DNA of 64,000 nucleotides. Source: a bacterium (GTDB lineage: Bacteria; Pseudomonadota; Alphaproteobacteria; Rhodobacterales; Rhodobacteraceae). Location of the stretch: contig WGOE01000006.1 of NCBI GenBank assembly GCA_016124195.1, forward strand, positions 124,001-188,000, in the 5' to 3' direction. The notes under the pieces were generated by a model. That model was not told where the DNA came from, did no database searches, and was given only the letters and a program-made list of their open reading frames with translations. A program made the position numbers and the translations under genes. Below, piece after piece: positions 1-64,000 of this stretch (the first letter of the stretch is position 1; every line of letters begins with the position of its first letter).

Positions 1-713
1 GCAAGGTGCTTCAGGTCGGCCACATGCTGCGCTTTGACCCGGGCATCCAGTCGGCCCATGACTTTCTGCAAACCGAAATGGGCGAGATCCTGGCGCTGAA
101 GGCCTGGTACTGCGACAGTACCGCGCGCTACACCAACACCGATGCCATCCAGCCTATGCCGCGGATCGGGACCCGCGCCGTCAAGCCGCAGGGCGACCCC
201 AAGGCCAATCTCCAGCGCTATAACATGCTGGCGCATGGTTGCCATCTGCTGGACCTCGCCCGCTATCTGTGCGGCCCGCTCCTGTCGGTCCAGGCCCGCT
301 ATCGCGAGAAATACGGCGCCATGTCCTGGTTCGTCGATGTCGAGTTCCAGAACCGCGCCTTGGGCCATCTGGACCTGACACTGGCCGTGCGGATGGACTG
401 GCACGAGGGCTTCCAGATCTATGGCCAGAACGGCTCGATCACGGCCAATATCCTGAACCCGTGGTATTTCCGTTCCGCCGAGGTCGATATCTTCCGTGAG
501 GCCGATGCCACGACCCACCGCGTACTGGGCGCCGATGGGCATTTCTACCGCCGCCAGCTGGAGGGTTTTGCCGATGTCATCCTGCACGGCCTGCCGATGA
601 CGGGCGCCTCGGTCGAGGATGGTCTGGAATCGGTGCGCGCCATGGTGGCCGTCATGCGCTCGACTGAGACGGGCCTTCCGGTGCGGCTCGCCGATGCGAC
701 GGGGGCGGTCTGA
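1..713 (+). CDS. Gfo/Idh/MocA-family NAD(P)-dependent oxidoreductase, C-terminal part
   Basis: The reading frame is open at the left edge of the window, so the N-terminal Rossmann part with the dinucleotide-binding glycine motif and most of the EKP region lie outside. What remains (about 237 residues) matches the C-terminal alpha/beta domain of the family, with a characteristic run around HGCHLLDLARYLCGP that supplies the catalytic histidine region. The family oxidises or reduces sugars, inositols and sugar acids; the substrate cannot be read from this fragment. The stop is followed after one base by the ATG of a sugar isomerase/epimerase-like gene, so the two are probably one catabolic operon. 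Confidence 0.8.
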   Translation, partial: KVLQVGHMLRFDPGIQSAHDFLQTEMGEILALKAWYCDSTARYTNTDAIQPMPRIGTRAVKPQGDPKANLQRYNMLAHGCHLLDLARYLCGPLLSVQARYREKYGAMSWFVDVEFQNRALGHLDLTLAVRMDWHEGFQIYGQNGSITANILNPWYFRSAEVDIFREADATTHRVLGADGHFYRRQLEGFADVILHGLPMTGASVEDGLESVRAMVAVMRSTETGLPVRLADATGAV

Positions 714-714
714 C

Positions 715-1545
715 ATGGCGATGGTTCCGGCGATCTTCTCGCGCACCTATGCCACGACCACGGCCGCCCAGACCTTCGCCGCCGTCCGGTCCGACGGCTT
801 TGGCGCGGTGCAGTTCAATCTGTCGAACCTCGGCCTGCCCACCTTGCCCGATGCGTTGCCCGAGGAGCTGGAGACTGTCCGGGCCGAGGCGGATGCCAGG
901 GGCGTCACCCTCTGCGCCCTGTCCGGCACCTGGAACATGGCGCATCCCGACCCCGCCCACCGCAGGGCAATGCGACCGCGCTTTCTGAACGTCCTGCGCG
1001 CGGCCCTTCGGCTGGGCGTGCCCATCGTGACGCTATGCACCGGCTCGCGCGATGCGGGCAACATGTGGGCGGCCCATGCCGACAATGCCTCGCCCGAGGC
1101 CTGGGCCGATCTGCGCGCCGAACTGGCCTGGGCGTTGGAACGTGCCGCCGATGCCGGCCTGCGGCTGGCGATCGAGCCGGAGCCCGCCAATGTGATCTGC
1201 GACGCCCGGGCCGCCCGCCGCCTGCTGGACGAGATGCAGGCGCCGCATCTGGGCATAGTGCTGGACGCCGCCAATCTGATCCCGGCCCACCAGGCCGCCC
1301 GGCAGCCCGCCGTCATGGCCGAGGCGCTGGGTCTCTTGGGCGATGCCCTGCTCCTGGCCCATGCCAAGGACCATGACGCCAGCGGCCGGGTCGTGGCGCC
1401 GGGCGATGGCGTGGTCGATCTGCCGGGCTTTGCGGCGGGGCTTGGCGCGGCGGGGTTTGACGGCCCGCTGATCGGCCACGGCTTCGCGCCGGCCGATGCC
1501 CTCCGCGCGGCCGGGGTCTTGCGTGCCCTTTGCGCCGCCTCATGA
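715..1545 (+). CDS. Sugar phosphate isomerase/epimerase (xylose-isomerase-like TIM barrel)
   Basis: 276 residues. The ATG at 715 lies one base after the upstream dehydrogenase stop and starts the conserved part; the same frame runs further upstream inside the neighbour but with no homologous sequence. TIM-barrel motifs of the AP-endonuclease-2/xylose-isomerase-like family are visible: the metal-ligand glutamate in LAIEPEPANV, an aspartate in GIVLDAANLI, and HAKDHD before a late GHGF segment. Such enzymes interconvert keto-sugars or inositol derivatives and often pair with Gfo/Idh/MocA dehydrogenases, as here. The exact substrate is unknown. Confidence 0.8.
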   Translation: MAMVPAIFSRTYATTTAAQTFAAVRSDGFGAVQFNLSNLGLPTLPDALPEELETVRAEADARGVTLCALSGTWNMAHPDPAHRRAMRPRFLNVLRAALRLGVPIVTLCTGSRDAGNMWAAHADNASPEAWADLRAELAWALERAADAGLRLAIEPEPANVICDARAARRLLDEMQAPHLGIVLDAANLIPAHQAARQPAVMAEALGLLGDALLLAHAKDHDASGRVVAPGDGVVDLPGFAAGLGAAGFDGPLIGHGFAPADALRAAGVLRALCAAS

Positions 1546-1767
1546 CCCGCTTGGCCATATTTCGCACCGGCGACGGGCTGCATCTGGCCTGAAAGCTCGC
1601 CGGGCCAGCCCGTCGCCTTGCCCCCGCGGCAAAGGGCTGCCAAGGACATGCACCTGACGCAGGGTCAAGCCAATGCGCCACATTTCCGCGACCCGCCTTT
1701 CCCATTCGTCCCAGCCGTGCCAATAAGAAGTCAGCTCATTCCCGCGAACCCCGAAAAGGACTGCATC

Positions 1768-2703
1768 ATGACCAGCAAACTTGACCAGCTTCGCAAGATG
1801 ACGGTCGTCGTGGCCGACACCGGCGATCTTGAGGCGGTGCGCCGCCTGGCCCCGCAAGATTGCACGACCAACCCCAGCCTTGTTCTGAAGGCCATGCAAA
1901 GCCCGGCCACGCAGGACCGATTTGCCGCCACCATCGCCCGCCTCAAAGGCCAGCCCGACGCGGTGGCCGCCATCGTGCAGGACCTGACCGTGGGCCTTGG
2001 TGCCGAACTGGCCGCCATCGTGCCGGGCCGAGTCTCGACCGAGGTCGACGCCCGCCTCTCCTTCGACAAGGCCGGCTCCATTGCCAAGGCCCGCGCCATC
2101 ATCGCGGCCTATGACAGGCTTGGCGTGCCCAAGGACCGCATCCTGATCAAGCTCGCCTCGACCTGGGAGGGCATCTCGGCCGCGCGCGAACTGGAGCGCG
2201 AGGGCATCCAGTGCAACCTGACGCTGCTGTTTTCCATGGCGCAGGCCAAGGCCTGTGCCGATGCGGGCGTGTTCCTGATCTCGCCCTTCGTCGGCCGCAT
2301 CACCGACTGGTTCACCAAATCCACCGGCAAGACCTATGCCGCCGAAGAAGACCCCGGTGTGCAGTCGGTGCGCCGCATCTATGACCATTACAAATCCCAC
2401 GGGATCCAGACCGTGGTCATGGGCGCAAGCTTCCGCAATCCTGGCCAGATCGAGGCGCTTGCGGGCTGCGACCGCCTGACCATCTCGCCCGAGCTGATCG
2501 GCAAGCTGGCCGATGACATGGGCGATCTGCCGCGCAAGCTAAGCCCCGGGGCCGCGGGCGCTGCAGCCGCCCCCCTGTCGGAGGCCGATTTCCGCTGGGA
2601 GCATAACGAGGACGCCATGGCCACCGAAAAGCTGGCCGAGGGCATCCGCAATTTCCATGCCGACACGCTGAAGCTCGAAGCGATGGTGGCGGCCAAGCTG
2701 TAA
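1768..2703 (+). CDS. tal: Transaldolase (TalB-type)
   Basis: 311 residues, the usual length for class I TalB-type transaldolase, which moves a dihydroxyacetone unit between sugar phosphates in the non-oxidative pentose phosphate pathway. The Schiff-base lysine is K128 in [12 protein letters not shown], and [12 protein letters not shown] near the N-terminus is the family's signature. The ATG at 1768 is preceded by an AAAAGGA ribosome binding site about 7 bases away; the frame is open further upstream but that part is not family-like. A 223-bp gap separates it from the isomerase gene, so it probably has its own promoter. A short GC hairpin at 2710-2727 follows the stop. Confidence 0.95.
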
Positions 2704-3060
2704 CCCGCGCGCCCCCGCAAGGGGGCGAATGCCGAAGGCACGCGTGGCACGACCGTATATGGCCGGCCAATCCCGGGCTGATCGCAGGCAATCCTTACAG
2801 GCGGCGGCATGTCCGCCGCTTTCCGCCGGCTTAACTGCGAGCCTTGCCCGCCCTGTCAGGCCCGGCTTTGACAGCCTGGCCCTGTGGCCGGCCCATCTGG
2901 ACGCCGCCTCATGCCAGATCGGCGCCGCGGCTGTCGTCCTCGTGCCGAGTTCGCCGCCTCACGCCCGATTTTTCGCAGAAAAATCGTGGATTCCCCCGCG
3001 CGCAATCCGGGCTTAGACTGACCCATGAGTCGCGCAATCCGCGCGCAGAAGGGGATTGTC
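2704..3060. other. Intergenic region with two hairpins
   Basis: No gene is supported in these 357 bases. A GC stem with arms at 2711-2716 and 2721-2726 and a GCAA tetraloop sits directly after the transaldolase stop and may end that transcript, although no T-run follows. A 9-bp AT-rich perfect inverted repeat (arms 2966-2974 and 2978-2986, loop GCA) lies 75 bases upstream of the small basic protein gene. It could be an operator or a short dispersed palindrome. Confidence 0.5.
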
Positions 3061-3186
3061 ATGGCCAAGGGTATGAACAAGCGCAAAGAAGTCAAAAAGC
3101 CCAAGAAAGAGGCCGCCAAGGCGCCGACCACCATCGCCGTGGCCAGCTCAAAGGGCGGGCTCAACGTCAACAAGACCAAAGAGTAA
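3061..3186 (+). CDS. Small basic protein of unknown function (41 aa)
   Basis: 41 residues with 11 lysines and one arginine; the N-terminal half is strongly basic (MNKRKEVKKPKKEAAK) and the rest is uncharged and probably flexible. A clear AAGGGG ribosome binding site at 3049-3054 lies 6 bases before the ATG, which is the main reason to call it a gene. There is no transmembrane segment or signal peptide. The composition suggests nucleic-acid or ribosome contact, but that is inference only. It is convergent with putR, whose stop lies 22 bases away. Confidence 0.6.
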   Translation: MAKGMNKRKEVKKPKKEAAKAPTTIAVASSKGGLNVNKTKE

Positions 3187-3207
3187 GACGGGGCAGGAGG
3201 GGGCGCA

Positions 3208-3663
3208 TCAGCCCCCCTCCTTGACCGCCTCCATCGCGACGTAGGTCGAAGTGCCCGCCACATGCGGCAGGGCCGAGATTCGTTCGGCCAAAACCCTGCG
3301 ATAGGCCTGGATATCTGCCGTCCGTACCTTCAGCAGATAATCGAAGCGGCTGGCGATCATGTGGCATTCCTCGATCTCGGGCACCGTCTGAACCGCCCGG
3401 TTGAAGGCCTGCAGCGCCGCTTCCCGCGTGTCGGCGAGGCGCACCTCGACAAAGGCCACATGGGCCAGCCCCATCCGGACCCGGTCGAGCCGCGCGCCGT
3501 AGCTGCGGATGATCCCCGACTCTTCCAGTCGCTTCATCCGCGCCTGGGTCGGCGTCTTTGACAGGCCGATGCGGCGCGACAATTCGGTGGCGCTGATCCG
3601 CCCCTCCTGCTCCAGAGCGGCGAGGATGGCCTGATCATAGCGATCCAGCGGGTCGTTTGGCAC
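3208..3663 (-). CDS. putR: Lrp/AsnC-family transcriptional regulator, likely PutR activator of putA
   Basis: 151 residues from the GTG at 3663, which has a strong GAAGAAGGGG ribosome binding site 8 bases upstream; an in-frame ATG at 3708 would add 15 residues. The N-terminal winged helix-turn-helix (ISATELSRRIGLSKTPTQARMKR split over helices 2-3) is followed by the RAM ligand-binding domain (ECHMIASRFDYLLKVRT). It is transcribed divergently from putA. In Rhodobacter capsulatus, Agrobacterium and relatives an Lrp-type PutR activates putA in response to proline, and the position here matches. Target and effector are therefore inferred from family and context. Confidence 0.88.
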   Translation of the reverse strand: MPNDPLDRYDQAILAALEQEGRISATELSRRIGLSKTPTQARMKRLEESGIIRSYGARLDRVRMGLAHVAFVEVRLADTREAALQAFNRAVQTVPEIEECHMIASRFDYLLKVRTADIQAYRRVLAERISALPHVAGTSTYVAMEAVKEGG

Positions 3664-3680
3664 AAAACTCACCCCTTCTT

Positions 3681-3744
3681 CAGGCCAAAGGCCTGCATCA
3701 GGCCTCATCTTTGGGCCAATGGCCCATGACAGCCCTGATATGAT
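3681..3744. promoter_or_regulatory. putR-putA divergent control region with palindromes
   Basis: Two perfect inverted repeats lie between the divergent genes: CAGGCC/GGCCTG with a 3-base centre at 3681-3695, and TGGGCCA/TGGCCCA around a single base at 3712-3726. A TATGAT -10-like hexamer is at 3739-3744, 25 bases before the putA ATG, without a good -35. That fits an activator-dependent promoter. The palindromes are candidate PutR sites; this is inferred from position and symmetry. Confidence 0.4.
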
Positions 3745-3768
3745 GGTGCAAATCGCAGGGGATGCAAG

Positions 3769-6700
3769 ATGTCGTCAGCCACAGCCCGAATTTCCACCCG
3801 GTCGCAGGACGCCTGGGACCGCATTCAACATGGCTCCCTCGCCGACGAGGCCACCCTCGTCGCGCAAAACCTCGCCGCCGTGCGGCTCGATGCCGGTGCG
3901 CGCGCGGCCATCAGCGCCCATGCCGCCCGTCTGGTGGCCGCCATCCGCGGATCGGCCAAGCCCGGCCTGATGGAGGTCTTCCTCGCCGAATACGGCCTGT
4001 CGACCGACGAGGGCATCGCCCTCATGTGTCTGGCCGAGGCGTTGTTGCGCGTGCCCGATGCCCCCACGATGGACGCCCTGATCGAGGACAAGATCGCCCC
4101 GTCGGACTGGGGCCGCCATCTGGGGCGGTCTTCCTCCAGCCTGGTGAACGCCTCGACCTGGGCGCTGATGCTGACCGGGCGCGTGCTGGACGACCGCGAG
4201 CCCGGCGTGGTGGGCCATCTGCGCGCCGCCGTGCGCCGCCTGGGCGAGCCGGTGATCCGCACCGCCGTCACCCGCGCCATGAAGGAAATGGGCCGCGCCT
4301 TCGTTCTGGGCGAAACCATCGACGCCGCGATGGAGCGCGCCCGCGAGGCCGAGGCCAAGGGCTATACCTACAGCTATGACATGCTGGGCGAGGCGGCCCG
4401 CACCGAGGCCGACGCGCACCGCTACCATCTGTCCTATAGCCGCGCCATCACCGCCATCGCCCGCGCCGCGACCAAGGGCAATGTACGCGCCAATCCCGGC
4501 ATCTCGGTCAAGCTCTCGGCCCTGCATCCGCGCTACGAAGTGGCCAGGCGGGCGCAGGTGATGGACGAACTGGTGCCGCGCGTCCGCGCCCTCGCAGGGC
4601 TTGCCCGCGCGGCGGGGCTGGGCCTGAACATCGACGCCGAAGAGGCCGACCGGCTGGAACTGTCGCTTCAGGTGATCGAGGCGGTCCTGTCGGACCCCAG
4701 CCTCAGGGGCTGGGACGGCTTCGGCGTGGTGGTGCAGGCCTATGGCCGCCGGTCCGGCGCCGTGATCGACTGGATCTACGACCTCGCCACGTGGCTTGAC
4801 CGCAAGATCATGCTGCGGCTGGTCAAGGGTGCCTATTGGGACAGCGAGATCAAGCGCGCCCAGACCCTCGGCATGCCGTCCTTCCCGGTCTTCACCCGCA
4901 AGCAGGGCACCGATGCCAGCTATCTGGCCAATGCCCGCAAGCTTCTGGGCATGACCGACCGGATCTATCCGCAATTCGCCACCCACAACGCCCATACCGT
5001 GGCCGCCGTCCTGCATCTTGCCGCCGAGATCGGCACCACGACCGAAGCCTTCGAATTCCAGCGCCTGCATGGCATGGGCGAAAGGCTGCATGACATCGTG
5101 CTGAGCGAAAGTGCCGCGCGCTGCCGGATCTATGCGCCGGTAGGGGCGCACCGCGACCTTCTGGCCTATTTGGTGCGCCGCCTGCTGGAGAACGGCGCCA
5201 ATTCCAGCTTCGTGCATCAGATCGTCAATGCCGAACTGACGCCCGAACGGGTGGCGGCCTGTCCCCTGACCCAGCTCGAGGCGATGGACCCGGTCAGCCA
5301 CGCCATCCGCCCCGGCACCGATCTGTTCCTGCCGCGCCGGAACTCGGGCGGCTTCGATCTGACCGACGCGGGCGACCTGGCCCGGATCGAGGCGGCGCGC
5401 GCGCCCTGGCGCACCACAATCTTCGAGGCCGCGCCGCGCCTGGCCGGCCGGGTCGCAGGGGCCCTGCGGCTTGGCATCGCCAACCCCGCCGATGGCAGCC
5501 TGACCGGACAGGTGCTGACTGCCGGGGCGCCCGATGTGGAAACCGCCCTGCGCCTGGCCGAGCCCTGGGCCGCCGCACCCGACATCCGCGCGCAGATCCT
5601 GCGCCGCGCGGCCGACCTTTACGAGGCTGAATTCGGCCAGATCTTCGCGATCCTCGCGCGGGAGGCGGGCAAGACCCTGCCTGACGCCGTGTCGGAACTG
5701 CGCGAGGCGGTGGATTTCCTGCGCTATTATGCCGAGGGGGCGGCGACGCTGACCGCACCGGCGCGCGGGGTCTTTGCCTGCATCTCGCCCTGGAATTTCC
5801 CTCTGGCGATCTTCACCGGCCAGATTGCGGCCGCGCTGGCCGCGGGCAATGCGGTGCTGGCCAAGCCTGCCGAACAGACCCCGCTGATCGCCACCCTCGC
5901 GGTGGACCTGATGCGCAAGGCCGGCGTGCCGGATACCGCGCTGCAACTTTTGCCGGGCGATGGCAGCGTCGGGGCGGCCCTGACCGCCGACGCGCGGGTG
6001 AAGGGCGTGGCCTTCACCGGCTCGACCGAGACGGCCCTGTTGATCCGCCGCGCCATGGCCGATCATCTGGACCCCTCGGCCCCCCTGATCGCGGAAACCG
6101 GCGGGCTGAACGCGATGATCGTCGACAGCACGGCCCTGCCCGAACAGGCGGTGCGCGACATCATCGCCTCAAGCTTCCAGTCGGCCGGCCAGCGCTGCTC
6201 GGCCCTGCGTTGCCTTTACGTGCAGGACGATGTGGCCCCGGCGGTCCTTCACATGCTGGAAGGCGCGATGGAAAGCCTGACGCTGGGCGATCCCTGGCAG
6301 TTGTCCACCGACCTTGGCCCGGTGATCGACGCCGAGGCCCAGGCCGGCATCGCGGCCTATGTCGCCAAGGCCCGGGCCGAGGGCCGGGTCATCAAGGCAC
6401 TGGCAGCCCCGGCGCAAGGCACCTTCATCGCCCCGACCGTGATCCGCGTCAGGGGCATCGAGGATATGCCGCGGGAAATCTTTGGCCCGGTGCTGCATGT
6501 CGCGACCTTTCCCGCGGGCGGGGTGGGTCGCGTGGTCGCGGCGGTCAATGCCACGGGCTATGGCCTGACCTTCGGCCTGCACTCGCGCATCGACGACCGG
6601 GTGCAAAGCGTGGTGGCCGGAGTCCATGCCGGCAACATCTATGTCAACCGCAACCAGATCGGCGCGGTGGTGGGCAGCCAGCCCTTCGGGGGCGAGGGTC

Positions 6701-7251
6701 TGTCGGGCACCGGTCCCAAGGCGGGCGGGCCGCATTACCTGGCCCGCTTCACGCAAACCCGCGCGCCCTTGGCCGGGGCAGAGGACCGCGCCACGCCCGA
6801 GGCCGAAGTGGCCGGTGCCCTGTCGCTGGTGCCCGCGACCGATCCGGCCTCGGCGCTGGTCCTGCCTGGGCCCACGGGCGAATCCAACCGGCTGACCGCC
6901 CATGCCCGGCCGCCCGTCCTGTGCCTTGGTCCTTCGGCGGCGACGGCGATGGCGCAGGCCGATGCGATCCGCGCGCTCGGCGGCCGCGCGGTCGAGGCGC
7001 CGGGGCTGGACGCTGCGGCCCTTGCGCGGCTTGAGGGCTTTTCGGCGGCGCTCTGGTGGGGCGATGCGGGCGGCGCGCGCGCCCGCGCGCAGGTGCTGGC
7101 GGCGCGTCCCGGCCCCATTCTGCCGCTGGTCGTGGATGCGCCTGACATCGGCCATGCCATGCTGGAACGCCACGTCTGCATCGACACCACGGCCTCGGGC
7201 GGCAATGCCCAGCTTCTGGCCGAAGCCGCCGAGGTCGAGGAGGCCGCATGA
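3769..7251 (+). CDS. putA: Bifunctional proline dehydrogenase / L-glutamate gamma-semialdehyde dehydrogenase
   Basis: 1160 residues. PutA oxidises proline to pyrroline-5-carboxylate with FAD, then the hydrolysed semialdehyde to glutamate with NAD+, passing electrons to the membrane quinone pool. The proline dehydrogenase barrel spans about 190-490 (VKGAYWDSEIKRAQ, FEFQRLHGMGERLHD, and ENGANSSFVHQ for FAD binding). The aldehyde dehydrogenase spans about 570-1010 with general base E776 (AETGG) and catalytic C810 (GQRCSALRC). The last 150 residues are the C-terminal domain of long PutAs. There is no N-terminal ribbon-helix-helix DNA-binding domain, so unlike the E. coli protein it cannot repress its own gene, in agreement with the divergent putR. 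The ATG has CAGGGGA about 6 bases upstream. Confidence 0.96.
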   Translation: MSSATARISTRSQDAWDRIQHGSLADEATLVAQNLAAVRLDAGARAAISAHAARLVAAIRGSAKPGLMEVFLAEYGLSTDEGIALMCLAEALLRVPDAPTMDALIEDKIAPSDWGRHLGRSSSSLVNASTWALMLTGRVLDDREPGVVGHLRAAVRRLGEPVIRTAVTRAMKEMGRAFVLGETIDAAMERAREAEAKGYTYSYDMLGEAARTEADAHRYHLSYSRAITAIARAATKGNVRANPGISVKLSALHPRYEVARRAQVMDELVPRVRALAGLARAAGLGLNIDAEEADRLELSLQVIEAVLSDPSLRGWDGFGVVVQAYGRRSGAVIDWIYDLATWLDRKIMLRLVKGAYWDSEIKRAQTLGMPSFPVFTRKQGTDASYLANARKLLGMTDRIYPQFATHNAHTVAAVLHLAAEIGTTTEAFEFQRLHGMGERLHDIVLSESAARCRIYAPVGAHRDLLAYLVRRLLENGANSSFVHQIVNAELTPERVAACPLTQLEAMDPVSHAIRPGTDLFLPRRNSGGFDLTDAGDLARIEAARAPWRTTIFEAAPRLAGRVAGALRLGIANPADGSLTGQVLTAGAPDVETALRLAEPWAAAPDIRAQILRRAADLYEAEFGQIFAILAREAGKTLPDAVSELREAVDFLRYYAEGAATLTAPARGVFACISPWNFPLAIFTGQIAAALAAGNAVLAKPAEQTPLIATLAVDLMRKAGVPDTALQLLPGDGSVGAALTADARVKGVAFTGSTETALLIRRAMADHLDPSAPLIAETGGLNAMIVDSTALPEQAVRDIIASSFQSAGQRCSALRCLYVQDDVAPAVLHMLEGAMESLTLGDPWQLSTDLGPVIDAEAQAGIAAYVAKARAEGRVIKALAAPAQGTFIAPTVIRVRGIEDMPREIFGPVLHVATFPAGGVGRVVAAVNATGYGLTFGLHSRIDDRVQSVVAGVHAGNIYVNRNQIGAVVGSQPFGGEGLSGTGPKAGGPHYLARFTQTRAPLAGAEDRATPEAEVAGALSLVPATDPASALVLPGPTGESNRLTAHARPPVLCLGPSAATAMAQADAIRALGGRAVEAPGLDAAALARLEGFSAALWWGDAGGARARAQVLAARPGPILPLVVDAPDIGHAMLERHVCIDTTASGGNAQLLAEAAEVEEAA

Positions 7252-7323
7252 CCAACACCCCGCCCTTGACGAGCCGTGGCGCCTGGGCGCAGCTTGCGCC
7301 GGGGCAAGCCGGAAGGGTTACAG

Positions 7324-7704
7324 ATGCGCGGAACCTGTCATTGCGGCGCCGTAGAGCTTGAGGTCGCGCTGAGCGACGGTTTTGCCACGGCGCGGCGCTG
7401 CGATTGTTCGTTCTGCCGGCGGCGCGGGGCGATCGTCGTCTCGGCCCCGCTCTCTGGCGTGCAGATCCTGCGCGGGGCGGACAATCTCACGCTTTATCAA
7501 TGGGGCACCCGGACGGCGCGGCACTGGTTCTGCAAGACCTGCGGCATCTACACCCACCACCAGCGCCGGTCGAACCCCAATGAATACGGGATCAATCTGG
7601 CGATCCTGGCGGGCGTCAACCCGCGCGATCTGGGCGAGGTGCCCTCGGCCGACGGCGTCAATCACCCGGCCGATGCTGTCCGCGCGCCCCTCAAGGGCGC
7701 GTGA
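7324..7704 (+). CDS. GFA-family (glutathione-dependent formaldehyde-activating-like) zinc protein
   Basis: 126 residues. The zinc-ligand cysteines of the GFA fold are all visible: GTCHCGAVELEV at the N-terminus, CDCSFCRRRGA around residues 26-36, and FCKTCGIYTHH near 77. The ATG at 7324 has a GGAAGGG ribosome binding site and starts exactly at the conserved domain. The family is named for formaldehyde/S-hydroxymethylglutathione chemistry, but most members are uncharacterised carbon-sulfur lyase-like proteins. It follows putA after 72 bases and could be read from the same promoter. Confidence 0.85.
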   Translation: MRGTCHCGAVELEVALSDGFATARRCDCSFCRRRGAIVVSAPLSGVQILRGADNLTLYQWGTRTARHWFCKTCGIYTHHQRRSNPNEYGINLAILAGVNPRDLGEVPSADGVNHPADAVRAPLKGA

Positions 7705-7746
7705 CCGCCCCCTTGACGCGGCAGGCGCAGGTGCCACCTTGGCGCA

Positions 7747-8448
7747 ATGATCCCGATCCGCGACCATAACCCATCTGGCATCCAGCCCCGCGTCACGCAG
7801 GGGCTGATCGTGCTGAATGTCGCGATGTTCCTGTACACCCAGCTGATCCTGCAAGGTCAGGCCCAGGCGCAATTCCTGTTCGACTGGAGCCTCATCCCCC
7901 TTCGCCTGCACCTGGGCCTCGCCTGGCTGACCCCGCTCAGTGCCATGTTCCTGCATGGAGGCTGGCTGCATCTGGGCGGCAACATGCTGTTCCTTTGGAT
8001 CTTCGGCGACAATGTCGAGGCGCGGCTGGGCCGCTGGCCCTACCTTGGCTTCTACCTGCTCTGCGGCCTGATCGCGGCGCTGGCCGAGTATCTGCAGGAC
8101 CCTTTCGCCCGGGTTCAGATCCTGGGCGCCTCGGGCGCCATCGCGGGCGTGCTGGGCGCCTATCTGAGGTTCTATCCCCGCGCCCGGGTCGATGTGTTCT
8201 TCTTCTTCCTGATCTTCTGGCGCATCCTGCCCATCCCGGCCTGGGCCGTTCTGGGGGTCTGGATCGGCATGCAGCTCTTTGCCGGGCTATCGCTGGATGC
8301 GCAGCTTGATGGCGTGGCCTATTGGGAACATATCGGAGGCTTCGCGGCAGGCTTTCTGATTGCGCTGCTGATCCGCCCCGCGCCGCCCCCGGCCACCCCC
8401 GGCACCTGGGCGTCCAGCGCTATCCCGAAAGTGCCGCGGCGCCCCTGA
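7747..8448 (+). CDS. Rhomboid-family intramembrane serine protease
   Basis: 233 residues with about six hydrophobic segments. The catalytic pair is present: S129 in LGASGAIAG and H195 in YWEHIGGFAAGF. HGGWLHLGGNMLFLW (residues 70-84) carries the conserved loop-1/TM2 histidine and asparagine. Rhomboids cleave membrane proteins within the bilayer; the substrates are unknown here. The gene is 42 bases after the GFA gene on the same strand and ends 99 bases before the convergent phosphatase gene. Confidence 0.93.
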   Translation: MIPIRDHNPSGIQPRVTQGLIVLNVAMFLYTQLILQGQAQAQFLFDWSLIPLRLHLGLAWLTPLSAMFLHGGWLHLGGNMLFLWIFGDNVEARLGRWPYLGFYLLCGLIAALAEYLQDPFARVQILGASGAIAGVLGAYLRFYPRARVDVFFFFLIFWRILPIPAWAVLGVWIGMQLFAGLSLDAQLDGVAYWEHIGGFAAGFLIALLIRPAPPPATPGTWASSAIPKVPRRP

Positions 8449-8450
8449 AC

Positions 8451-8498
8451 CCTTCATCCAGGCCAAAATACTCTGGGGGTCCGGGGGCGGGCCCCCGG
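8451..8498 (-). terminator. Dispersed terminator-like element (copy 1)
   Basis: Read on the minus strand, a 7-bp GC hairpin (arms 8492-8498 and 8481-8487) is followed by GACCCCCAGAGTATTTT and then GATGAAG. It lies downstream of the minus-strand phosphatase gene. The same hairpin, TATTT and GATGAA order recurs after metR and choV and, in reduced form, after aroQ. Confidence 0.45.
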
Positions 8499-8547
8499 CC
8501 TTGGCCCGCATGTGGTTGCGTTCGGGCGCCGGGTACCGGTCCCTCGG

Positions 8548-9336
8548 TCAGACGTTGCGGATGATCTTGCTGAAGGGATCGAACAGCGCGTCGTTCGAAC
8601 AGATCACCGTGCCGCTGTCGAGGATGTCGGCGCCCTCGCGCACCGCCTCGGCAAAGCCGCCCGCCTCGCGCACAAGGATCAGGCCGGCGGCCATGTCCCA
8701 GACCTGCAACTCGCGCTCCCAGTAGCCGTCGAACCGGCCGGCCGCGACATAGGCAAAGTCGAGCGATGCCGCCCCCCATTGCCGCGACCCGGCGCAGGCC
8801 GGCATCAGGCGGGCCAGATCGGCCACCGTCGCAGGCAGGGTGCGGCGCGCGCTGAACGGGATGCCGGTGGCAAAGATCGCCTCATGCATGTGGCGCCGCC
8901 CCGACACGCGCAGGCGGCGGTCGTTCATCCAGGCGCCGGCACCCTTTTCGGCCACGAACATCTCGTCCTTGGCCGCGTCAAAGATCACGCCGGCCACGAT
9001 TTCGCCCTTGTGCTCCAACGCGATCGAGACCGCCCAATGCGGCAGGCCATGCAGAAAGTTCGTGGTCCCATCCAGAGGGTCGACGATCCAGCGTCGGGTC
9101 GGATCGGCGCCCGGGGTCGAGCCGGTCTCTTCGCCCACCCAGCCATAGGTCGGGCGGCCTTCCATCAGGTCTTCCTTGATCAGGCGTTCCGCTTCGCGGT
9201 CGGCCTTGGTCACGAAGTCGCCCGGCCCCTTGGCAGAGACCTGAAGGTTTTCGACCTCGCGAAAGTCCTTGACCAGGGCGCGGCCCGCCTTGCGGGCGGC
9301 TTTGATCATCAGGTTGAGGTTGGCGCTGCCTTGCAT
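8548..9336 (-). CDS. Inositol monophosphatase family protein (SuhB-like)
   Basis: 262 residues. The Mg2+-dependent phosphatase motifs are intact: GEETGS (about 70-75), DPLDGTTNFLHG (about 88-99) and the C-terminal WDMAAG. The ATG at 9336 has GGAG 7 bases upstream; the frame extends upstream without homology. The family hydrolyses inositol-1-phosphate and related phosphomonoesters, and SuhB also acts in rRNA antitermination in E. coli; which role applies here cannot be told from sequence. It is convergent with the rhomboid gene and divergent from a small unknown gene. Confidence 0.9.
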   Translation of the reverse strand: MQGSANLNLMIKAARKAGRALVKDFREVENLQVSAKGPGDFVTKADREAERLIKEDLMEGRPTYGWVGEETGSTPGADPTRRWIVDPLDGTTNFLHGLPHWAVSIALEHKGEIVAGVIFDAAKDEMFVAEKGAGAWMNDRRLRVSGRRHMHEAIFATGIPFSARRTLPATVADLARLMPACAGSRQWGAASLDFAYVAAGRFDGYWERELQVWDMAAGLILVREAGGFAEAVREGADILDSGTVICSNDALFDPFSKIIRNV

Positions 9337-9490
9337 CGGGCACTCCGAAGGATGGGTCTGGAACGGCAGGCGCATACACGGCCCCGCCCTTGAAGGAAAG
9401 GCCCAAAGGTCCGGCGCGGGCAGGAGAGGCGCGCCCGGGCCGGGTGGATTGGTGCAATTGTGGAAAAACTGTGTCAACTTGAGGGCAATC

Positions 9491-9519
9491 TTGGCAAGGC
9501 GGGCCCGGCCGACTAGGCT
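9491..9519 (+). promoter_or_regulatory. Candidate sigma-70-type promoter
   Basis: TTGGCA (9491-9496) and TAGGCT (9514-9519) are separated by 17 bases, 25 bases upstream of the ATG of the 134-residue protein. The match is moderate but the spacing is ideal. Confidence 0.35.
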
Positions 9520-9543
9520 TTTCCTACCCAAGGGGAGAATGCG

Positions 9544-9948
9544 ATGCCCGGGCAAGACGCGAGTGCCGTGGTCCAGATTGCCGCCTGCCGGACAGAGATG
9601 GCCACGATGGCCGCGGTCTGGTGCGACGTGGCGCGGGCCTCGGAAGCGCGGGCGCGCGCAGAGGCCGAGGTTCAGGTCTTCAACGAGATGGTCGTGGCGC
9701 TGGAGGGGCGCTTCCTGCGCCAGGCGGCCGGCAACGAGCCCGACCCGGTGAACGAGGTGCGGCTTCTGGCGCGGGGGGTCACGTGCAATGGCGGTTACTT
9801 CCCCTCGGACCACACGATCCGGTGGCGGCCGGAGGTTTCGGTGACCGGGTATCGCGCCGGCGACCGGATCCGGCTTGACGCGGCCCTGTTCAGGCGGCTG
9901 GCCGGGGCCTACCTTGATGCGTTGACGGCGGAGTTCGCTGGCGACTGA
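9544..9948 (+). CDS. Conserved-looking hypothetical protein (134 aa)
   Basis: No family was recognised. There is an AAGGGGA ribosome binding site 6 bases before the ATG and a plausible promoter 25 bases upstream. Residues 1-60 look helical and rich in Ala/Arg/Glu, with two cysteines; residues 70-134 carry a compact segment with VTCNGGYFPSDHTIRWRP and then a helical tail. There is no signal peptide or membrane segment, so it is probably cytoplasmic. It is monocistronic, divergent from the inositol-phosphatase gene and convergent with the ABC-F gene. Confidence 0.65.
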   Translation: MPGQDASAVVQIAACRTEMATMAAVWCDVARASEARARAEAEVQVFNEMVVALEGRFLRQAAGNEPDPVNEVRLLARGVTCNGGYFPSDHTIRWRPEVSVTGYRAGDRIRLDAALFRRLAGAYLDALTAEFAGD

Positions 9949-9965
9949 CGGGGTCATCGGGCGAA

Positions 9966-9990
9966 GATGAGCAGATTGCCCATCCTACCT
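9966..9990. repeat. Short palindromic repeat between convergent genes (copy A)
   Basis: The 20-mer GCAGATTGCCCATCCTACCT (9971-9990) is repeated exactly at 16563-16582. Here the upstream arm GATGAGCA pairs with TGCCCATC with one mismatch around a GAT centre. Both copies sit where two genes converge, so the element probably works as a bidirectional terminator or is a REP-like repeat. Confidence 0.6.
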
Positions 9991-11515
9991 AAAGCCGGCC
10001 GGCTTCCATGGCCAAGCCGAGTTCCCCGGCAAGGAAGGCCTCGGGATCGGCCACTTCGACCAGTCTTTTCCTGTCGATCAGCCAGAACCGGTTGCCGACG
10101 TTGCGCACGAAACTGCGATCGTGACTGACCAGAAGACAGGTGGCGCCCTGCAACAGAAGTTCGGCTTCCAGCGCCTCCTGACCTTCGATGTCCAGATGGT
10201 TCGTCGGCTCGTCAAGCAGGTAGAAGTTCGGCTTGGCCAGCCGCAAGAGCAGCATCGCCAGCCGGGCCCTCTGCCCGCCCGACAGGGTGCCAAGCGGCCT
10301 CGTCTGCCGGTCGCTGCCGATCCCCGCTTCGGCCAGAAGGCCGCGCGCCGGGCCATCGCCGGTCTTGAAGCCCGTCACCAGATCGAAGGGGGTGGCCTTG
10401 GGCGGCAGTTGAGCGAGGCCCTGATCCGAATGGCCAAGCACCAGCGAGGGCGTCGCCCGGATCGCCGGATCTCCCTTCGCGATCGCTTGGACCAGCGCCC
10501 GGACCAGTTGAGTCTTGCCCGCACCGTTGCGGCCCAGCACGACCACCCGGTCGCCCCGCTCGATCCACTTCTGCCCGGTCCGGAACAGCGGCTGGCCATC
10601 CGGCGTGGCAATGACGGCGTCATCAAGGGTGATCAGCGCCTTGGCATGCGTGCCGGAATTCGTCAGCCGGATCTCGCCCGCCGACACCTCCTTGAAGGCG
10701 GCACGGGCCTGCGCCTCGATCTTGCCGGCGCGCTCTTTCAACTGCCGGGTTTTGCTGACCAGAAGGTCCGAGCCGCTGTTGATGCCGATGTTCTTGAGCT
10801 TGGCCGCCTGTCGGCGCAGCTGTTCTGCCTTGGCCAGGTCGTTTTCGAACCGACGGTTCTGGGCGGCATCGGCCTCGCTCAGCGCAGCACGGGCGCGCGA
10901 GTAGGGCAGGGCGAAGAGCCGCGATCCCGTGTCTCGGAGGAACAGGCTGCGCCCGGTGACGGCATCCAGAAAGGCGCGGTCGTGACTGGCCACGATCACG
11001 GCTGTGTCGCGCGGCAGGGCCTTGAGCCAGCCTTGCAGGATGCCGATCCGCGCGAGGTCAAGGTGGTTGGTCGGCTCGTCCAGCAGCAAAACCTCCGGCG
11101 CTGTCAGTGCGGCCCTGGCCAACAGGGCCGTGCGCTGCCACCCCCCGCTCAGGTCCGCAAGGCGCGCGTCCCGCAGCGCCTCTGGGATGGCCAGATCGTC
11201 CAGCATCACATCGACGCGCCAGGCCTCGCCCTCGGGGTCGGACAGGGCCCCGGCCACCGCCGCGCGCAGCGTCAGGCCCAGCCATGCCGCGGGCACGTCC
11301 TGCTGCACCAACCGCAGGGTCACACCCCTGGCCCGGGTGACATCGCCGAAGGTGGGTTCCAACTCCCCGGCAAGGCAGCGCAAGAGCGAGGATTTGCCCC
11401 GCCCATTGGCCGCGATCAGGCCAAGCCGGTCGCCCGGCTCGAGCGTAAAACTCAGGTCGGCGAACAAGGGGGCGCCGAGGGTAAGGCTCAGGGATTTGAC
11501 GGCAATCAGGCTCAT
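9989..11515 (-). CDS. ABC-F family ATPase (two ATP-binding cassettes, no membrane domain)
   Basis: 508 residues with two nucleotide-binding domains and no transmembrane segments. Domain 1 has Walker A ANGRGKSS, signature LSGGW and Walker B LLLDEPTNHLD; domain 2 has GRNGAGKTQ, LSGGQ and YLLDEPTNHLD. The linker is short and charged. ABC-F proteins bind the ribosomal E site to rescue stalled or improperly positioned complexes. Compared with Uup/EttA it is short and lacks a long C-terminal coiled coil, so no subfamily is assigned. The start at 11515 has GGAG 6 bases upstream; an ATG 12 codons earlier is less likely. Confidence 0.9.
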   Translation of the reverse strand: MSLIAVKSLSLTLGAPLFADLSFTLEPGDRLGLIAANGRGKSSLLRCLAGELEPTFGDVTRARGVTLRLVQQDVPAAWLGLTLRAAVAGALSDPEGEAWRVDVMLDDLAIPEALRDARLADLSGGWQRTALLARAALTAPEVLLLDEPTNHLDLARIGILQGWLKALPRDTAVIVASHDRAFLDAVTGRSLFLRDTGSRLFALPYSRARAALSEADAAQNRRFENDLAKAEQLRRQAAKLKNIGINSGSDLLVSKTRQLKERAGKIEAQARAAFKEVSAGEIRLTNSGTHAKALITLDDAVIATPDGQPLFRTGQKWIERGDRVVVLGRNGAGKTQLVRALVQAIAKGDPAIRATPSLVLGHSDQGLAQLPPKATPFDLVTGFKTGDGPARGLLAEAGIGSDRQTRPLGTLSGGQRARLAMLLLRLAKPNFYLLDEPTNHLDIEGQEALEAELLLQGATCLLVSHDRSFVRNVGNRFWLIDRKRLVEVADPEAFLAGELGLAMEAGRL

Positions 11516-11702
11516 GACAGGCTCCGCATGAAAAATCGCGCAAACGCGCATCGGGGCGGGTCATCGAACCAAGGATCGAACCGAACGCCGCCCTGCTAGG
11601 AAAGCAGGGCTGAAACAGGGCCGGGGCGAAGGGGCTTTGCAAATCGGGTTTTCATGGGTCGAAAATCGCGCCGCGCCGGGCTCAGGTCAAGCCTCTTGCT
11701 CC

Positions 11703-11746
11703 TTCATCTGTTCAAAAATATCCCGGGGTCCGGGGCAGAGCCCCGG
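11703..11746 (-). terminator. Dispersed terminator-like element (copy 2), after metR
   Basis: Reading the minus strand after the metR stop, a 7-bp stem (arms 11740-11746 and 11730-11736) is followed by GACCCCGGGATATTTTTG and ACAGATGAAG. The 22 bases at 11703-11724 recur exactly at 23964-23985, downstream of choV. Confidence 0.5.
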
Positions 11747-11774
11747 CGCCTCGTCCAGCCCGCCCCGAGGGCGG

Positions 11775-12680
11775 TCAATCCCTCTGCAGCTTGACCGGTT
11801 CGCTGCGCCCCAGCCGCAGGAAATGCGCCATGAAGGGGCGGGCGGCATCCTCTTCGCGCGTCGCGGCATAAAGCCGCTTGCTGATCACGCCTGGCCCAAG
11901 GGGCCGTGTTACATAATCGGCGTTGGATTTCACGTCGCGGATCACCCAGTCGGGCAGCACCGCCACGCCGCGGTCCGAGCCCACCAGCATCAGGATCACC
12001 GCCGTCAGCTCCACCGCCCGCTGCGCGCGCGGCTCGACCCGCGCCTCGGTCAAGAGTTCGGTGAAGACGTCCAGCTTGTCGCGCCCGACCGGATAGGTGA
12101 TCAGCACCTGGTCGCGGAAATCCTCGGCCTCGATCACAGCCTTGGCCGCCAGCGGGTTCTTGGACGAGGCGACGAAGGTCGGCGCATAGTCGAACAGGGG
12201 ATTGAAGGTGATCCCCGGCAATGGCTCGGGGTTGGATGAGATCACCAGATCGACCTCTTCGCGCAGAAGGGCGGGGAAGCTGTCGAAGGCGAGCCCGGCG
12301 CGGATATCGACATCGACCTCGGGCCAGGCGTGGCGGAACATCTCGAGCACCGGAAACAGCCAGTCGAAACAGGCGTGGCACTGGATGGCGATGTGCAGTC
12401 GCCCGGTCTTGCCCGATTGCAGCGCGCGGAATTCCTCTTCCAGTGCTGCGATCTCGGGCAGGATGCGCTCGGCCACCCGCAACATCCTTGTGCCGGCGGC
12501 CGAAAGGCGCATGGGCTTCGAACGGCGCACGAAAAGCTCCATCCCCACCTGATCTTCCAGCCCCGCGACCTGATGCGACAGGGCGGATTGCGTGGTGTTC
12601 AGGATCTCGGCCGCCCTGGCCAGCCCGCCGGCTTGCTGGATGGCCCTGAGGGCGCGGAAGTGGCGCAGCTCCAGATACAT
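11775..12680 (-). CDS. metR: LysR-family regulator, likely MetR
   Basis: 301 residues. The N-terminal LysR helix-turn-helix is clear (GGLARAAEILNTTQSALSHQ, residues 18-37), followed by the periplasmic-binding-like effector domain (GRLHIAIQCHACFDWLFPVL). MetR activates methionine biosynthesis genes with homocysteine as coinducer. Two facts support MetR over a generic LysR: it is divergent from metF, and a perfect TGAA-N5-TTCA MetR box lies between them at 12712-12724. The ATG at 12680 has a GAGG about 10 bases upstream. Confidence 0.9.
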   Translation of the reverse strand: MYLELRHFRALRAIQQAGGLARAAEILNTTQSALSHQVAGLEDQVGMELFVRRSKPMRLSAAGTRMLRVAERILPEIAALEEEFRALQSGKTGRLHIAIQCHACFDWLFPVLEMFRHAWPEVDVDIRAGLAFDSFPALLREEVDLVISSNPEPLPGITFNPLFDYAPTFVASSKNPLAAKAVIEAEDFRDQVLITYPVGRDKLDVFTELLTEARVEPRAQRAVELTAVILMLVGSDRGVAVLPDWVIRDVKSNADYVTRPLGPGVISKRLYAATREEDAARPFMAHFLRLGRSEPVKLQRD

Positions 12681-12711
12681 GCGATGAACCTCATGATCAT
12701 CGTGAAAATTA

Positions 12712-12724
12712 TGAATTGGATTCA
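12712..12724. promoter_or_regulatory. MetR box (TGAA-N5-TTCA)
   Basis: TGAATTGGATTCA is an exact match to the MetR consensus half-sites with five-base spacing. It lies 32 bases upstream of the metR start and 47 bases upstream of the metF start, placed to control both. Confidence 0.75.
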
Positions 12725-12770
12725 CCTTCGCGCATCTGCCACAAAGCATCAAGAGCCAAGGAGTGTCGCC

Positions 12771-13649
12771 ATGTCCATCCAACCCGTTCGGGCCCGTGTT
12801 TCGTTCGAATTCTTCCCGCCGCAGACGCTGGATGCGTCGTTCCGGCTGTGGGAGACCGTGCAGGCGCTGGCCCCGATGGCGCCGAACTTCGTGTCGGTCA
12901 CCTATGGCGCGGGCGGGGCGACCCGGGCGCTGACCCATGACGCGGTGGGGGCGATCCACCGCAACTACGGGCTGAACGTGGCTGCCCACCTGACCTGCGT
13001 CAACGCCACCAAGGCCGAAACGCTGGAGGTGGCCGCCAGCTATGCCGCCCTTGGTGTGACCGAGATCGTGGCCCTGCGCGGCGACGCGCCCAATGGGGCC
13101 GACCGTTTCACCCCGCATCCCGAGGGTTTCGCCTCGTCGGTCGACCTGATCGCGGCCTTGGCCCAGACCGGAAAGTTCAAGATCCGTGTCGGCGCCTATC
13201 CTGAGCGCCACCCCGATGCCGCCGACGACCGGGCCGACATTGTCTGGCTCAAGCGCAAGCTCGATGCCGGGGCCAGCAGCGCCATCACCCAGTTCTTCTT
13301 CGAGGCGGAAACCTTCCTGCGCTTTCGCGATGCCTGCGCGGCCGAGGGCATCACTGCCCCGATCATCCCGGGCATCCTGCCCATCCAGTCTTGGCAGGGC
13401 GCCAAGCGCTTTGCCGCGCGTTGCGGCGCCAAGGTGCCGGCCCGTCTGGACGAGGCCTTTGCCTTTGCCGCCCGCGATGGCCGCGAGGAGCTGCTGGCGC
13501 TGACCCAATGCACGACGCTCTGTGAGCGGCTGTTGAGCGAGGGGGTCGAGGATCTGCATTTCTACACGCTCAACCGCCCGCATCTGACGCGCGAGGTCGT
13601 GCGCGCGCTGGGCCTGGTGCCGGAACTGGCGCTGGAAAAGGTGGCCTGA
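12771..13649 (+). CDS. metF: 5,10-methylenetetrahydrofolate reductase
   Basis: 292 residues, typical of bacterial MetF. It reduces 5,10-methylene-THF to 5-methyl-THF, the methyl donor for methionine synthase, with FAD. Key stretches are RVSFEFFPPQT near the N-terminus with the catalytic glutamate, VTYGAGGATR, LRGDAPNG, YPERHPDA and ITQFFFEAETFLRF. The ATG at 12771 is chosen because AAGGAG sits 7 bases before it; a longer in-frame opening overlaps metR antisense and is not family-like. A strong intrinsic terminator follows at 13755. Confidence 0.96.
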   Translation: MSIQPVRARVSFEFFPPQTLDASFRLWETVQALAPMAPNFVSVTYGAGGATRALTHDAVGAIHRNYGLNVAAHLTCVNATKAETLEVAASYAALGVTEIVALRGDAPNGADRFTPHPEGFASSVDLIAALAQTGKFKIRVGAYPERHPDAADDRADIVWLKRKLDAGASSAITQFFFEAETFLRFRDACAAEGITAPIIPGILPIQSWQGAKRFAARCGAKVPARLDEAFAFAARDGREELLALTQCTTLCERLLSEGVEDLHFYTLNRPHLTREVVRALGLVPELALEKVA

Positions 13650-13754
13650 GCGGTAGCCGCCGGCGATGGCCGGGCCGGCAGCGGCCCGGCGCGGGGACCG
13701 CTTCGGGTTCCCCTGTGTCTCCCTGTTGGGCGCTTGAAGCGCTCAATGACCTTG

Positions 13755-13785
13755 CCGGCCCGGATCATGTCCGGGTCGGTTTTTT
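13755..13785 (+). terminator. Intrinsic terminator after metF
   Basis: A 10-bp stem (arms 13755-13764 and 13770-13779, one G.U) with a TCATG loop is followed immediately by six T residues. It is a textbook Rho-independent terminator and separates metF from aroQ. Confidence 0.9.
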
Positions 13786-13844
13786 GTCTGTTGTGACCAA
13801 GGGCGCGGTTCCGCTAGGTTGCGGTCAGCCGATGGGGGACCAAA

Positions 13845-14288
13845 GTGACCAAGCCGATCTATATCCTGAACGGGCCGAACCTGAACCTGCTGGGCCAGCG
13901 CCAACCCGAGATCTATGGCCGCGAGACGCTGGCCGATGTGGTGCAGGCCTGCGCGGACCTCGCCGAGGAATTGCGCCTGCCGATCAAGGCCATGCAATCC
14001 AACCACGAGGGTCAGCTGGTCGACTGGATCCAGGAGGCCCGCCTGCAGGGCGCCGCGATCATCCTCAACCCGGGCGCCTACAGCCACACGTCGGTGGCCA
14101 TCCTGGATGCGCTGAACGCCTTTGAAGGCCCGGTGATCGAGGTCCATATCTCCAACATCCACAAGCGCGAGGCGTTCCGGCATCATTCCTATGTCTCGCT
14201 GCGGGCCGATGGCGTGATCGCGGGCTGCGGGATCGAGGGCTATCTGCTGGCGTTGCGGCGGGTGGCGTCCCTGCTTGCCAAACGGTGA
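13845..14288 (+). CDS. aroQ: Type II 3-dehydroquinate dehydratase
   Basis: 147 residues. It catalyses the third step of the shikimate pathway, dehydrating 3-dehydroquinate, as a cytoplasmic dodecamer. All type II motifs are present: [11 protein letters not shown], catalytic tyrosine in EIYGRETL, the arginine/asparagine loop and [21 protein letters not shown] with the active-site histidine, and the RE..R lid. The start is a GTG at 13845 with GGGGGA upstream. The following ligase gene begins close by, and a degenerate copy of the dispersed terminator element lies just after the stop. Confidence 0.97.
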
Positions 14289-14335
14289 GCGGGGTGCGGC
14301 CTGAGCCTCCGGCGGGAGTATTTGGCCAAGGGCAA

Positions 14336-15484
14336 ATGGGGGGCTTCGGCTGGCATCCGGCGGCAAGGGTGTTTGACGCGGCCGGGCTTGCGGTCGTGCG
14401 GGGGGCTGAGGCGCGCGGCGTTCTGCCCGACCGGCCGGCCGGGCAGGCGCTCGCGGCGCTGGGCGCCGGACCGTTTCGGATTGGTGGCGCAGGCCCCGCG
14501 CCAGAGCCGGGGCCCGCGCCGGTGTTCGAGACTCTGACCGGCGGATCCAGCGGGGCGCCCCGGCGCATCCGGCGCAGCCAGGCGAGCTGGCTTGCCAGCT
14601 TTGCGGTGAATGCGCAGCTTTTCGGCATCGGGCCGGGGGTGCGGGTCGCGGTTCTGGGGCGGCTGGTGCACTCGCTGGCGCTTTATGGCGCGGTCGAGGC
14701 GCTGTGCCTCGGGGCTGAACTCCATCTGCTGGACACGTTGCGGCCCAAGGCGCAGCGGGCGGCGCTGGCGGCGCGGCGGATCGGCCTGCTTTATGCGACG
14801 CCCGCGCAGCTGCGCCTGCTGGTCGAGGCGCGGGGGCCGGCGCTGCCTGACCTGAACCACGTGCTGGTTGGCGGATCGAAGCTGGACATGGGCTTGCGGG
14901 CGATGATGCGGGTGCTGGCGCCTGTGGCAGAGCTGCGCGAATTCTATGGCGCCGCCGAGGCGAGTTTCATCACGCTGGCCGGGCCCGAAACGCCGCCGGA
15001 CTCGGTCGGCTCGCCCTATCCGGGGGTGGAGCTGCGCATCGAGGCAGGCGAGGTCTGGGTGAAAAGCCCCTATCTTTTCGAAGCTTATGCCGGCGATCCG
15101 GGTGCTGCGCGCTGGTCTGACGGCTGGCTGTCCTTCGGCGAGATGGGCGAGATGCGGGATGGCAATCTTTACCTGCTGGGCCGGGCCGGGCGGATGGTCA
15201 AGGTGGCCGATCAGGCCGTCTACCCCGAGGCGATCGAAGCCTTCCTCATGGCGCAGCCCGGCGTGGCGCGGGCGGCCGTCCTGCCGCGCCCCGATGCGCT
15301 GCGGGGGGTGCAGCTGGTGGCGGTTCTCGCGGGCGATCCCGACTGCGCCCCGGCGATTGGGGCCGCGCTGCGTGGGCGCTTTGGCGCCCTGGCCGCGCCC
15401 CGGTCCCTGATCTGGCGCGAGGATTGGCCGATGCTGGCCTCGGGCAAGACCGATCTAGTGCGCCTGGCCGGAGAGATCGGATGA
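14336..15484 (+). CDS. Short AMP-forming acyl-CoA synthetase-like protein (ANL superfamily), YhfT-like
   Basis: 382 residues from ATG 14336; a GTG at 14285 overlapping the aroQ stop would give 399, but the extra segment translates a dispersed intergenic element. Motifs of adenylating enzymes are visible: the phosphate loop TGGSSGAPRRIRR, YGAAEAS, DGWLSFGEMGE, GRAGRMVKVAD and the terminal catalytic lysine in SGKTDLVRL. It is shorter than typical acyl-CoA ligases (about 500+), lacking part of the N-terminal region. Its stop overlaps the thiolase start (ATGA). The pair converges on bioMNY, resembling the B. subtilis yhfUTS arrangement, where a ligase and a thiolase accompany a BioY protein. A role in pimelate or biotin-precursor metabolism is inferred from that. 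Confidence 0.8.
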   Translation: MGGFGWHPAARVFDAAGLAVVRGAEARGVLPDRPAGQALAALGAGPFRIGGAGPAPEPGPAPVFETLTGGSSGAPRRIRRSQASWLASFAVNAQLFGIGPGVRVAVLGRLVHSLALYGAVEALCLGAELHLLDTLRPKAQRAALAARRIGLLYATPAQLRLLVEARGPALPDLNHVLVGGSKLDMGLRAMMRVLAPVAELREFYGAAEASFITLAGPETPPDSVGSPYPGVELRIEAGEVWVKSPYLFEAYAGDPGAARWSDGWLSFGEMGEMRDGNLYLLGRAGRMVKVADQAVYPEAIEAFLMAQPGVARAAVLPRPDALRGVQLVAVLAGDPDCAPAIGAALRGRFGALAAPRSLIWREDWPMLASGKTDLVRLAGEIG

Positions 15485-16584
15485 GCTGGATCATCGCCGC
15501 CCGCCGCACGGCCGTGGCCCCTGCCGGAGGTGCCTTTCGGCGCCTTGCGGTGCATGAACTGGCCGCGCCGGTGATCCGCGCCTGCCTCGCGGATGCCGGG
15601 CTTGGGCCCGGCGATGTGGACGAGGTGATCCTGGCCAATGCGCTGGGTGCAGGGGGCAATCCGGCCCGGCTTGCGGCGCTGGCCGCAGGATTGCCCGACC
15701 GGGTCGCGGGCCTGACGATCGACCGGCAATGCGCGGGGGGGCTTGATGCCGTGCTTTTGGCCAAGGCGCTGGTCGAAAGTGGGGCTGCGCGGATCGTGGT
15801 GGCGGGCGGGGCAGAAAGCCACTCGCGCCGTCCGCTGCGGTTCGCCACTGACCCCGACGGTGGCCCGCCGGTGGCCTATGACCGCCCGCCCTTCACGCCC
15901 TTTCCCGACCGCGACCCGGACATGCATGCCGCCGCCGACCGCCTTGCGACCGAACGCGGGCTTGACCGCGGCAGGCTTGACGCCTGGGCGGTGCAGAGCC
16001 ACGCCAAGGCGCTGGCCGCCCGCGCCGACCTGCGCGCCGAGATCGTGCCGCTGGAGGGTCTGACCGATGACGCCTTTGCCCGGCATTTGAGCCTGGCCCT
16101 GGCCACGCGGGCGCGGGTCCTTCAGGGCGCGATCACGGCGGCCAATGCTGCTGTCTCGGCCGACGCGGCGGCCTTCGTCATCGTCTCGCGCGAAGCTTTG
16201 GGGGCGCGGCCGTTGCGGATTGTGGCCGGTGCGACGCGCGGGGCGGCGCCCGATGCGCCGGGTCTGGCGCCGGTCGCGGCGCTGCGCGAGGTTCTGGCCG
16301 ATGCGCCGCCCGGTCAGGTCAGGATGGCAGAGGTGATGGAGGCCTATGCCGCACAGGTGATCGCCACGATCGAGGCGGTGGGTCTGGATCCGGCCTGCGT
16401 CAACCGTCAGGGCGGGGCGCTGGCGCGCGGCCATCCGATCGGCGCCTCGGGGGCCATTCTGGCGGTGCGGTTGTTTCATGACTTGCAGGGCGGGATTGGC
16501 CTTGCAGCCATCGCGGCGGCGGGCGGGATCGGCACGGCGCTGCTGGTCAGCCGCCAGGATGGGCAGATTGCCCATCCTACCTGA
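15481..16584 (+). CDS. Thiolase-family protein (acetyl-CoA acyltransferase-like) with altered active site, YhfS-like
   Basis: 367 residues, overlapping the ligase stop by 4 bases. The thiolase fold is clear, with nucleophile C84 in DRQCAGGLDA and H318 in GGALARGHPIGASGA. Two usually invariant features are changed: the NEAF loop reads MEAYAAQ (286-292), and the second catalytic cysteine of CxGGG is alanine (A345 in LAAIAAAGGIG). The enzyme may therefore not run the classical Claisen cycle, or may act on an unusual acyl-CoA. The last codons lie inside a palindromic repeat that probably terminates both this transcript and the convergent bioMNY. The biotin link is inferred from neighbours. Confidence 0.85.
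   Translation: MSWIIAARRTAVAPAGGAFRRLAVHELAAPVIRACLADAGLGPGDVDEVILANALGAGGNPARLAALAAGLPDRVAGLTIDRQCAGGLDAVLLAKALVESGAARIVVAGGAESHSRRPLRFATDPDGGPPVAYDRPPFTPFPDRDPDMHAAADRLATERGLDRGRLDAWAVQSHAKALAARADLRAEIVPLEGLTDDAFARHLSLALATRARVLQGAITAANAAVSADAAAFVIVSREALGARPLRIVAGATRGAAPDAPGLAPVAALREVLADAPPGQVRMAEVMEAYAAQVIATIEAVGLDPACVNRQGGALARGHPIGASGAILAVRLFHDLQGGIGLAAIAAAGGIGTALLVSRQDGQIAHPT
16556..16582. repeat. Short palindromic repeat / bidirectional terminator (copy B)
   Basis: AGGATGGGCA (16556-16565) and its exact reverse complement (16569-16578) flank GAT, giving a perfect 10-bp stem. The distal arm with flank is identical over 20 bases to copy A at 9971-9990. It overlaps the 3' end of the thiolase gene and ends 35 bases before the convergent bioY stop. 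Confidence 0.7.
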
Positions 16585-16616
16585 GACCGGCCGCACCGCG
16601 CTGGAAGGGCGCGCTG

Positions 16617-17159
16617 TCAGGCGCGCGACAGCACGGCGTTCGGGCGCATGCGGGCGATGGTCTGGGTGATCAACCCGGCCAGCACCGCCTTGATCAGGTC
16701 GCCGGGCAGAAAGGGAGTGGCGAGCAAACTCGCTTCGGGCAGGGTCTTGCCCAGCGTCAGCGCCATGCCCGCGATGCCGAAGAGATACAGCACCACGATG
16801 CCACCGACCACCGCCCCGGCACAGGCCGAAACGCCGATCTGCACGCGCCACTTTTCCACGACGAGGCCCGCGACAAAGGCCGCCACGGGAAAGCCCACCA
16901 GAAAGCCCGCCGTCGGGCTGACGAAGAGGCCCAGGCCGCCGCGCCCTCCGGCCAGCAGGGGCAGTCCCGCTGCCACCAGCACCAGAAACAGCAGCACCGC
17001 CAGCGCGCCGCGCCTGGCCCCCAGAACCGTGCCGCAGAGCATTATGCCCAGCGATTGCGCCGTGATCGGCACGCCGGCCGCCAGGTCGATCTTCGGGATC
17101 AGCCCCAGAACCGCGATCAGCGCGGCAAAGAGGGCGATATGGGTCAGGTTGCGTTCCAT
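16617..17159 (-). CDS. bioY: Biotin transporter substrate-binding membrane subunit BioY
   Basis: 180 residues, about six transmembrane helices. BioY is the S-component of the biotin ECF transporter. Family signatures are AGVPITAQSLGIMLCGTVLG and GRGGLGLFVSPTAGFLVGF, the latter near the middle. The ATG at 17159 has AGGAG 7 bases upstream. It is the last gene of bioM-bioN-bioY, the order known from Rhodobacter capsulatus, 30 bases after bioN. Confidence 0.94.
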   Translation of the reverse strand: MERNLTHIALFAALIAVLGLIPKIDLAAGVPITAQSLGIMLCGTVLGARRGALAVLLFLVLVAAGLPLLAGGRGGLGLFVSPTAGFLVGFPVAAFVAGLVVEKWRVQIGVSACAGAVVGGIVVLYLFGIAGMALTLGKTLPEASLLATPFLPGDLIKAVLAGLITQTIARMRPNAVLSRA

Positions 17160-17189
17160 TGCACTCTCCTGCGGGGGGGATCGCCGCAC

Positions 17190-17786
17190 TTAGCCCGCTC
17201 CGCCCCGGGCGCGCAAGGCCTCTGCCACCCGGTCCGCATCGTCCAGCGTCGCAAGCAGCACCGGCACGAGGATGCGCCAGCCCGGCCGGCGCGCGCTGCG
17301 CATCCGCCAGGCATCGCGGATCTGATCGTGACGCGCCAGCATCACGGGAATGAAGCGGATCACCAGCGCCACCGACAGCGCCAGCATCCGCGGCGACAGA
17401 CCAAGCCGGCTGAGTGGCCGCGCCAGCCGGGTCAGCACGTCGAGGATATCGCTCAGCCGGGTGGTCATGGTGACCGCATTGGCCAGACCCACCGCAGCGA
17501 CCAGCCGCACAAGGATGGTCACGCCCGTGGCCGGTGCCCGCAGCCACAGATGCCAGAGGACAACGATCAGCGCAAAGGGCCAGAGCGGGCGCAGCAGCCT
17601 GACCCACGCACCCGCAAAGCCCACCCCGCCGCTGGCCACCAGCGCCAGCACGGCCAGCAGGCCGAGGCCGAGCCAGAGCCCCGTCGCCTGCACGATCAGG
17701 AGGGTTGCCACGCATAGGCCCGCCAGCTTCCAACCGGCCGCGACCTCATGTGCCCAGGTCCTATGGGACGAGATCAGCGTCAGCAT
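17190..17786 (-). CDS. bioN: Biotin ECF transporter transmembrane coupling protein BioN
   Basis: 198 residues with several transmembrane helices, of the EcfT/CbiQ family. The two short alanine-arginine coupling motifs of EcfT proteins that contact the ATPase are recognisable near RDAWRMRSARRPGW. It couples BioM ATP hydrolysis to BioY. Its start overlaps the bioM 3' end by 26 bases, indicating translational coupling. Confidence 0.92.
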   Translation of the reverse strand: MLTLISSHRTWAHEVAAGWKLAGLCVATLLIVQATGLWLGLGLLAVLALVASGGVGFAGAWVRLLRPLWPFALIVVLWHLWLRAPATGVTILVRLVAAVGLANAVTMTTRLSDILDVLTRLARPLSRLGLSPRMLALSVALVIRFIPVMLARHDQIRDAWRMRSARRPGWRILVPVLLATLDDADRVAEALRARGGAG

Positions 17787-18486
17787 CCGTCCCTCCGATC
17801 CGCGCCATTTCCGCCTCGAACCGCGCCAGAACCGGCCCCGCGGCCCCGTCCTCGCGCACGCGCCCCGCCTCGAGCCAGATCACCCGGTCGCATGCGGCCA
17901 TGGCGCGGGGGTCGTGGCTGATGGTGATCACGCGCTGCGAAACCTGAGCCAGCCTGCGCCGCAGCCGCATCTGCGCGGGCAGGTCCAAGGCGGCAAAGGG
18001 CTCGTCCAGCAAAAGCGTGCCTGGCGCCATGGCGAGAATGGCCAGAAGGCACAGGTATTGCCGCTGGCCCTGCGACAGGCTGTGGGTCGCGGCGTCCAGC
18101 CAGTGCGCCCGGCCCTCTGCCTCCAAGAGGGCGCGCACCTCGGCCCGGGCCTGCGCCGAAGTCCGGCCCAGTTGCGTCAGGCCGAAAGCCAGTTCCTCTG
18201 CCACCGTCGGAAACAGGATCTGGTGATCGGGGTTCTGAAACAGGATGCCGAGGGCCCGCAGCATCGCCTTGCGGTCAGCCCCGGGGTCCAGTCCATCGAC
18301 CCGGACCCGGCCCTGCGTTGGCGCCTCCAGCCCGGCCATCAGCCGCAAGAGGCTGGTCTTGCCCGAGCCGTTGCGCCCCACGATGCCAATGCGCGCCTCG
18401 GTCAGATGCAGATCCAGATCGGCCAGAATGACCTTGCCGGCCAAGGCAAAGCCCGCCCCCCGCAGCACGATCCCCGGCTCTGCCAT
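17761..18486 (-). CDS. bioM: Biotin ECF transporter ATP-binding protein BioM
   Basis: 241 residues, one ATP-binding cassette: Walker A GRNGSGKTS (about 38-46), Q-loop LFQNPDHQILFPTV typical of ECF/Cbi ATPases, signature LSQGQ, Walker B LLLDEPF and the H-loop ISHDPRAM. It is the first gene of bioMNY and powers biotin uptake through BioN and BioY. There is no obvious BirA-type operator that could be named with confidence upstream. Confidence 0.93.
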   Translation of the reverse strand: MAEPGIVLRGAGFALAGKVILADLDLHLTEARIGIVGRNGSGKTSLLRLMAGLEAPTQGRVRVDGLDPGADRKAMLRALGILFQNPDHQILFPTVAEELAFGLTQLGRTSAQARAEVRALLEAEGRAHWLDAATHSLSQGQRQYLCLLAILAMAPGTLLLDEPFAALDLPAQMRLRRRLAQVSQRVITISHDPRAMAACDRVIWLEAGRVREDGAAGPVLARFEAEMARIGGTDADADLVP

Positions 18487-18545
18487 CCGCCTCCCCCCAC
18501 GTTGTTCTCCGCGCCTTTAGCCCCGCCCTCCGCCAATCGCAAAGC

Positions 18546-18574
18546 AAAAAGGCGGAACCCGAGGGCCCGCCTTT
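18546..18574 (-). terminator. Intrinsic terminator after gabT
   Basis: On the minus strand an 8-bp stem AAAGGCGG/CCGCCTTT (arms 18567-18574 and 18548-18555) with an 11-base loop ends in a T-run. It lies 72 bases beyond the gabT stop. Confidence 0.75.
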
Positions 18575-18645
18575 CCATTCCTTCAGGACTGCCCCACCGG
18601 AGGCCCGGAGGGTGTGGCACCCACCTGCGCCCGCAGCGGGAACCC

Positions 18646-19923
18646 TCAGCCCTGCTGCGCCGCCGCGACCGAAGCTTCCAGGATCGACATCGCCTCGGCG
18701 AAATGCGCATCAGGAATGGTGATCGGAGCGAGGAAGCGCACCACATTGCCGTAAACCCCGCAGGTCAGCAGGATCAGGCCGCGCTTTTGCGCCTCGTTCT
18801 TCACGCGGTTGGTGAATCCCGCATCGGGTTCGTGGTTGGACGGGTTGGCGAATTCGACCGCAACCATGAAGCCCGGACCGCGGATGTCGGAAATCTCGGG
18901 CGTGGTCGAGCGGATCGATTCCAGTTTCTGCTTCAGCCGGCTGCCAAGTTCGTTGGCCCTCGCGCAGAGCTTTTCCTCTTCGATCACGTCCAGCACCGCA
19001 TGGGCCGCCGCGATCCCGATCGGGTTGCCGCCATAGGTGCCGCCGAGGCCGCCGGGGTTGGCCGCATCCATCAGGCTGGCCTTGCCGGTCAGCGCCGCGA
19101 TCGGGAAACCGCCGCCAAGGCCCTTGGCCATGGTGGTGATGTCGGCGGCCACGCCATAACCCTCCATCGCGAACATGGTGCCGGTACGGGCAAAGCCGGT
19201 CTGCACCTCGTCGGCGATCATCACGATGCCATGTTCGTCGCAAAGCTTGCGGATCGCTTTGACCAGATCGGTCGGGGCAGGGTAGAAGCCGCCCTCGCCC
19301 TGCACCGGTTCAAAGATGATCGCGGCCACCCGGCCCGGATCGAGGTCGGCCTTGAAGAGCTTGGTGATCCCCGCCATCGCATCGGCGGTCGAGATATGGT
19401 GCACCTCCTGCGGGAAGGGCACGTGATAGACATCCGGCATCATTGCGCCAAAGCCCTTCTTGTAGGGCTCGACCTTGCCGGTCAGGGTCATGCCCATGAA
19501 GGTGCGGCCGTGGAAAGCGCCGCCAAAGGCGATGACGGCAGACCGCCCCGTCGCATAGCGCGCCACCTTGATCGCGTTCTCCACCGCTTCGGCGCCGGTG
19601 GTGACGAAGACGGTCTTCTTGGCGAAATCGCCCGGCACCAGCGCGTTCAGACGCTCGCCCAGATGAATGTAATTCTCGTAAGGCAGGACCTGATGGCAGG
19701 TGTGCGTGAATTTTTCCAGTTGAGCCTGCACGGCCGCCATGACCTTGGGGTGGCGGTGTCCGGTGTTGACCACGGCGATACCGGCGGCAAAGTCGATGTA
19801 GCGGTTGCCCTCGATGTCCCAGACTTCCGAGTTCAAGGCGCGGTCGACATAGATCTGGGTTTGCATGCCAACGCCGCGGGCAATTGATTCTGTCCGGCGA
19901 AGGGCTACGTCTGCGTTGTTCAT
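18646..19923 (-). CDS. gabT: 4-aminobutyrate aminotransferase (class III PLP aminotransferase)
   Basis: 425 residues. It transfers the amino group of GABA to 2-oxoglutarate, giving succinate semialdehyde. The PLP lysine is K267 in TTMAKGLGGGFPIAAL; the cofactor aspartate is in MIADEVQTGFARTG; TTGAEAVENAIKVAR and FHGRT are further family motifs. The length matches E. coli GabT (426). No gabD is adjacent in the window, so the partner dehydrogenase is elsewhere. Another omega-amino acid could be the natural substrate. Confidence 0.93.
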   Translation of the reverse strand: MNNADVALRRTESIARGVGMQTQIYVDRALNSEVWDIEGNRYIDFAAGIAVVNTGHRHPKVMAAVQAQLEKFTHTCHQVLPYENYIHLGERLNALVPGDFAKKTVFVTTGAEAVENAIKVARYATGRSAVIAFGGAFHGRTFMGMTLTGKVEPYKKGFGAMMPDVYHVPFPQEVHHISTADAMAGITKLFKADLDPGRVAAIIFEPVQGEGGFYPAPTDLVKAIRKLCDEHGIVMIADEVQTGFARTGTMFAMEGYGVAADITTMAKGLGGGFPIAALTGKASLMDAANPGGLGGTYGGNPIGIAAAHAVLDVIEEEKLCARANELGSRLKQKLESIRSTTPEISDIRGPGFMVAVEFANPSNHEPDAGFTNRVKNEAQKRGLILLTCGVYGNVVRFLAPITIPDAHFAEAMSILEASVAAAQQG

Positions 19924-20108
19924 CAGATTCTCCTCAGCGCCGCGGGGCCACGCGGCTTTGCGGGTATTTGATCAAACTTCGGCGGGCGCTTCAATCCCAT
20001 CCGCGGCCTTTTTAACGTGCCCTGCGACGATGCCGCACCCCTTTCCGATATCCTTTCATCCTTCGTTAACCTTCTGACGGGCAGTCTGGCGGCGAAAGGA
20101 CATCTCCC

Positions 20109-21242
20109 ATGGCCAAGAGCTTCGAAGACCCGGCACTCTGTTTGCAACTGATCCGGTCGCGCCGGATCGGCCCGACCACCTTTCACCGCCTCGTGGCCGA
20201 GCGTGGCGGGGTCGAGGCGGCGCTGGCCGCCTTGCCCGAAATCGCCAAGGCTTCGGGTGTCGCGGATTACGAGGTGTGCCCCTACGGCGTGGTCAAACAC
20301 GAACTGGCGCAGGGCAGGGCGGCCAGGGCGCGGCTTCTGGTCTTCGGCGGGCCGGATTACCCGCAGCGGCTGATGGATCTGGCCGATGCGCCGCCGGTCC
20401 TGTGGGCGCAGGGCGACGTTGCGCTGCTTTCGCGGCCCATGGTGGCGCTGGTGGGGGCGCGCAACGCTTCGTCGTTGGGGCTGAGGATGGCGCGCAAGCT
20501 GGCCGCCTCGCTTGGGGCCGCGGGACAGGTTGTCGTTTCGGGCCTGGCGCGCGGCATAGATGCCGAGGCGCATCAGGCCACGCTTGAGACCGGGACCGTC
20601 GCCGTGCAGGCCGGTGGGGTCGATGTGATCTATCCGATCGAAAACAGCGATCTGGCCGCGGAGATTCTGCGGAAGGGCTGCCGCGTCTCGGAACAGCCGA
20701 TGGGGATGGAGCCGCAGACCCGCCATTTCCCGCAGCGCAACCGAATCGTCTCGGGCCTGTCGCGCGGCGTCGTGGTGGTCGAGGCGGCGGCCAAGTCCGG
20801 CTCGCTGATCACCGCCGATTGTGCCCTGGAACAGGGGCGCGAGGTCTTTGCCGTGCCCGGCCACCCCTTCGATGCAAGGGCCGCCGGCTGCAACCGGCTG
20901 ATCCGTGATGGCGCGACACTGGTGCGCGGCCCGCAGGATGTCTTTGATGTCCTGGCTATCTCGGGCCGCGCGCCCGTGCTGCCGGACTCCGTGATCGAAG
21001 AGGTCCAGCCCGCGCCCTTGCCCGATCCTTTGCCCGGCCCTGTCCCGCCGCGCCGCCCGCTGGCCGACATGGCGTCAGTCCACAGCCTGATCCTCGCCCG
21101 GCTTGGCCCCTCGCCCATGGCCGAGGACCAGTTGATCCGCGATCTGGCCATGCCCGCTGCCGCGTTGACCCCCGAACTGCTGACGCTGGAGCTTGACGGC
21201 AAGATCGAGCGACAATCCGGGGGGCTGATTTCGCGTCGCTGA
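20109..21242 (+). CDS. dprA: DNA-processing protein DprA
   Basis: 377 residues. DprA loads RecA onto incoming single-stranded DNA during transformation and protects it. The Rossmann-like core has VALVGARNAS, VVSGLARGIDAEAH, FPQRNRIVSGLSRGVVVVEAAAKSGSL and GREVFAVPGHP. An N-terminal SAM-like part (1-90) and a C-terminal winged-helix-like DML1 segment (about 310-377) flank it. It lies upstream of topA in the same direction (88-bp gap), a common arrangement in alphaproteobacteria. Confidence 0.95.
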   Translation: MAKSFEDPALCLQLIRSRRIGPTTFHRLVAERGGVEAALAALPEIAKASGVADYEVCPYGVVKHELAQGRAARARLLVFGGPDYPQRLMDLADAPPVLWAQGDVALLSRPMVALVGARNASSLGLRMARKLAASLGAAGQVVVSGLARGIDAEAHQATLETGTVAVQAGGVDVIYPIENSDLAAEILRKGCRVSEQPMGMEPQTRHFPQRNRIVSGLSRGVVVVEAAAKSGSLITADCALEQGREVFAVPGHPFDARAAGCNRLIRDGATLVRGPQDVFDVLAISGRAPVLPDSVIEEVQPAPLPDPLPGPVPPRRPLADMASVHSLILARLGPSPMAEDQLIRDLAMPAAALTPELLTLELDGKIERQSGGLISRR

Positions 21243-21329
21243 GGGTAGGTTGACATTCCGCGCCAATGGCTCACATCTAGCCGCGCCGTGCTGACCTCGT
21301 TTCGCATCGGCCTTGGTGAAAGGAATTCC

Positions 21330-23948
21330 ATGCCCGTCGTCGTTGTCGAGTCCCCGGCCAAAGCCAAGACAATCAACAAATATCTGGGCAGCAACTACAC
21401 GGTTCTTGCCTCTTACGGCCATGTCCGCGACCTGCCGCCCAAGGATGGCTCGGTCGATCCGGAGCATAATTTCGCCATGACCTGGGAGGTTGCGGCCGAC
21501 AGCCGCAAGCATATCAAGGCCATCACCGATGCCCTCAAGGGCGACGACGAACTGATCCTCGCCACCGACCCCGATCGTGAAGGCGAGGCGATTTCCTGGC
21601 ACCTGGCCGAGGCGCTGGCCTCCGTCATCGCCAAGGGCAAGAAGAAGGTCAGCCGCGTCACCTTCAACGCCATCACCAAGGCCGCCGTGACCGAGGCCAT
21701 GGCCCATCCGCGCCAGGTCGACCAACCCCTGGTCGAGGCCTATCTCGCCCGCCGCGCGCTGGACTATCTGGTGGGTTTCACCCTCTCGCCCGTGCTGTGG
21801 CGCAAGCTGCCGGGCGCCAAGTCGGCCGGCCGGGTGCAATCGGTCTGCCTGCGCCTGATCGTCGAGCGCGAGATGGAGATCGAGGCGTTCCGTGCCCAGG
21901 AATTCTGGGGCATCACCGCCATTCTTGCCACCCCGCGCGGCCAGGAATTCGAGGCGCGGCTGGTCCTCTTGGGCGGCAAGAAGCTGGACAAATTCGACAT
22001 TCCCACCGCCGAGGCTGCTGAACTGGCGGTCGCTGCTGTCAATAATCGAACTTTCAGCGTGAATGGCGTCGAGAAAAAGCCGGCGACGCGCAACCCCTAT
22101 CCGCCCTTCATGACCTCGACCCTGCAGCAAGAGGCCAGCCGCAAATACGGCATGGGTGCCAAGGCCTGCATGTCGGCGGCGCAGCGCCTTTATGAGGCGG
22201 GCTACATCACCTACATGCGTACCGACGGCATCGACATGGCGCCCGAGGCGGTGATGGCCGCGCGTGACGTGATCAAATCGACCTTCGGGCCGACTTACGT
22301 CCCCGACAGCCCGCGCATGTACAAGAACAAGGCCAAGAACGCGCAAGAGGCGCATGAATGCATTCGGCCCACCGACATGTCCGCAGCCCCAGAAAAGCTG
22401 CGCCTGACCGAGACGGACCAAAAGCGTCTCTACGATCTGATCTGGAAACGCACCATCGCGAGCCAGATGTCCGCCGCCCGGATGGAGCGGACAGTCGTGG
22501 ATATTCTCAGCCCCGACGGTCAGGTCGGCCTGCGCGCCAATGGTCAGGTCGTGCTGTTCGACGGCTTCCTCAAGGTCTATGACGAGGGCCGCGACGACGA
22601 TGGCGACGATGAGGGCCGCCTGCCGCAGATCATGCAGGGCGAGGGCGTCGAAAAGCGCTCTGTCACGCCCGAACAGCACTTCACCCAGCCGCCGCCCCGT
22701 TATACCGAGGCCACCCTCGTCAAACGGATGGAAGAGCTGGGCATCGGCCGCCCCTCGACCTATGCCTCTGTGATCACGACGATCCAGGACCGCGAATATG
22801 TCCGCAAGGACAAGAACCGCCTGATCCCCGAAGACAAGGGCCGGCTGGTGACGGCCTTCCTGACCAACTATTTCCGCCGCTATGTCGAGTATGACTTCAC
22901 CGCCGATCTCGAAACCGAACTTGACGATGTCAGCGACGGCAGCCGCACCTATACCGAGGTGCTGAGCCGATTCTGGCGCGACTTCAGCGCCGCTGTGGCC
23001 GAAACCGCCGACCTGCGGATCGGTGAAGTGCTGGAAAAGATTGATGAGTTTCTGGCGCCCCACCTTTATCCGCCGCGCGCCGACGGGTCGGACCCGCGCA
23101 TCTGCCCAACCTGTGGCACGGGTCGGCTGCACCTCAAGACGGCGCGTTCGGGTGGGGCCTTCATCGGCTGCGGCAATTATCCGGACTGCCGCTACACAAG
23201 GCCCATCGCCGGCGGCGAAGACGCCGCAACCGTCGACGGCCGCGTTCTGGGCCAGGAGGATGGCCTTGACATCTCGCTCCGCACCGGCCGCTTCGGGCCC
23301 TATGTGCAAAAGGGCGAGGCCACCACCGACCAACCCAAACCGCCGCGCGCAAGCCTGCCAAAAACCTGGCCGCCCGAGGATCTGACGCTGGAGCGCGCGC
23401 TGCAACTTCTGCATCTGCCGCGTATGATCGGCAACCATCCGGAAGATTCCGCCCCGATCGAGGCTGCAATCGGCCGCTTCGGCCCCTACGTGAAGCATAA
23501 TTCGACCTACGCCAACCTGCCCGATGTGGAGGATGTCTTCACCATCGGCATGAATCGGGCGGTCGAGGTTTTGGCTCAGAAACGCGCCGGTCGACCCGGT
23601 CGCGGCGCCGCCCCTGCCGGCCCGCTCAAGGAGTTGGGCGACCATCCCGAAGGCGGTGCAGTCTCGGTCATGCCGGGGCGCTATGGACCCTATGTGAAAT
23701 GGGGCAAGATCAATGCCACCATTCCCAAGGAGATCGATCCCGCGGCCCTGACCATGGACGAGGCCCAGGCGCTTCTGGCGGAAAAGGCCGGCAAGACCCC
23801 TGCGAAAAAGGCCAGGTCCGGCAAGACCGCCGCCGCTAAACCTGCCTCCAAACCCGCCGCCAAGCCGGCAGCCAGAAAGACCGCCAAGCCCGCCGCAAAG
23901 GCTGCGAAACCGGCCGCGAAAAAGACTGCGAAGAAGGCCGAAGGATAG
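21330..23948 (+). CDS. topA: DNA topoisomerase I (type IA)
   Basis: 872 residues. It relaxes negatively supercoiled DNA via a 5'-phosphotyrosine. The Toprim domain has E7 and the DxDxE set in LATDPDREGE (D80, D82, E84); catalytic Y295 lies in ITYMRTDG. A zinc-ribbon repeat begins at CPTCGTGRLHL and is followed by further topoisomerase C-terminal repeats (GRFGPYVK). The last 45 residues are almost only Lys, Ala, Pro and Thr, like a histone H1 tail, common in this lineage and probably for DNA binding. The ATG at 21330 has GAAAGGA upstream, which decides the start over an in-frame codon at 21288. Confidence 0.96.
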   Translation: MPVVVVESPAKAKTINKYLGSNYTVLASYGHVRDLPPKDGSVDPEHNFAMTWEVAADSRKHIKAITDALKGDDELILATDPDREGEAISWHLAEALASVIAKGKKKVSRVTFNAITKAAVTEAMAHPRQVDQPLVEAYLARRALDYLVGFTLSPVLWRKLPGAKSAGRVQSVCLRLIVEREMEIEAFRAQEFWGITAILATPRGQEFEARLVLLGGKKLDKFDIPTAEAAELAVAAVNNRTFSVNGVEKKPATRNPYPPFMTSTLQQEASRKYGMGAKACMSAAQRLYEAGYITYMRTDGIDMAPEAVMAARDVIKSTFGPTYVPDSPRMYKNKAKNAQEAHECIRPTDMSAAPEKLRLTETDQKRLYDLIWKRTIASQMSAARMERTVVDILSPDGQVGLRANGQVVLFDGFLKVYDEGRDDDGDDEGRLPQIMQGEGVEKRSVTPEQHFTQPPPRYTEATLVKRMEELGIGRPSTYASVITTIQDREYVRKDKNRLIPEDKGRLVTAFLTNYFRRYVEYDFTADLETELDDVSDGSRTYTEVLSRFWRDFSAAVAETADLRIGEVLEKIDEFLAPHLYPPRADGSDPRICPTCGTGRLHLKTARSGGAFIGCGNYPDCRYTRPIAGGEDAATVDGRVLGQEDGLDISLRTGRFGPYVQKGEATTDQPKPPRASLPKTWPPEDLTLERALQLLHLPRMIGNHPEDSAPIEAAIGRFGPYVKHNSTYANLPDVEDVFTIGMNRAVEVLAQKRAGRPGRGAAPAGPLKELGDHPEGGAVSVMPGRYGPYVKWGKINATIPKEIDPAALTMDEAQALLAEKAGKTPAKKARSGKTAAAKPASKPAAKPAARKTAKPAAKAAKPAAKKTAKKAEG

Positions 23949-23963
23949 GGGGCCTCTTCCCCA

Positions 23964-24013
23964 TTCATCTGTTCAAAAATATCCCACGGGGGTCCGGGGG
24001 TGTGAAACCCCCG
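23964..24013 (-). terminator. Dispersed terminator-like element (copy 3), after choV
   Basis: Read on the minus strand after choV, a 7-bp hairpin (arms 24007-24013 and 23995-24001, loop of 5) is followed by GACCCCCGTGGGATATTTTTG and ACAGATGAA. The block 23964-23985 is identical to 11703-11724. Confidence 0.5.
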
Positions 24014-24035
24014 CGGCAACCCGGGTCAAGGGGCG

Positions 24036-25061
24036 CTAGCCGTGGCGCGGATTGATCAGCCGTCCCATCAGCGAGGCGGCCCGCACCACGCCGATGCGCG
24101 CATCTCCCTCAGTCACGGCCAGTTCGGTGGCGCCCTTGGAGAACAGCTCCATAACCGCCTTGACTGGCAGTTCGGCATCAACGGCCGACGCGGCGGATGC
24201 CGGGCCCGCCTCCATCACGTCCCGCGCGGTCAGAACCGCCAGCGGGTTCATATGGGCCACGAAATCAGCGACATAATCCGAGACTGGATTGGCGATGATC
24301 TCGCGCGCGGTGCCGATCTGCACGATCCGCCCGCCCTCCATCAGGGCGATGCGGTTGCCCAGCTTGAAGGCCTCGTCCAGATCGTGGCTCACGAAGATGA
24401 TCGTGCGTTTCAGCTTGGCCTGCAGGTCCAGCAATTCATCCTGCAGCCGGGCGCGGATCAGGGGGTCCAGCGCCGAAAAGGGCTCGTCCATCAGAAGGAT
24501 CGGGGCCTGCGTGGCAAAGGCGCGGGCCAGCCCAACCCTTTGCTGCATGCCGCCGGACAATTCCCCGACGCGGCGATCGGCCCATTGCGTGAGGTTGACC
24601 AGCGCAAGTTGTTCATCGACCCGCGGTTTGCGGGCCGCCGCATCCATCCCCGCCAGTTCCAGCCCAAGGCCCACGTTCTCGCGCACCGACCGCCAGGGCA
24701 GCAGGCCAAACTGTTGAAACACCATGGCAATCCGGGTCAGGCGCAGATGGCGCAGTGTGTCCTTGTCCGCCTTGGTGACCGAGACCATCTTGTTGCCATC
24801 CGAGACCCGCACTTCGCCCCGCACCACCGGGTTCAGCGCATTCACCCCGCGCAGGAGCGTCGATTTGCCCGAACCCGACAGGCCCATCAGCACAAGGATC
24901 TCGCCCTCGGCCACGGTCAGGGTGCAATCGTGCACGCCCAGGATCTGGCCGGTGCGGGTCTGGATCTCGGTGCGGCTCAGGCCTTCGTCCATCAGGGGCA
25001 GGGCGCCGGCCGGCTCGTCGCCAAAGACAATCGAGACGCGGTCGAATTCAACTGCCGTCAT
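24036..25061 (-). CDS. choV: Choline/glycine-betaine ABC transporter ATP-binding protein (ChoV/ProV-like)
   Basis: 341 residues. Walker A is GLSGSGKST, signature LSGGMQQRVGLARA, Walker B ILLMDEPFSALDPL; FQQFGLLPWRSVRENVGLGLE is typical of the ProV/OpuA/ChoV class. The last 80 residues form a CBS-like regulatory tail (LTARDVMEAGP). The ATG at 25061 shares its first base with the last base of the permease stop (TGATG), so translation is coupled. Choline rather than betaine is favoured because betI and betA lie next to the operon. Confidence 0.88.
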   Translation of the reverse strand: MTAVEFDRVSIVFGDEPAGALPLMDEGLSRTEIQTRTGQILGVHDCTLTVAEGEILVLMGLSGSGKSTLLRGVNALNPVVRGEVRVSDGNKMVSVTKADKDTLRHLRLTRIAMVFQQFGLLPWRSVRENVGLGLELAGMDAAARKPRVDEQLALVNLTQWADRRVGELSGGMQQRVGLARAFATQAPILLMDEPFSALDPLIRARLQDELLDLQAKLKRTIIFVSHDLDEAFKLGNRIALMEGGRIVQIGTAREIIANPVSDYVADFVAHMNPLAVLTARDVMEAGPASAASAVDAELPVKAVMELFSKGATELAVTEGDARIGVVRAASLMGRLINPRHG

Positions 25062-25894
25062 CACTTTACCTCGCGCTGAAAGATCGACCGCAGCGCGATG
25101 GCGACGACGACGATGACAAAGCCGGATTCGAACCCCTTGGCCGCGTTGACCGAAGCCAGCGCCCGCATGACCGGCACGCCCAATCCGTTGGCGCCCACCA
25201 TCGAGGCGATGACCACCATCGACAGCGACAGCATGATGGTCTGGTTCAGCCCCACCATGATCTGCGGCAGGGCCCAGGGCAGTTCGACCTTCCACAGGCG
25301 TTGGGTGGGCGTGGCGCCAAAGGCGGTCGCGGCCTCCAGAAGGGCGGTCGGCGTCGAGGCCACGCCCAGTTCGGTCAGACGAATCGGTGCGGGCAGCACG
25401 AAGATCACGGTGGCGATCAGGCCCGGCACCATGCCGATGCCAAAGAAGATGATCGCCGGGATCAAGTAGACGAAGGTCGGCAGGGTCTGCATCAGGTCCA
25501 GCACCGGCGAGATGGCGGCGTTCAGCCGGGTGTTATGGGCGCAGGCAATGCCCACTGGCACGCCGATCGCCATGCAGACCGCGCAAGCCGACAGGATCAG
25601 CGTCAGGCTTTCGGTGGTTTCCTTCCAGTAGCCCTGATTGACGACGAACAGAAACCCCAGGCCGACGCCGACGCAGATCTTCCAATTGCGTTGCAGCACC
25701 CAGGCCAGCGCCACAAAAACCGCGATCAGGATCAGGGGGTTGGGCGCTTGCAGCAGCCAGAGGAACCCGTTGATCAACGCCTCCAGACCGGCCGAGACCG
25801 CATCGAACAGCGCGGCCAGATGGGTCTTCATCCAGACAAAGACCGTATTCGCCCAGAAGCCCACCGGGATCTTGTATGCCGTCAGCCAATCCAT
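25061..25894 (-). CDS. choW: Choline ABC transporter permease (ChoW/ProW-like)
   Basis: 277 residues with about seven transmembrane helices and the binding-protein-dependent transport EAA loop (LGVASTPTALLEAATAFGATPTQRLWKVELPWALPQI, split motif). It forms the homodimeric pore driven by ChoV. A strong intrinsic terminator lies between it and the upstream binding-protein gene, which should lower its expression relative to the binding protein. Confidence 0.9.
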   Translation of the reverse strand: MDWLTAYKIPVGFWANTVFVWMKTHLAALFDAVSAGLEALINGFLWLLQAPNPLILIAVFVALAWVLQRNWKICVGVGLGFLFVVNQGYWKETTESLTLILSACAVCMAIGVPVGIACAHNTRLNAAISPVLDLMQTLPTFVYLIPAIIFFGIGMVPGLIATVIFVLPAPIRLTELGVASTPTALLEAATAFGATPTQRLWKVELPWALPQIMVGLNQTIMLSLSMVVIASMVGANGLGVPVMRALASVNAAKGFESGFVIVVVAIALRSIFQREVK

Positions 25895-25916
25895 CTTTCC
25901 CCCGCCCTTGGAATAG

Positions 25917-25949
25917 AAAAAAGGCCCCGGATTTCGTGTCCGGGGCCTT
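25917..25949 (-). terminator. Intra-operon terminator/attenuator between choX and choW
   Basis: On the minus strand an 11-bp perfect stem (arms 25939-25949 and 25921-25931) with a 7-base loop runs straight into six T residues (25922-25917). It begins 7 bases after the choX stop and is strong enough to terminate most transcripts, leaving partial read-through for choWV. Confidence 0.9.
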
Positions 25950-25955
25950 GCCGTC

Positions 25956-26891
25956 TTACTTCAGCGCAGCCATCACGGCGGCGTCGGCGTCCTTGCCGTC
26001 CTTGGTGGTGACACCCGCCAGCCAAGGCTTGATCACATCGGGATGCTTGGCCAGCCAGGCCTTGGCCGCAGCGGCCGGATCTGCGCCGTCGTTCAGGATC
26101 GCGCCCATGATCTCGTTTTCCATATCCAGCGAGAAGGACAGATTGGTCAGGAACTTGCCGACGTTCGGGCATTCCTTGACGTAGCCCGCCCGCGTGTTGG
26201 TGTAGACCGTGGCCCCGCCGAGGTTCGGGCCGAAGTAATCGTCGCCGCCGGTCAGATAGGTCATCTTGAAGTTGGCGTTCATCGGATGCGGCTCCCAGCC
26301 GAGGAAGATGATCGGCTTGCCGGCCTGATCTTCCTTGGCGACCTGCGCCAGCATGCCCTGTTCCGAACTTTCAACCAGTTCGACCTTGGCATCCTTGAGG
26401 CCGAAAGCGTTCTTGTCGATCATGTCGAGGATCAGCTTGTTGCCGTCATTGCCGGCCTCGATCCCGTAGATCTTGCCGTCCAGATCCTTGGCATGGGCGG
26501 CGATGTCCTTGAAATCCTTGATGCCAAGGGCAGCGCCCGCGGCGTTGGTGGCCAGGGTGTACTTGGCGCCTTCAAGGTTGGCACGGACGGAATCGACGGT
26601 CTTGGCATCAAGGTAGGGCTTGATGTTCGACTCCATCGTCGGCATCCAGTTGCCGAGGAAGACATCGACATCGCCCTTGGCCAGACCTTCATAGGTCACC
26701 GGCACCGACAGGACCTGCGTCTCGGTCTGATAGCCAAGCGCCTGCAGGATCAAGCTCGACACTGCCGTGGTCGAGGTGATGTCGGTCCAGCCCACATCCG
26801 AAAAGGTCACTTTGTCGCAGCCCGCCGCGAAGGCGGCACTGCCAAGGGACAAGGCCATTGCCGTCGCCAGCAAGGTGGTTTTGAACGTCAT
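25956..26891 (-). CDS. choX: Periplasmic choline-binding protein (ChoX-like)
   Basis: 311 residues from the ATG at 26891 (GGGAG upstream). A Sec signal peptide (MTFKTTLLATAMALSLGSAA, cleavage near AFA-AGC) is followed by the OpuAC/ProX-type binding fold: VTFSDVGWTDITSTTA, DVDVFLGNWMPTME, GIEAGNDGN, IIFLGWEPHPMN. The tryptophans and tyrosines expected for the quaternary-ammonium cage are present. The gene starts 24 bases from a perfect palindrome that is probably the BetI operator. Confidence 0.88.
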   Translation of the reverse strand: MTFKTTLLATAMALSLGSAAFAAGCDKVTFSDVGWTDITSTTAVSSLILQALGYQTETQVLSVPVTYEGLAKGDVDVFLGNWMPTMESNIKPYLDAKTVDSVRANLEGAKYTLATNAAGAALGIKDFKDIAAHAKDLDGKIYGIEAGNDGNKLILDMIDKNAFGLKDAKVELVESSEQGMLAQVAKEDQAGKPIIFLGWEPHPMNANFKMTYLTGGDDYFGPNLGGATVYTNTRAGYVKECPNVGKFLTNLSFSLDMENEIMGAILNDGADPAAAAKAWLAKHPDVIKPWLAGVTTKDGKDADAAVMAALK

Positions 26892-26914
26892 GGGAAGCTC
26901 CCTGTTTTTTGTTG

Positions 26915-26928
26915 ATTGACGCGTCAAT
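26915..26928. promoter_or_regulatory. Probable BetI operator
   Basis: A 14-bp perfect palindrome, ATTGACG followed by its reverse complement, lies between divergent choX and betI, with AT-rich flanks. The ATTGA...TCAAT form resembles the E. coli BetI site. Its position allows one repressor to control uptake and oxidation genes together. Confidence 0.7.
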
Positions 26929-26977
26929 AAACTTCAGACTAGCTGAAGAAAGCAAGTCTTTTTCGCAGCAGGATGAC

Positions 26978-27559
26978 ATGCCCAAGCTTGGAATGGAACC
27001 GATACGAAGGGAAGCCCTGGTAAAAGCCACGATCTTCGAGATCGGGCAGACCGGGTCGCTTGACGTTACGGTTAGCCAGATCGCCAAGCGGGCGGGCATG
27101 TCGAGCGCGCTGGCGCATCATTACTTCGGCTCCAAGGAGGAAATGTTCCTCGCGGCCATGCGCCACGTGATGACGATCTACGGCGCCGAGGTGCGCGGGG
27201 CGCTGTGCCTGGCGCAAAGCCCGCTGGAGCGAATCGAGGCGATCCTTGCCGCCTCGTTCAGTGCGGCCAACTTTCGCCGCGAGGCGGTGGGGGCCTGGCT
27301 GAACTTCTGGGTTCTGGCGCAAAGCGTGCCAGAGGCCAAGCGGCTGCTGGCGGTCTATCAGCGCCGGCTGCGGTCCAACCTTCTGGTTGGGCTGCGTCCC
27401 CTGGCGGGGGAGGAGGCAGAGGCGATCGCCACGGGTTTGGGCGCACTGATCGACGGCCTCTATCTGCGCGAAGTGTTGAAATCCGGGCCGCCCGATTCCG
27501 GGGCCGCTGTCTCGGTGGCCAGGGCCTATCTGGCGGCTCAATTGCGCGAAAAAGTCTGA
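26978..27559 (+). CDS. betI: TetR-family choline-responsive repressor BetI
   Basis: 193 residues, the BetI length. The N-terminal helix-turn-helix reads VTVSQIAKRAGMSSALAHHYFGSKEEMF (in parts, about 28-55) and is close to the BetI consensus. The C-terminal half contains GAWLNFWVLAQSVPEAKRL, the BetI choline-sensing helix region. BetI represses bet/cho genes until choline binds. The start at 26978 has AGGA 5 bases upstream. It is divergent from choXWV and followed after 104 bases by betA. Confidence 0.9.
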   Translation: MPKLGMEPIRREALVKATIFEIGQTGSLDVTVSQIAKRAGMSSALAHHYFGSKEEMFLAAMRHVMTIYGAEVRGALCLAQSPLERIEAILAASFSAANFRREAVGAWLNFWVLAQSVPEAKRLLAVYQRRLRSNLLVGLRPLAGEEAEAIATGLGALIDGLYLREVLKSGPPDSGAAVSVARAYLAAQLREKV

Positions 27560-27663
27560 ACATGCCCGCCTGAGTGCGGCTTCAGCGTCCCGGCGGCGCG
27601 GGACAAGGGGGCGATCGGGCCCGGAACCAAAGGAAAGAGGCGCATCTGCGGGTGCGGTACAGG

Positions 27664-29316
27664 ATGCAGGCGGATTATGTGATCGTGGGTTCGGGTTCGG
27701 CAGGGTCTGCCCTGGCCTATCGGCTGGGCGAGGCCGGTCAGCGCGTGATCGTGATCGAGGCGGGCGGCACCGATGTCGGCCCCTTTATCCAGATGCCCGC
27801 GGCGCTGTCCTATCCGATGAACATGGCCCGCTATGACTGGGGCTTTCATTCCGAACCCGAACCGCATCTGGGCGGCCGCGTCCTGGCCACGCCGCGGGGC
27901 AGGGTGATCGGCGGATCGTCCTCGATCAACGGCATGGTCTATGTCCGCGGCCATGCCCGCGATTTCGACACCTGGGAAGAGATGGGCGCGCAGGGCTGGT
28001 CCTATGCCGATGTGCTGCCCTATTTCAAACGGATGGAGAATTGGCACGGCTCTGAAACGCCATCGGATTTTCGCGGCACAGACGGGCCGTTGCACATCAC
28101 CCGCGGCCCGCGCGACAACCCGCTGTTCAATGCCTTCATCGAGGCCGGGCGTCAGGCCGGCTACAACGTGACCCAGGATTACAACGGCGAGGCGCAGGAA
28201 GGCTTCGGCGCGATGGAGGCCACGATCTGGCAGGGCCGGCGCTGGTCTACCGCCAATGCCTACCTCAAACCGGCGCTGAAGGCGGGCAAGGTGCATCTGG
28301 TCCATGGTCTGGCCCGCAAGGTCCTGATCGAGAACGGCCGCGCCGTTGGGGTCGAGATCACCCGGGGCGACAAGGTCCAGGTGGTCCGCGCGGCCAAGGA
28401 GGTGATTCTGGCGGCTTCCACCATCAACACGCCCAAGATCCTGATGCATTCGGGCATCGGTCCCGCGGCCCATCTGGCCGGGATGGGGATTCCGGTTCTG
28501 GCCGACCGCCCCGGCGTCGGCGCCAATCTGCAGGACCATCTTGAGCTTTACCTGCAATTCGCCGCCTCGCAGCCGATCACCCTGTACAAATACTGGAACC
28601 TGTGGGGCAAGGCGCTGATCGGCGCGCAGTGGCTTTTCACTGGCAAGGGGCTGGGTGCGTCGAACCAGTTCGAAAGCTGCGGCTTCATCCGGTCGAAAGC
28701 CGGGGTTGAATATCCCGACATCCAGTACCACTTCCTGCCGATCGCCGTGCGCTATGACGGCAAGGCCTCGGCGCATGGCCATGGCTTTCAGGTCCATACC
28801 GGGCCGATGCGGTCGAAATCGCGCGGGTCCGTCACGCTGCGCTCGCCCGATCCGCGCGATGCGCCGAAGATCCTGTTCAACTACATGTCCGACCCCACCG
28901 ATTGGGAGGATTTCCGCACCACCATCCGCCTGACCCGCGAGATCTTTGCCCAGACGGCGATGACGCCGTTCGTGAAGGGAGAAATCCAGCCCGGGGCCGC
29001 CGTGCAATCGGATGCCGAGCTTGACGACTTCATCCGCGCCCATGTGGAAAGCGCCTATCACCCCTGCGGCACCTGCCGGATGGGGGCGCGCCATGATCCC
29101 ATGGCCGTGGTGGATCCGGAACTGCGGGTGATCGGGGTCGATGCGCTGCGGGTGGTGGACAGTTCGGTCTTTCCGCAGGTGACCAATGGCAACCTGAACG
29201 GGCCCTCGATCATGACCGGAGAGAAGGCGGCCGATCACATCCTGGGCAGGGGCATGCTGGCACGGTCAAACCAGATGCCCTGGATCAACCCGAACTGGCG
29301 CGTCTCGCAGCGCTAG
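27664..29316 (+). CDS. betA: Choline dehydrogenase (GMC oxidoreductase)
   Basis: 550 residues. BetA oxidises choline to betaine aldehyde, and more slowly on to betaine, with FAD at the membrane. The FAD-binding [13 protein letters not shown] is at residues 9-21; GMC signatures [14 protein letters not shown] and the second signature after [17 protein letters not shown] are present; the catalytic histidine region is near [10 protein letters not shown], and the C-terminal [19 protein letters not shown] is typical of BetA. No betB lies between betI and betA, unlike the usual order. The stop overlaps the convergent SRPBCC gene in a shared CTAG. Confidence 0.94.
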
Positions 29317-29759
29317 GCCTGCGCCTCGGCCTGCAGGCGCAGACGGTCGAACAGGTTGCGCAGGATCGTGCCGACCTGGGCGCCGCGCTCTTCGATCAGG
29401 CGCGAGGTCAGGCCGTGCGCCTCGAGCCTTCCGGTCCAGTTGAGCGCGGCCTGCCCCGAGGAGGCCGGCTGCGGGATCAGGTCCAACAGCACGCTGGCCC
29501 GCCCGGCAATCAGATGCCCGGCGTTGAGCTCCATCGTGTAGCCCTCTGCATCGGGCTTTTTCGTCACGGTCAGGTCGCCCGCCATCTTGAGGTTGATCGG
29601 ACCGACCTTGCGCTGGATGTTGAAGGCAATGGTATCGCCGGTCTTGGCCCCGACAAGGCAACCTTCCGGAACCATGAGGCGCAAGGCGGCGGGGTCTGAC
29701 AGCAACTCCACCACCTTTTCCGGCGGGCAGTTCGTTGGCATGGTCCCGTCCAGCTGCAT
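29313..29759 (-). CDS. CoxG-like SRPBCC-family protein
   Basis: 148 residues. The CO-dehydrogenase-subunit-G fold is suggested by [20 protein letters not shown], the cluster [10 protein letters not shown] and the central [18 protein letters not shown]. CoxG proteins anchor or mature molybdenum hydroxylases, but no cox or xdh gene is in this window, so a general lipid- or cofactor-binding role is equally possible. The start at 29759 is set by AAGGAG 6 bases upstream. The stop codon shares CTAG with the betA stop. Confidence 0.8.
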
Positions 29760-30072
29760 GAAGCGCTCCTTGATCCAGATGGTCTTTGTTAGCCAACCCG
29801 CTTTGCACAAGCAAGCCATGGCCGGCAACCGCATGCGGTGGATCGAAGGGACGGATGCGCCACATTTGGCTTTGCGCGGCCCTGCGGCGCATCTATGTTG
29901 TGGGCAGGGTCCGTCATAGGGGCCAGGCAAGAGGCGGCCATGGACAATCTGCAGCGGATGAAAGGTCGACGCGGGGAGCCGATCGTCCGTGGCCAGTGGG
30001 TGCCTGTGCGCCATCGGTCTGCCCAATCGGTCGAGAGCCACCCTGATTTTTCGCCGCAACTTTGAGGATGCG

Positions 30073-30471
30073 ATGCTTTTGCACCGTCTTGCCCTGCTTG
30101 GACTGATCCTGCCTTCGCCCGCTTTGTGCGCCGATGGCATCGACTTGCCCTCGGGGCAGCACGTCACACTGATCGAGGTGCTGAACAATGTGCCCGGCAG
30201 CGACGGGCTCGCGATCCGCTACCGCTTTCTGGCGCCTCAGATCGCCCGGGACGGCGGCACGATCGACGGTGAGACGGCGGGCCACGATATGGACTGGTTG
30301 TGCAACACCTATGTCCTGCCGCGCCTGCCCACCAACGGCCCGCAACCGAACGAGATCATCATCTCGATGTCCGACAAGGATGTGCCCTTTGGCGAAGATC
30401 ACCCGGAGGCCACACAATTCTTCAATTCTTACGCCATCACCGATGGCGCCTGCGAGTGGGAGATGTATTGA
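30073..30471 (+). CDS. Secreted protein of unknown function (possible DUF6497)
   Basis: 132 residues with a clear signal peptide (MLLHRLALLGLILPSPALCA). The mature part is acidic with DMDWLCNTYVLPRLP, an IIISMSDKDVPFGE segment and a terminal CEWEMY; the two cysteines could form one disulfide. The pattern resembles a Rhodobacterales-restricted periplasmic family that I believe is DUF6497, but this is from memory. GAGG lies 5 bases before the ATG. It is followed after 69 bases by another small gene. Confidence 0.7.
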   Translation: MLLHRLALLGLILPSPALCADGIDLPSGQHVTLIEVLNNVPGSDGLAIRYRFLAPQIARDGGTIDGETAGHDMDWLCNTYVLPRLPTNGPQPNEIIISMSDKDVPFGEDHPEATQFFNSYAITDGACEWEMY

Positions 30472-30540
30472 CGTGCCGTCCGATCTTGCTGCGAACCGAA
30501 AGGCTGCCATGCAACCCACCTTGCCCGAAACGATGCGCCC

Positions 30541-30933
30541 ATGCTGAAGCACCGCGGTTTTCCCGGTCGCCTGCCCGGCACCGATTTTCAGTTCACGATC
30601 CGGCGTGCCAACGTGAAGGAAGGGCCGACCAAGCTGGTCAAGCGTGAAAGGTTCCGCGACCGCAAGACCGCCGACCGCGCGGCCGACGCCGGATTCATGG
30701 CCGCGCTCTGGCAGTATTTCGGTGAGGAGCCGTTCGAGCGCGGCAATCTGGATGCCGGCCGCCTGTCCTGGCTTTTCGGGCGCGAAGTGGTGCCGGCCGA
30801 GGATCCTTTCGACCCGGCAAGCTATGAGGCGCTCTTGCGCATTGACGTGGCGCGCGCCCGTCAGGCTTTTCCCGAGGTCTTTGCCGAAGACGCGCCCGAT
30901 GCCCTGGGCGAGGATGACGACTGGGAGGATTAG
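30541..30933 (+). CDS. Hypothetical cytoplasmic protein (130 aa)
   Basis: No family recognised. The N-terminal 45 residues are basic (HRGFPGRLPGTDFQFTIRR then KLVKRERFRDRK), the rest is acidic, ending in a run of Asp/Glu/Trp. No signal peptide or membrane segment. A clear ribosome binding site was not found, so the exact start is uncertain. Confidence 0.6.
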   Translation: MLKHRGFPGRLPGTDFQFTIRRANVKEGPTKLVKRERFRDRKTADRAADAGFMAALWQYFGEEPFERGNLDAGRLSWLFGREVVPAEDPFDPASYEALLRIDVARARQAFPEVFAEDAPDALGEDDDWED

Positions 30934-31275
30934 GGCGTCGGATCAAGGGAGCCGCTTCGGCACAGTCCCGCGCAAGCCCTTGGCATTTCGGCTGAAAACA
31001 GCGCAGCCGCGCCAGGAGGCGGCTTTGGGGTTTGAAACCCGGGGCCGGATGTCCCACTTTGGAATGCGGGCGGCGGTTTGCTGAACCGGCGCCCGCATTC
31101 GTCAAGACTGTTACCCCTTCCCTTCCCCTATGGCTCGACCCGGTGCGGGTCGGGCCTTTTTTCGGGAGGGACCCGCGTGTGCGGAACCTTGCCAGTGCCG
31201 CAAAACACCCTTTGCCAAAGCTGCGAAAACCGCAGACTCTGTGGTCATAATAACCTTTGAACGAGGCAGTTCGAC
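30934..31275. other. Intergenic region with a long hairpin and an intrinsic terminator
   Basis: No protein gene is supported here. A 17-bp stem with one mismatch (arms 31062-31078 and 31084-31100, 5-base loop) is followed by a separate intrinsic terminator at 31136-31162. Together they could end an unannotated small RNA of roughly 100-200 nt on the plus strand or the upstream gene's transcript. CATAAT at 31246-31251 is a -10-like element for the lipoprotein gene. Confidence 0.5.
31136..31162 (+). terminator. Intrinsic terminator
   Basis: CGACCCG and CGGGTCG (31136-31142, 31146-31152) with a GTG loop, then GGCC and six T residues. It is a good Rho-independent terminator about 200 bases after the nearest plus-strand stop, leaving room for an sRNA. 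Confidence 0.75.
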
Positions 31276-31482
31276 ATGTACAAATCTCTGGTAATTCTGG
31301 CTTTCCTGTCTGCGACGGCCTTGGCCGGCTGCTCTGGCCGCGGGGTCAGTGCCAACTGCGCCGGACTTGGCGTCGTGGGCGGCACGGCGGTCGGTGCGGC
31401 CACGCATAACGATCTGGCCACCAGCGCCATCGCCGGCGGCGTGCTGGGCGCCATAGCGGGCGATCAGGGCCTGTGCCGCTGA
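31276..31482 (+). CDS. Small lipoprotein with glycine-zipper-like segment
   Basis: 68 residues. The signal peptide ends in the lipobox LAGC (cysteine at position 19), so the mature protein is about 50 residues attached to a membrane. GLGVVGGTAVGAATHN and SAIAGGVLGAIAGDQG form glycine-zipper-type repeats like those of small outer-membrane lipoproteins. Function unknown. A 13-bp perfect hairpin follows 37 bases after the stop. Confidence 0.8.
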   Translation: MYKSLVILAFLSATALAGCSGRGVSANCAGLGVVGGTAVGAATHNDLATSAIAGGVLGAIAGDQGLCR

Positions 31483-31519
31483 TCCGGCCGCGTGCCAGTC
31501 AAGACCTGACCTGACATCG

Positions 31520-31548
31520 CTCCATCCGGGCTTGCAGCCCGGATGGAG
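31520..31548. terminator. 13-bp perfect hairpin between lipoprotein gene and sRNA array
   Basis: CTCCATCCGGGCT (31520-31532), loop TGC, and its exact complement (31536-31548). No T-run follows on either strand. It may protect the lipoprotein mRNA 3' end or back up the sRNA array terminator. Confidence 0.5.
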
Positions 31549-31601
31549 GGGTCAAGGCCATCAATCTGTTTACGCACCCCGAATGACACGAACCAAACGA
31601 C

Positions 31602-31628
31602 AAAGGCCCGCTGTGGAAGCGGGCCTTT
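31602..31628 (-). terminator. Terminator of the sRNA array transcript
   Basis: AAAGGCCCGC and its exact complement (31619-31628, 31602-31611 in minus-strand order) with a 7-base loop. The T-run is short on the minus strand (three T, then GTCGTTT), so termination may be leaky or the hairpin may mainly block exonucleases. Confidence 0.7.
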
Positions 31629-31717
31629 TCGTCATGGTGAAGGGAGGTGCGGCAACCTCAGGGAGGAGGTTGAGGTTGCCGCTGGTCCGCAGGCCCAGGG
31701 AGGAGGAGGGGCCCGTC
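31602..31717 (-). ncRNA. CcsR-like sRNA unit 6 with array terminator
   Basis: Hairpin k (31709-31715/31690-31696, 7 bp, one G.U) and hairpin l (31671-31682/31649-31660, 12 bp perfect) are followed by a 10-bp terminator hairpin at 31602-31628 that ends the whole transcript. Confidence 0.78.
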
Positions 31718-31727
31718 GTACACCGCA

Positions 31728-31812
31728 GGGGCCGCATGGCCCCGAATTCCGCGACGACACCGGGAGGAGGAGGTGCCGCCGCAATCGCCTTGGCCCGGGA
31801 GGAGGGCGCCGG
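31728..31812 (-). ncRNA. CcsR-like sRNA unit 5
   Basis: Hairpin i around 31797-31805 has only a 4-bp stem that partly sequesters the motif; hairpin j (31772-31782/31751-31761) is 11 bp with two G.U pairs. The closing stem is 6 bp at 31728-31743. Confidence 0.72.
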
Positions 31813-31820
31813 CTATCTCT

Positions 31821-31915
31821 GGGCCGCTTGGCCCGAATGGAAGTGCGGCGACCTCAGGGAGGAGGTTGAGGTCGCCGCTGGTCCGCGAGCCCCAGGGAGG
31901 AGGAGGGGGCCCGTC
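31821..31915 (-). ncRNA. CcsR-like sRNA unit 4
   Basis: Hairpin g (31906-31913/31886-31893, 8 bp, one G.U) and hairpin h (31867-31878/31845-31856, 12 bp perfect) both present CCUCCUCCC; a 5-bp GC stem at 31821-31834 closes the unit. It is a near copy of unit 6, about 197 bp away, with a compensated base change in the long stem (CAAC/GTTG against CGAC/GTCG). Confidence 0.75.
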
Positions 31916-31926
31916 GTACACCGTTT

Positions 31927-32012
31927 GGGCCGCTTGGCCCGGAATTCCGCGACGACACCGGGAGGAGGAGGTGCCGCCGCTTGTGCCTTCACCCGGGGAG
32001 GAGGTCGGGGTC
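31927..32012 (-). ncRNA. CcsR-like sRNA unit 3
   Basis: Hairpin e around 31996-32004 has a short bulged stem; hairpin f (31970-31980/31949-31959) is 11 bp with two G.U pairs. The closing stem GGGCC/GGCCC at 31927-31940 has a four-base loop. It closely resembles unit 5, about 198 bp away. Confidence 0.75.
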
Positions 32013-32025
32013 CGGCGCAGGTCTT

Positions 32026-32120
32026 CGGGGCAAGGCCCCGTGTCGAGTGGCGGCAACCTCAGGGAGGAGGTTGAGGTTGCCGCCGGTCCGTCAGCCCCGA
32101 GGGAGGAGTTCAGGGCCACC
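32026..32120 (-). ncRNA. CcsR-like sRNA unit 2
   Basis: Hairpin c (32110-32116/32094-32100, 7 bp, one U.G) carries the only variant motif, ACUCCUCCC; hairpin d has a perfect 13-bp stem (32072-32084/32049-32061) with CCUCCUCCC. A 6-bp stem at 32035-32040/32026-32031 closes the unit. It is separated from unit 1 by the longest spacer in the array. Confidence 0.75.
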
Positions 32121-32140
32121 GAAAGTCGTCTTGGTCAGCC

Positions 32141-32247
32141 CGACCGGGATCAGCGCCCCGATCGGCGGTGTAGAAAAGCGACGACGCCAGGGAGGAGGAC
32201 AGCGTCGCCGCACTTGACCAGAACCTGCAGGGAGGAGGTTGCAGGGG
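32141..32247 (-). ncRNA. CcsR-like sRNA unit 1
   Basis: In RNA order, hairpin a (stem 32240-32245/32224-32229, 6 bp perfect) and hairpin b (32202-32211/32178-32187, 10 bp with one G.U) present CCUCCUCCC in their loops; an 8-bp stem at 32157-32164/32141-32148 (one U.G) closes the unit. Its 5' end lies 15 bases beyond the ccaF1-like stop, so it is presumably cut from a joint transcript. The loop sequence is complementary to Shine-Dalgarno sequences. Ends are approximate. Confidence 0.75.
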
Positions 32248-32262
32248 AGGGCAAGATTGATC

Positions 32263-32478
32263 TCAGGCCTTGTAGGCCGCCTCGCGGGCCACTTCGGCGA
32301 TATTGGTGCGGTTCAGGCCAAGGTCCGCCAGATCGCGGTCCGAGAGCGACTGAAGCTCGTAAAGCGTCTGGTTGTAGACGCGGCGACGCTCCACCAGACC
32401 GAAGACCACTTTCACCACGGCGGCGAAACGATCAGAAAAGCTCACCTGGGCGGAGCGGGAAGAGTTCACATATGCCAT
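32263..32478 (-). CDS. ccaF1: DUF1127 small RNA-binding protein, CcaF1-like
   Basis: 71 residues, the same length I recall for R. sphaeroides CcaF1. The C-terminal half is a typical DUF1127 helix pair (VERRRVYNQTLYELQSLSDR, then DLADLGLNRTNIAEVAREAA); the N-terminal half is a short amphipathic stretch. CcaF1 binds RNA and affects maturation and turnover of the CcsR sRNAs encoded downstream, and the same order is seen here. The start at 32478 has GAGG 7 bases upstream. Coexpression from the promoter at 32551-32581 is expected. The name is given from domain, length and context together. Confidence 0.88.
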   Translation of the reverse strand: MAYVNSSRSAQVSFSDRFAAVVKVVFGLVERRRVYNQTLYELQSLSDRDLADLGLNRTNIAEVAREAAYKA

Positions 32479-32550
32479 TTTCAGCCTCACATTCTTTCCT
32501 TGGCGGCGTTGCCCTTGGCCCGTCTGCCCTGGGTCCGTCGCTGTTAGGGC

Positions 32551-32581
32551 AAACATGGGGCAATTGCTGCGACTGCACAAT
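32551..32581 (-). promoter_or_regulatory. Candidate RpoH-type promoter for ccaF1 and the sRNA array
   Basis: On the minus strand ATTGTGC (32581-32575) and CCCCATGTTT (32560-32551) are 14 bases apart, close to the heat-shock sigma pattern CTTG...CCCCAT. The start of transcription would be about 65 bases before the gene. In R. sphaeroides the locus depends on RpoHI/RpoHII, which supports the reading; the -35 match is partial. Confidence 0.45.
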
Positions 32582-32747
32582 CCGCCCAGCGATCATTGCT
32601 GCCATGCAGCATGCGCATGGCTGACGTTCACGAAATCTTTAGATTAATCAAGATATTCGATGAAATTTTGAGCGTTTGGTCAACGCGGCCTTGCCCTTTG
32701 CGCGAAAGCGGAACACCCTGCTGAAGCCTTGGGCAAAGGAGAAAGAC

Positions 32748-33851
32748 ATGTCCCCCTCGCGCGATGACGTTGTAGCCGTGTTGGCCCGGATTGCCACGCC
32801 GGGCGGTGGTACTCTGGTGAGCGATGATTTGATTCGTGCCCTGGCGATCGAGAGCGGAATTGTGCGTTTCGTGATCGAAGCGCCAAATCCGGACGCCGCG
32901 CGGGCGCTGGCGTCGGCGCATCAGGCGGCCGAGGCGGCCTTGAAGGCGATGCCGGGCGTCACAAGCGTTCAGGCCGTGATGACGGCGCATGGGCCCGCGG
33001 TGTCGCGGCCCCAGACGCCACGGCCCGAATCTGGAGGCGAGCCGCCCTCGTTGAAGATCGGCGGCCATCCGACGCCGCATCAGGGCGGGCCGGCGCGCGT
33101 GTCGGGCATCGACCGGATCATCGCCGTAGCCTCTGGCAAGGGGGGGGTGGGCAAATCGACCGTGGCCTCCAACCTCGCCGTGGCGCTGGCGCGGCAGGGG
33201 CGCCGGGTCGGTCTTTTGGATGCCGATATCTATGGCCCCTCGCAGCCGCGGATGATGGGGGTCAGCAAACGTCCAGCCTCGCCCGATGGCAAGACCATAG
33301 AGCCTCTGGTGGCGCATGGCGTGACGATGATGTCGATCGGCCTGATGCTGAAAGAGGACGAGGCGGTGATCTGGCGCGGCCCGATGCTGATGGGGGCGCT
33401 GCAACAATTGATCAACCAGGTGGCCTGGGGCCGGCTGGATGTTCTGGTGATCGACCTGCCGCCGGGCACGGGCGATGTGCAGCTGACCCTGGCGCAGCGG
33501 ACGCATCTGACCGGGGCGCTTGTGGTCTCGACCCCGCAGGACGTGGCGCTTTTGGATGCGCGGAAAGCGCTCGACATGTTCGTCAAGCTCAAGGTGCCGG
33601 TTCTGGGTCTGATCGAGAACATGTCGACCTATATCTGCCCGAACTGTGGCCATGAAGCGCATATCTTCGGCCACGGCGGGGTGGCGGCCGAGGCGTTGAA
33701 GCTGAACCTGCCGTTCCTTGGCGAGTTGCCGCTGAACCTTGAAGTGCGGATGGCGGGCGATGCGGGCACGCCGATTGCGGCGACCGACAGTGCGCTGGCC
33801 GAACCCTATCTTCGGCTGGCACGTCGGCTGATCGACGGCGGCATGGGCTGA
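32748..33851 (+). CDS. mrp: Mrp/ApbC-family iron-sulfur cluster carrier ATPase
   Basis: 367 residues. An N-terminal DUF59/MIP18-like domain (about 1-85) precedes the P-loop NTPase: deviant Walker [33 protein letters not shown], and CxxC in [16 protein letters not shown], which bridges a 4Fe-4S cluster in the dimer. It delivers Fe-S clusters to apoproteins in the cytosol. AAAGGAG lies before the ATG. It is divergent from ccaF1. Confidence 0.94.
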
Positions 33852-34260
33852 TCGCAGTCGTCGCGCCTGCGGCGGGCGTGCCGGGGGGGGGCGGCTCCGC
33901 CCCCCGGACCCCCTGAGCCGAGAGGCCTTTGCGGCCTCCCGGACCCTCCGCGGCGCCATTCCCCCATGAACTGGACCCGAGACCCGGGAAAGCGTCCCAC
34001 CAAGGCGGGATCCCGCGCCGGATTCGGGCAAGGCGCCGCGGACCCCGGGGTCACGCAGGGCTCGCAGCGGCTCACGCGGGGGTGATTCGGGCGGAATTTC
34101 CGGGAAATCGGTCGATCTGTGCGCCGAACCCGGTCCGCATCGGGCAAAGTTCAGTCTTTCATCGCAGGGCGTTGCAAAATCGCAACGCCCTGCTTTGCTA
34201 AATCTAGCGAGAGAGTTTGTCCAATCCACTACCCATGGATGCCCTGCCGTCGCCTGTGGC
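33852..34260. other. Intergenic region between mrp and the mraZ leader, with two hairpins
   Basis: No gene is supported. A GC-rich stem at 33881-33907 directly after mrp is a likely terminator without T-run. A 12-bp perfect hairpin (arms 34164-34175 and 34182-34193, loop AAAATC) followed by TTTGC could end an unknown plus-strand transcript. The rest holds no recognisable signal. Confidence 0.5.
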
Positions 34261-34271
34261 TTTGCTGTCAA

Positions 34272-34300
34272 GGCTTTCCCGGAAAGTGGAGGGCTTTCCC
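34272..34300. promoter_or_regulatory. Candidate MraZ boxes upstream of the dcw promoter
   Basis: GGCTTTCCC occurs at 34272-34280 and 34292-34300, exactly 20 bp apart. On the minus strand these read as CGGGAAAG and TGGGAAAG. MraZ binds phased TGGGN repeats upstream of its own gene, so the spacing of two helical turns and the place just before the -35 fit autoregulation. Confidence 0.4.
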
Positions 34301-34310
34301 AAGATTGACC

Positions 34311-34339
34311 TTGAAAAGGGCGACCCGCCCGGGCATACA
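34311..34339 (+). promoter_or_regulatory. Candidate promoter of the mraZ leader
   Basis: TTGAAA (34311-34316) and CATACA (34334-34339) are 17 bases apart; shifted variants ATACAT or TACATA are possible -10 boxes. Transcription from about 34346 would give a leader of about 255 bases before mraZ and a terminated RNA of about 210. Confidence 0.45.
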
Positions 34340-34345
34340 TAGTTG

Positions 34346-34560
34346 CAAGAGACGGGCAGTACTTTCAGGCGGACGACAAGCCACAACAAAAGAGCCAGAG
34401 GCAGGTTCATACGGGCTACCCCCTCTTACAAAAACGATAACCGAATCCGGCGCGTGGCGCGAGCAGACGTCTCCCCCAAGACGGCGCGCGAAGCTGGACG
34501 CCCAGTGATGGGACAGACGGCGGACCCGGCAGTGGCAGCAGCTTGGTCCGCCGTATTTTC
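34346..34560 (+). ncRNA. UpsM-like leader sRNA of the dcw cluster
   Basis: The space between the candidate promoter and an intrinsic terminator placed 41 bases before mraZ would yield an RNA of about 210-215 nt. In R. sphaeroides the abundant sRNA UpsM (about 206 nt) arises in exactly this way, by partial termination in the mraZ leader. Position, length and terminator match; the 5' end is estimated and no sequence comparison was possible. Confidence 0.65.
34517..34560 (+). terminator. Terminator/attenuator in the mraZ leader
   Basis: ACGGCGGACC (34517-34526) and its exact complement (34545-34554) are followed by ATTTTCTTT. It lies 41 bases upstream of mraZ, so the whole dcw operon depends on read-through or on another promoter. 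Confidence 0.85.
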
Positions 34561-34601
34561 TTTACGCCCTTCGAAAGGCAAATCAAGGAGGCCGCAAGGC
34601 C

Positions 34602-35111
34602 GTGGCGACAGACAAGACCTTCAGGGGCGAACACTACCTCAAGGTAGATGCCAAGGGCCGCGTCATGCTGCCCTCGCCCTTCAGGACTGTCTTTGACCTG
34701 ATCGACCGACCGCCACCGGGTTCGGGTTTTCAGATGCTTCTGGTCTATGGCGGGTCGGGCAGGTCCTATGTCCAGGGCTTCACCCAGGAAGGTGCCGCCG
34801 ATCTGGACCGCCGTCTGGCGCAGATGCCGATGGGCAGCCCGCAACATATTCTGGCCAATGCGATTTTCGTGGAGCAGTCGATCTCTGTCGATACCGACAA
34901 GGACGGCCGCTTCAGCCCGCCGCCCCAGGTGCGCGAAAAGCTGGGCCTGCCCAAGGAAGAGATCGAGCTGGCCTTCATCGGCTCGGGCAATTCATTTCAG
35001 ATCTGGCGCGGCGACGTGCATCGTGCCAAACGCCGCGGCGAGATCGAGGCGCTGGAGGCCAGCGTGCTGCAGGGCGCCGATCCCCTGTCCTTGTTCACAG
35101 CGACCACCTAG
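34602..35111 (+). CDS. mraZ: MraZ transcriptional regulator / cell-division protein
   Basis: 169 residues, slightly longer than the usual 140-150. Two SpoVT/AbrB-like repeats with DAKGRVMLPSPFR (about 16-28) and a second DKDGRFSPPPQVRE (about 100-113) form the DNA-binding folds. MraZ represses or activates the dcw operon by binding its leader. The start is GTG at 34602 with AAGGAG about 11 bases upstream. First gene of the dcw cluster, 9 bases before rsmH. Confidence 0.92.
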   Translation: MATDKTFRGEHYLKVDAKGRVMLPSPFRTVFDLIDRPPPGSGFQMLLVYGGSGRSYVQGFTQEGAADLDRRLAQMPMGSPQHILANAIFVEQSISVDTDKDGRFSPPPQVREKLGLPKEEIELAFIGSGNSFQIWRGDVHRAKRRGEIEALEASVLQGADPLSLFTATT

Positions 35112-35120
35112 GGGGACACC

Positions 35121-36164
35121 GTGCCGACAAGCGACCCGCTGCCCGGTTCCCCACCAGAAGGTGCCCATGTTCCGGTCTTGCTGCGGCCCTTGCTTGCAGC
35201 GGTCGCGCCGGTGTCGGGCGTCTGGCTGGACGGCACCTTCGGCGCGGGCGGCTATGCGCGCGGCCTGTTGGAGGCCGGGGCGGACCGGGTGATCGGCATC
35301 GACCGCGACCCACTGGCGCATCAGATGGCCGCACCCTGGGCCGGCGCCTATGGCGACAGGCTGCGGCTGGTCGAGGGCACCTTTTCCGATCTGGACCACC
35401 TGGCCGGTGAACCCTTGGACGGCGTGGTGCTTGACCTTGGCATATCCTCGATGCAGATCGACCAGCCCGAGCGTGGCTTTTCCTTTCAGAAGGACGGCCC
35501 GCTGGACATGCGGATGAGCCAGGCCGGCCGCTCTGCAGCCGATATCGTCAACGGGGCGGGCGAGGGCGAGATTGCCGACATCCTCTATCATTATGGCGAA
35601 GAGCGCGCCTCGCGCCGGATCGCTCATGCCATCGTCGAGACGCGCGCCAAGGCGCCTTTCGAGACGACGCTGCAACTGGCCGAGGTGATCGCGCGCTGCC
35701 TGCCGCGCCCCAAGCCCGGACAGAGCCACCCTGCCACCCGCAGCTTTCAGGCGCTGCGCATCGCGGTCAATGCCGAATTCACCGAGCTTGCCCAGGGACT
35801 TGCCGCCGCCGAGCGGGCGCTGAAGCCGGGCGGGCTCTTGGCCGTGGTGACCTTTCATTCGCTGGAAGACCGCATCGTCAAACGCTTTTTCCAGCTGGCC
35901 TCTGGGGCGGAGGCCAACGCCAACCGCTATGCGCCGGCCAAGGCCGAGACCACCGCCCGCTTCACCCTGGTCAACAAGCGCGCGATCGAGGCGGATGAGG
36001 CAGAACTGGCCGAAAATCCGCGGGCAAGGTCGGCCAGGCTGCGCGTGGCGCGCCGCACCGCGGCACCCGCCTTGGCGGTCAACCCGGCCGACATTGACGT
36101 GCCGCTGGCCCCGCGATCCCATTCCGGCCACAAGGCCAATCCCGCTTACAAAGGTAATCGCTGA
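35121..36164 (+). CDS. rsmH: 16S rRNA m4C1402 methyltransferase
   Basis: 347 residues. RsmH uses SAM to N4-methylate C1402 in the 30S decoding centre. Motifs: [20 protein letters not shown] for SAM binding, [17 protein letters not shown], and [11 protein letters not shown] with the late [16 protein letters not shown]. The start is a GTG with GGGGG just upstream. It is usual between mraZ and ftsL. Confidence 0.96.
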
Positions 36165-36557
36165 ATGCGTCCCGTCCTGTATATCCTGTCGTTCCTTGCC
36201 GTGCTTGGCCTGGCCTTCTGGGCATACCGCGAGAACTACGCCACCCAGCACCAGTTGAAGCAGATGGCCGCAGTGCAGGACGAAATCGCCTCGCTGCGCG
36301 ACGAGATCGCGATGCAGAAAGCGGAATGGGCCTATCTGAACCGCCCGGATCGGCTGCGCGATCTGGCCGCGATCAACTTTGACCGGCTAGGCCTGATGCC
36401 GATTCAGCCGCAGCAGTTGGGCACGCCGGAGAACATCGCGATGCCGGCGCCGCCGCCCTTGGTCATCACAGGCACCGTCGACACGTCTGCCGTGATCGAC
36501 GCGGCACCCAATGCGGCGAAGGCGGCGCCCACGTCCAAAGGAGAGCAGATCCCATGA
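36165..36557 (+). CDS. ftsL: Cell-division protein FtsL
   Basis: 130 residues; the start follows the rsmH stop with no gap. One N-terminal transmembrane helix (LYILSFLAVLGLAFWAY) is followed by a periplasmic coiled coil (about 27-60) ending in LNRPDRLRDLA, as in FtsL of the divisome. The C-terminal 50 residues are Pro/Ala-rich and disordered. It bridges FtsB/FtsQ and the FtsW-FtsI synthase. Confidence 0.9.
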   Translation: MRPVLYILSFLAVLGLAFWAYRENYATQHQLKQMAAVQDEIASLRDEIAMQKAEWAYLNRPDRLRDLAAINFDRLGLMPIQPQQLGTPENIAMPAPPPLVITGTVDTSAVIDAAPNAAKAAPTSKGEQIP

Positions 36558-38359
36558 TCCGGACCCCGCTGCGCCCTCTGGCCCGCATTCTGGACGCCCG
36601 TGCCAAGGGCGAGAACCCCGACGCGATCGAGCGCGAAAACGTCGCGATCCGCAATGACGCGATGCGCGACAAATCCCGCGCCCGGGCCGAGCGGCGGTTG
36701 ATGATCCTGGCCTTTGGCTTCTTCATCGCCTTCAGTGTGATCGGGGCGCGGATGGGCACGCTGGCGGCCTCGACCCCGACCGAGCCGCGCACGGCGGCGG
36801 GCGGATCGGACATCACCGCGCAGCGCGCCGACATCCTGGACCGCAATGGCCGCATCCTGGCCACCAACATGCTGACGCATTCCCTATATGCCCAGCCGCG
36901 CGACATGGTCGATCCGGTCCATGCCGCCACCGAACTGGCCGCGATCTTCCCCGAGCTTGACGCCAAGTCGCTGGAGCGCCGCTTCACCGATGGCCGATCG
37001 TTCCTGTGGGTGCGCAAGGTTCTTTCGCCCGAACAGATGCAGAAAGTGCATGAGATCGGCGACCCGGGCCTGTATTTCGGCCCGCGCGAGATGCGGCTTT
37101 ACCCCAACGGCGATCTGGCGGCCCATGTTCTGGGCGGAGCGGCCTTTGGCGCCGAAGGCGTGGACAGCGCCGAAGTGATCGGCACGGCGGGGATCGAAAA
37201 GCAGCTGGACGCGCGGCTGCGCGATCCGGCGCAATCGTCGAACCCGTTGACACTGTCGATCGACCTGACCTTGCAGGCCAATGTCGAAGAGGTTCTGGCC
37301 ACCGGGGTGAAGACGCTGCAGGCCCGCGGTGCGGCGGCCATCCTGATGGATGCCCACAGCGGCGAGGTTCTGGCCATGGCCAGCCTGCCCACCTTCGACC
37401 CCAACGACCGCGGCGCGCTGGACCCGCAGGTCGATCCCAGCGACAATCCGTTGTTCAACCGGGCGGTGCAGGGGGTCTACGAACTCGGCTCGACCTTCAA
37501 GATCTTTGCCGTGGCCCAGGCCATGGATCTCGGGCTGGTCACCCCCGAGACCCAGGTCGATACCAAGCAGCCCTTCTATTACGACGGCTTTCGCATCAAC
37601 GAATTCGACGGCCACAACTATGGCCCGACCAAGTCGGTCGCCGACATCATCGCCGTGTCGTCGAACATCGGGGCGGCGCATATCGGCCTGATGATCGGGC
37701 CGGAACGGCAGCAGGCTTTCCTGAAGACCATGGGCCTTTTGGACCCGCCGCAGATCGAGTTGTTCGAGGCGGCCTCGGCCCGGGCGCTGGTGCCCAAGAA
37801 CTGGTCGAACATCGTCACGATTACGGCCTCTTATGGGCACGGCATTTCGACGAGCATGCTGAACCTCGCCGCAGGCTATGCCACGCTCGCCAATGGCGGG
37901 CTGAAGGTGACGCCCACCTTGCTGCATGCGGCCAGCCATCCCCAGGGGCCGCGCATCGTGAGCCAGGCGACCTCTTACGCCTGCATCCAGATGATGCGCC
38001 GCGTGGTGACCGACGGCACCGCGACCTTCGCCGATGTGCCGGGCTATGAAGTGGCCGGCAAGACCGGCACTGCGGAAAAGCCCAAGAAGCACGGGGTGGG
38101 ATATGACCATGACAAGGTGATCAACACCTTCGCATCGGTCTTTCCAGCCTCTGATCCGAAATATGTGCTGGTGGTGACCATGGACGAACCGGTCGAAACC
38201 GCGGGCTTGAAACCGCGCCGCACCGCGGGCTATACGGCCGTGCCCGTCGCCGGAGAGATCATCCGCCGGGTCGGCCCTCTGCTGGGCCTGCGTCCCAAGA
38301 TGGATGGCGCGGCGCTTGGCGGGATGGTCGCGGTGAAAGACCCCGTGGCACAGGAGTAA
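36554..38359 (+). CDS. ftsI: Peptidoglycan D,D-transpeptidase FtsI (PBP3)
   Basis: 601 residues, starting in an ATGA overlap with ftsL. A cytoplasmic tail of about 48 residues precedes one transmembrane helix (MILAFGFFIAFSVIGA). The pedestal domain has RADILDRNGRILATNM; the transpeptidase domain has the nucleophile S313 in STFK, SSN and KTGT. It cross-links septal peptidoglycan and is the target of several beta-lactams. Confidence 0.96.
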   Translation: MIRTPLRPLARILDARAKGENPDAIERENVAIRNDAMRDKSRARAERRLMILAFGFFIAFSVIGARMGTLAASTPTEPRTAAGGSDITAQRADILDRNGRILATNMLTHSLYAQPRDMVDPVHAATELAAIFPELDAKSLERRFTDGRSFLWVRKVLSPEQMQKVHEIGDPGLYFGPREMRLYPNGDLAAHVLGGAAFGAEGVDSAEVIGTAGIEKQLDARLRDPAQSSNPLTLSIDLTLQANVEEVLATGVKTLQARGAAAILMDAHSGEVLAMASLPTFDPNDRGALDPQVDPSDNPLFNRAVQGVYELGSTFKIFAVAQAMDLGLVTPETQVDTKQPFYYDGFRINEFDGHNYGPTKSVADIIAVSSNIGAAHIGLMIGPERQQAFLKTMGLLDPPQIELFEAASARALVPKNWSNIVTITASYGHGISTSMLNLAAGYATLANGGLKVTPTLLHAASHPQGPRIVSQATSYACIQMMRRVVTDGTATFADVPGYEVAGKTGTAEKPKKHGVGYDHDKVINTFASVFPASDPKYVLVVTMDEPVETAGLKPRRTAGYTAVPVAGEIIRRVGPLLGLRPKMDGAALGGMVAVKDPVAQE

Positions 38360-38368
38360 TTGCCCGAC

Positions 38369-39865
38369 ATGCCCGAAGATGAACGCCGGATCGGCCCCAA
38401 GACGCTTTCCTCGCTTGGCCTCGCGGCGCGGGGCGGGCGCGATCCGGATGTGACGGGGCTGACCTCGGACAGCCGTGCCGTGCGGCCGGGGTTTCTGTTC
38501 GCGGCCCTGCCGGGCAGCGCTGCCCATGGAGCGAGTTATGTCGCGGCGGCGGTGGCTGCCGGCGCCTCGGCCATCCTGACGGACAGCCTCGGCGCCGGCC
38601 TCGCGCAAGGGGCGCTCGAAGGGGCGCCGGTCGCTCTGGTGGTGGCAGAGGATCCGCGCGAGGCGTTGGCGCGGGCGGCGGCCCTGTGGTATGGCGCGCA
38701 GCCCGATACGATGGTCGCCGTGACTGGCACCAACGGCAAGACCTCGACCGCGACCTTCTGCCGGCAGATCTGGGTGCAGCTCGGTCATGCCGCCATCAAC
38801 ATCGGCACGACGGGGGTCGAAGGGGCCTGGGCCGCGCCCTCGGCCCATACCACGCCCGACCCCGTGACGCTGCATGCCATGCTGGCCGCGGCGGCGGAGG
38901 CGGGCGTCACCCACGCGGCGATGGAGGCTTCGTCCCACGGTCTGGACCAGCGCCGTCTGGACGGCGTGCGGCTTAAGGCGGCGGGCTTCAGCAATTTCAC
39001 GCAAGACCACCTCGATTATCACAAGACCTTCGAGGCCTATTTCGCGGCCAAGGCCGGTCTGTTCACCCGCGTTCTGCCGCCTGAAGGCGTGGCGGTGGTC
39101 AACCTCAACGACGCCAGGGGCGCCGAGCTGGCCGAGATGGCGCGACAGCGCGGCCAGGGGCTGCTGACCGTGGGACATGCGCCCGAGGCGGATCTGCGCA
39201 TCCTGGGCCAGCGTTTCGATGCGACGGGTCAGGATCTGCGTCTGTCGTTCAGGGGCGTGACCTATCAAAGCCGGCTCAACCTGATCGGCGGGTTTCAGGC
39301 CGAGAACGTAACCCTTGCCGCCGGGCTGGTCATTGCCGCCGGAGAGCCGCCGGGCGATGTCTTTGCCGCCCTGGCGCATCTGACCGGCGTGCGCGGCCGC
39401 ATGCAGCTGGCCGCCACGCGCCGCAACGGGGCCTCGGTCTTTGTCGATTACGCTCATACGCCGGATGCCATCGCCACGGCGCTGACCGCGCTCAGACCGC
39501 ATGTGATGGGGCGCATCGTCATTGTCTTTGGCGCGGGCGGCGACCGCGACCGGGGCAAGCGCCCGCTGATGGGGCTTGCGGCGGCCGAACACGCCGATGT
39601 TCTGTTTGTGACAGACGATAACCCAAGATCCGAAGATCCCGCCCTTATCCGTGCAGCAATTCTGCAAGCCTGCCCTGAGGCCACCGAGGTTGGCGACAGG
39701 GCCGAGGCCATCCTGCGCGGCGTCGATGCGCTGGGCCCGGGCGATGTCCTGCTGGTGGCCGGCAAGGGGCATGAGACGGGGCAGGTGATCAAGGGCGACA
39801 TCTATCCCTTTGACGACGTGGAACAGGCCAGCATCGCGGTGGCCGCCCTAGATGGTGTGATATGA
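38369..39865 (+). CDS. murE: UDP-MurNAc-L-Ala-D-Glu:meso-DAP ligase
   Basis: 498 residues from the ATG at 38369, 9 bases after the ftsI stop; a TTG at 38360 is possible but only 3 bases from the AGGAG. MurE adds meso-diaminopimelate to the peptidoglycan precursor. The ATP loop is TGTNGKTSTATF; TTPDPVTL and DNPRSEDP (the DAP-recognition loop) identify the meso-DAP type. Confidence 0.95.
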   Translation: MPEDERRIGPKTLSSLGLAARGGRDPDVTGLTSDSRAVRPGFLFAALPGSAAHGASYVAAAVAAGASAILTDSLGAGLAQGALEGAPVALVVAEDPREALARAAALWYGAQPDTMVAVTGTNGKTSTATFCRQIWVQLGHAAINIGTTGVEGAWAAPSAHTTPDPVTLHAMLAAAAEAGVTHAAMEASSHGLDQRRLDGVRLKAAGFSNFTQDHLDYHKTFEAYFAAKAGLFTRVLPPEGVAVVNLNDARGAELAEMARQRGQGLLTVGHAPEADLRILGQRFDATGQDLRLSFRGVTYQSRLNLIGGFQAENVTLAAGLVIAAGEPPGDVFAALAHLTGVRGRMQLAATRRNGASVFVDYAHTPDAIATALTALRPHVMGRIVIVFGAGGDRDRGKRPLMGLAAAEHADVLFVTDDNPRSEDPALIRAAILQACPEATEVGDRAEAILRGVDALGPGDVLLVAGKGHETGQVIKGDIYPFDDVEQASIAVAALDGVI

Positions 39866-41325
39866 GCCAAGTGCTATGGACCTCTGCCGAGGCCGCTGCC
39901 GCGGCGGGCGGCACGGTCACCGCCGACTGGGCCGCCACCGGCGTGTCGATCGACACGCGCACGCTTCAGCCTGGCGATCTGTTCGTGGCTTTGACCGACC
40001 TGCGCGACGGGCACGATTTCGTGGCCGCGGCCCTGGCCAAGGGGGCTGCCGCGGCCATGGTGTCGCGCATTCCCGAGGGGCTGTGCCCGCAGTCGCCGCT
40101 GCTGATCGTTCCGGATGTGCTGGAGGCGCTGGCCAAGCTGGGCGCAGCAGGCCGCGCGCGGGCGCGGGCCAAGGTCGTGGGGGTCACGGGGTCGGTCGGC
40201 AAAACCTCGACCAAGGAGATGTTGCGGGCCATCCTGGCGGGGCAGGGCCGCGTCCATGCCGCCGAGGCGAGCTACAACAACCACTGGGGCGTGCCGCTGA
40301 CGCTTGCGCGCCTGCCCGCCGAAGCCGATTTCGCCGTGATCGAGATCGGCATGAACCACCCGGGCGAAATCGCACCTCTGGCGCGGCTGGCGCGGCTGGA
40401 TGTGGCCCTGATCACCACCGTCGCGGCCGCCCATCTCGAGGCTTTTGACAGCATCGAAGGCATCGCCCACGAAAAGGCCGCGATCTGCGAGGGGCTGGCG
40501 CCGGGCGGCATCGCAGTCCTGCCGGCCGATCTGGAGACGACGCCGATCCTGCTGGCCACGGCGCGGGACCTGGGCCATCAGATCGTCACCTTTGGCAAAT
40601 CGGCCGATGCCGATTACCAGCTAACATCGGCCACCTTGTGCGACGCGGCGACCATCGTGCGGGCGCGGCATGGCGGCAAGGGCTTTGTTTTCAAGGTTCT
40701 GTCACCGGGTGCGCATTTTGCGATGAATGGTCTGGCCGCCCTTGCCTTGGCCGAGGCGCTTGGCCTCGACCCGGCGATCTCTGCCGCCGATCTGGGAAGC
40801 TGGGCGCCGCCGCAGGGGCGCGGCGCGCGCGAGCGTGTTGTGCTGGACGCGGTCGAGGGGCAGGGCTTTGACCTTTTGGATGACGCCTTCAACGCCAATC
40901 CGGCCTCGATGGCCGCGGCGCTCGATGTGCTGATCGCCTCGACCCCGCAGGACGGGCCGGGCCGCATCCTTCAGGGCCGCCGCATCGCCATCCTGGGCGA
41001 CATGCTGGAGCTGGGGCCGACCGAAGAGGCATTGCACCGCGCCATCGCCCGGCACCCGGGGCTGGACAAGATCACACTGATCCATTGCGTCGGCCCGCGC
41101 ATGAAGGCGCTGTGGTCCAGTCTGCCGCGCAAGCAGCGCGGCGAATGGGTGGCCGATGCAAAGGACCTGCTGCCGCGCGTGCGTGGTCTGATCGATGCCG
41201 GCGATGTCGTGCTGGTCAAGGGCTCGAAAGGCATAAAGGTCTCGCTGGTCGTTGACGCCCTCAAGAAATTAGGTCAATCCACCGACTCCCAAAGTATTGG
41301 CGCCCGGGTTCTTGGAGGGGAATAG
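39862..41325 (+). CDS. murF: UDP-MurNAc-tripeptide:D-Ala-D-Ala ligase
   Basis: 487 residues, ATGA overlap with murE. ATP loop GVTGSVGKTSTKEML; Mur ligase motifs SYNNHWGVPLTLAR, IEIGMNHPGEI, AHLEAF and DDAFNANPASM. It adds D-Ala-D-Ala to complete the UDP-pentapeptide. Stop and mraY start are adjacent. Confidence 0.95.
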   Translation: MSQVLWTSAEAAAAAGGTVTADWAATGVSIDTRTLQPGDLFVALTDLRDGHDFVAAALAKGAAAAMVSRIPEGLCPQSPLLIVPDVLEALAKLGAAGRARARAKVVGVTGSVGKTSTKEMLRAILAGQGRVHAAEASYNNHWGVPLTLARLPAEADFAVIEIGMNHPGEIAPLARLARLDVALITTVAAAHLEAFDSIEGIAHEKAAICEGLAPGGIAVLPADLETTPILLATARDLGHQIVTFGKSADADYQLTSATLCDAATIVRARHGGKGFVFKVLSPGAHFAMNGLAALALAEALGLDPAISAADLGSWAPPQGRGARERVVLDAVEGQGFDLLDDAFNANPASMAAALDVLIASTPQDGPGRILQGRRIAILGDMLELGPTEEALHRAIARHPGLDKITLIHCVGPRMKALWSSLPRKQRGEWVADAKDLLPRVRGLIDAGDVVLVKGSKGIKVSLVVDALKKLGQSTDSQSIGARVLGGE

Positions 41326-42408
41326 ATGCTCTACTGGATGACGCAGTTTTCTGACGGCGGCGGAGTTTTCAACCTTTTCAAATATATCACTTTCCGTGCC
41401 GGCTGCGCCTTTCTGACCGCGCTGATCTATGGGTTCCTGTTCGGCAGGCCCCTGATCGACCTGTTGCGCCGCAAGCAGGGCAAGGGCCAGCCGATCCGCG
41501 ACGATGGCCCGCAAAGCCATCTGTCCAAGGCGGGCACGCCGACGATGGGGGGGCTTTTGATCCTGTCCTCGCTGATCTTTTCGACACTGATCTGGGCGCG
41601 GCTGGACAATGCCTATGTCTGGATCGTGCTTCTGGTGACGCTGGGTTTCGGGATGATCGGTTTTGCCGATGACTTTGCCAAGGTCACCAAGCAGAACACC
41701 AAGGGTGTGTCGAGCCGGATCCGCATGGCGCTGGGTCTTTTGATTGCGGCGCTGGCGACCTATGCGGCGGCGCGCTTTCACCCCGAGGGGCTGACCAACG
41801 AACTGGCCCTGCCGGTGTTCAAGAACGCTCTGTTCAACCTCGGCTATTTCTTCATTCCTTTCGGGATGCTGGTCATCGTGGGGTCGGCCAATGCGGTGAA
41901 CCTGACCGATGGGCTCGACGGTCTGGCCATCATGCCGGTCATGATCGCCGGGGCGACGCTGGGCGTGATTTCCTATGTCGTGGGCAACTTCAACTTCGCC
42001 GAATATCTGGGCGTGCATTTCGTTCCGGGCACCGGCGAGATCCTGATCTTTTCCGCCGCCCTTTTTGGCGCCGGTCTGGGCTTTTTGTGGTACAACGCGC
42101 CGCCGGCTGCGGTTTTCATGGGCGATACCGGGTCGTTGGCGCTGGGCGGCGCGCTGGGCGCCATCGCCGTCTGCATCAAGCACGAGATCGTCCTGGCCGT
42201 CGTGGGCGGCCTTTTCGTGGTCGAGGCGCTCTCGGTCATCATCCAGGTACTTTACTACAAGCGCACCAAGCGGCGGATATTCCTGATGGCGCCGATCCAT
42301 CACCACTTTGAAAAGCGCGGCTGGGCCGAGCCTCAGATCGTGATCCGCTTCTGGATCATCTCGTTGATCCTCGCGATGCTGGGCCTGGCCACGCTGAAAG
42401 TGCGCTGA
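41326..42408 (+). CDS. mraY: Phospho-N-acetylmuramoyl-pentapeptide transferase (lipid I synthase)
   Basis: 360 residues with about ten transmembrane helices. It transfers phospho-MurNAc-pentapeptide to undecaprenyl phosphate. Key motifs: TPTMGGLL, the aspartates in [33 protein letters not shown] and the histidine motif [13 protein letters not shown]. It is the last dcw gene here; murD, normally next, is absent and an accessory block begins. Confidence 0.96.
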
Positions 42409-42414
42409 AGGGGG

Positions 42415-42439
42415 AAAAACCGGCTCGGAGCGGCCGGTT
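42415..42439 (-). terminator. Intrinsic terminator for the minus-strand gene at 42539
   Basis: On the minus strand AACCGGC/GCCGGTT (42433-42439, 42418-42424) with an 8-base loop is followed by TTT. It lies 7 bases after the mraY stop and 100 bases beyond the convergent gene, so it may serve both. Confidence 0.65.
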
Positions 42440-42538
42440 CAACGCCATCGCCCGACGCCCCGCATTCAGACATGGAGGCCGCCGCAGGACTGCGATCTGC
42501 CACCACCACACGTGTCCGGGGTGGTTTCTCGACGTCGT

Positions 42539-43069
42539 TCAGATGACGAAAACGCGCAGGTCCTTGATGAGGATCTCGGCATTTTCGCGGCGCAGAAAGA
42601 AGACCAGTTCACGCCACCGCGCCTTGGTCGGGACGTCCGGGTTCAGTTCCAATTCCAGCATGTCGAGATGCACAGCGCTCTTGGGAAAGCTGACGATCGT
42701 CTTTGCGAAAAGCGCGTCGACATGCCCGCCCTCGATGCCGCTGCGCACGCAGGCCCGCAGGGTGGATGTCGAGTCAGACTGCGAACGCAGCATGAAACCC
42801 ACGACGCTGGTTTCACTGAAATCCACCGCGCCCAAACTCAGATGCAGGGTGAGCCATCTGCCGGTTCCCGAGGAAGTCACCCGGATCGACATCATGTCAC
42901 CCGGCTTGGAGTCTATGTCGACACTGTCCGACGACTTGGAGTCGATCGAGAAAAAGACGCCCGGCACAATATGCTTGCCGCTGATCACTTTGCCGGAGGT
43001 TGTATGCGCCCTCAAGGTACCGAGGGAAAAGTTCGCCTGGGCATCGGCCGAAACGTCAAGGTTGTTCAT
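42539..43069 (-). CDS. Hypothetical protein in the glycosyltransferase block (176 aa)
   Basis: No family recognised. 176 residues from ATG 43069, with GGAGGAAG 8 bases upstream. The sequence is rich in Ser/Thr and alternating hydrophobics (MMSIRVTSSGTGRWLTLHLS), which suggests a beta-sandwich, with a helical C-terminus ending ENAEILIKDLRVFVI. This resembles carbohydrate-binding folds only in overall pattern. No signal peptide. Its place 150 bases after the large glycosyltransferase, same strand, suggests a role in the same glycan pathway. Confidence 0.65.
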   Translation of the reverse strand: MNNLDVSADAQANFSLGTLRAHTTSGKVISGKHIVPGVFFSIDSKSSDSVDIDSKPGDMMSIRVTSSGTGRWLTLHLSLGAVDFSETSVVGFMLRSQSDSTSTLRACVRSGIEGGHVDALFAKTIVSFPKSAVHLDMLELELNPDVPTKARWRELVFFLRRENAEILIKDLRVFVI

Positions 43070-43219
43070 CAGAAGTCTTCCTCCGTGTTTACCATCTCTC
43101 ACGGAGAGGCGTCTGTCTGAATCCGAGTCTTCGAGGCCATTTCTACTGCGCCGCAGCGTGCCATCGCAAGCCGGTTCAGAGCGTTTCGGCCCCGCCGTGC
43201 CATGCGCAGTGCGTCCGGG

Positions 43220-45589
43220 CTAGAAATCGCGGCCGGCCAGTTCCAACCGGATCGGAGATCTTGCCAGCCGCATCGCCAATTCGCTGAAAGAACTGAAATA
43301 ACTGCCCAGAAGCATCGGGCTTCGGCTGAGGACGATCGCTTCGGCCAGGGCATAGGCGAGGGTGACCTTGGACCGGTCGTTGGCCGGGCGGTCCATCCAG
43401 CGCACCCGCGTGCCGTAGCGTTCGGCCAGCTTATAGATCGCCTCTGTCGTGTCGCTCGCCACATAGATCGATTCCGCGAGACCTTCGTCGATCAGGGCGT
43501 CGATCCGGGGGATGAAACGCGAATAATGGCAAAGCTCCCGCCAGTGGGCGATTTCGGCATGGGCGGCGGGCGTCCAGTTCGCGGCGGCCTCATAGGGCAG
43601 GTTCTCAAACCCGGGTCCGCCTTGCATGCGGATGTGGACGGCGAGGCTGGCCGGCGCACCCGTCCCACCGGCCAGATCGAGGATCTCCGGCCGCGGCCGC
43701 AACAGCCGTTGAATATGGAGGTTTTCGCTCTGCCAGGTGCTGTGAGGATTGGCGAGGGGATAGGCCGAGCGCACATAAAGATCGCGCAGCAAGCCCGGAC
43801 TGATCGGGGAGTCCTTCGTGCTGCCGGGCTCCACCTCCATGTAATTGACGAACTCCATCCCCATCGCCGTGGCATCCTGCGCGAAGCTCTGGTCCATGGT
43901 CGCAACGCCCGGTACGAAGAGATCCTCGAAATTGCACTCGCAATGCGGATCCCTCTGCCAGACCACGACAAGCTCGCGGCCGGTCGCTTCTGCGATGGCC
44001 GCTGCCGATCCGATCGCCCGGATCCGGTTGCCCAGACCGTGCTGCACGTCAATGAAAAGCTTGGGCACCCGCAACAGAACCGCCGGGCCGCGCGTGGCTA
44101 TCGTGCGGGCATCGTCCACCGCTTCGGCGTCCATCACCAACAGCCGGTCCTGTCCGCTCAGCATGGTCTTGCCGAAGTAAAGCCCCCGCAGATCAAGGGT
44201 CGCCAGCGTGCCGATCGGATCGTCCTGGCTCAAGGCAGGACCGAAGGCGGCACCTTGCGATCTGGTCAGGCGCAGCACGGTTTGCAGACCGCGGTCCAGC
44301 GCCGCCGATTCGATCCAGGATATGACCTCGGTCGGGATTTCGCCGTCGAAGCGGGAAAAATCCAGCACAAGCCAACCCTTGCCCGCGGCCTTGCCGATCA
44401 GTTGGGCCTTGGTCGCAAGGGCTATGTCGATGGCGCCAATCTCTGCGGCGGGTTTGTCGAGCAGGACGCCAAGGCGATCTGGCGGCAGATGAAAGGCCTG
44501 TTCGCTGGTCCGCTTTGCCAGAAGCTCGGTCAGGGCATAGGTCTGCGCCGCCGACTGCAGATGCGGCGGCACCGTGGCGGTCTGTGCGGCGCGCGGCATC
44601 AGATGAACCCGGTTGCCTTCGACATGCCGGATCTGAACTGATTTCGAACCTGTGCCACGCCATTTGGGCATCAGGGCCGCAAGATAGCGGTTCGTTATCG
44701 CCGGATATTCCGGGTCGGCCGCGAGAGTTTCGCGCAGGCTGACACCGTCCTGGACGGCCAGGCGGGCGGGCGGCGCACTTTCCCGGTCTGACGGGGCATC
44801 GGCCCCGATGCCGATATGGCCTGCCAACAAAAGACGCGAGGCCAGATCCTCCAAGGCACCCTCTGGCCGGGCAAGATATTCGTTGAACCCGCCCACCGCC
44901 GCGATCCGCCGCCGTTCAATGGAAAGGAAGAACGCCGAAAGATCCGCAGCGCCAGTCCAGACCTGCCAGGCATCGCCATTCCGCTCGGCCAGATCCGCAG
45001 GTATCTGCAGCCCAGGCGAGGCAAGGACCAAGCGGTCAAAACTCGACAGGCGCAAGCCCAGATTATAGGCCTCCGCCGGCGTGAGCGGATCTGGCCCCTC
45101 GCTTCGCACGATCCAGAGCGCCGTCTCCCCAGTCAGGGGGGCTGCGTCCGAAGTGCCAAGATCGACGAGTATGACTTCGTCCGCCGCCAGCCCCTGCCAT
45201 GTGTCGAGCCATTCGACCGGGTCCTGAAGATCCGAATTGAAAACGGAAATCAGGCTGACGCCGCCGAGCCCTTCCGGCCGCAATGCCGCAAGCTCGCCCT
45301 TTGCAATCGGTGGCGGCGCAACACGCAAACCCGCAGCACTTTCGTCAGGTTGGGTCAGGTCCAATGCTTCGTCGGCTCGTTTGTCCAGCAGAGCGACGAT
45401 CTCCTTGCGGGTTTGATTGCGCTGGTTGTCGCTGGTCAGCAGGTCGGCTTCGAAATTGACAGGACTCGCACCGATTGTCGCGTTGTTGAAGCGAAACACA
45501 GCATCGGACACTCTGATGATCCACTCCTCGCTGGCTTGAGAGTTCAATTGTTGTTCCTGTCGATCCAAATTACACCCACCGGCGCACAT
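43220..45589 (-). CDS. Large two-domain glycosyltransferase: degenerate GT2-like plus GLGNR-type (fucosyltransferase-like) domain
   Basis: 789 residues from ATG 45589; a TTG at 45547 with AGGA upstream is an alternative start. Residues about 105-280 follow a GT2 pattern (GVSLISVFNSDL, EVILVDLGTSD, AVGGFNEYL), but the DxD metal site seen in the paralogue (KLDADI) reads LASPGL, so this half is probably inactive. Residues about 540-789 contain FIDVQHGLGNRIRAIGSA, VVWQRDPHCECNFEDLF, HIRMQG and a terminal SFSELAMRLARSPI, shared with the pseudogene at 47107. The O-FucT/NodZ-like assignment rests on the GLGNR motif and the adjacent GDP-fucose synthase gene. The acceptor is unknown. Confidence 0.75.
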   Translation of the reverse strand: MCAGGCNLDRQEQQLNSQASEEWIIRVSDAVFRFNNATIGASPVNFEADLLTSDNQRNQTRKEIVALLDKRADEALDLTQPDESAAGLRVAPPPIAKGELAALRPEGLGGVSLISVFNSDLQDPVEWLDTWQGLAADEVILVDLGTSDAAPLTGETALWIVRSEGPDPLTPAEAYNLGLRLSSFDRLVLASPGLQIPADLAERNGDAWQVWTGAADLSAFFLSIERRRIAAVGGFNEYLARPEGALEDLASRLLLAGHIGIGADAPSDRESAPPARLAVQDGVSLRETLAADPEYPAITNRYLAALMPKWRGTGSKSVQIRHVEGNRVHLMPRAAQTATVPPHLQSAAQTYALTELLAKRTSEQAFHLPPDRLGVLLDKPAAEIGAIDIALATKAQLIGKAAGKGWLVLDFSRFDGEIPTEVISWIESAALDRGLQTVLRLTRSQGAAFGPALSQDDPIGTLATLDLRGLYFGKTMLSGQDRLLVMDAEAVDDARTIATRGPAVLLRVPKLFIDVQHGLGNRIRAIGSAAAIAEATGRELVVVWQRDPHCECNFEDLFVPGVATMDQSFAQDATAMGMEFVNYMEVEPGSTKDSPISPGLLRDLYVRSAYPLANPHSTWQSENLHIQRLLRPRPEILDLAGGTGAPASLAVHIRMQGGPGFENLPYEAAANWTPAAHAEIAHWRELCHYSRFIPRIDALIDEGLAESIYVASDTTEAIYKLAERYGTRVRWMDRPANDRSKVTLAYALAEAIVLSRSPMLLGSYFSSFSELAMRLARSPIRLELAGRDF

Positions 45590-45782
45590 ATGCCCATGCG
45601 CGCCGTGCCCCCGATCAAATTGCGCTCACCCCTTTGCGCCTGCACTTTGTGCATGGCCTATTCATAACCCACGACGCAGCGCGCGCCAAGGCATGCGCAA
45701 GTTTGTTGCCGCAAACAAGGGGAGCAGGATTCCGATTGCGAAAACGCGAATGGCGCAGCATCGCCGGGGGCCAAAAGCGACC

Positions 45783-46751
45783 TCAACCACGCAGGGCCGA
45801 GCCCGTCATCTGTGCCCTGTACCAGTCATAGGTCGCGGCAATGCCGTCGCGCAAGCCAACCCGCGCTGTCCAGCCCAGACGCGCAAGCCTCGAGACATCC
45901 ATCAGCTTTCGCATCGTGCCATCCGGCTTGGAGGCGTCAAAGGCAAGCCTGCCCTTGAAGCCGGTCACCTCAGCCACGATCTGCGCCAATTCGGCAATCG
46001 ACACATCGCTGCCGGTTCCAACATTGATGTGGCTGAGCATCGGCCGAGTCTCCGCGGCATAGACCTCATGCGGCAGATCCAGCACAAAAAGCGAGGCCGC
46101 CGCCATGTCATCCACATGCAGGAATTCGCGCCGCGGCTTGCCAGAGCCCCAGATCGTCACAACCTCTGCGCCCTCGCGGACGGCGGCGTCAAAGCGGCGG
46201 ATCAGGGCAGGCAGGACATGCGAGTTCTCAGGGTGGAAATTGTCGCCCGGACCGTAAAGATTTGTCGGCATAACCGAACGGTAATCTACGCCGAATTGCC
46301 GGTTATAACTTTCGCACAGCTTGATCCCTGCAATCTTGGCCACCGCATAGGGTTCATTTGTAGGCTCCAGCACTCCGGTCAAAAGCGCATCCTCCTGCAT
46401 CGGCTGCGGCGCCTCACGCGGGTAAATGCAAGACGAGCCGAGTTGCAGAAGGCGCTTGACCCCGGCATCAAAGGCCTGATGGATGACATTACATTCCATC
46501 ATCAGGTTCTGATAAATGAAATCGGCTGGATAGGTGTTGTTGGCATGAATGCCGCCGACCTTGGCCGCCGCCAGGATCACGACATCAGGTCTTTCGCTTC
46601 GCATGAAATCGCGCACAGCGGACTGATTGGTCAGATCAAGTTCGGCATGGCTCCGCGTCACAATCCTGTTGCCGCCTTTCGCCTCAAGTTGGCGCAAGAT
46701 GGCGCCTCCGACCATGCCCCGATGACCGGCAAGATAGATGACCAAATCCAT
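45783..46751 (-). CDS. fcl: GDP-L-fucose synthase
   Basis: 322 residues. It converts GDP-4-keto-6-deoxymannose to GDP-L-fucose (epimerase and NADPH reductase). Extended SDR features: GHRGMVGG nucleotide loop, catalytic serine in LGSSCIYP (106/107), Y135 and K139 in [30 protein letters not shown] and [13 protein letters not shown]. The GDP-mannose 4,6-dehydratase partner (gmd) is not in the window. It lies between the two large glycosyltransferases on the same strand, presumably supplying their donor. Confidence 0.93.
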
Positions 46752-47106
46752 AAGCAGAGATCCTTTCGGGGCTGACCCGTTTGCTCCAACATCGAGCGCG
46801 GCACCGAACCATCACTCGCCAAGTGGCGGCAGGTCAAGAGCCCGCTAAACCCTCGCAGAAAATGATCCGAAGGCCAATCTATCGGCGCCTTGATGTCCGC
46901 ATGGAACGCGCAGCCGCCCGTGAAGACAGCCCGCACCGACCGGTCAATCCAGGCGCGGATCAGGGTCAGCAAAGATACCAAAGCCTTGGCGCGCCGAATC
47001 CTGTGCAATTTCGCCGCTCAAGAGGCAAAGCTTTGATTTGGCGGCTTCACTGGATATGGGCCGAACCCCTGTACGAAATGCAACAGCTTGGACCTGCGAT
47101 CAGCCT
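46752..47106. other. Intergenic region without recognisable gene
   Basis: Open frames on both strands (46781-47110 plus, 46658-47008 minus) show no known motif, no ribosome binding site and partly overlap fcl antisense. The stretch is lower in GC than the housekeeping parts. It may hold a decayed gene or the fcl promoter; nothing more can be supported. Confidence 0.4.
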
Positions 47107-49689
47107 CTAGAAATCCTGTCCGCTCATCTCGATCTTGATTGGTTCTGGTGCCAGCCGCATCGCCAATTCAGAGAAGGAGCTCCATGTGCTTCCGAGCAAG
47201 AGCGGAGAGCGCCCAAGAAGGATCGCATCGGCCATTGCGTAATGCAATTGTTCCAAAGAGCGATCATAGACAGTTCTCTGAAGCCGGACCAGTTTCTCAC
47301 CGAAGTGATCCGCAAAAATCTCATAGGTTTCGGGCAGGTCTGCTGCCAGAAACAGCGTAGCATGAGACTTCTTTGCAAACAAAGTGTCGAGTCGCCGCAG
47401 GAAATGGGAAAAATGACTTTTGGCGCGCCATTCGTGGATCAAACTGTGATCCTCAGGGCGCCAATTTTCTGGTCGGTCCCAAGTGTTGTGGTCCCGGCCA
47501 GCGCCTGCCTCCATCCGAACATGGGCGGACACTTCATTGGGATGACGAACCGATCTGACAAGCTCCTGAATCCGGTCGACGGGGGTCAGAGACCGCAGGA
47601 ACAGGTTTTCGGATTCCCAGGACGACAGAGCGCTTTTGAGAACATAGGCGGATCTGGCGTAAATGTCGCCGTCGGTTTCGGCATATACAGGTTGATCGGT
47701 TTGCCCGCCCGACTCAAGTGGCATATAGTTGTAGATCTTGGCACCATCGCCTGCGGCCGTTTCGATGAACCGTCTGGATTCAACAGCACCATCGTAGGTG
47801 AAGAGATCACCGAATTGGCAATCGCAATGGGCATCTGGCTCCCAGACTATGACGAGTTCATGTCCGCTGTTTTCCGAAATCGCAGCCGCTGACGCAATGG
47901 CGCGCAGGCGGTTGCCCAATCCGTGCTGAGCGTCGATATAAAACTTGCTCCGCCGTACCGACCCTGGCGGGGCAGCCAATGCGAGCCCGGCGATCTCGTC
48001 CTTGCGCAATTTGATCAACAGGTTTTTCTTGCGCGGTGCGAGCCCGGCAAGAAAGACGTCAGCGCGCGCGATCGGAACGGTCCCGATTTGCTCCCATGAT
48101 GGAATAAGCGGCACGTCAAGAATGGGCTCGGGAGTCTGCTTTGGGTATGCGATATGCGGGGCCCTTATCACGAGAGTAAATCCCTGCCGTACCGCTGCAT
48201 CAATCAGCCGACGCAGGCCAGCTTCAAACCCCGCGACTGGAATGTCTGAATCGAGAATTTTACCCGGCAGCTCCACGACGACATAATTGCCGGGCCCGCG
48301 CAACACATGCTTGGGAGAGGCGAGCGCCACCTCAACATCAATCCGACAGGCCTCTGAATGCGGCCTGTCAATCAGAAGCTCAAACGACTCCCCGGTCAAT
48401 TCAGCCGCTCGTTTTCCGAACCTCCAGCTAGCCAATTCCCAAAGCGCATGGCTGCGAGCGGATTGCAACACGTGGTCCGGAACACTGCACGGAACCCAGC
48501 CGTCGCGTCGTATAGTCAGAACTGACTCGCTGCGATTGAGTATTCGGAAAGGCAACAAGGTGCGGGCAGCGTTCCAGGGTGGCATCACGAAAGAAACATA
48601 GCGATTCATTCGGATGAGGAAGCTCGTTCCCGACATCAATTGCTTGCGCACCGACTGCATCGCGTCTTGCCGAGTGTCCTCGGCTGCGCCGGTTCGCTCT
48701 TCATCGGAATGCGGCAGATGAAATATCGTTCCTTCGGCAACATCATGCCGTCTTGCGCCTTTGAGAGTCAGACGGTCATAAATGTCTTCATCATCCCATC
48801 CGTAATAAAGTATGTGTTCGTTAAAGCCGTTTACTTCGTGCAAATTCTTCCGCGGTATGAAGAAAAATCCATTGACGTGTGATTGATCATCCGCGGCCGT
48901 GCGCCAATTTCCTGCGACAAAGTTCCCCGCCGAGACCGAGTTGCGTTTGAAAAAATCTTCGGACAGGACAATATCGGCGTCAAGTTTCAGGATCGTATCG
49001 CAGGCCGCTGCCCGGAAACCCACATTGAACGCATAGGTCAGGATCCACCTTGGCTCACCCTCAACTCGCACAATACGAATTCAAGGATCGGCTATTCCGC
49101 TGGAGACGAAGTCGTCTGCCACGGGGTGATCAGACGACCAATCGACGATGATAATTTCAGATATTTCGGGGTTTGCAAGCCACGAAGGAATGGCTTTTTT
49201 CAGGTTGTCGTTCCGGTTCATGCAGCAGGTGACGATGCTGATACCCGGATGACCGGATTCAGCAATCGGTCCAAGGGTCTCGACGTGATTGGAAAACGCC
49301 GGAGGGAGCGACAACCTTTGACTGGCCATTCCGGGGATATGGGACCATCCCAGCCCGGTCCACAGGTTTGTCAAGTTTTTTTCGTCAAGATGCAGGCAGA
49401 TCAACGACATATAACGGTCAATGACAGTCGACTTGGCTGTACCGCTCGTTGATTTTAGTTCACCCCAAAGCTCAACGATGCTCTTCACGGCGATACCCTG
49501 TTCCACAGGGTTGTCTTTTCGTGTGAGGCCCAAGTAAATTGAGAATAGGCTCGTCTCGATTCTATCGTGCGAGTGGCTTTCGTGCCTTAATCCGGAAGCT
49601 AATTCCGTCATGTGTCTTGTCACTCTGGTTATTCCGTGAGGTAAAGGTTGGCCGGATGCCGCTCTTTTCATTAACCAAAAAATGCGCAC
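47107..49689 (-). pseudogene. Two-domain glycosyltransferase (GT2 + GLGNR-type) interrupted by one in-frame TGA
   Basis: One continuous frame of 860 codons is broken by a single TGA at 49083-49081 (codon 203). Before it the GT2 N-terminal motif reads ISIVTCCMNRNDNL...IIIVDWSSDHPVADDF; straight after it the same frame continues IRIVRVEGEPRWILTYAFNVG, KLDADIVL (DxD) and NGFNEHILYYGWDDEDIYDR. An Arg is expected at the stop (ADP-R-IRIV), so CGA to TGA by one transition explains it. The C-terminal domain (FYIDAQHGLGNRLRAIASA) is paralogous to 43220-45589. If translation restarts at 49071 a 654-residue protein would keep the second domain. GC is clearly low here. Confidence 0.82.
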
Positions 49690-49898
49690 TCGATACGATC
49701 GTTACGGTTGCGATACAAAGCTGACGGCTGCCGTATGCCTCCGCAGGTTGCGTAAACGGTGAGGAGCTTTTTGGCAAGGTCCAAACGGATCCACCTAGGG
49801 TTGTAGGCCGCATTGCGCCGTTCAGTGATGAGTTGTTGGGCTTCCGCCTGTGCGGTGCTGTCTGAATGATCTATTCCGTGACGTTGGGCAATTCGAGG

Positions 49899-50881
49899 TC
49901 TTGCTGCGCAACGGCGGCGGGGGATTCGCCTCACGAATCCAGTCTGTTAGTCTGGCGGTATGAGCTGACAGAAGTCCCGACCTACCGTTCCGCGAATTGG
50001 CATGATCACAATGCAGCGTTTGCCCGGCGAGGTTCGCTGTCGATCTGGCTTGATCCAGGTAAGCAGGGGCTCGCCCCGCTGACCGGCCGGAAAGGTCGTC
50101 GGCCGGTCTTCCGCGACGCCACGACCCAAGTCTGCCTGACGTTGAAGGTGTTGTCTGGCTTGCCGCTGAGGCAAACCACGGGGATGGCGGCAAGCCTGCT
50201 TGAGCTTGCAGGCCTGCATTGGTCGGTGCGGGACTTCAGCTCCCGATGCCGTCGCCAAGAGACCTTGATCGTCCACATCCCGACCGTCCCAACTCAGGCG
50301 CTCTGCCCCCACTGATCGACGGCACTGGCGTGATTGCAAGGGGCGAGGGCGCGTGTTTGGCCAAGAAACACGGCCCTTCGGAGCCACGGGACTGGCGCAA
50401 GGTCCACCTCGGGAGTGATGCCGGGACGCTGGAAATCCGGGCCATCGAGATCACCGACAGCCGGATCGGCGAGCGCCTGCTATGCCCGATTTGCTGGACC
50501 GGGTTCCTGGTGATCGACCCTTGGGCATGGTCACCGCCGAAGTTGCCCGTCACACGCAGGCTTGCCAGGCTGCCAGTGCGGCGCGCGGGGCAGGGTTGGT
50601 CGCATGCAACGACGCCCTGCGCAGTTGCCGTCGCCCGGGCCTTCTGGAAGCACCGAACCACGGCCACGGACGAAGCTCGGTCGAAACCAGGATGCGCTGC
50701 TTCGAGGTCTTGGGTGAGAGCGGACTGTCCCGCGACATCCACAGGCAGTTCGCCGAACTTCGGATAAGCGTCGACATCCTGACCCGTCTCAGCGCCCCCG
50801 GAGTTCCACTTACGCAGCGCGCAGGATGACCCTGTCCGCGGAGGGGGGAACTCCAGCCATCACGGGTCTGGCGCAACAAAG
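49899..50881 (+). mobile_element. Decayed IS5-family insertion sequence
   Basis: About 983 bp, within the range of short IS5-group elements. Imperfect ends TCTTGCTGCGCAA (49899-49911) and the complement of TGGCGCAACAAAG (50869-50881) match at 9 of 13 positions. The interior encodes a frameshifted IS5-type transposase. No clear target duplication was found. It marks the edge of the accessory block next to pyrG. Confidence 0.65.
49968..50829 (+). pseudogene. IS5-family transposase, frameshifted
   Basis: Three plus-strand frames in turn carry IS5 DDE transposase sequence: about 49970-50310 (NWHDHNAAFARRGSLSIW, VFRDATTQVCLTLKVLSGLP, LAGLHWSVRDFSSRCRRQ), 50310-50480 (PPLIDGTGV with the first Asp, DWRKVHLGSDAGTLEIRAIE), and 50482-50829 (LGMVTA, then SSVETRMRCFEVLGESGL with the Glu). 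At least two frameshifts occur and the central VTADGAYD motif with the second Asp is lost. The protein cannot be functional. Confidence 0.85.
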
Positions 50882-51124
50882 TCGGTCCATGAGGCTCGCT
50901 CTTGGGAACGGACGATATGTGTGATTTTTATTTGCTGCCCGTCAGCGATATTGCGATCAAATAGCCGCATCATTTATGCAGCACCACCGCGTCAGCAGTG
51001 GAGAGGGAGCGAAATATGATCCGGCTGCCCAGATGGCACCCGGTCGAGTCAGTTTTGATGTCCATGGCAACCGAAGCGGCGGTGACCCATAACGCTTTCG
51101 AGACGCCTCGCAATACAATTGCAT
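50882..51124. other. Short intergenic region between the IS remnant and pyrG
   Basis: 243 bases, AT-richer than average. An open frame from 50998 has a GAGGGAG-like site upstream but runs antisense into pyrG and shows no motif. No terminator for pyrG was recognised. Confidence 0.35.
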
Positions 51125-52768
51125 TCAAACCAGGCGTTCCTGTTCCATGGCGGCACGAACGAAATCGGCAAACAGCGGATGGGGGGCAAAGGGTTTGGAT
51201 TTCAATTCCGGGTGGAATTGGACGCCGATGAACCAAGGGTGATCCTTGACCTCGACAATTTCAGGCAATTTCCCGTCCGGGCTCATGCCGGAAAAGATCA
51301 GACCATAGGATTCCAGCTTGTCGCGATATCGGGTGTCAACTTCATAGCGGTGGCGGTGACGTTCTTCTATCGTGGTGGCGTGATAGACCGAGGCCACCCG
51401 CGAGCCCTCTTTCAAAAGCGCGGTATAGGCCCCAAGTCGCATGGTTCCGCCCTTGTCGTCGGTGGATTTGCGGGTCACGGTGTGATTTCCCTGAACCCAT
51501 TCCTTGAGATGGTATACAACCGGCGTGAAACGCTTGGCGCCGGTTTCGTGGTTGAATTCTTCAGAGCCGGCATCATTGACGCCCACAAGATTGCGCGAAG
51601 TTTCTATGACTGCCATTTGCATGCCAAGACAGATGCCCAAGTAGGGAACCTTCTTTTCGCGCGCGAATTGGGCGGCTTTTATCATGCCTTCGGTGCCGCG
51701 TTCGCCAAAGCCGCCCGGGACAAGGATGGCGTGGAAATCTTCCAGATAGGCGGTGGGGTCCTCACGCTCAAAGATTTCGCTGTCAACCCATTCAGCCTTG
51801 ACGCGTGTACGATTGGCCATCCCGCCATGGGTCAGCGCCTCGGCGATGGATTTGTAGGCGTCTTCCAATTGGGTGTATTTGCCGACGACCGCAACCCGGA
51901 CCTCGCCCTCGGCATGGTGAAGGCGGTCCATCACATCCTCCCACCTTCCAAGGTTTGGCTTGGGTGCAGGCGAAATACCGAACGCATCCAGAACCGCCTG
52001 ATCAAGGCCGGCGCGATGATAGGCGAGGGGCGCCTCGTAAATTGTCTTCAGATCATAGGCCGGAATGACGTGTTCTTTTCGGACATTGCAAAACAGTGCG
52101 ATCTTTTCGCGTTCCCGCTCCGGGATCGGGTGTTCCGACCGGCAAACAAGGATATCCGGTGCCAGGCCAATGGATTGCAATTCCTTGACCGAATGCTGGG
52201 TCGGCTTGGTTTTCAATTCGCCGCTCGCCGCCAGATAGGGCAGCAGGGTCAGATGCATCAGGATTGATTGGCCGCGCGGGCGTTCATGGATGAATTGTCG
52301 GATGCTTTCGAAGAACGGCAGGCCCTCGATGTCGCCGACCGTGCCACCGATCTCGCACAGCATGAAATCGACTTCGTCGGCGCCGATCTTCAGGAAATCC
52401 TTGATTTCGTTGGTAACATGCGGGATGACCTGGATCGTTTTACCCAGGTAATCGCCACGGCGTTCCTTTTCCAGCACATTGGAATAGATCCGCCCGGATG
52501 AGATTGAATCGGTCTGGCGCGCGTGAACGCCGGTGAACCTTTCGTAATGGCCAAGGTCCAGATCGGTTTCCGCGCCATCGTCGGTGACGAAAACCTCGCC
52601 ATGTTCGAAGGGCGACATCGTGCCGGGATCGACATTGAGGTAGGGGTCCAGCTTGCGCAGGCGCACCGTGTAGCCGCGTGCTTGCAGCAGGGCTCCAAGC
52701 GCGGCAGAGGCAAGGCCCTTGCCAAGCGAGGACACAACGCCACCCGTGATGAAGATATAGCGTGCCAT
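51125..52768 (-). CDS. pyrG: CTP synthase
   Basis: 547 residues. It aminates UTP to CTP using glutamine. The N-terminal synthetase domain (1-265) has [36 protein letters not shown] and [11 protein letters not shown]; the class I amidotransferase domain has the nucleophile in YLGICLGMQ and the His/Glu pair in [10 protein letters not shown]. The start at 52768 is set by homology; the ribosome binding site is weak. GC is somewhat lower than in the rest of the housekeeping genes. It lies 151 bases after secG on the same strand. Confidence 0.97.
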
Positions 52769-52919
52769 TGGGGCCCCCGTGTTGAAGCGATGTTCACTGC
52801 GATTCGGTTTGGCGATTGCGCAGCACCACGGGATTCGATCCATAGGGCAGTTCGGCCCAATACGCAACCGGACCGCTAGATGCTGTCGTAACCTAAATCA
52901 GGTAATCAAAGGCTAGTGG

Positions 52920-53285
52920 TCAGTTTTCGGCCTTCGGCGGCGTGGCCGGTGCATCCGTGGTCACCGGCGGCAGGGCCGTCAGCGGCGTTTTGGCAGCAGG
53001 TGCAGGCACTTCGGCAGGGGCGGGCACCGTGCCGCCGATCTGGTCGATCACCGAGGACGAGGCGCTGTCGCGTGCCGAAAGCACGGTCAGCGTGATCGAA
53101 GTCGCAATGAAAAGCCCTGCAAAAACCCAAGTCACCTTGGCCAATGCCGTGGCGGCCGAGCGGCCGGAAACCACGCCGCCGGTCGATCCCATCCCGAGCC
53201 CGCCGCCCTCCGACCTCTGCAACAGCACCACCCCGATCAGGAGCAGCGCCAGAATGAGGTGGATGGCGAGGATGACGTTTTCCAT
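52920..53285 (-). CDS. secG: Preprotein translocase subunit SecG
   Basis: 121 residues. Two transmembrane helices (about 3-22 and 50-70) flank the conserved loop LLQRSEGGGLGMGS; a Pro/Ala-rich tail of about 45 residues follows, common in this order. SecG supports SecYE during protein export. Confidence 0.93.
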   Translation of the reverse strand: MENVILAIHLILALLLIGVVLLQRSEGGGLGMGSTGGVVSGRSAATALAKVTWVFAGLFIATSITLTVLSARDSASSSVIDQIGGTVPAPAEVPAPAAKTPLTALPPVTTDAPATPPKAEN

Positions 53286-53407
53286 GACGGACAGGCCTTT
53301 CAGGTGACGCGCCTATCTAGGCGGATAGGGGCAGGCCTGCAAGCCCTTCGGCACCCGGGTTTGCGCCACGGGGCAATTTTGCAGGCCTTGTCGCCCGGGC
53401 CGTCGCT

Positions 53408-53788
53408 TTATTCGGGGCGCGTGCAGACGGCCGAAAGCTTGTTGCCATCGGGGTCGCGCACGTAACAGGAGAAGAAATTCTCGGCGTAGCGCAGGCCGGG
53501 TGCGCCCTCGTCGGAACCTCCGCTGGCCAGCGCCGCCGCGTGAAAGGCCGCGACAGCGGCGCGCGTCGGGGCGGTCAATGCAATCATGGTGCCGTTGCCA
53601 CGCGTGGCGGGCTGGCCATCGAAGGGGGTCGTCACGTAAAGGAACGGATCCTCGGCGCCGGGCGCCCCATAGGAAGACTCGGCCTTGCCGTCGTGCAGGA
53701 CGCTGATGCCCAGCGTGGCCAGGACCGGTGCATAAAAGCGTCGGGCGCGGTCGAGGTCGTTGGTGCCAAGGGTCACGTAGTAAAGCAT
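53408..53788 (-). CDS. VOC-family (glyoxalase/bleomycin-resistance-like) protein
   Basis: 126 residues: paired beta-alpha-beta-beta-beta modules with YYVTLGTNDLDRARRFY at the N-terminus and SCYVRDPDGNKLSAV at the end. VOC proteins are usually metal-dependent lyases, isomerases or dioxygenases; the substrate is unknown. The start at 53788 has GGAGG 5 bases upstream. Confidence 0.85.
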   Translation of the reverse strand: MLYYVTLGTNDLDRARRFYAPVLATLGISVLHDGKAESSYGAPGAEDPFLYVTTPFDGQPATRGNGTMIALTAPTRAAVAAFHAAALASGGSDEGAPGLRYAENFFSCYVRDPDGNKLSAVCTRPE

Positions 53789-53866
53789 GGGGCCTCCTCT
53801 GGAATACACGCTGACTGTGCGCCGACACTGATTTGCGGCGCAAGGCTGCGATGTTACATTTGCTGC

Positions 53867-54571
53867 ATGAAACACGTCCCCTGTCCCAGCCCGCCTTCCC
53901 GATTGACACCCGACCTTGTGGGCCGCTTGCCCTGTTCGGTGCCCGATCCGGGCCCGATGAACCGGCCGGAGGTCACGTTCTGCGCCACGACCACCGCCAA
54001 ATGCGTTCTGTCGCGGCTGTCCGAGGGCGAGCCGCTCTGGGTCTTTGCCTTTGGCTCCATCCTGTGGAAACGCCGCTTCGATGTGGCCGAGGAACGCCCG
54101 GCCCGGGTGCGCGGCTGGCATCGCAAGTTTTGCCTCGGGCCTGACACGCGCTATCGTGGCAATCCGGGTGCTCCGGGGGTGATGCTGTCGCTGGACCGCG
54201 GCGGCCAATGCGCTGGCAAGGTCCTCCGCATGGCCGACGCGGGGCGCGAGGCAGCACTCGTGCATCTTCTGGAAAACGAGCCGCCAATTCCGCCGGCCTG
54301 GGTGACGGCCAAGACGCCACAGGGCCAAGTGCGCGCCATTGCCTTTGTGATCGACAAGAGCTTCGTCGGCTATTGCGGCGGTCTCTGCGAAACCGAGGTC
54401 GCCGACCGGCTCGCCTCTTCGGTGGGCATGTGGGGCTCGATGGCGGAATATCTCATGAACACCGCGCGACACCTCGAAGCGATCGGCATCCGCGACAGCT
54501 ATCTGGCCCGGATGGAGGCTCTGGTGGCCGAACGGCTCGCGCGGTTGCCGGACAGGGCCCGCGCGGAATAG
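53867..54571 (+). CDS. Gamma-glutamylcyclotransferase, ChaC-like
   Basis: 234 residues. The substrate-loop motif VFAFGSILWKRRFD (about 61-74) corresponds to the YGSL motif of ChaC proteins, which cleave glutathione to 5-oxoproline and Cys-Gly. FCLGPDTRYRGNPGAPGVMLSL and HLLENEPPIP (candidate catalytic Glu) follow. The ATG at 53867 lies before an atypical 55-residue leader; a later start cannot be excluded. Divergent from the VOC gene. Confidence 0.85.
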   Translation: MKHVPCPSPPSRLTPDLVGRLPCSVPDPGPMNRPEVTFCATTTAKCVLSRLSEGEPLWVFAFGSILWKRRFDVAEERPARVRGWHRKFCLGPDTRYRGNPGAPGVMLSLDRGGQCAGKVLRMADAGREAALVHLLENEPPIPPAWVTAKTPQGQVRAIAFVIDKSFVGYCGGLCETEVADRLASSVGMWGSMAEYLMNTARHLEAIGIRDSYLARMEALVAERLARLPDRARAE

Positions 54572-54663
54572 CCCGCTTGTCGGGCCGGGGTCTCGCTTTC
54601 CGGTTTCGCTTTCTGGCGGGGCCGTGTATGTCGGCCCGGGTTTGACCGAGTGAGGATGCATCC

Positions 54664-55956
54664 ATGGCCAATGTGGTGGTTGTCGGCGCGCAATGGGGCG
54701 ACGAAGGCAAGGGCAAGATCGTTGACTGGCTGTCCGAACGCGCCGATGTGATCGCGCGGTTTCAGGGCGGGCATAACGCCGGCCACACGCTCGTCATCGA
54801 CGGCAAGGTGTTCAAGCTCAGCCTCCTGCCCAGCGGCATCGTGCGCGGCGGCAAGCTCAGCGTCATCGGCAATGGCGTGGTTGTGGATCCCTGGCATCTG
54901 GTGACCGAGATCGCCAAGCTGCGCGACCAGGGCGTCGAAATCACGCCCGACAATCTGATGCTCGCCGAGAACGCCAGCCTGATCCTGCCCATTCACGGCG
55001 AGTTGGACCGCGCGCGCGAAGGCCAGACCGGGGTCGCCAAGATCGGCACCACCGGTCGCGGCATCGGGCCGGCCTACGAGGACAAGGTCGGCCGCCGCGC
55101 CATCCGTGTCGCCGATCTGGGTGACGAGGCGACGCTGGTTGCGCGGGTCGACCGGCTGATCGGTCATCACGACGCGCTGCGCCGCGGCCTCGGTGTTGAC
55201 CCGGTGGACAAGGACGCCCTGCTGGCCGCCCTGCGCGAGATCGCCCCGCAGGTTCTGCCCTATGCGCAGCCGGTGTGGAAGGTGATGAACGACGCGCGCC
55301 GGGCCGGCAAGCGCATCCTCTTCGAAGGCGCGCAGGGGGCCTTGCTGGACATCGACTTCGGGACCTATCCCTTTGTCACCTCGTCCAACGTGATCGCCGG
55401 GCAGGCGGCGACCGGTGTCGGCCTCGGGCCCACCGCGATCGATTTTGTGCTGGGCATCGTCAAGGCTTATACGACCCGGGTCGGAGAAGGCCCTTTCCCG
55501 GCCGAGCTGAAGGATGACGATGGCGAAAGGCTCGGGCAGCGCGGCCACGAATTCGGCACGGTGACAGGCCGCAAGCGGCGTTGCGGCTGGTTCGATGCGG
55601 TGCTGGTGCGCCAGACCTGTGCGACTTCGGGCGTATCGGGCATCGCGCTGACCAAGCTTGACGTGCTGGACGGGTTCAAGACGCTCAAGATCTGCATCGG
55701 CTATGAACTGGACGGCAAGCGCATGGATTATCTGCCGATCGCCGCCGACGCGCAGGCGCGCTGCCGCCCCATTTATGAAGAGATGGAGGGCTGGTCGGAA
55801 AACACCGCGGGTGCGCGGTCCTGGGCGCAACTGCCTGGTGCTGCGATCAAATATGTCCGGCGGATCGAAGAGTTGATCCAGTGCCCGGTGGCGCTACTTT
55901 CCACCAGTCCGGAGCGCGACGACACGATCCTGGTGACCGACCCCTTCGCCGATTGA
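54664..55956 (+). CDS. purA: Adenylosuccinate synthetase
   Basis: 430 residues. First step from IMP to AMP with GTP and aspartate. [16 protein letters not shown] at the N-terminus with the catalytic Asp, [15 protein letters not shown] with the catalytic His, [29 protein letters not shown] and KLDVLDG are all intact. Confidence 0.97.
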
Positions 55957-56019
55957 CCGGCAGTCGGGGCTGATCGCCCCGGCCGAACACCGCCCGTCCG
56001 GGCTGATCAGGGGAACGAT

Positions 56020-56265
56020 ATGGCGTTGAAATACAAGACCCGACGCAGGCTGGCGCTTTTGGTGCTTTGCGTCGGGCTGCCGGCCTATATCGTGGCCGCG
56101 GTCACGCTGGTCGACCTGATCGAGCGGCCCTCGATGCTGCTGGAACTTGCGATCTATGTGGGCTTGGGCTTCCTGTGGATCCTGCCGCTCCGCCCGATCT
56201 TCCTGGGCATCGGCCAGCCCGACCCGGATGCGGAACAGGCGGAAGGGCAGGGCCCCTCCGCCTGA
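56020..56265 (+). CDS. DUF2842 small membrane protein
   Basis: 81 residues. Basic N-terminus (MALKYKTRRR), then two transmembrane helices (about 11-30 and 40-60) and an acidic tail. Length, the LPAYIVAAVTLVDLIERP segment and GLGFLWILPLRPIF match the alphaproteobacterial DUF2842 family. Function unknown; inner membrane. 63 bases after purA. Confidence 0.85.
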   Translation: MALKYKTRRRLALLVLCVGLPAYIVAAVTLVDLIERPSMLLELAIYVGLGFLWILPLRPIFLGIGQPDPDAEQAEGQGPSA

Positions 56266-56286
56266 TGCGGTCGTTGGTATTCTGCC

Positions 56287-58677
56287 TCAGCTGACGTGGC
56301 GGCGTGCCTCGGTCAGGATCGGAGAATTATCAGCCAGAGCATATTTGCCCCGCACCGTCTTGGTCAGGCGACCATCGCGCAACAGGCGGCCAAAGCCGCG
56401 CAGGCTGTCTTCGCGAGAAACGTCATCCTGGCCGGGGATCGAGCTGATCTGCTCGAACAACTGGGGCCGCGTGAAATTGTCCTGGCCCAGAACCAGCGTG
56501 TAATAGGCACCCGCCGCCTCGATCAGTTCGGCCATCGAAGTGACGCCAAGGCTGTCGGCGAAGTCTTGGAAGCTCTGCTTGCCGGAGTTTGCGAAGACAT
56601 TGGCCATGTCGTCGGGCATCAGGTCCTCTTCGTCCTCGACCGAGGATGACAGGGCCTGATTGCCGGCCGTCACCCGGCGCGGGCGAATGTTGGCCACCGA
56701 AACGGAGGGCAGCGGCTCGGCCGCCGGCTGCGGGCTCGGCTGCGACGTGGCCAGCTGCGCGGCGCGCGGGGCGGCGGCATTCGGGGTGGCCTCGGGCTTG
56801 CGGTCGATGCGTTGCGAGGACACCAGGACCAGCGGCGCCGGCCGATCCGAAACGGGCGGGCGCACGACCTGATCGAGGTCTTTGCGGTAGGGGTCGATGC
56901 GCTCGTCGGGCTTGCGGCCGTTCGGGTTGATGCGGCGTTCAGCCACCGTGGCCAGAACCGCCGCCTTCAGATGCGCGATGGCAGAGCGGCGGCGCTTGGA
57001 TTCGGGCACATCGGCCTCGGTCTGGGCCTTTTCCATCAGGCGGCTGACCGAGGCTTCATCCGTTTCGGCGCCCGTCAGGCGGTGCGGTTCGGCATGGACC
57101 ACGGCGCCCGCCGCGGGTTCGGCCGGGGTTTGCGTCGGCTTGGCGCCAAGCTCGGCCTCCAGAGCCGCGAGTTCATGTTGCAGGTCGGCCTCGGCTTCGG
57201 GGCTCAGGACCGGGCTGGCGTCTTTGTCGGTGCTCGAATCCGCCGGACCCTCTGCCGCCTCGACCCCGGGCTGGGCGTCAATGCGGCGGATCTTGATGAC
57301 GCGGGCCCGGGCACGCTGGATCTTTTCGGGCACGAAGTCGGTAACGACTTCGGCGACGCTGGCGGCCGAAAGCTCGGCCCCGGCTTCGCCTTTCTCCGGC
57401 AGCGCGGCATCGGGTTGAGCGAATTCCGGCGCAACCTCGGCCGGATCCACGGCCAGTTCGGCAATTGCTGCGATATGATCGGGCTGCTCCGGCTCCAGTT
57501 CGGGCAGGGCGGTTGCGGCAAGGTTCAGAGCCGCGGCCTCCTCGGCAGCTTCGTCCTCTTGCCCGGCGAGGTCCGCGAGTTCGGGCAGGTCGTCGACAAA
57601 GGCATCGGGCGCTTCAGGGGCCGCTGCGGCCATCGGCGCCGCGTCCGCGATATCGGCAACCAGCTGATCGTCCGCGCTCCCGATGCCGGCCAGCGTCTCG
57701 CGGATCGACAACGCCAGATCATCCAGGGCGGCCTTGGGATCGGCCTCGTGGGCCAAGCCCTGCACGGCGGGCCCAGCCTCGGCTTCCGGCGCGGACTGGG
57801 CCAGGCGCAGGGCGATTGCATCAAGCAGTGCCTCCGGCTCGTCAGATGCCAGATCGGCGGCCATGTCATCGGACTTGGCGGCGGTCGCGGCCAGTTCCGT
57901 GGCCATGACGGGTTCGGCGGCCGCCTCGGCGGGCATCGGGGCGGAAGGCGCAGTCCCGACCGGGGGGGGCGACCCGGCAGGCGCCTCCTCGGCGGCGAGT
58001 TTGGCTTTGCGGGCTTTGCGCAGGTCCCGGGCCGCGGCCTTGGCGGCCTCGGCATCTTGCGCGGCGGGGGGCTGTTCAGCGGGCTGCGGTTCGGCGGCCG
58101 CGGTGGCAGGTGCGGGGTCCATCGGCGTGACGAAGGGCATGGGCGCAGGCGCCATGGCAGGCACGGGCGGCGCCATGTCCTGATCTTCGCCATAAGCGTC
58201 GACAAAGCTGATCGCCGCCGGCGGCGGCGTCACGGCGGCATGGGCCTGCGCGGCACGCAGGCGAGACAGACGGGCGGCGGCCGATTCGATGGCTGGTGCA
58301 GCCTGCGACGGGCTGGACAGGACCGGCGCAGGCGCCTGAGGCGCCATGCCTGGCAACGGCGCCGCTTGCGGTGCAGGCTCGGCGGAGCGGGTTGCCGGGA
58401 AAGACACCTTGGGCGTCACGGCCTCATCTGCGCGCAGGATCACGCCATGTTCGCCGATCTTGGCCTCGACCCGGCGCTGGATTTCACGTTCGGCGATCCG
58501 GTGCAGCATCGCCGCATCGGGAGTGGGCGGTTCGGCCCCGAAATAGCGATCCTCGGCGGCCAGATCACGGAAATACTCTGCAATCGCCTTCATCGTGTTG
58601 AAGGGATCATCGAAGCCCTCCAGCGTACAGCTGAAGGTTCCATAGGATACCGTAAGAATTTTACTCGCACCGTTCAT
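56287..58677 (-). CDS. Very long Ala/Pro/Glu-rich disordered protein of unknown function
   Basis: 796 residues from ATG 58677 (AAGGCGAG upstream); an ATG 12 codons earlier is possible. The N-terminal 70 residues are ordered (SKILTVSYGTFSCTLEGFDD, then AIAEYFRDLAAEDRYFG); residues about 100-640 are low-complexity acidic and Ala/Pro-rich, probably disordered; the last 110 residues are again folded (NSGKQSFQDFADSLGVTSMA, SLRGFGRLLRDGRLTKTVRG). There is no signal peptide or membrane helix. Similar proteins seem to occur in Rhodobacterales, but no function is known to me. The design, two folded ends joined by a long linker, suits a scaffold. Confidence 0.8.
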   Translation of the reverse strand: MNGASKILTVSYGTFSCTLEGFDDPFNTMKAIAEYFRDLAAEDRYFGAEPPTPDAAMLHRIAEREIQRRVEAKIGEHGVILRADEAVTPKVSFPATRSAEPAPQAAPLPGMAPQAPAPVLSSPSQAAPAIESAAARLSRLRAAQAHAAVTPPPAAISFVDAYGEDQDMAPPVPAMAPAPMPFVTPMDPAPATAAAEPQPAEQPPAAQDAEAAKAAARDLRKARKAKLAAEEAPAGSPPPVGTAPSAPMPAEAAAEPVMATELAATAAKSDDMAADLASDEPEALLDAIALRLAQSAPEAEAGPAVQGLAHEADPKAALDDLALSIRETLAGIGSADDQLVADIADAAPMAAAAPEAPDAFVDDLPELADLAGQEDEAAEEAAALNLAATALPELEPEQPDHIAAIAELAVDPAEVAPEFAQPDAALPEKGEAGAELSAASVAEVVTDFVPEKIQRARARVIKIRRIDAQPGVEAAEGPADSSTDKDASPVLSPEAEADLQHELAALEAELGAKPTQTPAEPAAGAVVHAEPHRLTGAETDEASVSRLMEKAQTEADVPESKRRRSAIAHLKAAVLATVAERRINPNGRKPDERIDPYRKDLDQVVRPPVSDRPAPLVLVSSQRIDRKPEATPNAAAPRAAQLATSQPSPQPAAEPLPSVSVANIRPRRVTAGNQALSSSVEDEEDLMPDDMANVFANSGKQSFQDFADSLGVTSMAELIEAAGAYYTLVLGQDNFTRPQLFEQISSIPGQDDVSREDSLRGFGRLLRDGRLTKTVRGKYALADNSPILTEARRHVS

Positions 58678-58819
58678 CGGATGCTCGCCTTCTGTCAAAC
58701 TCGATGCGTTCACCTTGCCGGGGTCACTGATCTATTCGATGGACAAACAAGGGTGATTTGAAGGATTGATTGTGTCCCCGCAACAGGAAGATTGCCGCAA
58801 TTCGAGGGACAATATCAGC

Positions 58820-59494
58820 ATGACAGAGGCGATTGTCCAATCAACTGCCGGCGTGACTTTGGCCGGCGGCGGGCGGTTTTCGGCCAGTTTGCTGGCTTTG
58901 GCGCAGGGTTTTGCGCCCAGATTGGTGGCAGCCGATGGCGGGGCGGACCGTCTGCTGGCCCTTGGGGCCGAACCCGAGGCGGTGATCGGCGATTTCGATT
59001 CGATCTCAAAGGTGGCACAAAGACGACTGGCCGGGCGTTTGTTTCCGATTCCCGAACAGGCGACCACGGATTTCGATAAAGCCCTACGCAGTATTTCGGC
59101 GCCTTTCGTGCTGGGTCTGGGCTTTGCCGGGCAAAGGCTGGACCACGGTCTGGCGGTGCTGAACGGGTTGGCCAGCCATCCCGCCAAACGCTGTCTCATC
59201 CTCAGCGGCACGGATGTGACGTTTCTGGCACCCTGCGATCTGACCCTGCGGCTCCGGGTCGGTTCGCGGCTGTCGCTGTTTCCCCTGGGCGCGGTCGAGG
59301 GCGAAAGCGAGGGACTGCGCTGGCCGCTTGGCGGCCTCAAGTTTGCGCCCGCCGGTGTCATCGGCACTTCGAACGAGGTCAGCGCGCCTCAGGTGCGGCT
59401 GCGGTTCTCGGCGCCCTTGATGCTGGTCATATTGCCTCGGGCAGGGTTGGCGGCGGCATTGGACGGCTTGCGGCCCGGTGTTCGTGGCGGATGA
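58820..59494 (+). CDS. thiN: Thiamine pyrophosphokinase
   Basis: 224 residues. It makes thiamine pyrophosphate from thiamine and ATP. Motifs: LVAADGGADRLLALG (about 36-50), AVIGDFDSIS, TTDFDKAL and GFAGQRLDHGLAVL. The start at 58820 has GAGGGA about 11 bases upstream. The last 68 bases overlap the convergent permease gene. Confidence 0.92.
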   Translation: MTEAIVQSTAGVTLAGGGRFSASLLALAQGFAPRLVAADGGADRLLALGAEPEAVIGDFDSISKVAQRRLAGRLFPIPEQATTDFDKALRSISAPFVLGLGFAGQRLDHGLAVLNGLASHPAKRCLILSGTDVTFLAPCDLTLRLRVGSRLSLFPLGAVEGESEGLRWPLGGLKFAPAGVIGTSNEVSAPQVRLRFSAPLMLVILPRAGLAAALDGLRPGVRGG

Positions 59495-60350
59495 TGTAAA
59501 GGCCGGACCCGGCGATCAGGGCGATGCCCATCCAGGTCAGCGGTTTGGGAAAGTCTCCGAAGATCGCGTAACCGAGGAAGACCGCCATCGGCAGTTCCAG
59601 ATAATGCAGCGGCGCCAATGTGGCGGCCGGGGCGTATTTCATCGCGACCGTCATGCACAGGTGACTGAAGGCGGCCCAGAAGCCCACGCCGAACAAATAG
59701 GCCCAGTTCAGCGCATCCGGTGTCACGGGGTCCAGTTCGGCGATCCCCGACCCGTTGAATGCCCACATCAAGGGCAGGCAGATCAGGCTGCCGGCGATGG
59801 AGGTGTGCAGTTGCATCGTCACGGGATGCACCCGGTTCGACATGGCCTGCGTCGCCATCTCGTAGAACGAAAAGGACAGGGCGCATCCCAGCGGGAAGAG
59901 CGCGACAAGGCCGTAATGGCTCAGCGAGGGCCGGATCACCAGCAGCGCCCCGGCAAAGCCCACGATCGAGGCACAGATGCGGTTCAACCCGATCGGGTTG
60001 CCAAAGATCACGCGGCCCAGAAACATCAGGATGAAGGGCATCACGAAGACAATCGCGATGGCGTCGGCGATGGGCATGAACTGGACCGCGGCCACGAAGG
60101 AATAGGTCGACAGGATCAGGCAGCAGGCCCGCGCCAAAAGCAGCATCAGGTCGCGGCCGCTGGCGCTCCACCGCAGGCGCATCGCGAGGATGATGGGCAG
60201 CATGCACAGGCCCTGAAACACAAAGCGCGCGGTCGTGATCTGCCCCACCGGGATATGCGCCGTGGCGAGCTTGGAACAGGCGTCAAGCAGCGGCGCGAAA
60301 ATGCAGAAGGCCACCATCAAGAACAGCCCGCGGGACACCTGACCTGACAT
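59427..60350 (-). CDS. EamA/DMT-family permease
   Basis: 307 residues with ten predicted transmembrane helices in two EamA repeats. Residues such as SYSFVAAVQFMPIADA (first repeat) and ALAPLHYLELPMAVFLGY (second) are typical. Substrate unknown; drug/metabolite or amino-acid efflux is usual. The start at 60350 has only a weak ribosome binding site. The C-terminal 22 codons overlap the thiN end antisense. Confidence 0.88.
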   Translation of the reverse strand: MSGQVSRGLFLMVAFCIFAPLLDACSKLATAHIPVGQITTARFVFQGLCMLPIILAMRLRWSASGRDLMLLLARACCLILSTYSFVAAVQFMPIADAIAIVFVMPFILMFLGRVIFGNPIGLNRICASIVGFAGALLVIRPSLSHYGLVALFPLGCALSFSFYEMATQAMSNRVHPVTMQLHTSIAGSLICLPLMWAFNGSGIAELDPVTPDALNWAYLFGVGFWAAFSHLCMTVAMKYAPAATLAPLHYLELPMAVFLGYAIFGDFPKPLTWMGIALIAGSGLYIIRHEHRAASRPMPPPTLPEAI

Positions 60351-60515
60351 TTCGTAGGCTCGCTTTCCTGAACCGGGGTGATCGGGCAGTGCCCGTGCAC
60401 CGCCCGCAGATTTTCGCGCAGATGGGCCCTGCGGTGCGGCGCATGTCAAGGGGATCGGTCTTGGCCGTCAAGTGCGTCACGGGCGGAACGGTCCGGTCCC
60501 GCGCCGGCGACGGCC

Positions 60516-61895
60516 TCAGCAGTTCGGTACGTTCACGGCAAGCCCGCCCAGCGAGGTTTCCTTGTACTTCTCGTGCATGTCCTTGCCGGTCTGGCGCATC
60601 GTCTCGATACAGACATCGAGAGAGACCAGATGCTTGCCATCGCCCCTGAGCGCAAGGCTGGCGGCCGAGATGGCCTTGATCGCACCCAGCCCGTTGCGTT
60701 CGATGCAGGGCACCTGAACCAGCCCCTTGACCGGATCGCAGGTCATCCCGAGGTGATGTTCCAGCGCGATTTCGGCTGCGTTCTCGATCTGCTCGGGTGT
60801 GCCGCCGATCACGGCGGCAAAGCCCGCGGCGGCCATGGCGGCGGCAGAGCCCACCTCGGCCTGACAGCCGCATTCGGCGCCCGAAATGCTGGCGTTGTGC
60901 TTGCATAGCCCGCCCACCGCGGCGGCCGTCAGCAGGAAGTCGGGGATCCTGGCCGGCGAGGCGCCCGGCACATGGTCCAGGTAATAGCGCAGCACGGCGG
61001 GCAGAACACCGGCCGCGCCGTTGGTGGGCGCCGTCACGACCTGACCGCCGGCGGCGTTTTCCTCGTTCACAGCCATGGCATAAAGGCTCATCCAGTCGTT
61101 GATGACATGGGGGGCCGTCATGTTCAGGCCGCGCTCGGCCATCAGCGCGTCGTGGATGCCCTTGGCGCGCCGGCGCACCTTCAAACCGCCGGGCAGGATG
61201 CCGGTGCCGGTCATGCCGCGGCTGATGCAATCGTTCATCACCTGCCAGAGCCGCGCAATTCCCTTGTCGATCTCGGCTCGGGTACGGAATTTCAGCTCGT
61301 TGGCCAGCTTCATCTGCGCGATCGAAAGGCCGGACTTCGCAGCCATCTGCAGCATCTCGGCCGCGGTCTCGAACGGGTAGGGCACATCGGCGCGGCTGCG
61401 GGTCTTGGCACCTGCGGCCTCGGCCATCTCGGCCGCGGTCAGCACGAAGCCGCCGCCGATGGAGTAATAGGTCTCCTCAAGGATCACGTCGCCCTCGGCG
61501 TCGGTGGCCTTCAGGATCATGCCATTGGCATGGCCGGGCAGGGCGGGACCATAGTCGAAGGTCAGGTCCTTTTTGGGGTCGAACTTCATTTCCGGCAGGC
61601 CGGGGGGCGCGATCCTGTGGCTGGACTGGATGGCGGTCAGCGCAGCTTCGGCCTTTTCGGCGTCGTAGGTGGCGGGCTCGAACCCGGCAAGGCCCAGGAT
61701 CGTGGCGCGGTCCGTCGCATGTCCCACGCCGGTGAAGGCCAGCGAGCCATGGAGCGAGGCCTTCAGCCCCGCGGCATGGAAGGGCGATTGGCGCAAGGTC
61801 TCCAGAAACCGGGCGGCGGCCACCATCGGCCCCATCGTATGCGAGGACGAAGGGCCGACCCCCACCTTGAACATGTCGAAGACGGAAAGGAACAT
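60516..61895 (-). CDS. sdaA: L-serine ammonia-lyase (iron-sulfur)
   Basis: 459 residues, single-chain form. It deaminates L-serine to pyruvate with a 4Fe-4S cluster. The beta domain has VGVGPSSSHTMGPM at the N-terminus; the alpha domain has the cluster cysteines in GLCKHNASISGAECGCQAEVG (in parts) and MTCDPVKGLVQVPCIERN. GAGG lies 6 bases before the ATG, and the GST stop is only 7 bases upstream, so the two genes are cotranscribed. Confidence 0.95.
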   Translation of the reverse strand: MFLSVFDMFKVGVGPSSSHTMGPMVAAARFLETLRQSPFHAAGLKASLHGSLAFTGVGHATDRATILGLAGFEPATYDAEKAEAALTAIQSSHRIAPPGLPEMKFDPKKDLTFDYGPALPGHANGMILKATDAEGDVILEETYYSIGGGFVLTAAEMAEAAGAKTRSRADVPYPFETAAEMLQMAAKSGLSIAQMKLANELKFRTRAEIDKGIARLWQVMNDCISRGMTGTGILPGGLKVRRRAKGIHDALMAERGLNMTAPHVINDWMSLYAMAVNEENAAGGQVVTAPTNGAAGVLPAVLRYYLDHVPGASPARIPDFLLTAAAVGGLCKHNASISGAECGCQAEVGSAAAMAAAGFAAVIGGTPEQIENAAEIALEHHLGMTCDPVKGLVQVPCIERNGLGAIKAISAASLALRGDGKHLVSLDVCIETMRQTGKDMHEKYKETSLGGLAVNVPNC

Positions 61896-61902
61896 CAGGG
61901 CC

Positions 61903-62574
61903 TCAATAGGGCTTGGTGAAGAGCGTGGGGGCCGTGGCCTCGGCCTCGGCCACGGTCCTTGCGGCGGGCGAGGTTTCCAAGGCCGCGAGGATCGGCCCCA
62001 GTGCCGGCAGATCGGCGACACTCAGGCGGGCCGGATGCCCTTCGGGAAAGCCCGAAAGCCAGCGCACCAGAACGCCGAGGTAATAGCCAAGGATCGAGGG
62101 CCGTGCTGACAGCCAGTCCGGCGCTTCGGTGGCAACCATCCTGTCGATCAGGGCGAAGTGGGATCTGATCGCGGCCCCGGCATGGGTCAGGACGGCCTCG
62201 GCGCAGGCCGCGCCCGCGGTGCGTTCAGGATAGAAGGCCTGCAGCAGCGTGGTATGCAGGTAAGACACCGTAAAGAAATACCATTTGAGGAAAGCCGCCC
62301 GGTCCGGGCTGTCGGGCGCCGGCGCAAGACCGGGGTGACGGTCGGCCAGATACAAGAGAATCGCCCCGGTTTCGAACATGGGCCCGTGCGGCGTTTCCAT
62401 GGCCGGGATCTTGCCCAGGGGTTGCATGGCCCGGTAGGCCGGGCTGTCCAGCCCGCCATTGGCGCGGTCGATCAGCACCTCGGCAAAGGGCGCATCGGTC
62501 AGTCGCAGCGCCAGCCGCACGATCATGGCGGCAGAATCAGGGGTGTAGTGCAGCGTGTAAAGCGGTTCGGTCAT
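61903..62574 (-). CDS. Glutathione S-transferase family protein
   Basis: 223 residues. The thioredoxin-like N-terminal domain has LYTLHYTPDSAAMIVRLALR (Ser or Tyr near position 11 as candidate catalytic residue) and PLGKIPAMETPHGPMFETGAIL with the cis-Pro and Glu-Thr/Ser glutathione motif; the all-helical domain follows. Substrate unknown. It is upstream of sdaA with a 7-bp gap. Confidence 0.88.
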   Translation of the reverse strand: MTEPLYTLHYTPDSAAMIVRLALRLTDAPFAEVLIDRANGGLDSPAYRAMQPLGKIPAMETPHGPMFETGAILLYLADRHPGLAPAPDSPDRAAFLKWYFFTVSYLHTTLLQAFYPERTAGAACAEAVLTHAGAAIRSHFALIDRMVATEAPDWLSARPSILGYYLGVLVRWLSGFPEGHPARLSVADLPALGPILAALETSPAARTVAEAEATAPTLFTKPY

Positions 62575-62773
62575 GGTGCGCCTCTTCTCTGGCGCCAGAA
62601 TAGGCCGGGGCGCGGTCAAGACGGAACGCAAAACCGACAGCCGCCGCCGGAAAGCGGCCTGATCGTCGAAGTCAGCGCGATTTTCCTTGATCTGTTCCGG
62701 CTTTGTTTACCGGGCATTTACCCTCGCTGGTCAAGATGAGGACAACCGAAACACCACCAGAATGGAGGTTCCC

Positions 62774-63307
62774 ATGCGCCTGATCCCGATCGTTCTTGCC
62801 TGTATCCTGCCGCTGACCGCGCAGGCTTCGCCCGTCCTGCCAGAGACTCTCTTGCGCACGATCAAGGCCGATCCGACCGGCTATCTGGACAGCGTGGCCG
62901 GGCTGATCGCCTCCTATGGCGGGGCCGATGGCATCACGGCCGAACAGGTCGACGGATCGGTGGCGCTGGCTCGTGCCAAGGCGCGCACCTCGGCCATCAT
63001 CCTGATGATGGGGGCCGATCTGGATGGCGACGGTGCCATCACCCGCGACGAGGTGACAACGACGGAAGCCGCCGCCAGCGCCTCGCTGCGCGCTCGGCTT
63101 GAAAAGGCCTTTCTGACTGCCGATGCGGATGGCGACCAGGTCGTCTCGGCCGAAGAGCTCAGCGATTTCGGTGCAATGGCGGCGATGTCGGCGGTCAGCC
63201 CTGCCCAGATGGCGCAGGCCAAGGTTCTGATGGGCTTCGATGCGAACGGCGATGGAAAGGTCACCCTCAGCGAAGTGCGCGCCGGACTGGCCAGCCTGAT
63301 GTCCTGA
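62774..63307 (+). CDS. Secreted EF-hand calcium-binding protein
   Basis: 177 residues. A Sec signal peptide (MRLIPIVLACILPLTAQA) is followed by three EF-hand loops: ADLDGDGAITRDE, ADADGDQVVSAEE and FDANGDGKVTLSE. All Ca2+ ligand positions are filled in the first and third. Periplasmic; function unknown, possibly calcium buffering or sensing. GGAGG lies 6 bases before the ATG. Confidence 0.88.
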   Translation: MRLIPIVLACILPLTAQASPVLPETLLRTIKADPTGYLDSVAGLIASYGGADGITAEQVDGSVALARAKARTSAIILMMGADLDGDGAITRDEVTTTEAAASASLRARLEKAFLTADADGDQVVSAEELSDFGAMAAMSAVSPAQMAQAKVLMGFDANGDGKVTLSEVRAGLASLMS

Positions 63308-63433
63308 TGCTTTGCCGGATGGGGCGGCGGCGACCGCCGGGCACCAGCCAGAAGGCTTGCTATCGGGGGGCCGGATGCCGAATGAAGGCGTCCGCTCTTG
63401 CGCCAAGGCTGCCGCCGCCCCGACTTTCGGCCC

Positions 63434-64000
63434 TCAGGTCAGGACAAAATCTGCGAGCAGCTTGAGGTTGAGCGCCACGATGACGGTGGCGACCAGCCAG
63501 GACAGCGCCCCGAGCCAGCGCGGGGCGGCCAGATCGCCCAGCCTGCCGCGCGAGGTGGTAAAGACCACCAGCGGGATCACCGCGAAGGACAGCTGCAGGC
63601 TCAGGACAACCTGGGTCAGGATCAAAAGCCGCCCGGTGCCCTCGGCGCCGTACAGGATCGTCACGCCGGCCGCGGGCAGGATGGCAATGCCGCGCGTGAT
63701 CAGCCGGCGCAGCCAGGGTTGCAGGCGGATCTGGAGGAAGCCCTCCATCACGGCCTGGCCTGCAAGGGTGGCGGTGACGGTGGAATTCAGCCCGCAGGCC
63801 AGCAGTGCCACTGCAAAGAGCATCGGCGCCACGCCCGCACCCAACAGGGGGCCCAGCAGTCGGTGCGCATCGCTGAGGTCTGACACGTCGGTCTGCCCGC
63901 TCAGGTGAAACGAGGCCGCGGCCAGGATCAGGATTGCAGCATTGATCGACAGGGCGAAAGTCAGCGCCATCGTCGAATCGATGGTGGCAAAGCGCAGCGC
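63434..64000 (-). CDS. mntH: NRAMP-family divalent metal transporter (MntH-like), C-terminal part
   Basis: The frame runs off the right edge, so the N-terminal half including the DPGN motif is missing. About 188 residues with several transmembrane helices are seen. [47 protein letters not shown] and [19 protein letters not shown] match the second half of NRAMP/MntH proton-coupled Mn2+/Fe2+ importers. The gene symbol is by family. Confidence 0.85.

Follow-up and report, generated by a model that had tools for sequence, protein, structure and literature searches.

A ccaF1-CcsR-type array of six anti-Shine-Dalgarno hairpin units in the Rhodobacteraceae: labile array size and a conserved upstream element

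Introduction

What kind of locus is a minus-strand string of six paired hairpins with an anti-Shine-Dalgarno (anti-SD) motif in the loops, placed behind a small DUF1127 gene in a genome of the Rhodobacteraceae, and does its length set it apart from its relatives? The window, by which we mean the whole stretch of 64,000 nucleotides analyzed here, had been annotated in a preliminary description that read this locus as an enlarged form of the ccaF1-CcsR locus of Rhodobacter (Cereibacter) sphaeroides. For that species, the available part of one report describes ccaF1 together with four CcsR RNAs, an RpoHI/II promoter and processing by RNase E (PMC10253847).

Results and Discussion

Loop Motif, Layout and Predicted Folding

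Six motif pairs lie on the minus strand between 31661 and 32238, as initially described, with eleven exact copies of CCUCCUCCC and one ACUCCUCCC, which differs in the first base; in the letters of the minus strand, CCTCCTCCC occurs exactly eleven times and ACTCCTCCC once. The spacings between motif starts are 40, 89, 39, 66, 36, 65, 38, 60, 35, 64 and 37 bases. A first-order random model of the 661-base array yielded on average 0.11 exact copies per draw and no more than 2 in any of 2000 draws, compared with the eleven observed. Across the whole 64 kb, the motif count with one mismatch was not above chance (27 versus 28.7 in shuffles), thus the notable features are the clustering of the copies and their strand.

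The 71-aa DUF1127 gene directly upstream on the same strand was confirmed by Pfam (PF06568), and its distance to the array, given earlier as 15 bases, was recounted, the first motif hairpin beginning 17 nt past the stop codon (Table 1). The earlier placement of the motif copies in hairpin loops was borne out by a structure check, in which 11 of the 12 copies were wholly unpaired in the predicted fold; in the ninth copy (31805) two of the nine bases were paired, with a mean unpaired probability of 0.78. Compared with shuffled sequences, Units 1, 2, 4 and 6 fold much more stably (z -4.6 to -5.9), and Units 3 and 5, whose first hairpins have 4-bp stems, fold weakly. All five motif-free stems reported between the units are present (z -1.5 to -3.5). 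Of the terminator proposed at the end of the array, the strong last stem stood, whereas a consensus scan for an intrinsic terminator was negative, probably because the T-run of this stem is poor. Units 3 and 4 on the one hand and Units 5 and 6 on the other form duplicate blocks ~198 bp apart (88% identity over 92 nt).

Table 1. Features of the locus and its surroundings, in window positions.
Feature	Position	Strand	Evidence and remarks
ccaF1-like gene, 71 aa, DUF1127 (PF06568)	32263..32478	-	Pfam E 1.2e-10
Unit 1, two anti-SD hairpins	32173..32256	-	Rfam CcsR1 40.5 bits, E 2.2e-8; fold z -5.9
Spacer stem 1, motif-free	32128..32172	-	fold z -1.5
Unit 2, first loop ACUCCUCCC	32045..32125	-	Rfam CcsR1 41.9 bits, E 8.6e-9
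Spacer stem 2, motif-free	32018..32043	-	fold z -3.0
Unit 3	31944..32016	-	Rfam CcsR1 36.9 bits, E 2.7e-7; fold z -1.3
Spacer stem 3, motif-free	31922..31942	-	fold z -2.4
Unit 4	31840..31921	-	Rfam CcsR1 59.2 bits, E 6.8e-14
Spacer stem 4, motif-free	31818..31838	-	fold z -2.7
Unit 5	31746..31817	-	Rfam CcsR1 30.4 bits, E 2.3e-5; fold z -1.4; 82% identity to Unit 3
Spacer stem 5, motif-free	31725..31744	-	fold z -3.5
Unit 6	31644..31724	-	Rfam CcsR1 51 bits, E 1.7e-11; 92% identity to Unit 4
Terminator-like stem, weak T-run	31601..31640	-	fold z -5.9; consensus scan negative
RpoH-like promoter region TTGTGCA...CCCCATGTT, upstream of ccaF1	32552..32580	-	aligned with relatives
Composite upstream element, inverted repeat GCCATGC-N7-GCATGGC into AGCAATG	32594..32621	-	conserved; overlaps CTGC-N3-GCAG
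mrp-type ATPase ORF, divergent	32676..33851	+	synteny anchor, outside the system

Identity of the Locus

The identification of the array as a ccaF1-CcsR ("cuckoo RNA", CIN1) locus in the preliminary description is supported by the Pfam match, by Rfam matches below the cut-off on all six units, by synteny with mrp and by an alignable RpoH-like promoter region. In a permissive search of 751 bases (31550-32300), the Rfam CcsR1 model (RF02791) matched 6 of 6 units at 30.4-59.2 bits (E 2e-5 to 7e-14). The curated gathering cut-off of RF02791 is 65.3 bits, which none of the six units reaches since they have diverged from CcsR1, and with curated cut-offs Rfam gave no match anywhere in the window. A covariance-model search of relatives had been suggested earlier as a means to compare unit counts; it was run on four other loci, and the counts came from motif counting instead. 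One unit each passes the CcsR1 cut-off in Cereibacter johrii and C. ovatus, and no unit does in Stagnihabitans tardus (L066) or in locus L048. The curated cut-off can thus miss plain CcsR members, given that none of six units passes here and a single unit passes in each of two of the four other loci.

For the neighborhood, C. johrii was used as a proxy for R. sphaeroides in a set of 80 named loci. This set consists of the best 80 loci from a CcaF1-like protein search in named genomes, which makes the sample lean to close relatives, and C. johrii and Nioella nitratireducens are each present twice. The ORF at the divergent end of the locus, which we take from its sequence to be of mrp type, has a homologue upstream on the opposite strand in 77 of the 80, those of C. 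johrii and C. ovatus among them (in L138 it is ~1 kb away), and this shared neighbor points to the window locus being ccaF1-CcsR. An mrp homologue is lacking in three loci, namely L134, L144 and L112; in the last, only 447 bp of DNA precede the gene. Locus L066 and genome G392, which is listed under the window's genus, share an identical 1.2-kb stretch, so the window falls in the genus of Stagnihabitans tardus.

The closest known system is therefore that of CcsR1-4 and ccaF1 in R. sphaeroides (RF02791), with which the window shares the 71-aa DUF1127 gene, tandem units with CCUCCUCCC loops, the RpoH-like promoter and, as judged from the C. johrii proxy, the divergent mrp. It differs in having six units and not four, the block of Units 3 and 4 being duplicated as Units 5 and 6. 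Hairpins, a fixed loop motif, free stem sequence and a DUF1127 neighbor are also shared with the cuckoo RNA family or CIN1, as far as papers citing its description (Reinkensmeier and Giegerich, 2015) report it; compared with the family motif of 2-4 hairpins given in these partial accounts, the window array has more loops and nothing different in kind. The stems follow the same pattern. Among 606 motif copies in the best 80 named loci, 79% have flanking arms with at least six contiguous pairs, compared with 21% when the right arms are re-dealt, and the copies have 334 distinct 9-nt left flanks; pairing is preserved as the sequence changes. It is by such kept pairing with changing stem sequence that the accessible portion of PMC4504443 defines the cuckoo family.

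The anti-SD loop motif of the window is identical to that of alpha-r14 (NfeR1) of rhizobia (RF02344). In the available text on NfeR1 (PMC10746234), a single RNA, transcribed from an RpoD promoter of its own, carries three loops, whereas the window has a 3′ UTR array. The ar14 model reached at best 42.2 of the 58.8 bits needed in 31550-32300, and was weaker than CcsR1 wherever both matched. A consensus scan of 31400-32800 found no promoter of the sigma-70 type. Membership in alpha-r14 was rejected on these two grounds.

A further reading takes the repeats as coding repeats of a protein on the opposite strand, where ORFs extend up to 283 aa. Long open frames do occur on both strands, although GC-rich DNA often yields such frames by chance. 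The complementary arms, the Rfam matches and the loop spacings, which vary freely across loci, make a coding origin barely conceivable, and it was discarded on the pairing of the arms and the matches to CcsR1.

Predicted Mode of Action and Targets

The best explanation overall, to which we assign a probability of roughly 80%, is a six-unit ccaF1-CcsR operon that yields anti-SD sRNAs which block translation starts. It builds on the motif, loops, complementary arms, gene neighborhood, conserved upstream region and duplication observed here. With co-transcription and stress control carried over from R. sphaeroides, an RpoH-type stress promoter would produce a single transcript, and, with processing likewise carried over, RNase E, with CcaF1 as a modulator, would release short RNAs from its 3′ UTR. 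The two CCUCCUCCC loops of each mature RNA would then pair with purine-rich ribosome-binding sites of predicted targets, and this pairing would block translation or destabilize the mRNA. Since tandem duplication adds and removes units, their number would presumably tune the dose and would not define a new function.

The hairpins might instead work mainly in cis: as a folded 3′ UTR they would shield the ccaF1 mRNA or time its decay, or soak up CcaF1, with loops that bind protein and are not antisense. Such a role would suit the location of the motif almost exclusively behind the DUF1127 gene and on its strand; among the best 80 named loci, 608 exact copies follow the ccaF1-like gene on its own strand, with a single copy at another place on this strand and a single copy on the opposite one. 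It would also suit the effect of CcaF1 on CcsR processing that the available part of PMC10253847 gives for R. sphaeroides. However, the 9-nt loop is held while its flanks diverge, as expected for pairing to a shared target sequence, and the CcsR RNAs of R. sphaeroides undergo processing and have the FlhR mRNA as a target, according to the accessible text of PMC8307010. We consider a cis role quite unlikely.

The sRNAs could also be global decoys, which would mimic the anti-SD end of the 16S rRNA and damp all mRNAs with a strong SD and not a specific set. The loop includes CCUCCU, the core of the anti-SD, and arrays can exceed 20 loops. However, the genome of the window contains only 19 sites of the form GGGAGGAG-N3-12-ATG, and none for the reversed pattern. 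In addition, the loop is longer than CCUCCU and the exact CCUCCUCCC recurs, which suggests a narrower target set. This makes a global decoy unlikely. Strong SD sequences would in any case be expected ahead of start codons, and a control set of SD sites was examined for comparison. Of the 19 target sites, three have peptides that are too short, 16 were scanned and 13 have a Pfam family; six of these 13 predicted target proteins are transport parts (five solute-binding proteins and one DctQ). Among the 21 control sites, 19 were scanned (two were excluded with peptides of 9 and 2 residues) and 16 have a Pfam family, two of them solute-binding proteins. The apparent enrichment of transport among the predicted targets is borderline, with a p of 0.055, or of 0.018 without likely internal starts, an exclusion chosen after seeing the data. 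ABC transporters are predicted as targets of NfeR1, which has the same loop motif, in the available part of PMC10746234.

Array Size Across Relatives

The preliminary description further held that the locus had been enlarged from four to six sRNAs. This finds no support, whether as a direction of change or as something that distinguishes the array, because array size is labile in the family and in the genus; four units in Cereibacter need not be the ancestral state. That six units would be exceptional is ruled out by loop counts in the named loci, in the wider order and in the window's own genus, with relatives carrying 1 to 23 loops. Among the 71 of the best 80 named loci with more than 2 kb of room, loops per locus range from 0 to 16 with a median of 8, and 14 of the 71 have at least 11 loops and 12 have at least 12. 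The two zero-loop loci, L134 and L144, both lack mrp and may be paralogues, and the range at the mrp locus proper is 1 to 16. The C. johrii array has eight loops. A separate pattern search across a sample of 390 genomes from the order found paired motifs in 352, and the longest single arrays among them have 20 (L047) and 23 (L048) loops.

In the window's genus, a paired match was found in 14 of 15 further genomes, the exception being G399 (79% complete). The 13 arrays that start behind a DUF1127 match contain 4 to 13 loops with one mismatch allowed; the L279 array extends to a sequence end and the L283 array stops 147 bases short of one, and L285 has two loops without a DUF1127 match in front. 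The genome of the genus with the most similar CcaF1 (G397, 82%) has twelve loops in six units. Units 1 and 2 of the window correspond to its first and second units, Units 3 and 5 to its third and fifth, and Units 4 and 6 to its fourth and sixth. G391 has eleven loops and five recognized units. As judged from these comparisons, the locus grows and shrinks through tandem duplication, and six units is an ordinary state. CcsR arrays are thus a fast-changing copy-number trait whose chromosomal site is largely fixed, so the question of sRNA dose is testable with natural or trimmed arrays.

Several observations concern arrays of other relatives. In the long arrays of L048 (genome G152, 23 loops), L047 (G015, 20), L049 (G222, 17), L037 (G236, 16) and L053 (G144, 15), the loops are mostly 35-54 nt apart, which leaves scant room for motif-free spacer stems. 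In the genus g8, read by eye, none of eight genomes (G007, G009, G029, G069, G079, G119, G167 and G244) has the paired motif, suggesting loss or decay of the array across a genus. Three-loop arrays at L021, L023 and L025 have the DUF1127 match downstream of the loops instead of upstream. Paired motifs occur at more than one place in G078 (L010, contigs C2 and C27) and G039 (L045, contigs C4, C5 and C11), so some relatives may have additional loci of the cuckoo type.

Promoter, Composite Upstream Element and PhaR

An RpoH-like region, TTGTGCA...CCCATGTT, is alignable between the window and 22 chosen relatives, and 79 of the best 80 named loci have TTGTGCA-N2-3-YGCAG no more than 170 bp upstream. 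A -10 of the CNCAT type follows 19-22 bases after TTGTGCA in 56 of the 77 loci measured; that of the window resembles the RpoH -10 of E. coli (CCCCAT). The label "RpoH-like" draws on the RpoH consensus and on the statement for R. sphaeroides in the available part of PMC10253847.

Upstream of the promoter, most loci have a composite element, GCCATGC-N7-GCATGGC followed by AGCATTG. By the box measure it usually stands 28-29 bp before TTGTGCA (68 of 77 loci), with ties settled in favor of 29 bp, which inflates the 29-bp peak. The 17-base composite pattern has one exact occurrence in the genome, one further occurrence at one mismatch and 54 at two; the reversed control occurs once in all. We regard the element as real, and it is new here. 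Part of it reads as CTGC-N3-GCAG, the site of the PHB sensor PhaR, which is thereby a candidate regulator.

Regulation of the element by PhaR is a possibility to which several comparisons point. With up to one mismatch, CTGC-N3-GCAG is found 70-170 bp upstream in 77 of the best 80 named loci, compared with 5.8% of 1600 control windows, and exact boxes lie within 250 bp in 51 of the 80. The PhaR site of R. sphaeroides is given as CTGCNNNGCAG in the accessible part of PMC12542648. PhaR is encoded in the window's own genome, where exact boxes lie ~0.65 kb upstream of phaR, a place where a phasin gene would be expected, and one exact box lies between two divergent genes, which by eye we take to be phaC and phaZ. 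This last box shares CTGCATAGCAG with some ccaF1 boxes. We built a matrix from 28 boxes upstream of phaR, with a box no farther than 1 kb away in 16 of 21 family-level phaR loci (of the other five, one had only 523 bp of room); nine phaR loci of other families were scanned and kept out of the matrix, and one of them had a box. With this matrix, the ccaF1 upstream region scores above the 99th percentile of controls in 73 of the best 80 named loci.

Several findings count against PhaR. The third spacer base is a pyrimidine in 28 of 28 boxes upstream of phaR and mostly G or A in the ccaF1 boxes. The same stretch is equally readable as GCCATGC-N7-GCATGGC, and its left half drifts in more distant loci such as L106, L112 and L133. 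The composite pattern is exact only once in the genome, and a CTGC-N3-GCAG box is also found in the array-less Nioella locus L144. The distance of the box to mrp is also rather constant, thus mrp may be the regulated gene instead. Among the top-ranked literature matches, with subscription journals mostly outside reach, none reported on array length or on control by PhaR of either CcsR or CcaF1.

The conserved upstream element could link the array to another signal. Specifically, a composite operator in mostly fixed register with the RpoH-like promoter may feed a second signal into the array, possibly the carbon-storage state, through PhaR or an unrecognized regulator, which would make the array more than a stress product; we regard this reading as tentative and rather unlikely. 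If true, anti-SD RNAs would lower transporter synthesis according to storage state, with array length setting the gain. As a minor observation, the ccaF1-like gene at L144 (contig 9 of Nioella nitratireducens SSW136), which has neither an array nor mrp beside it, is nonetheless preceded by both the TTGTGCA element and the box.
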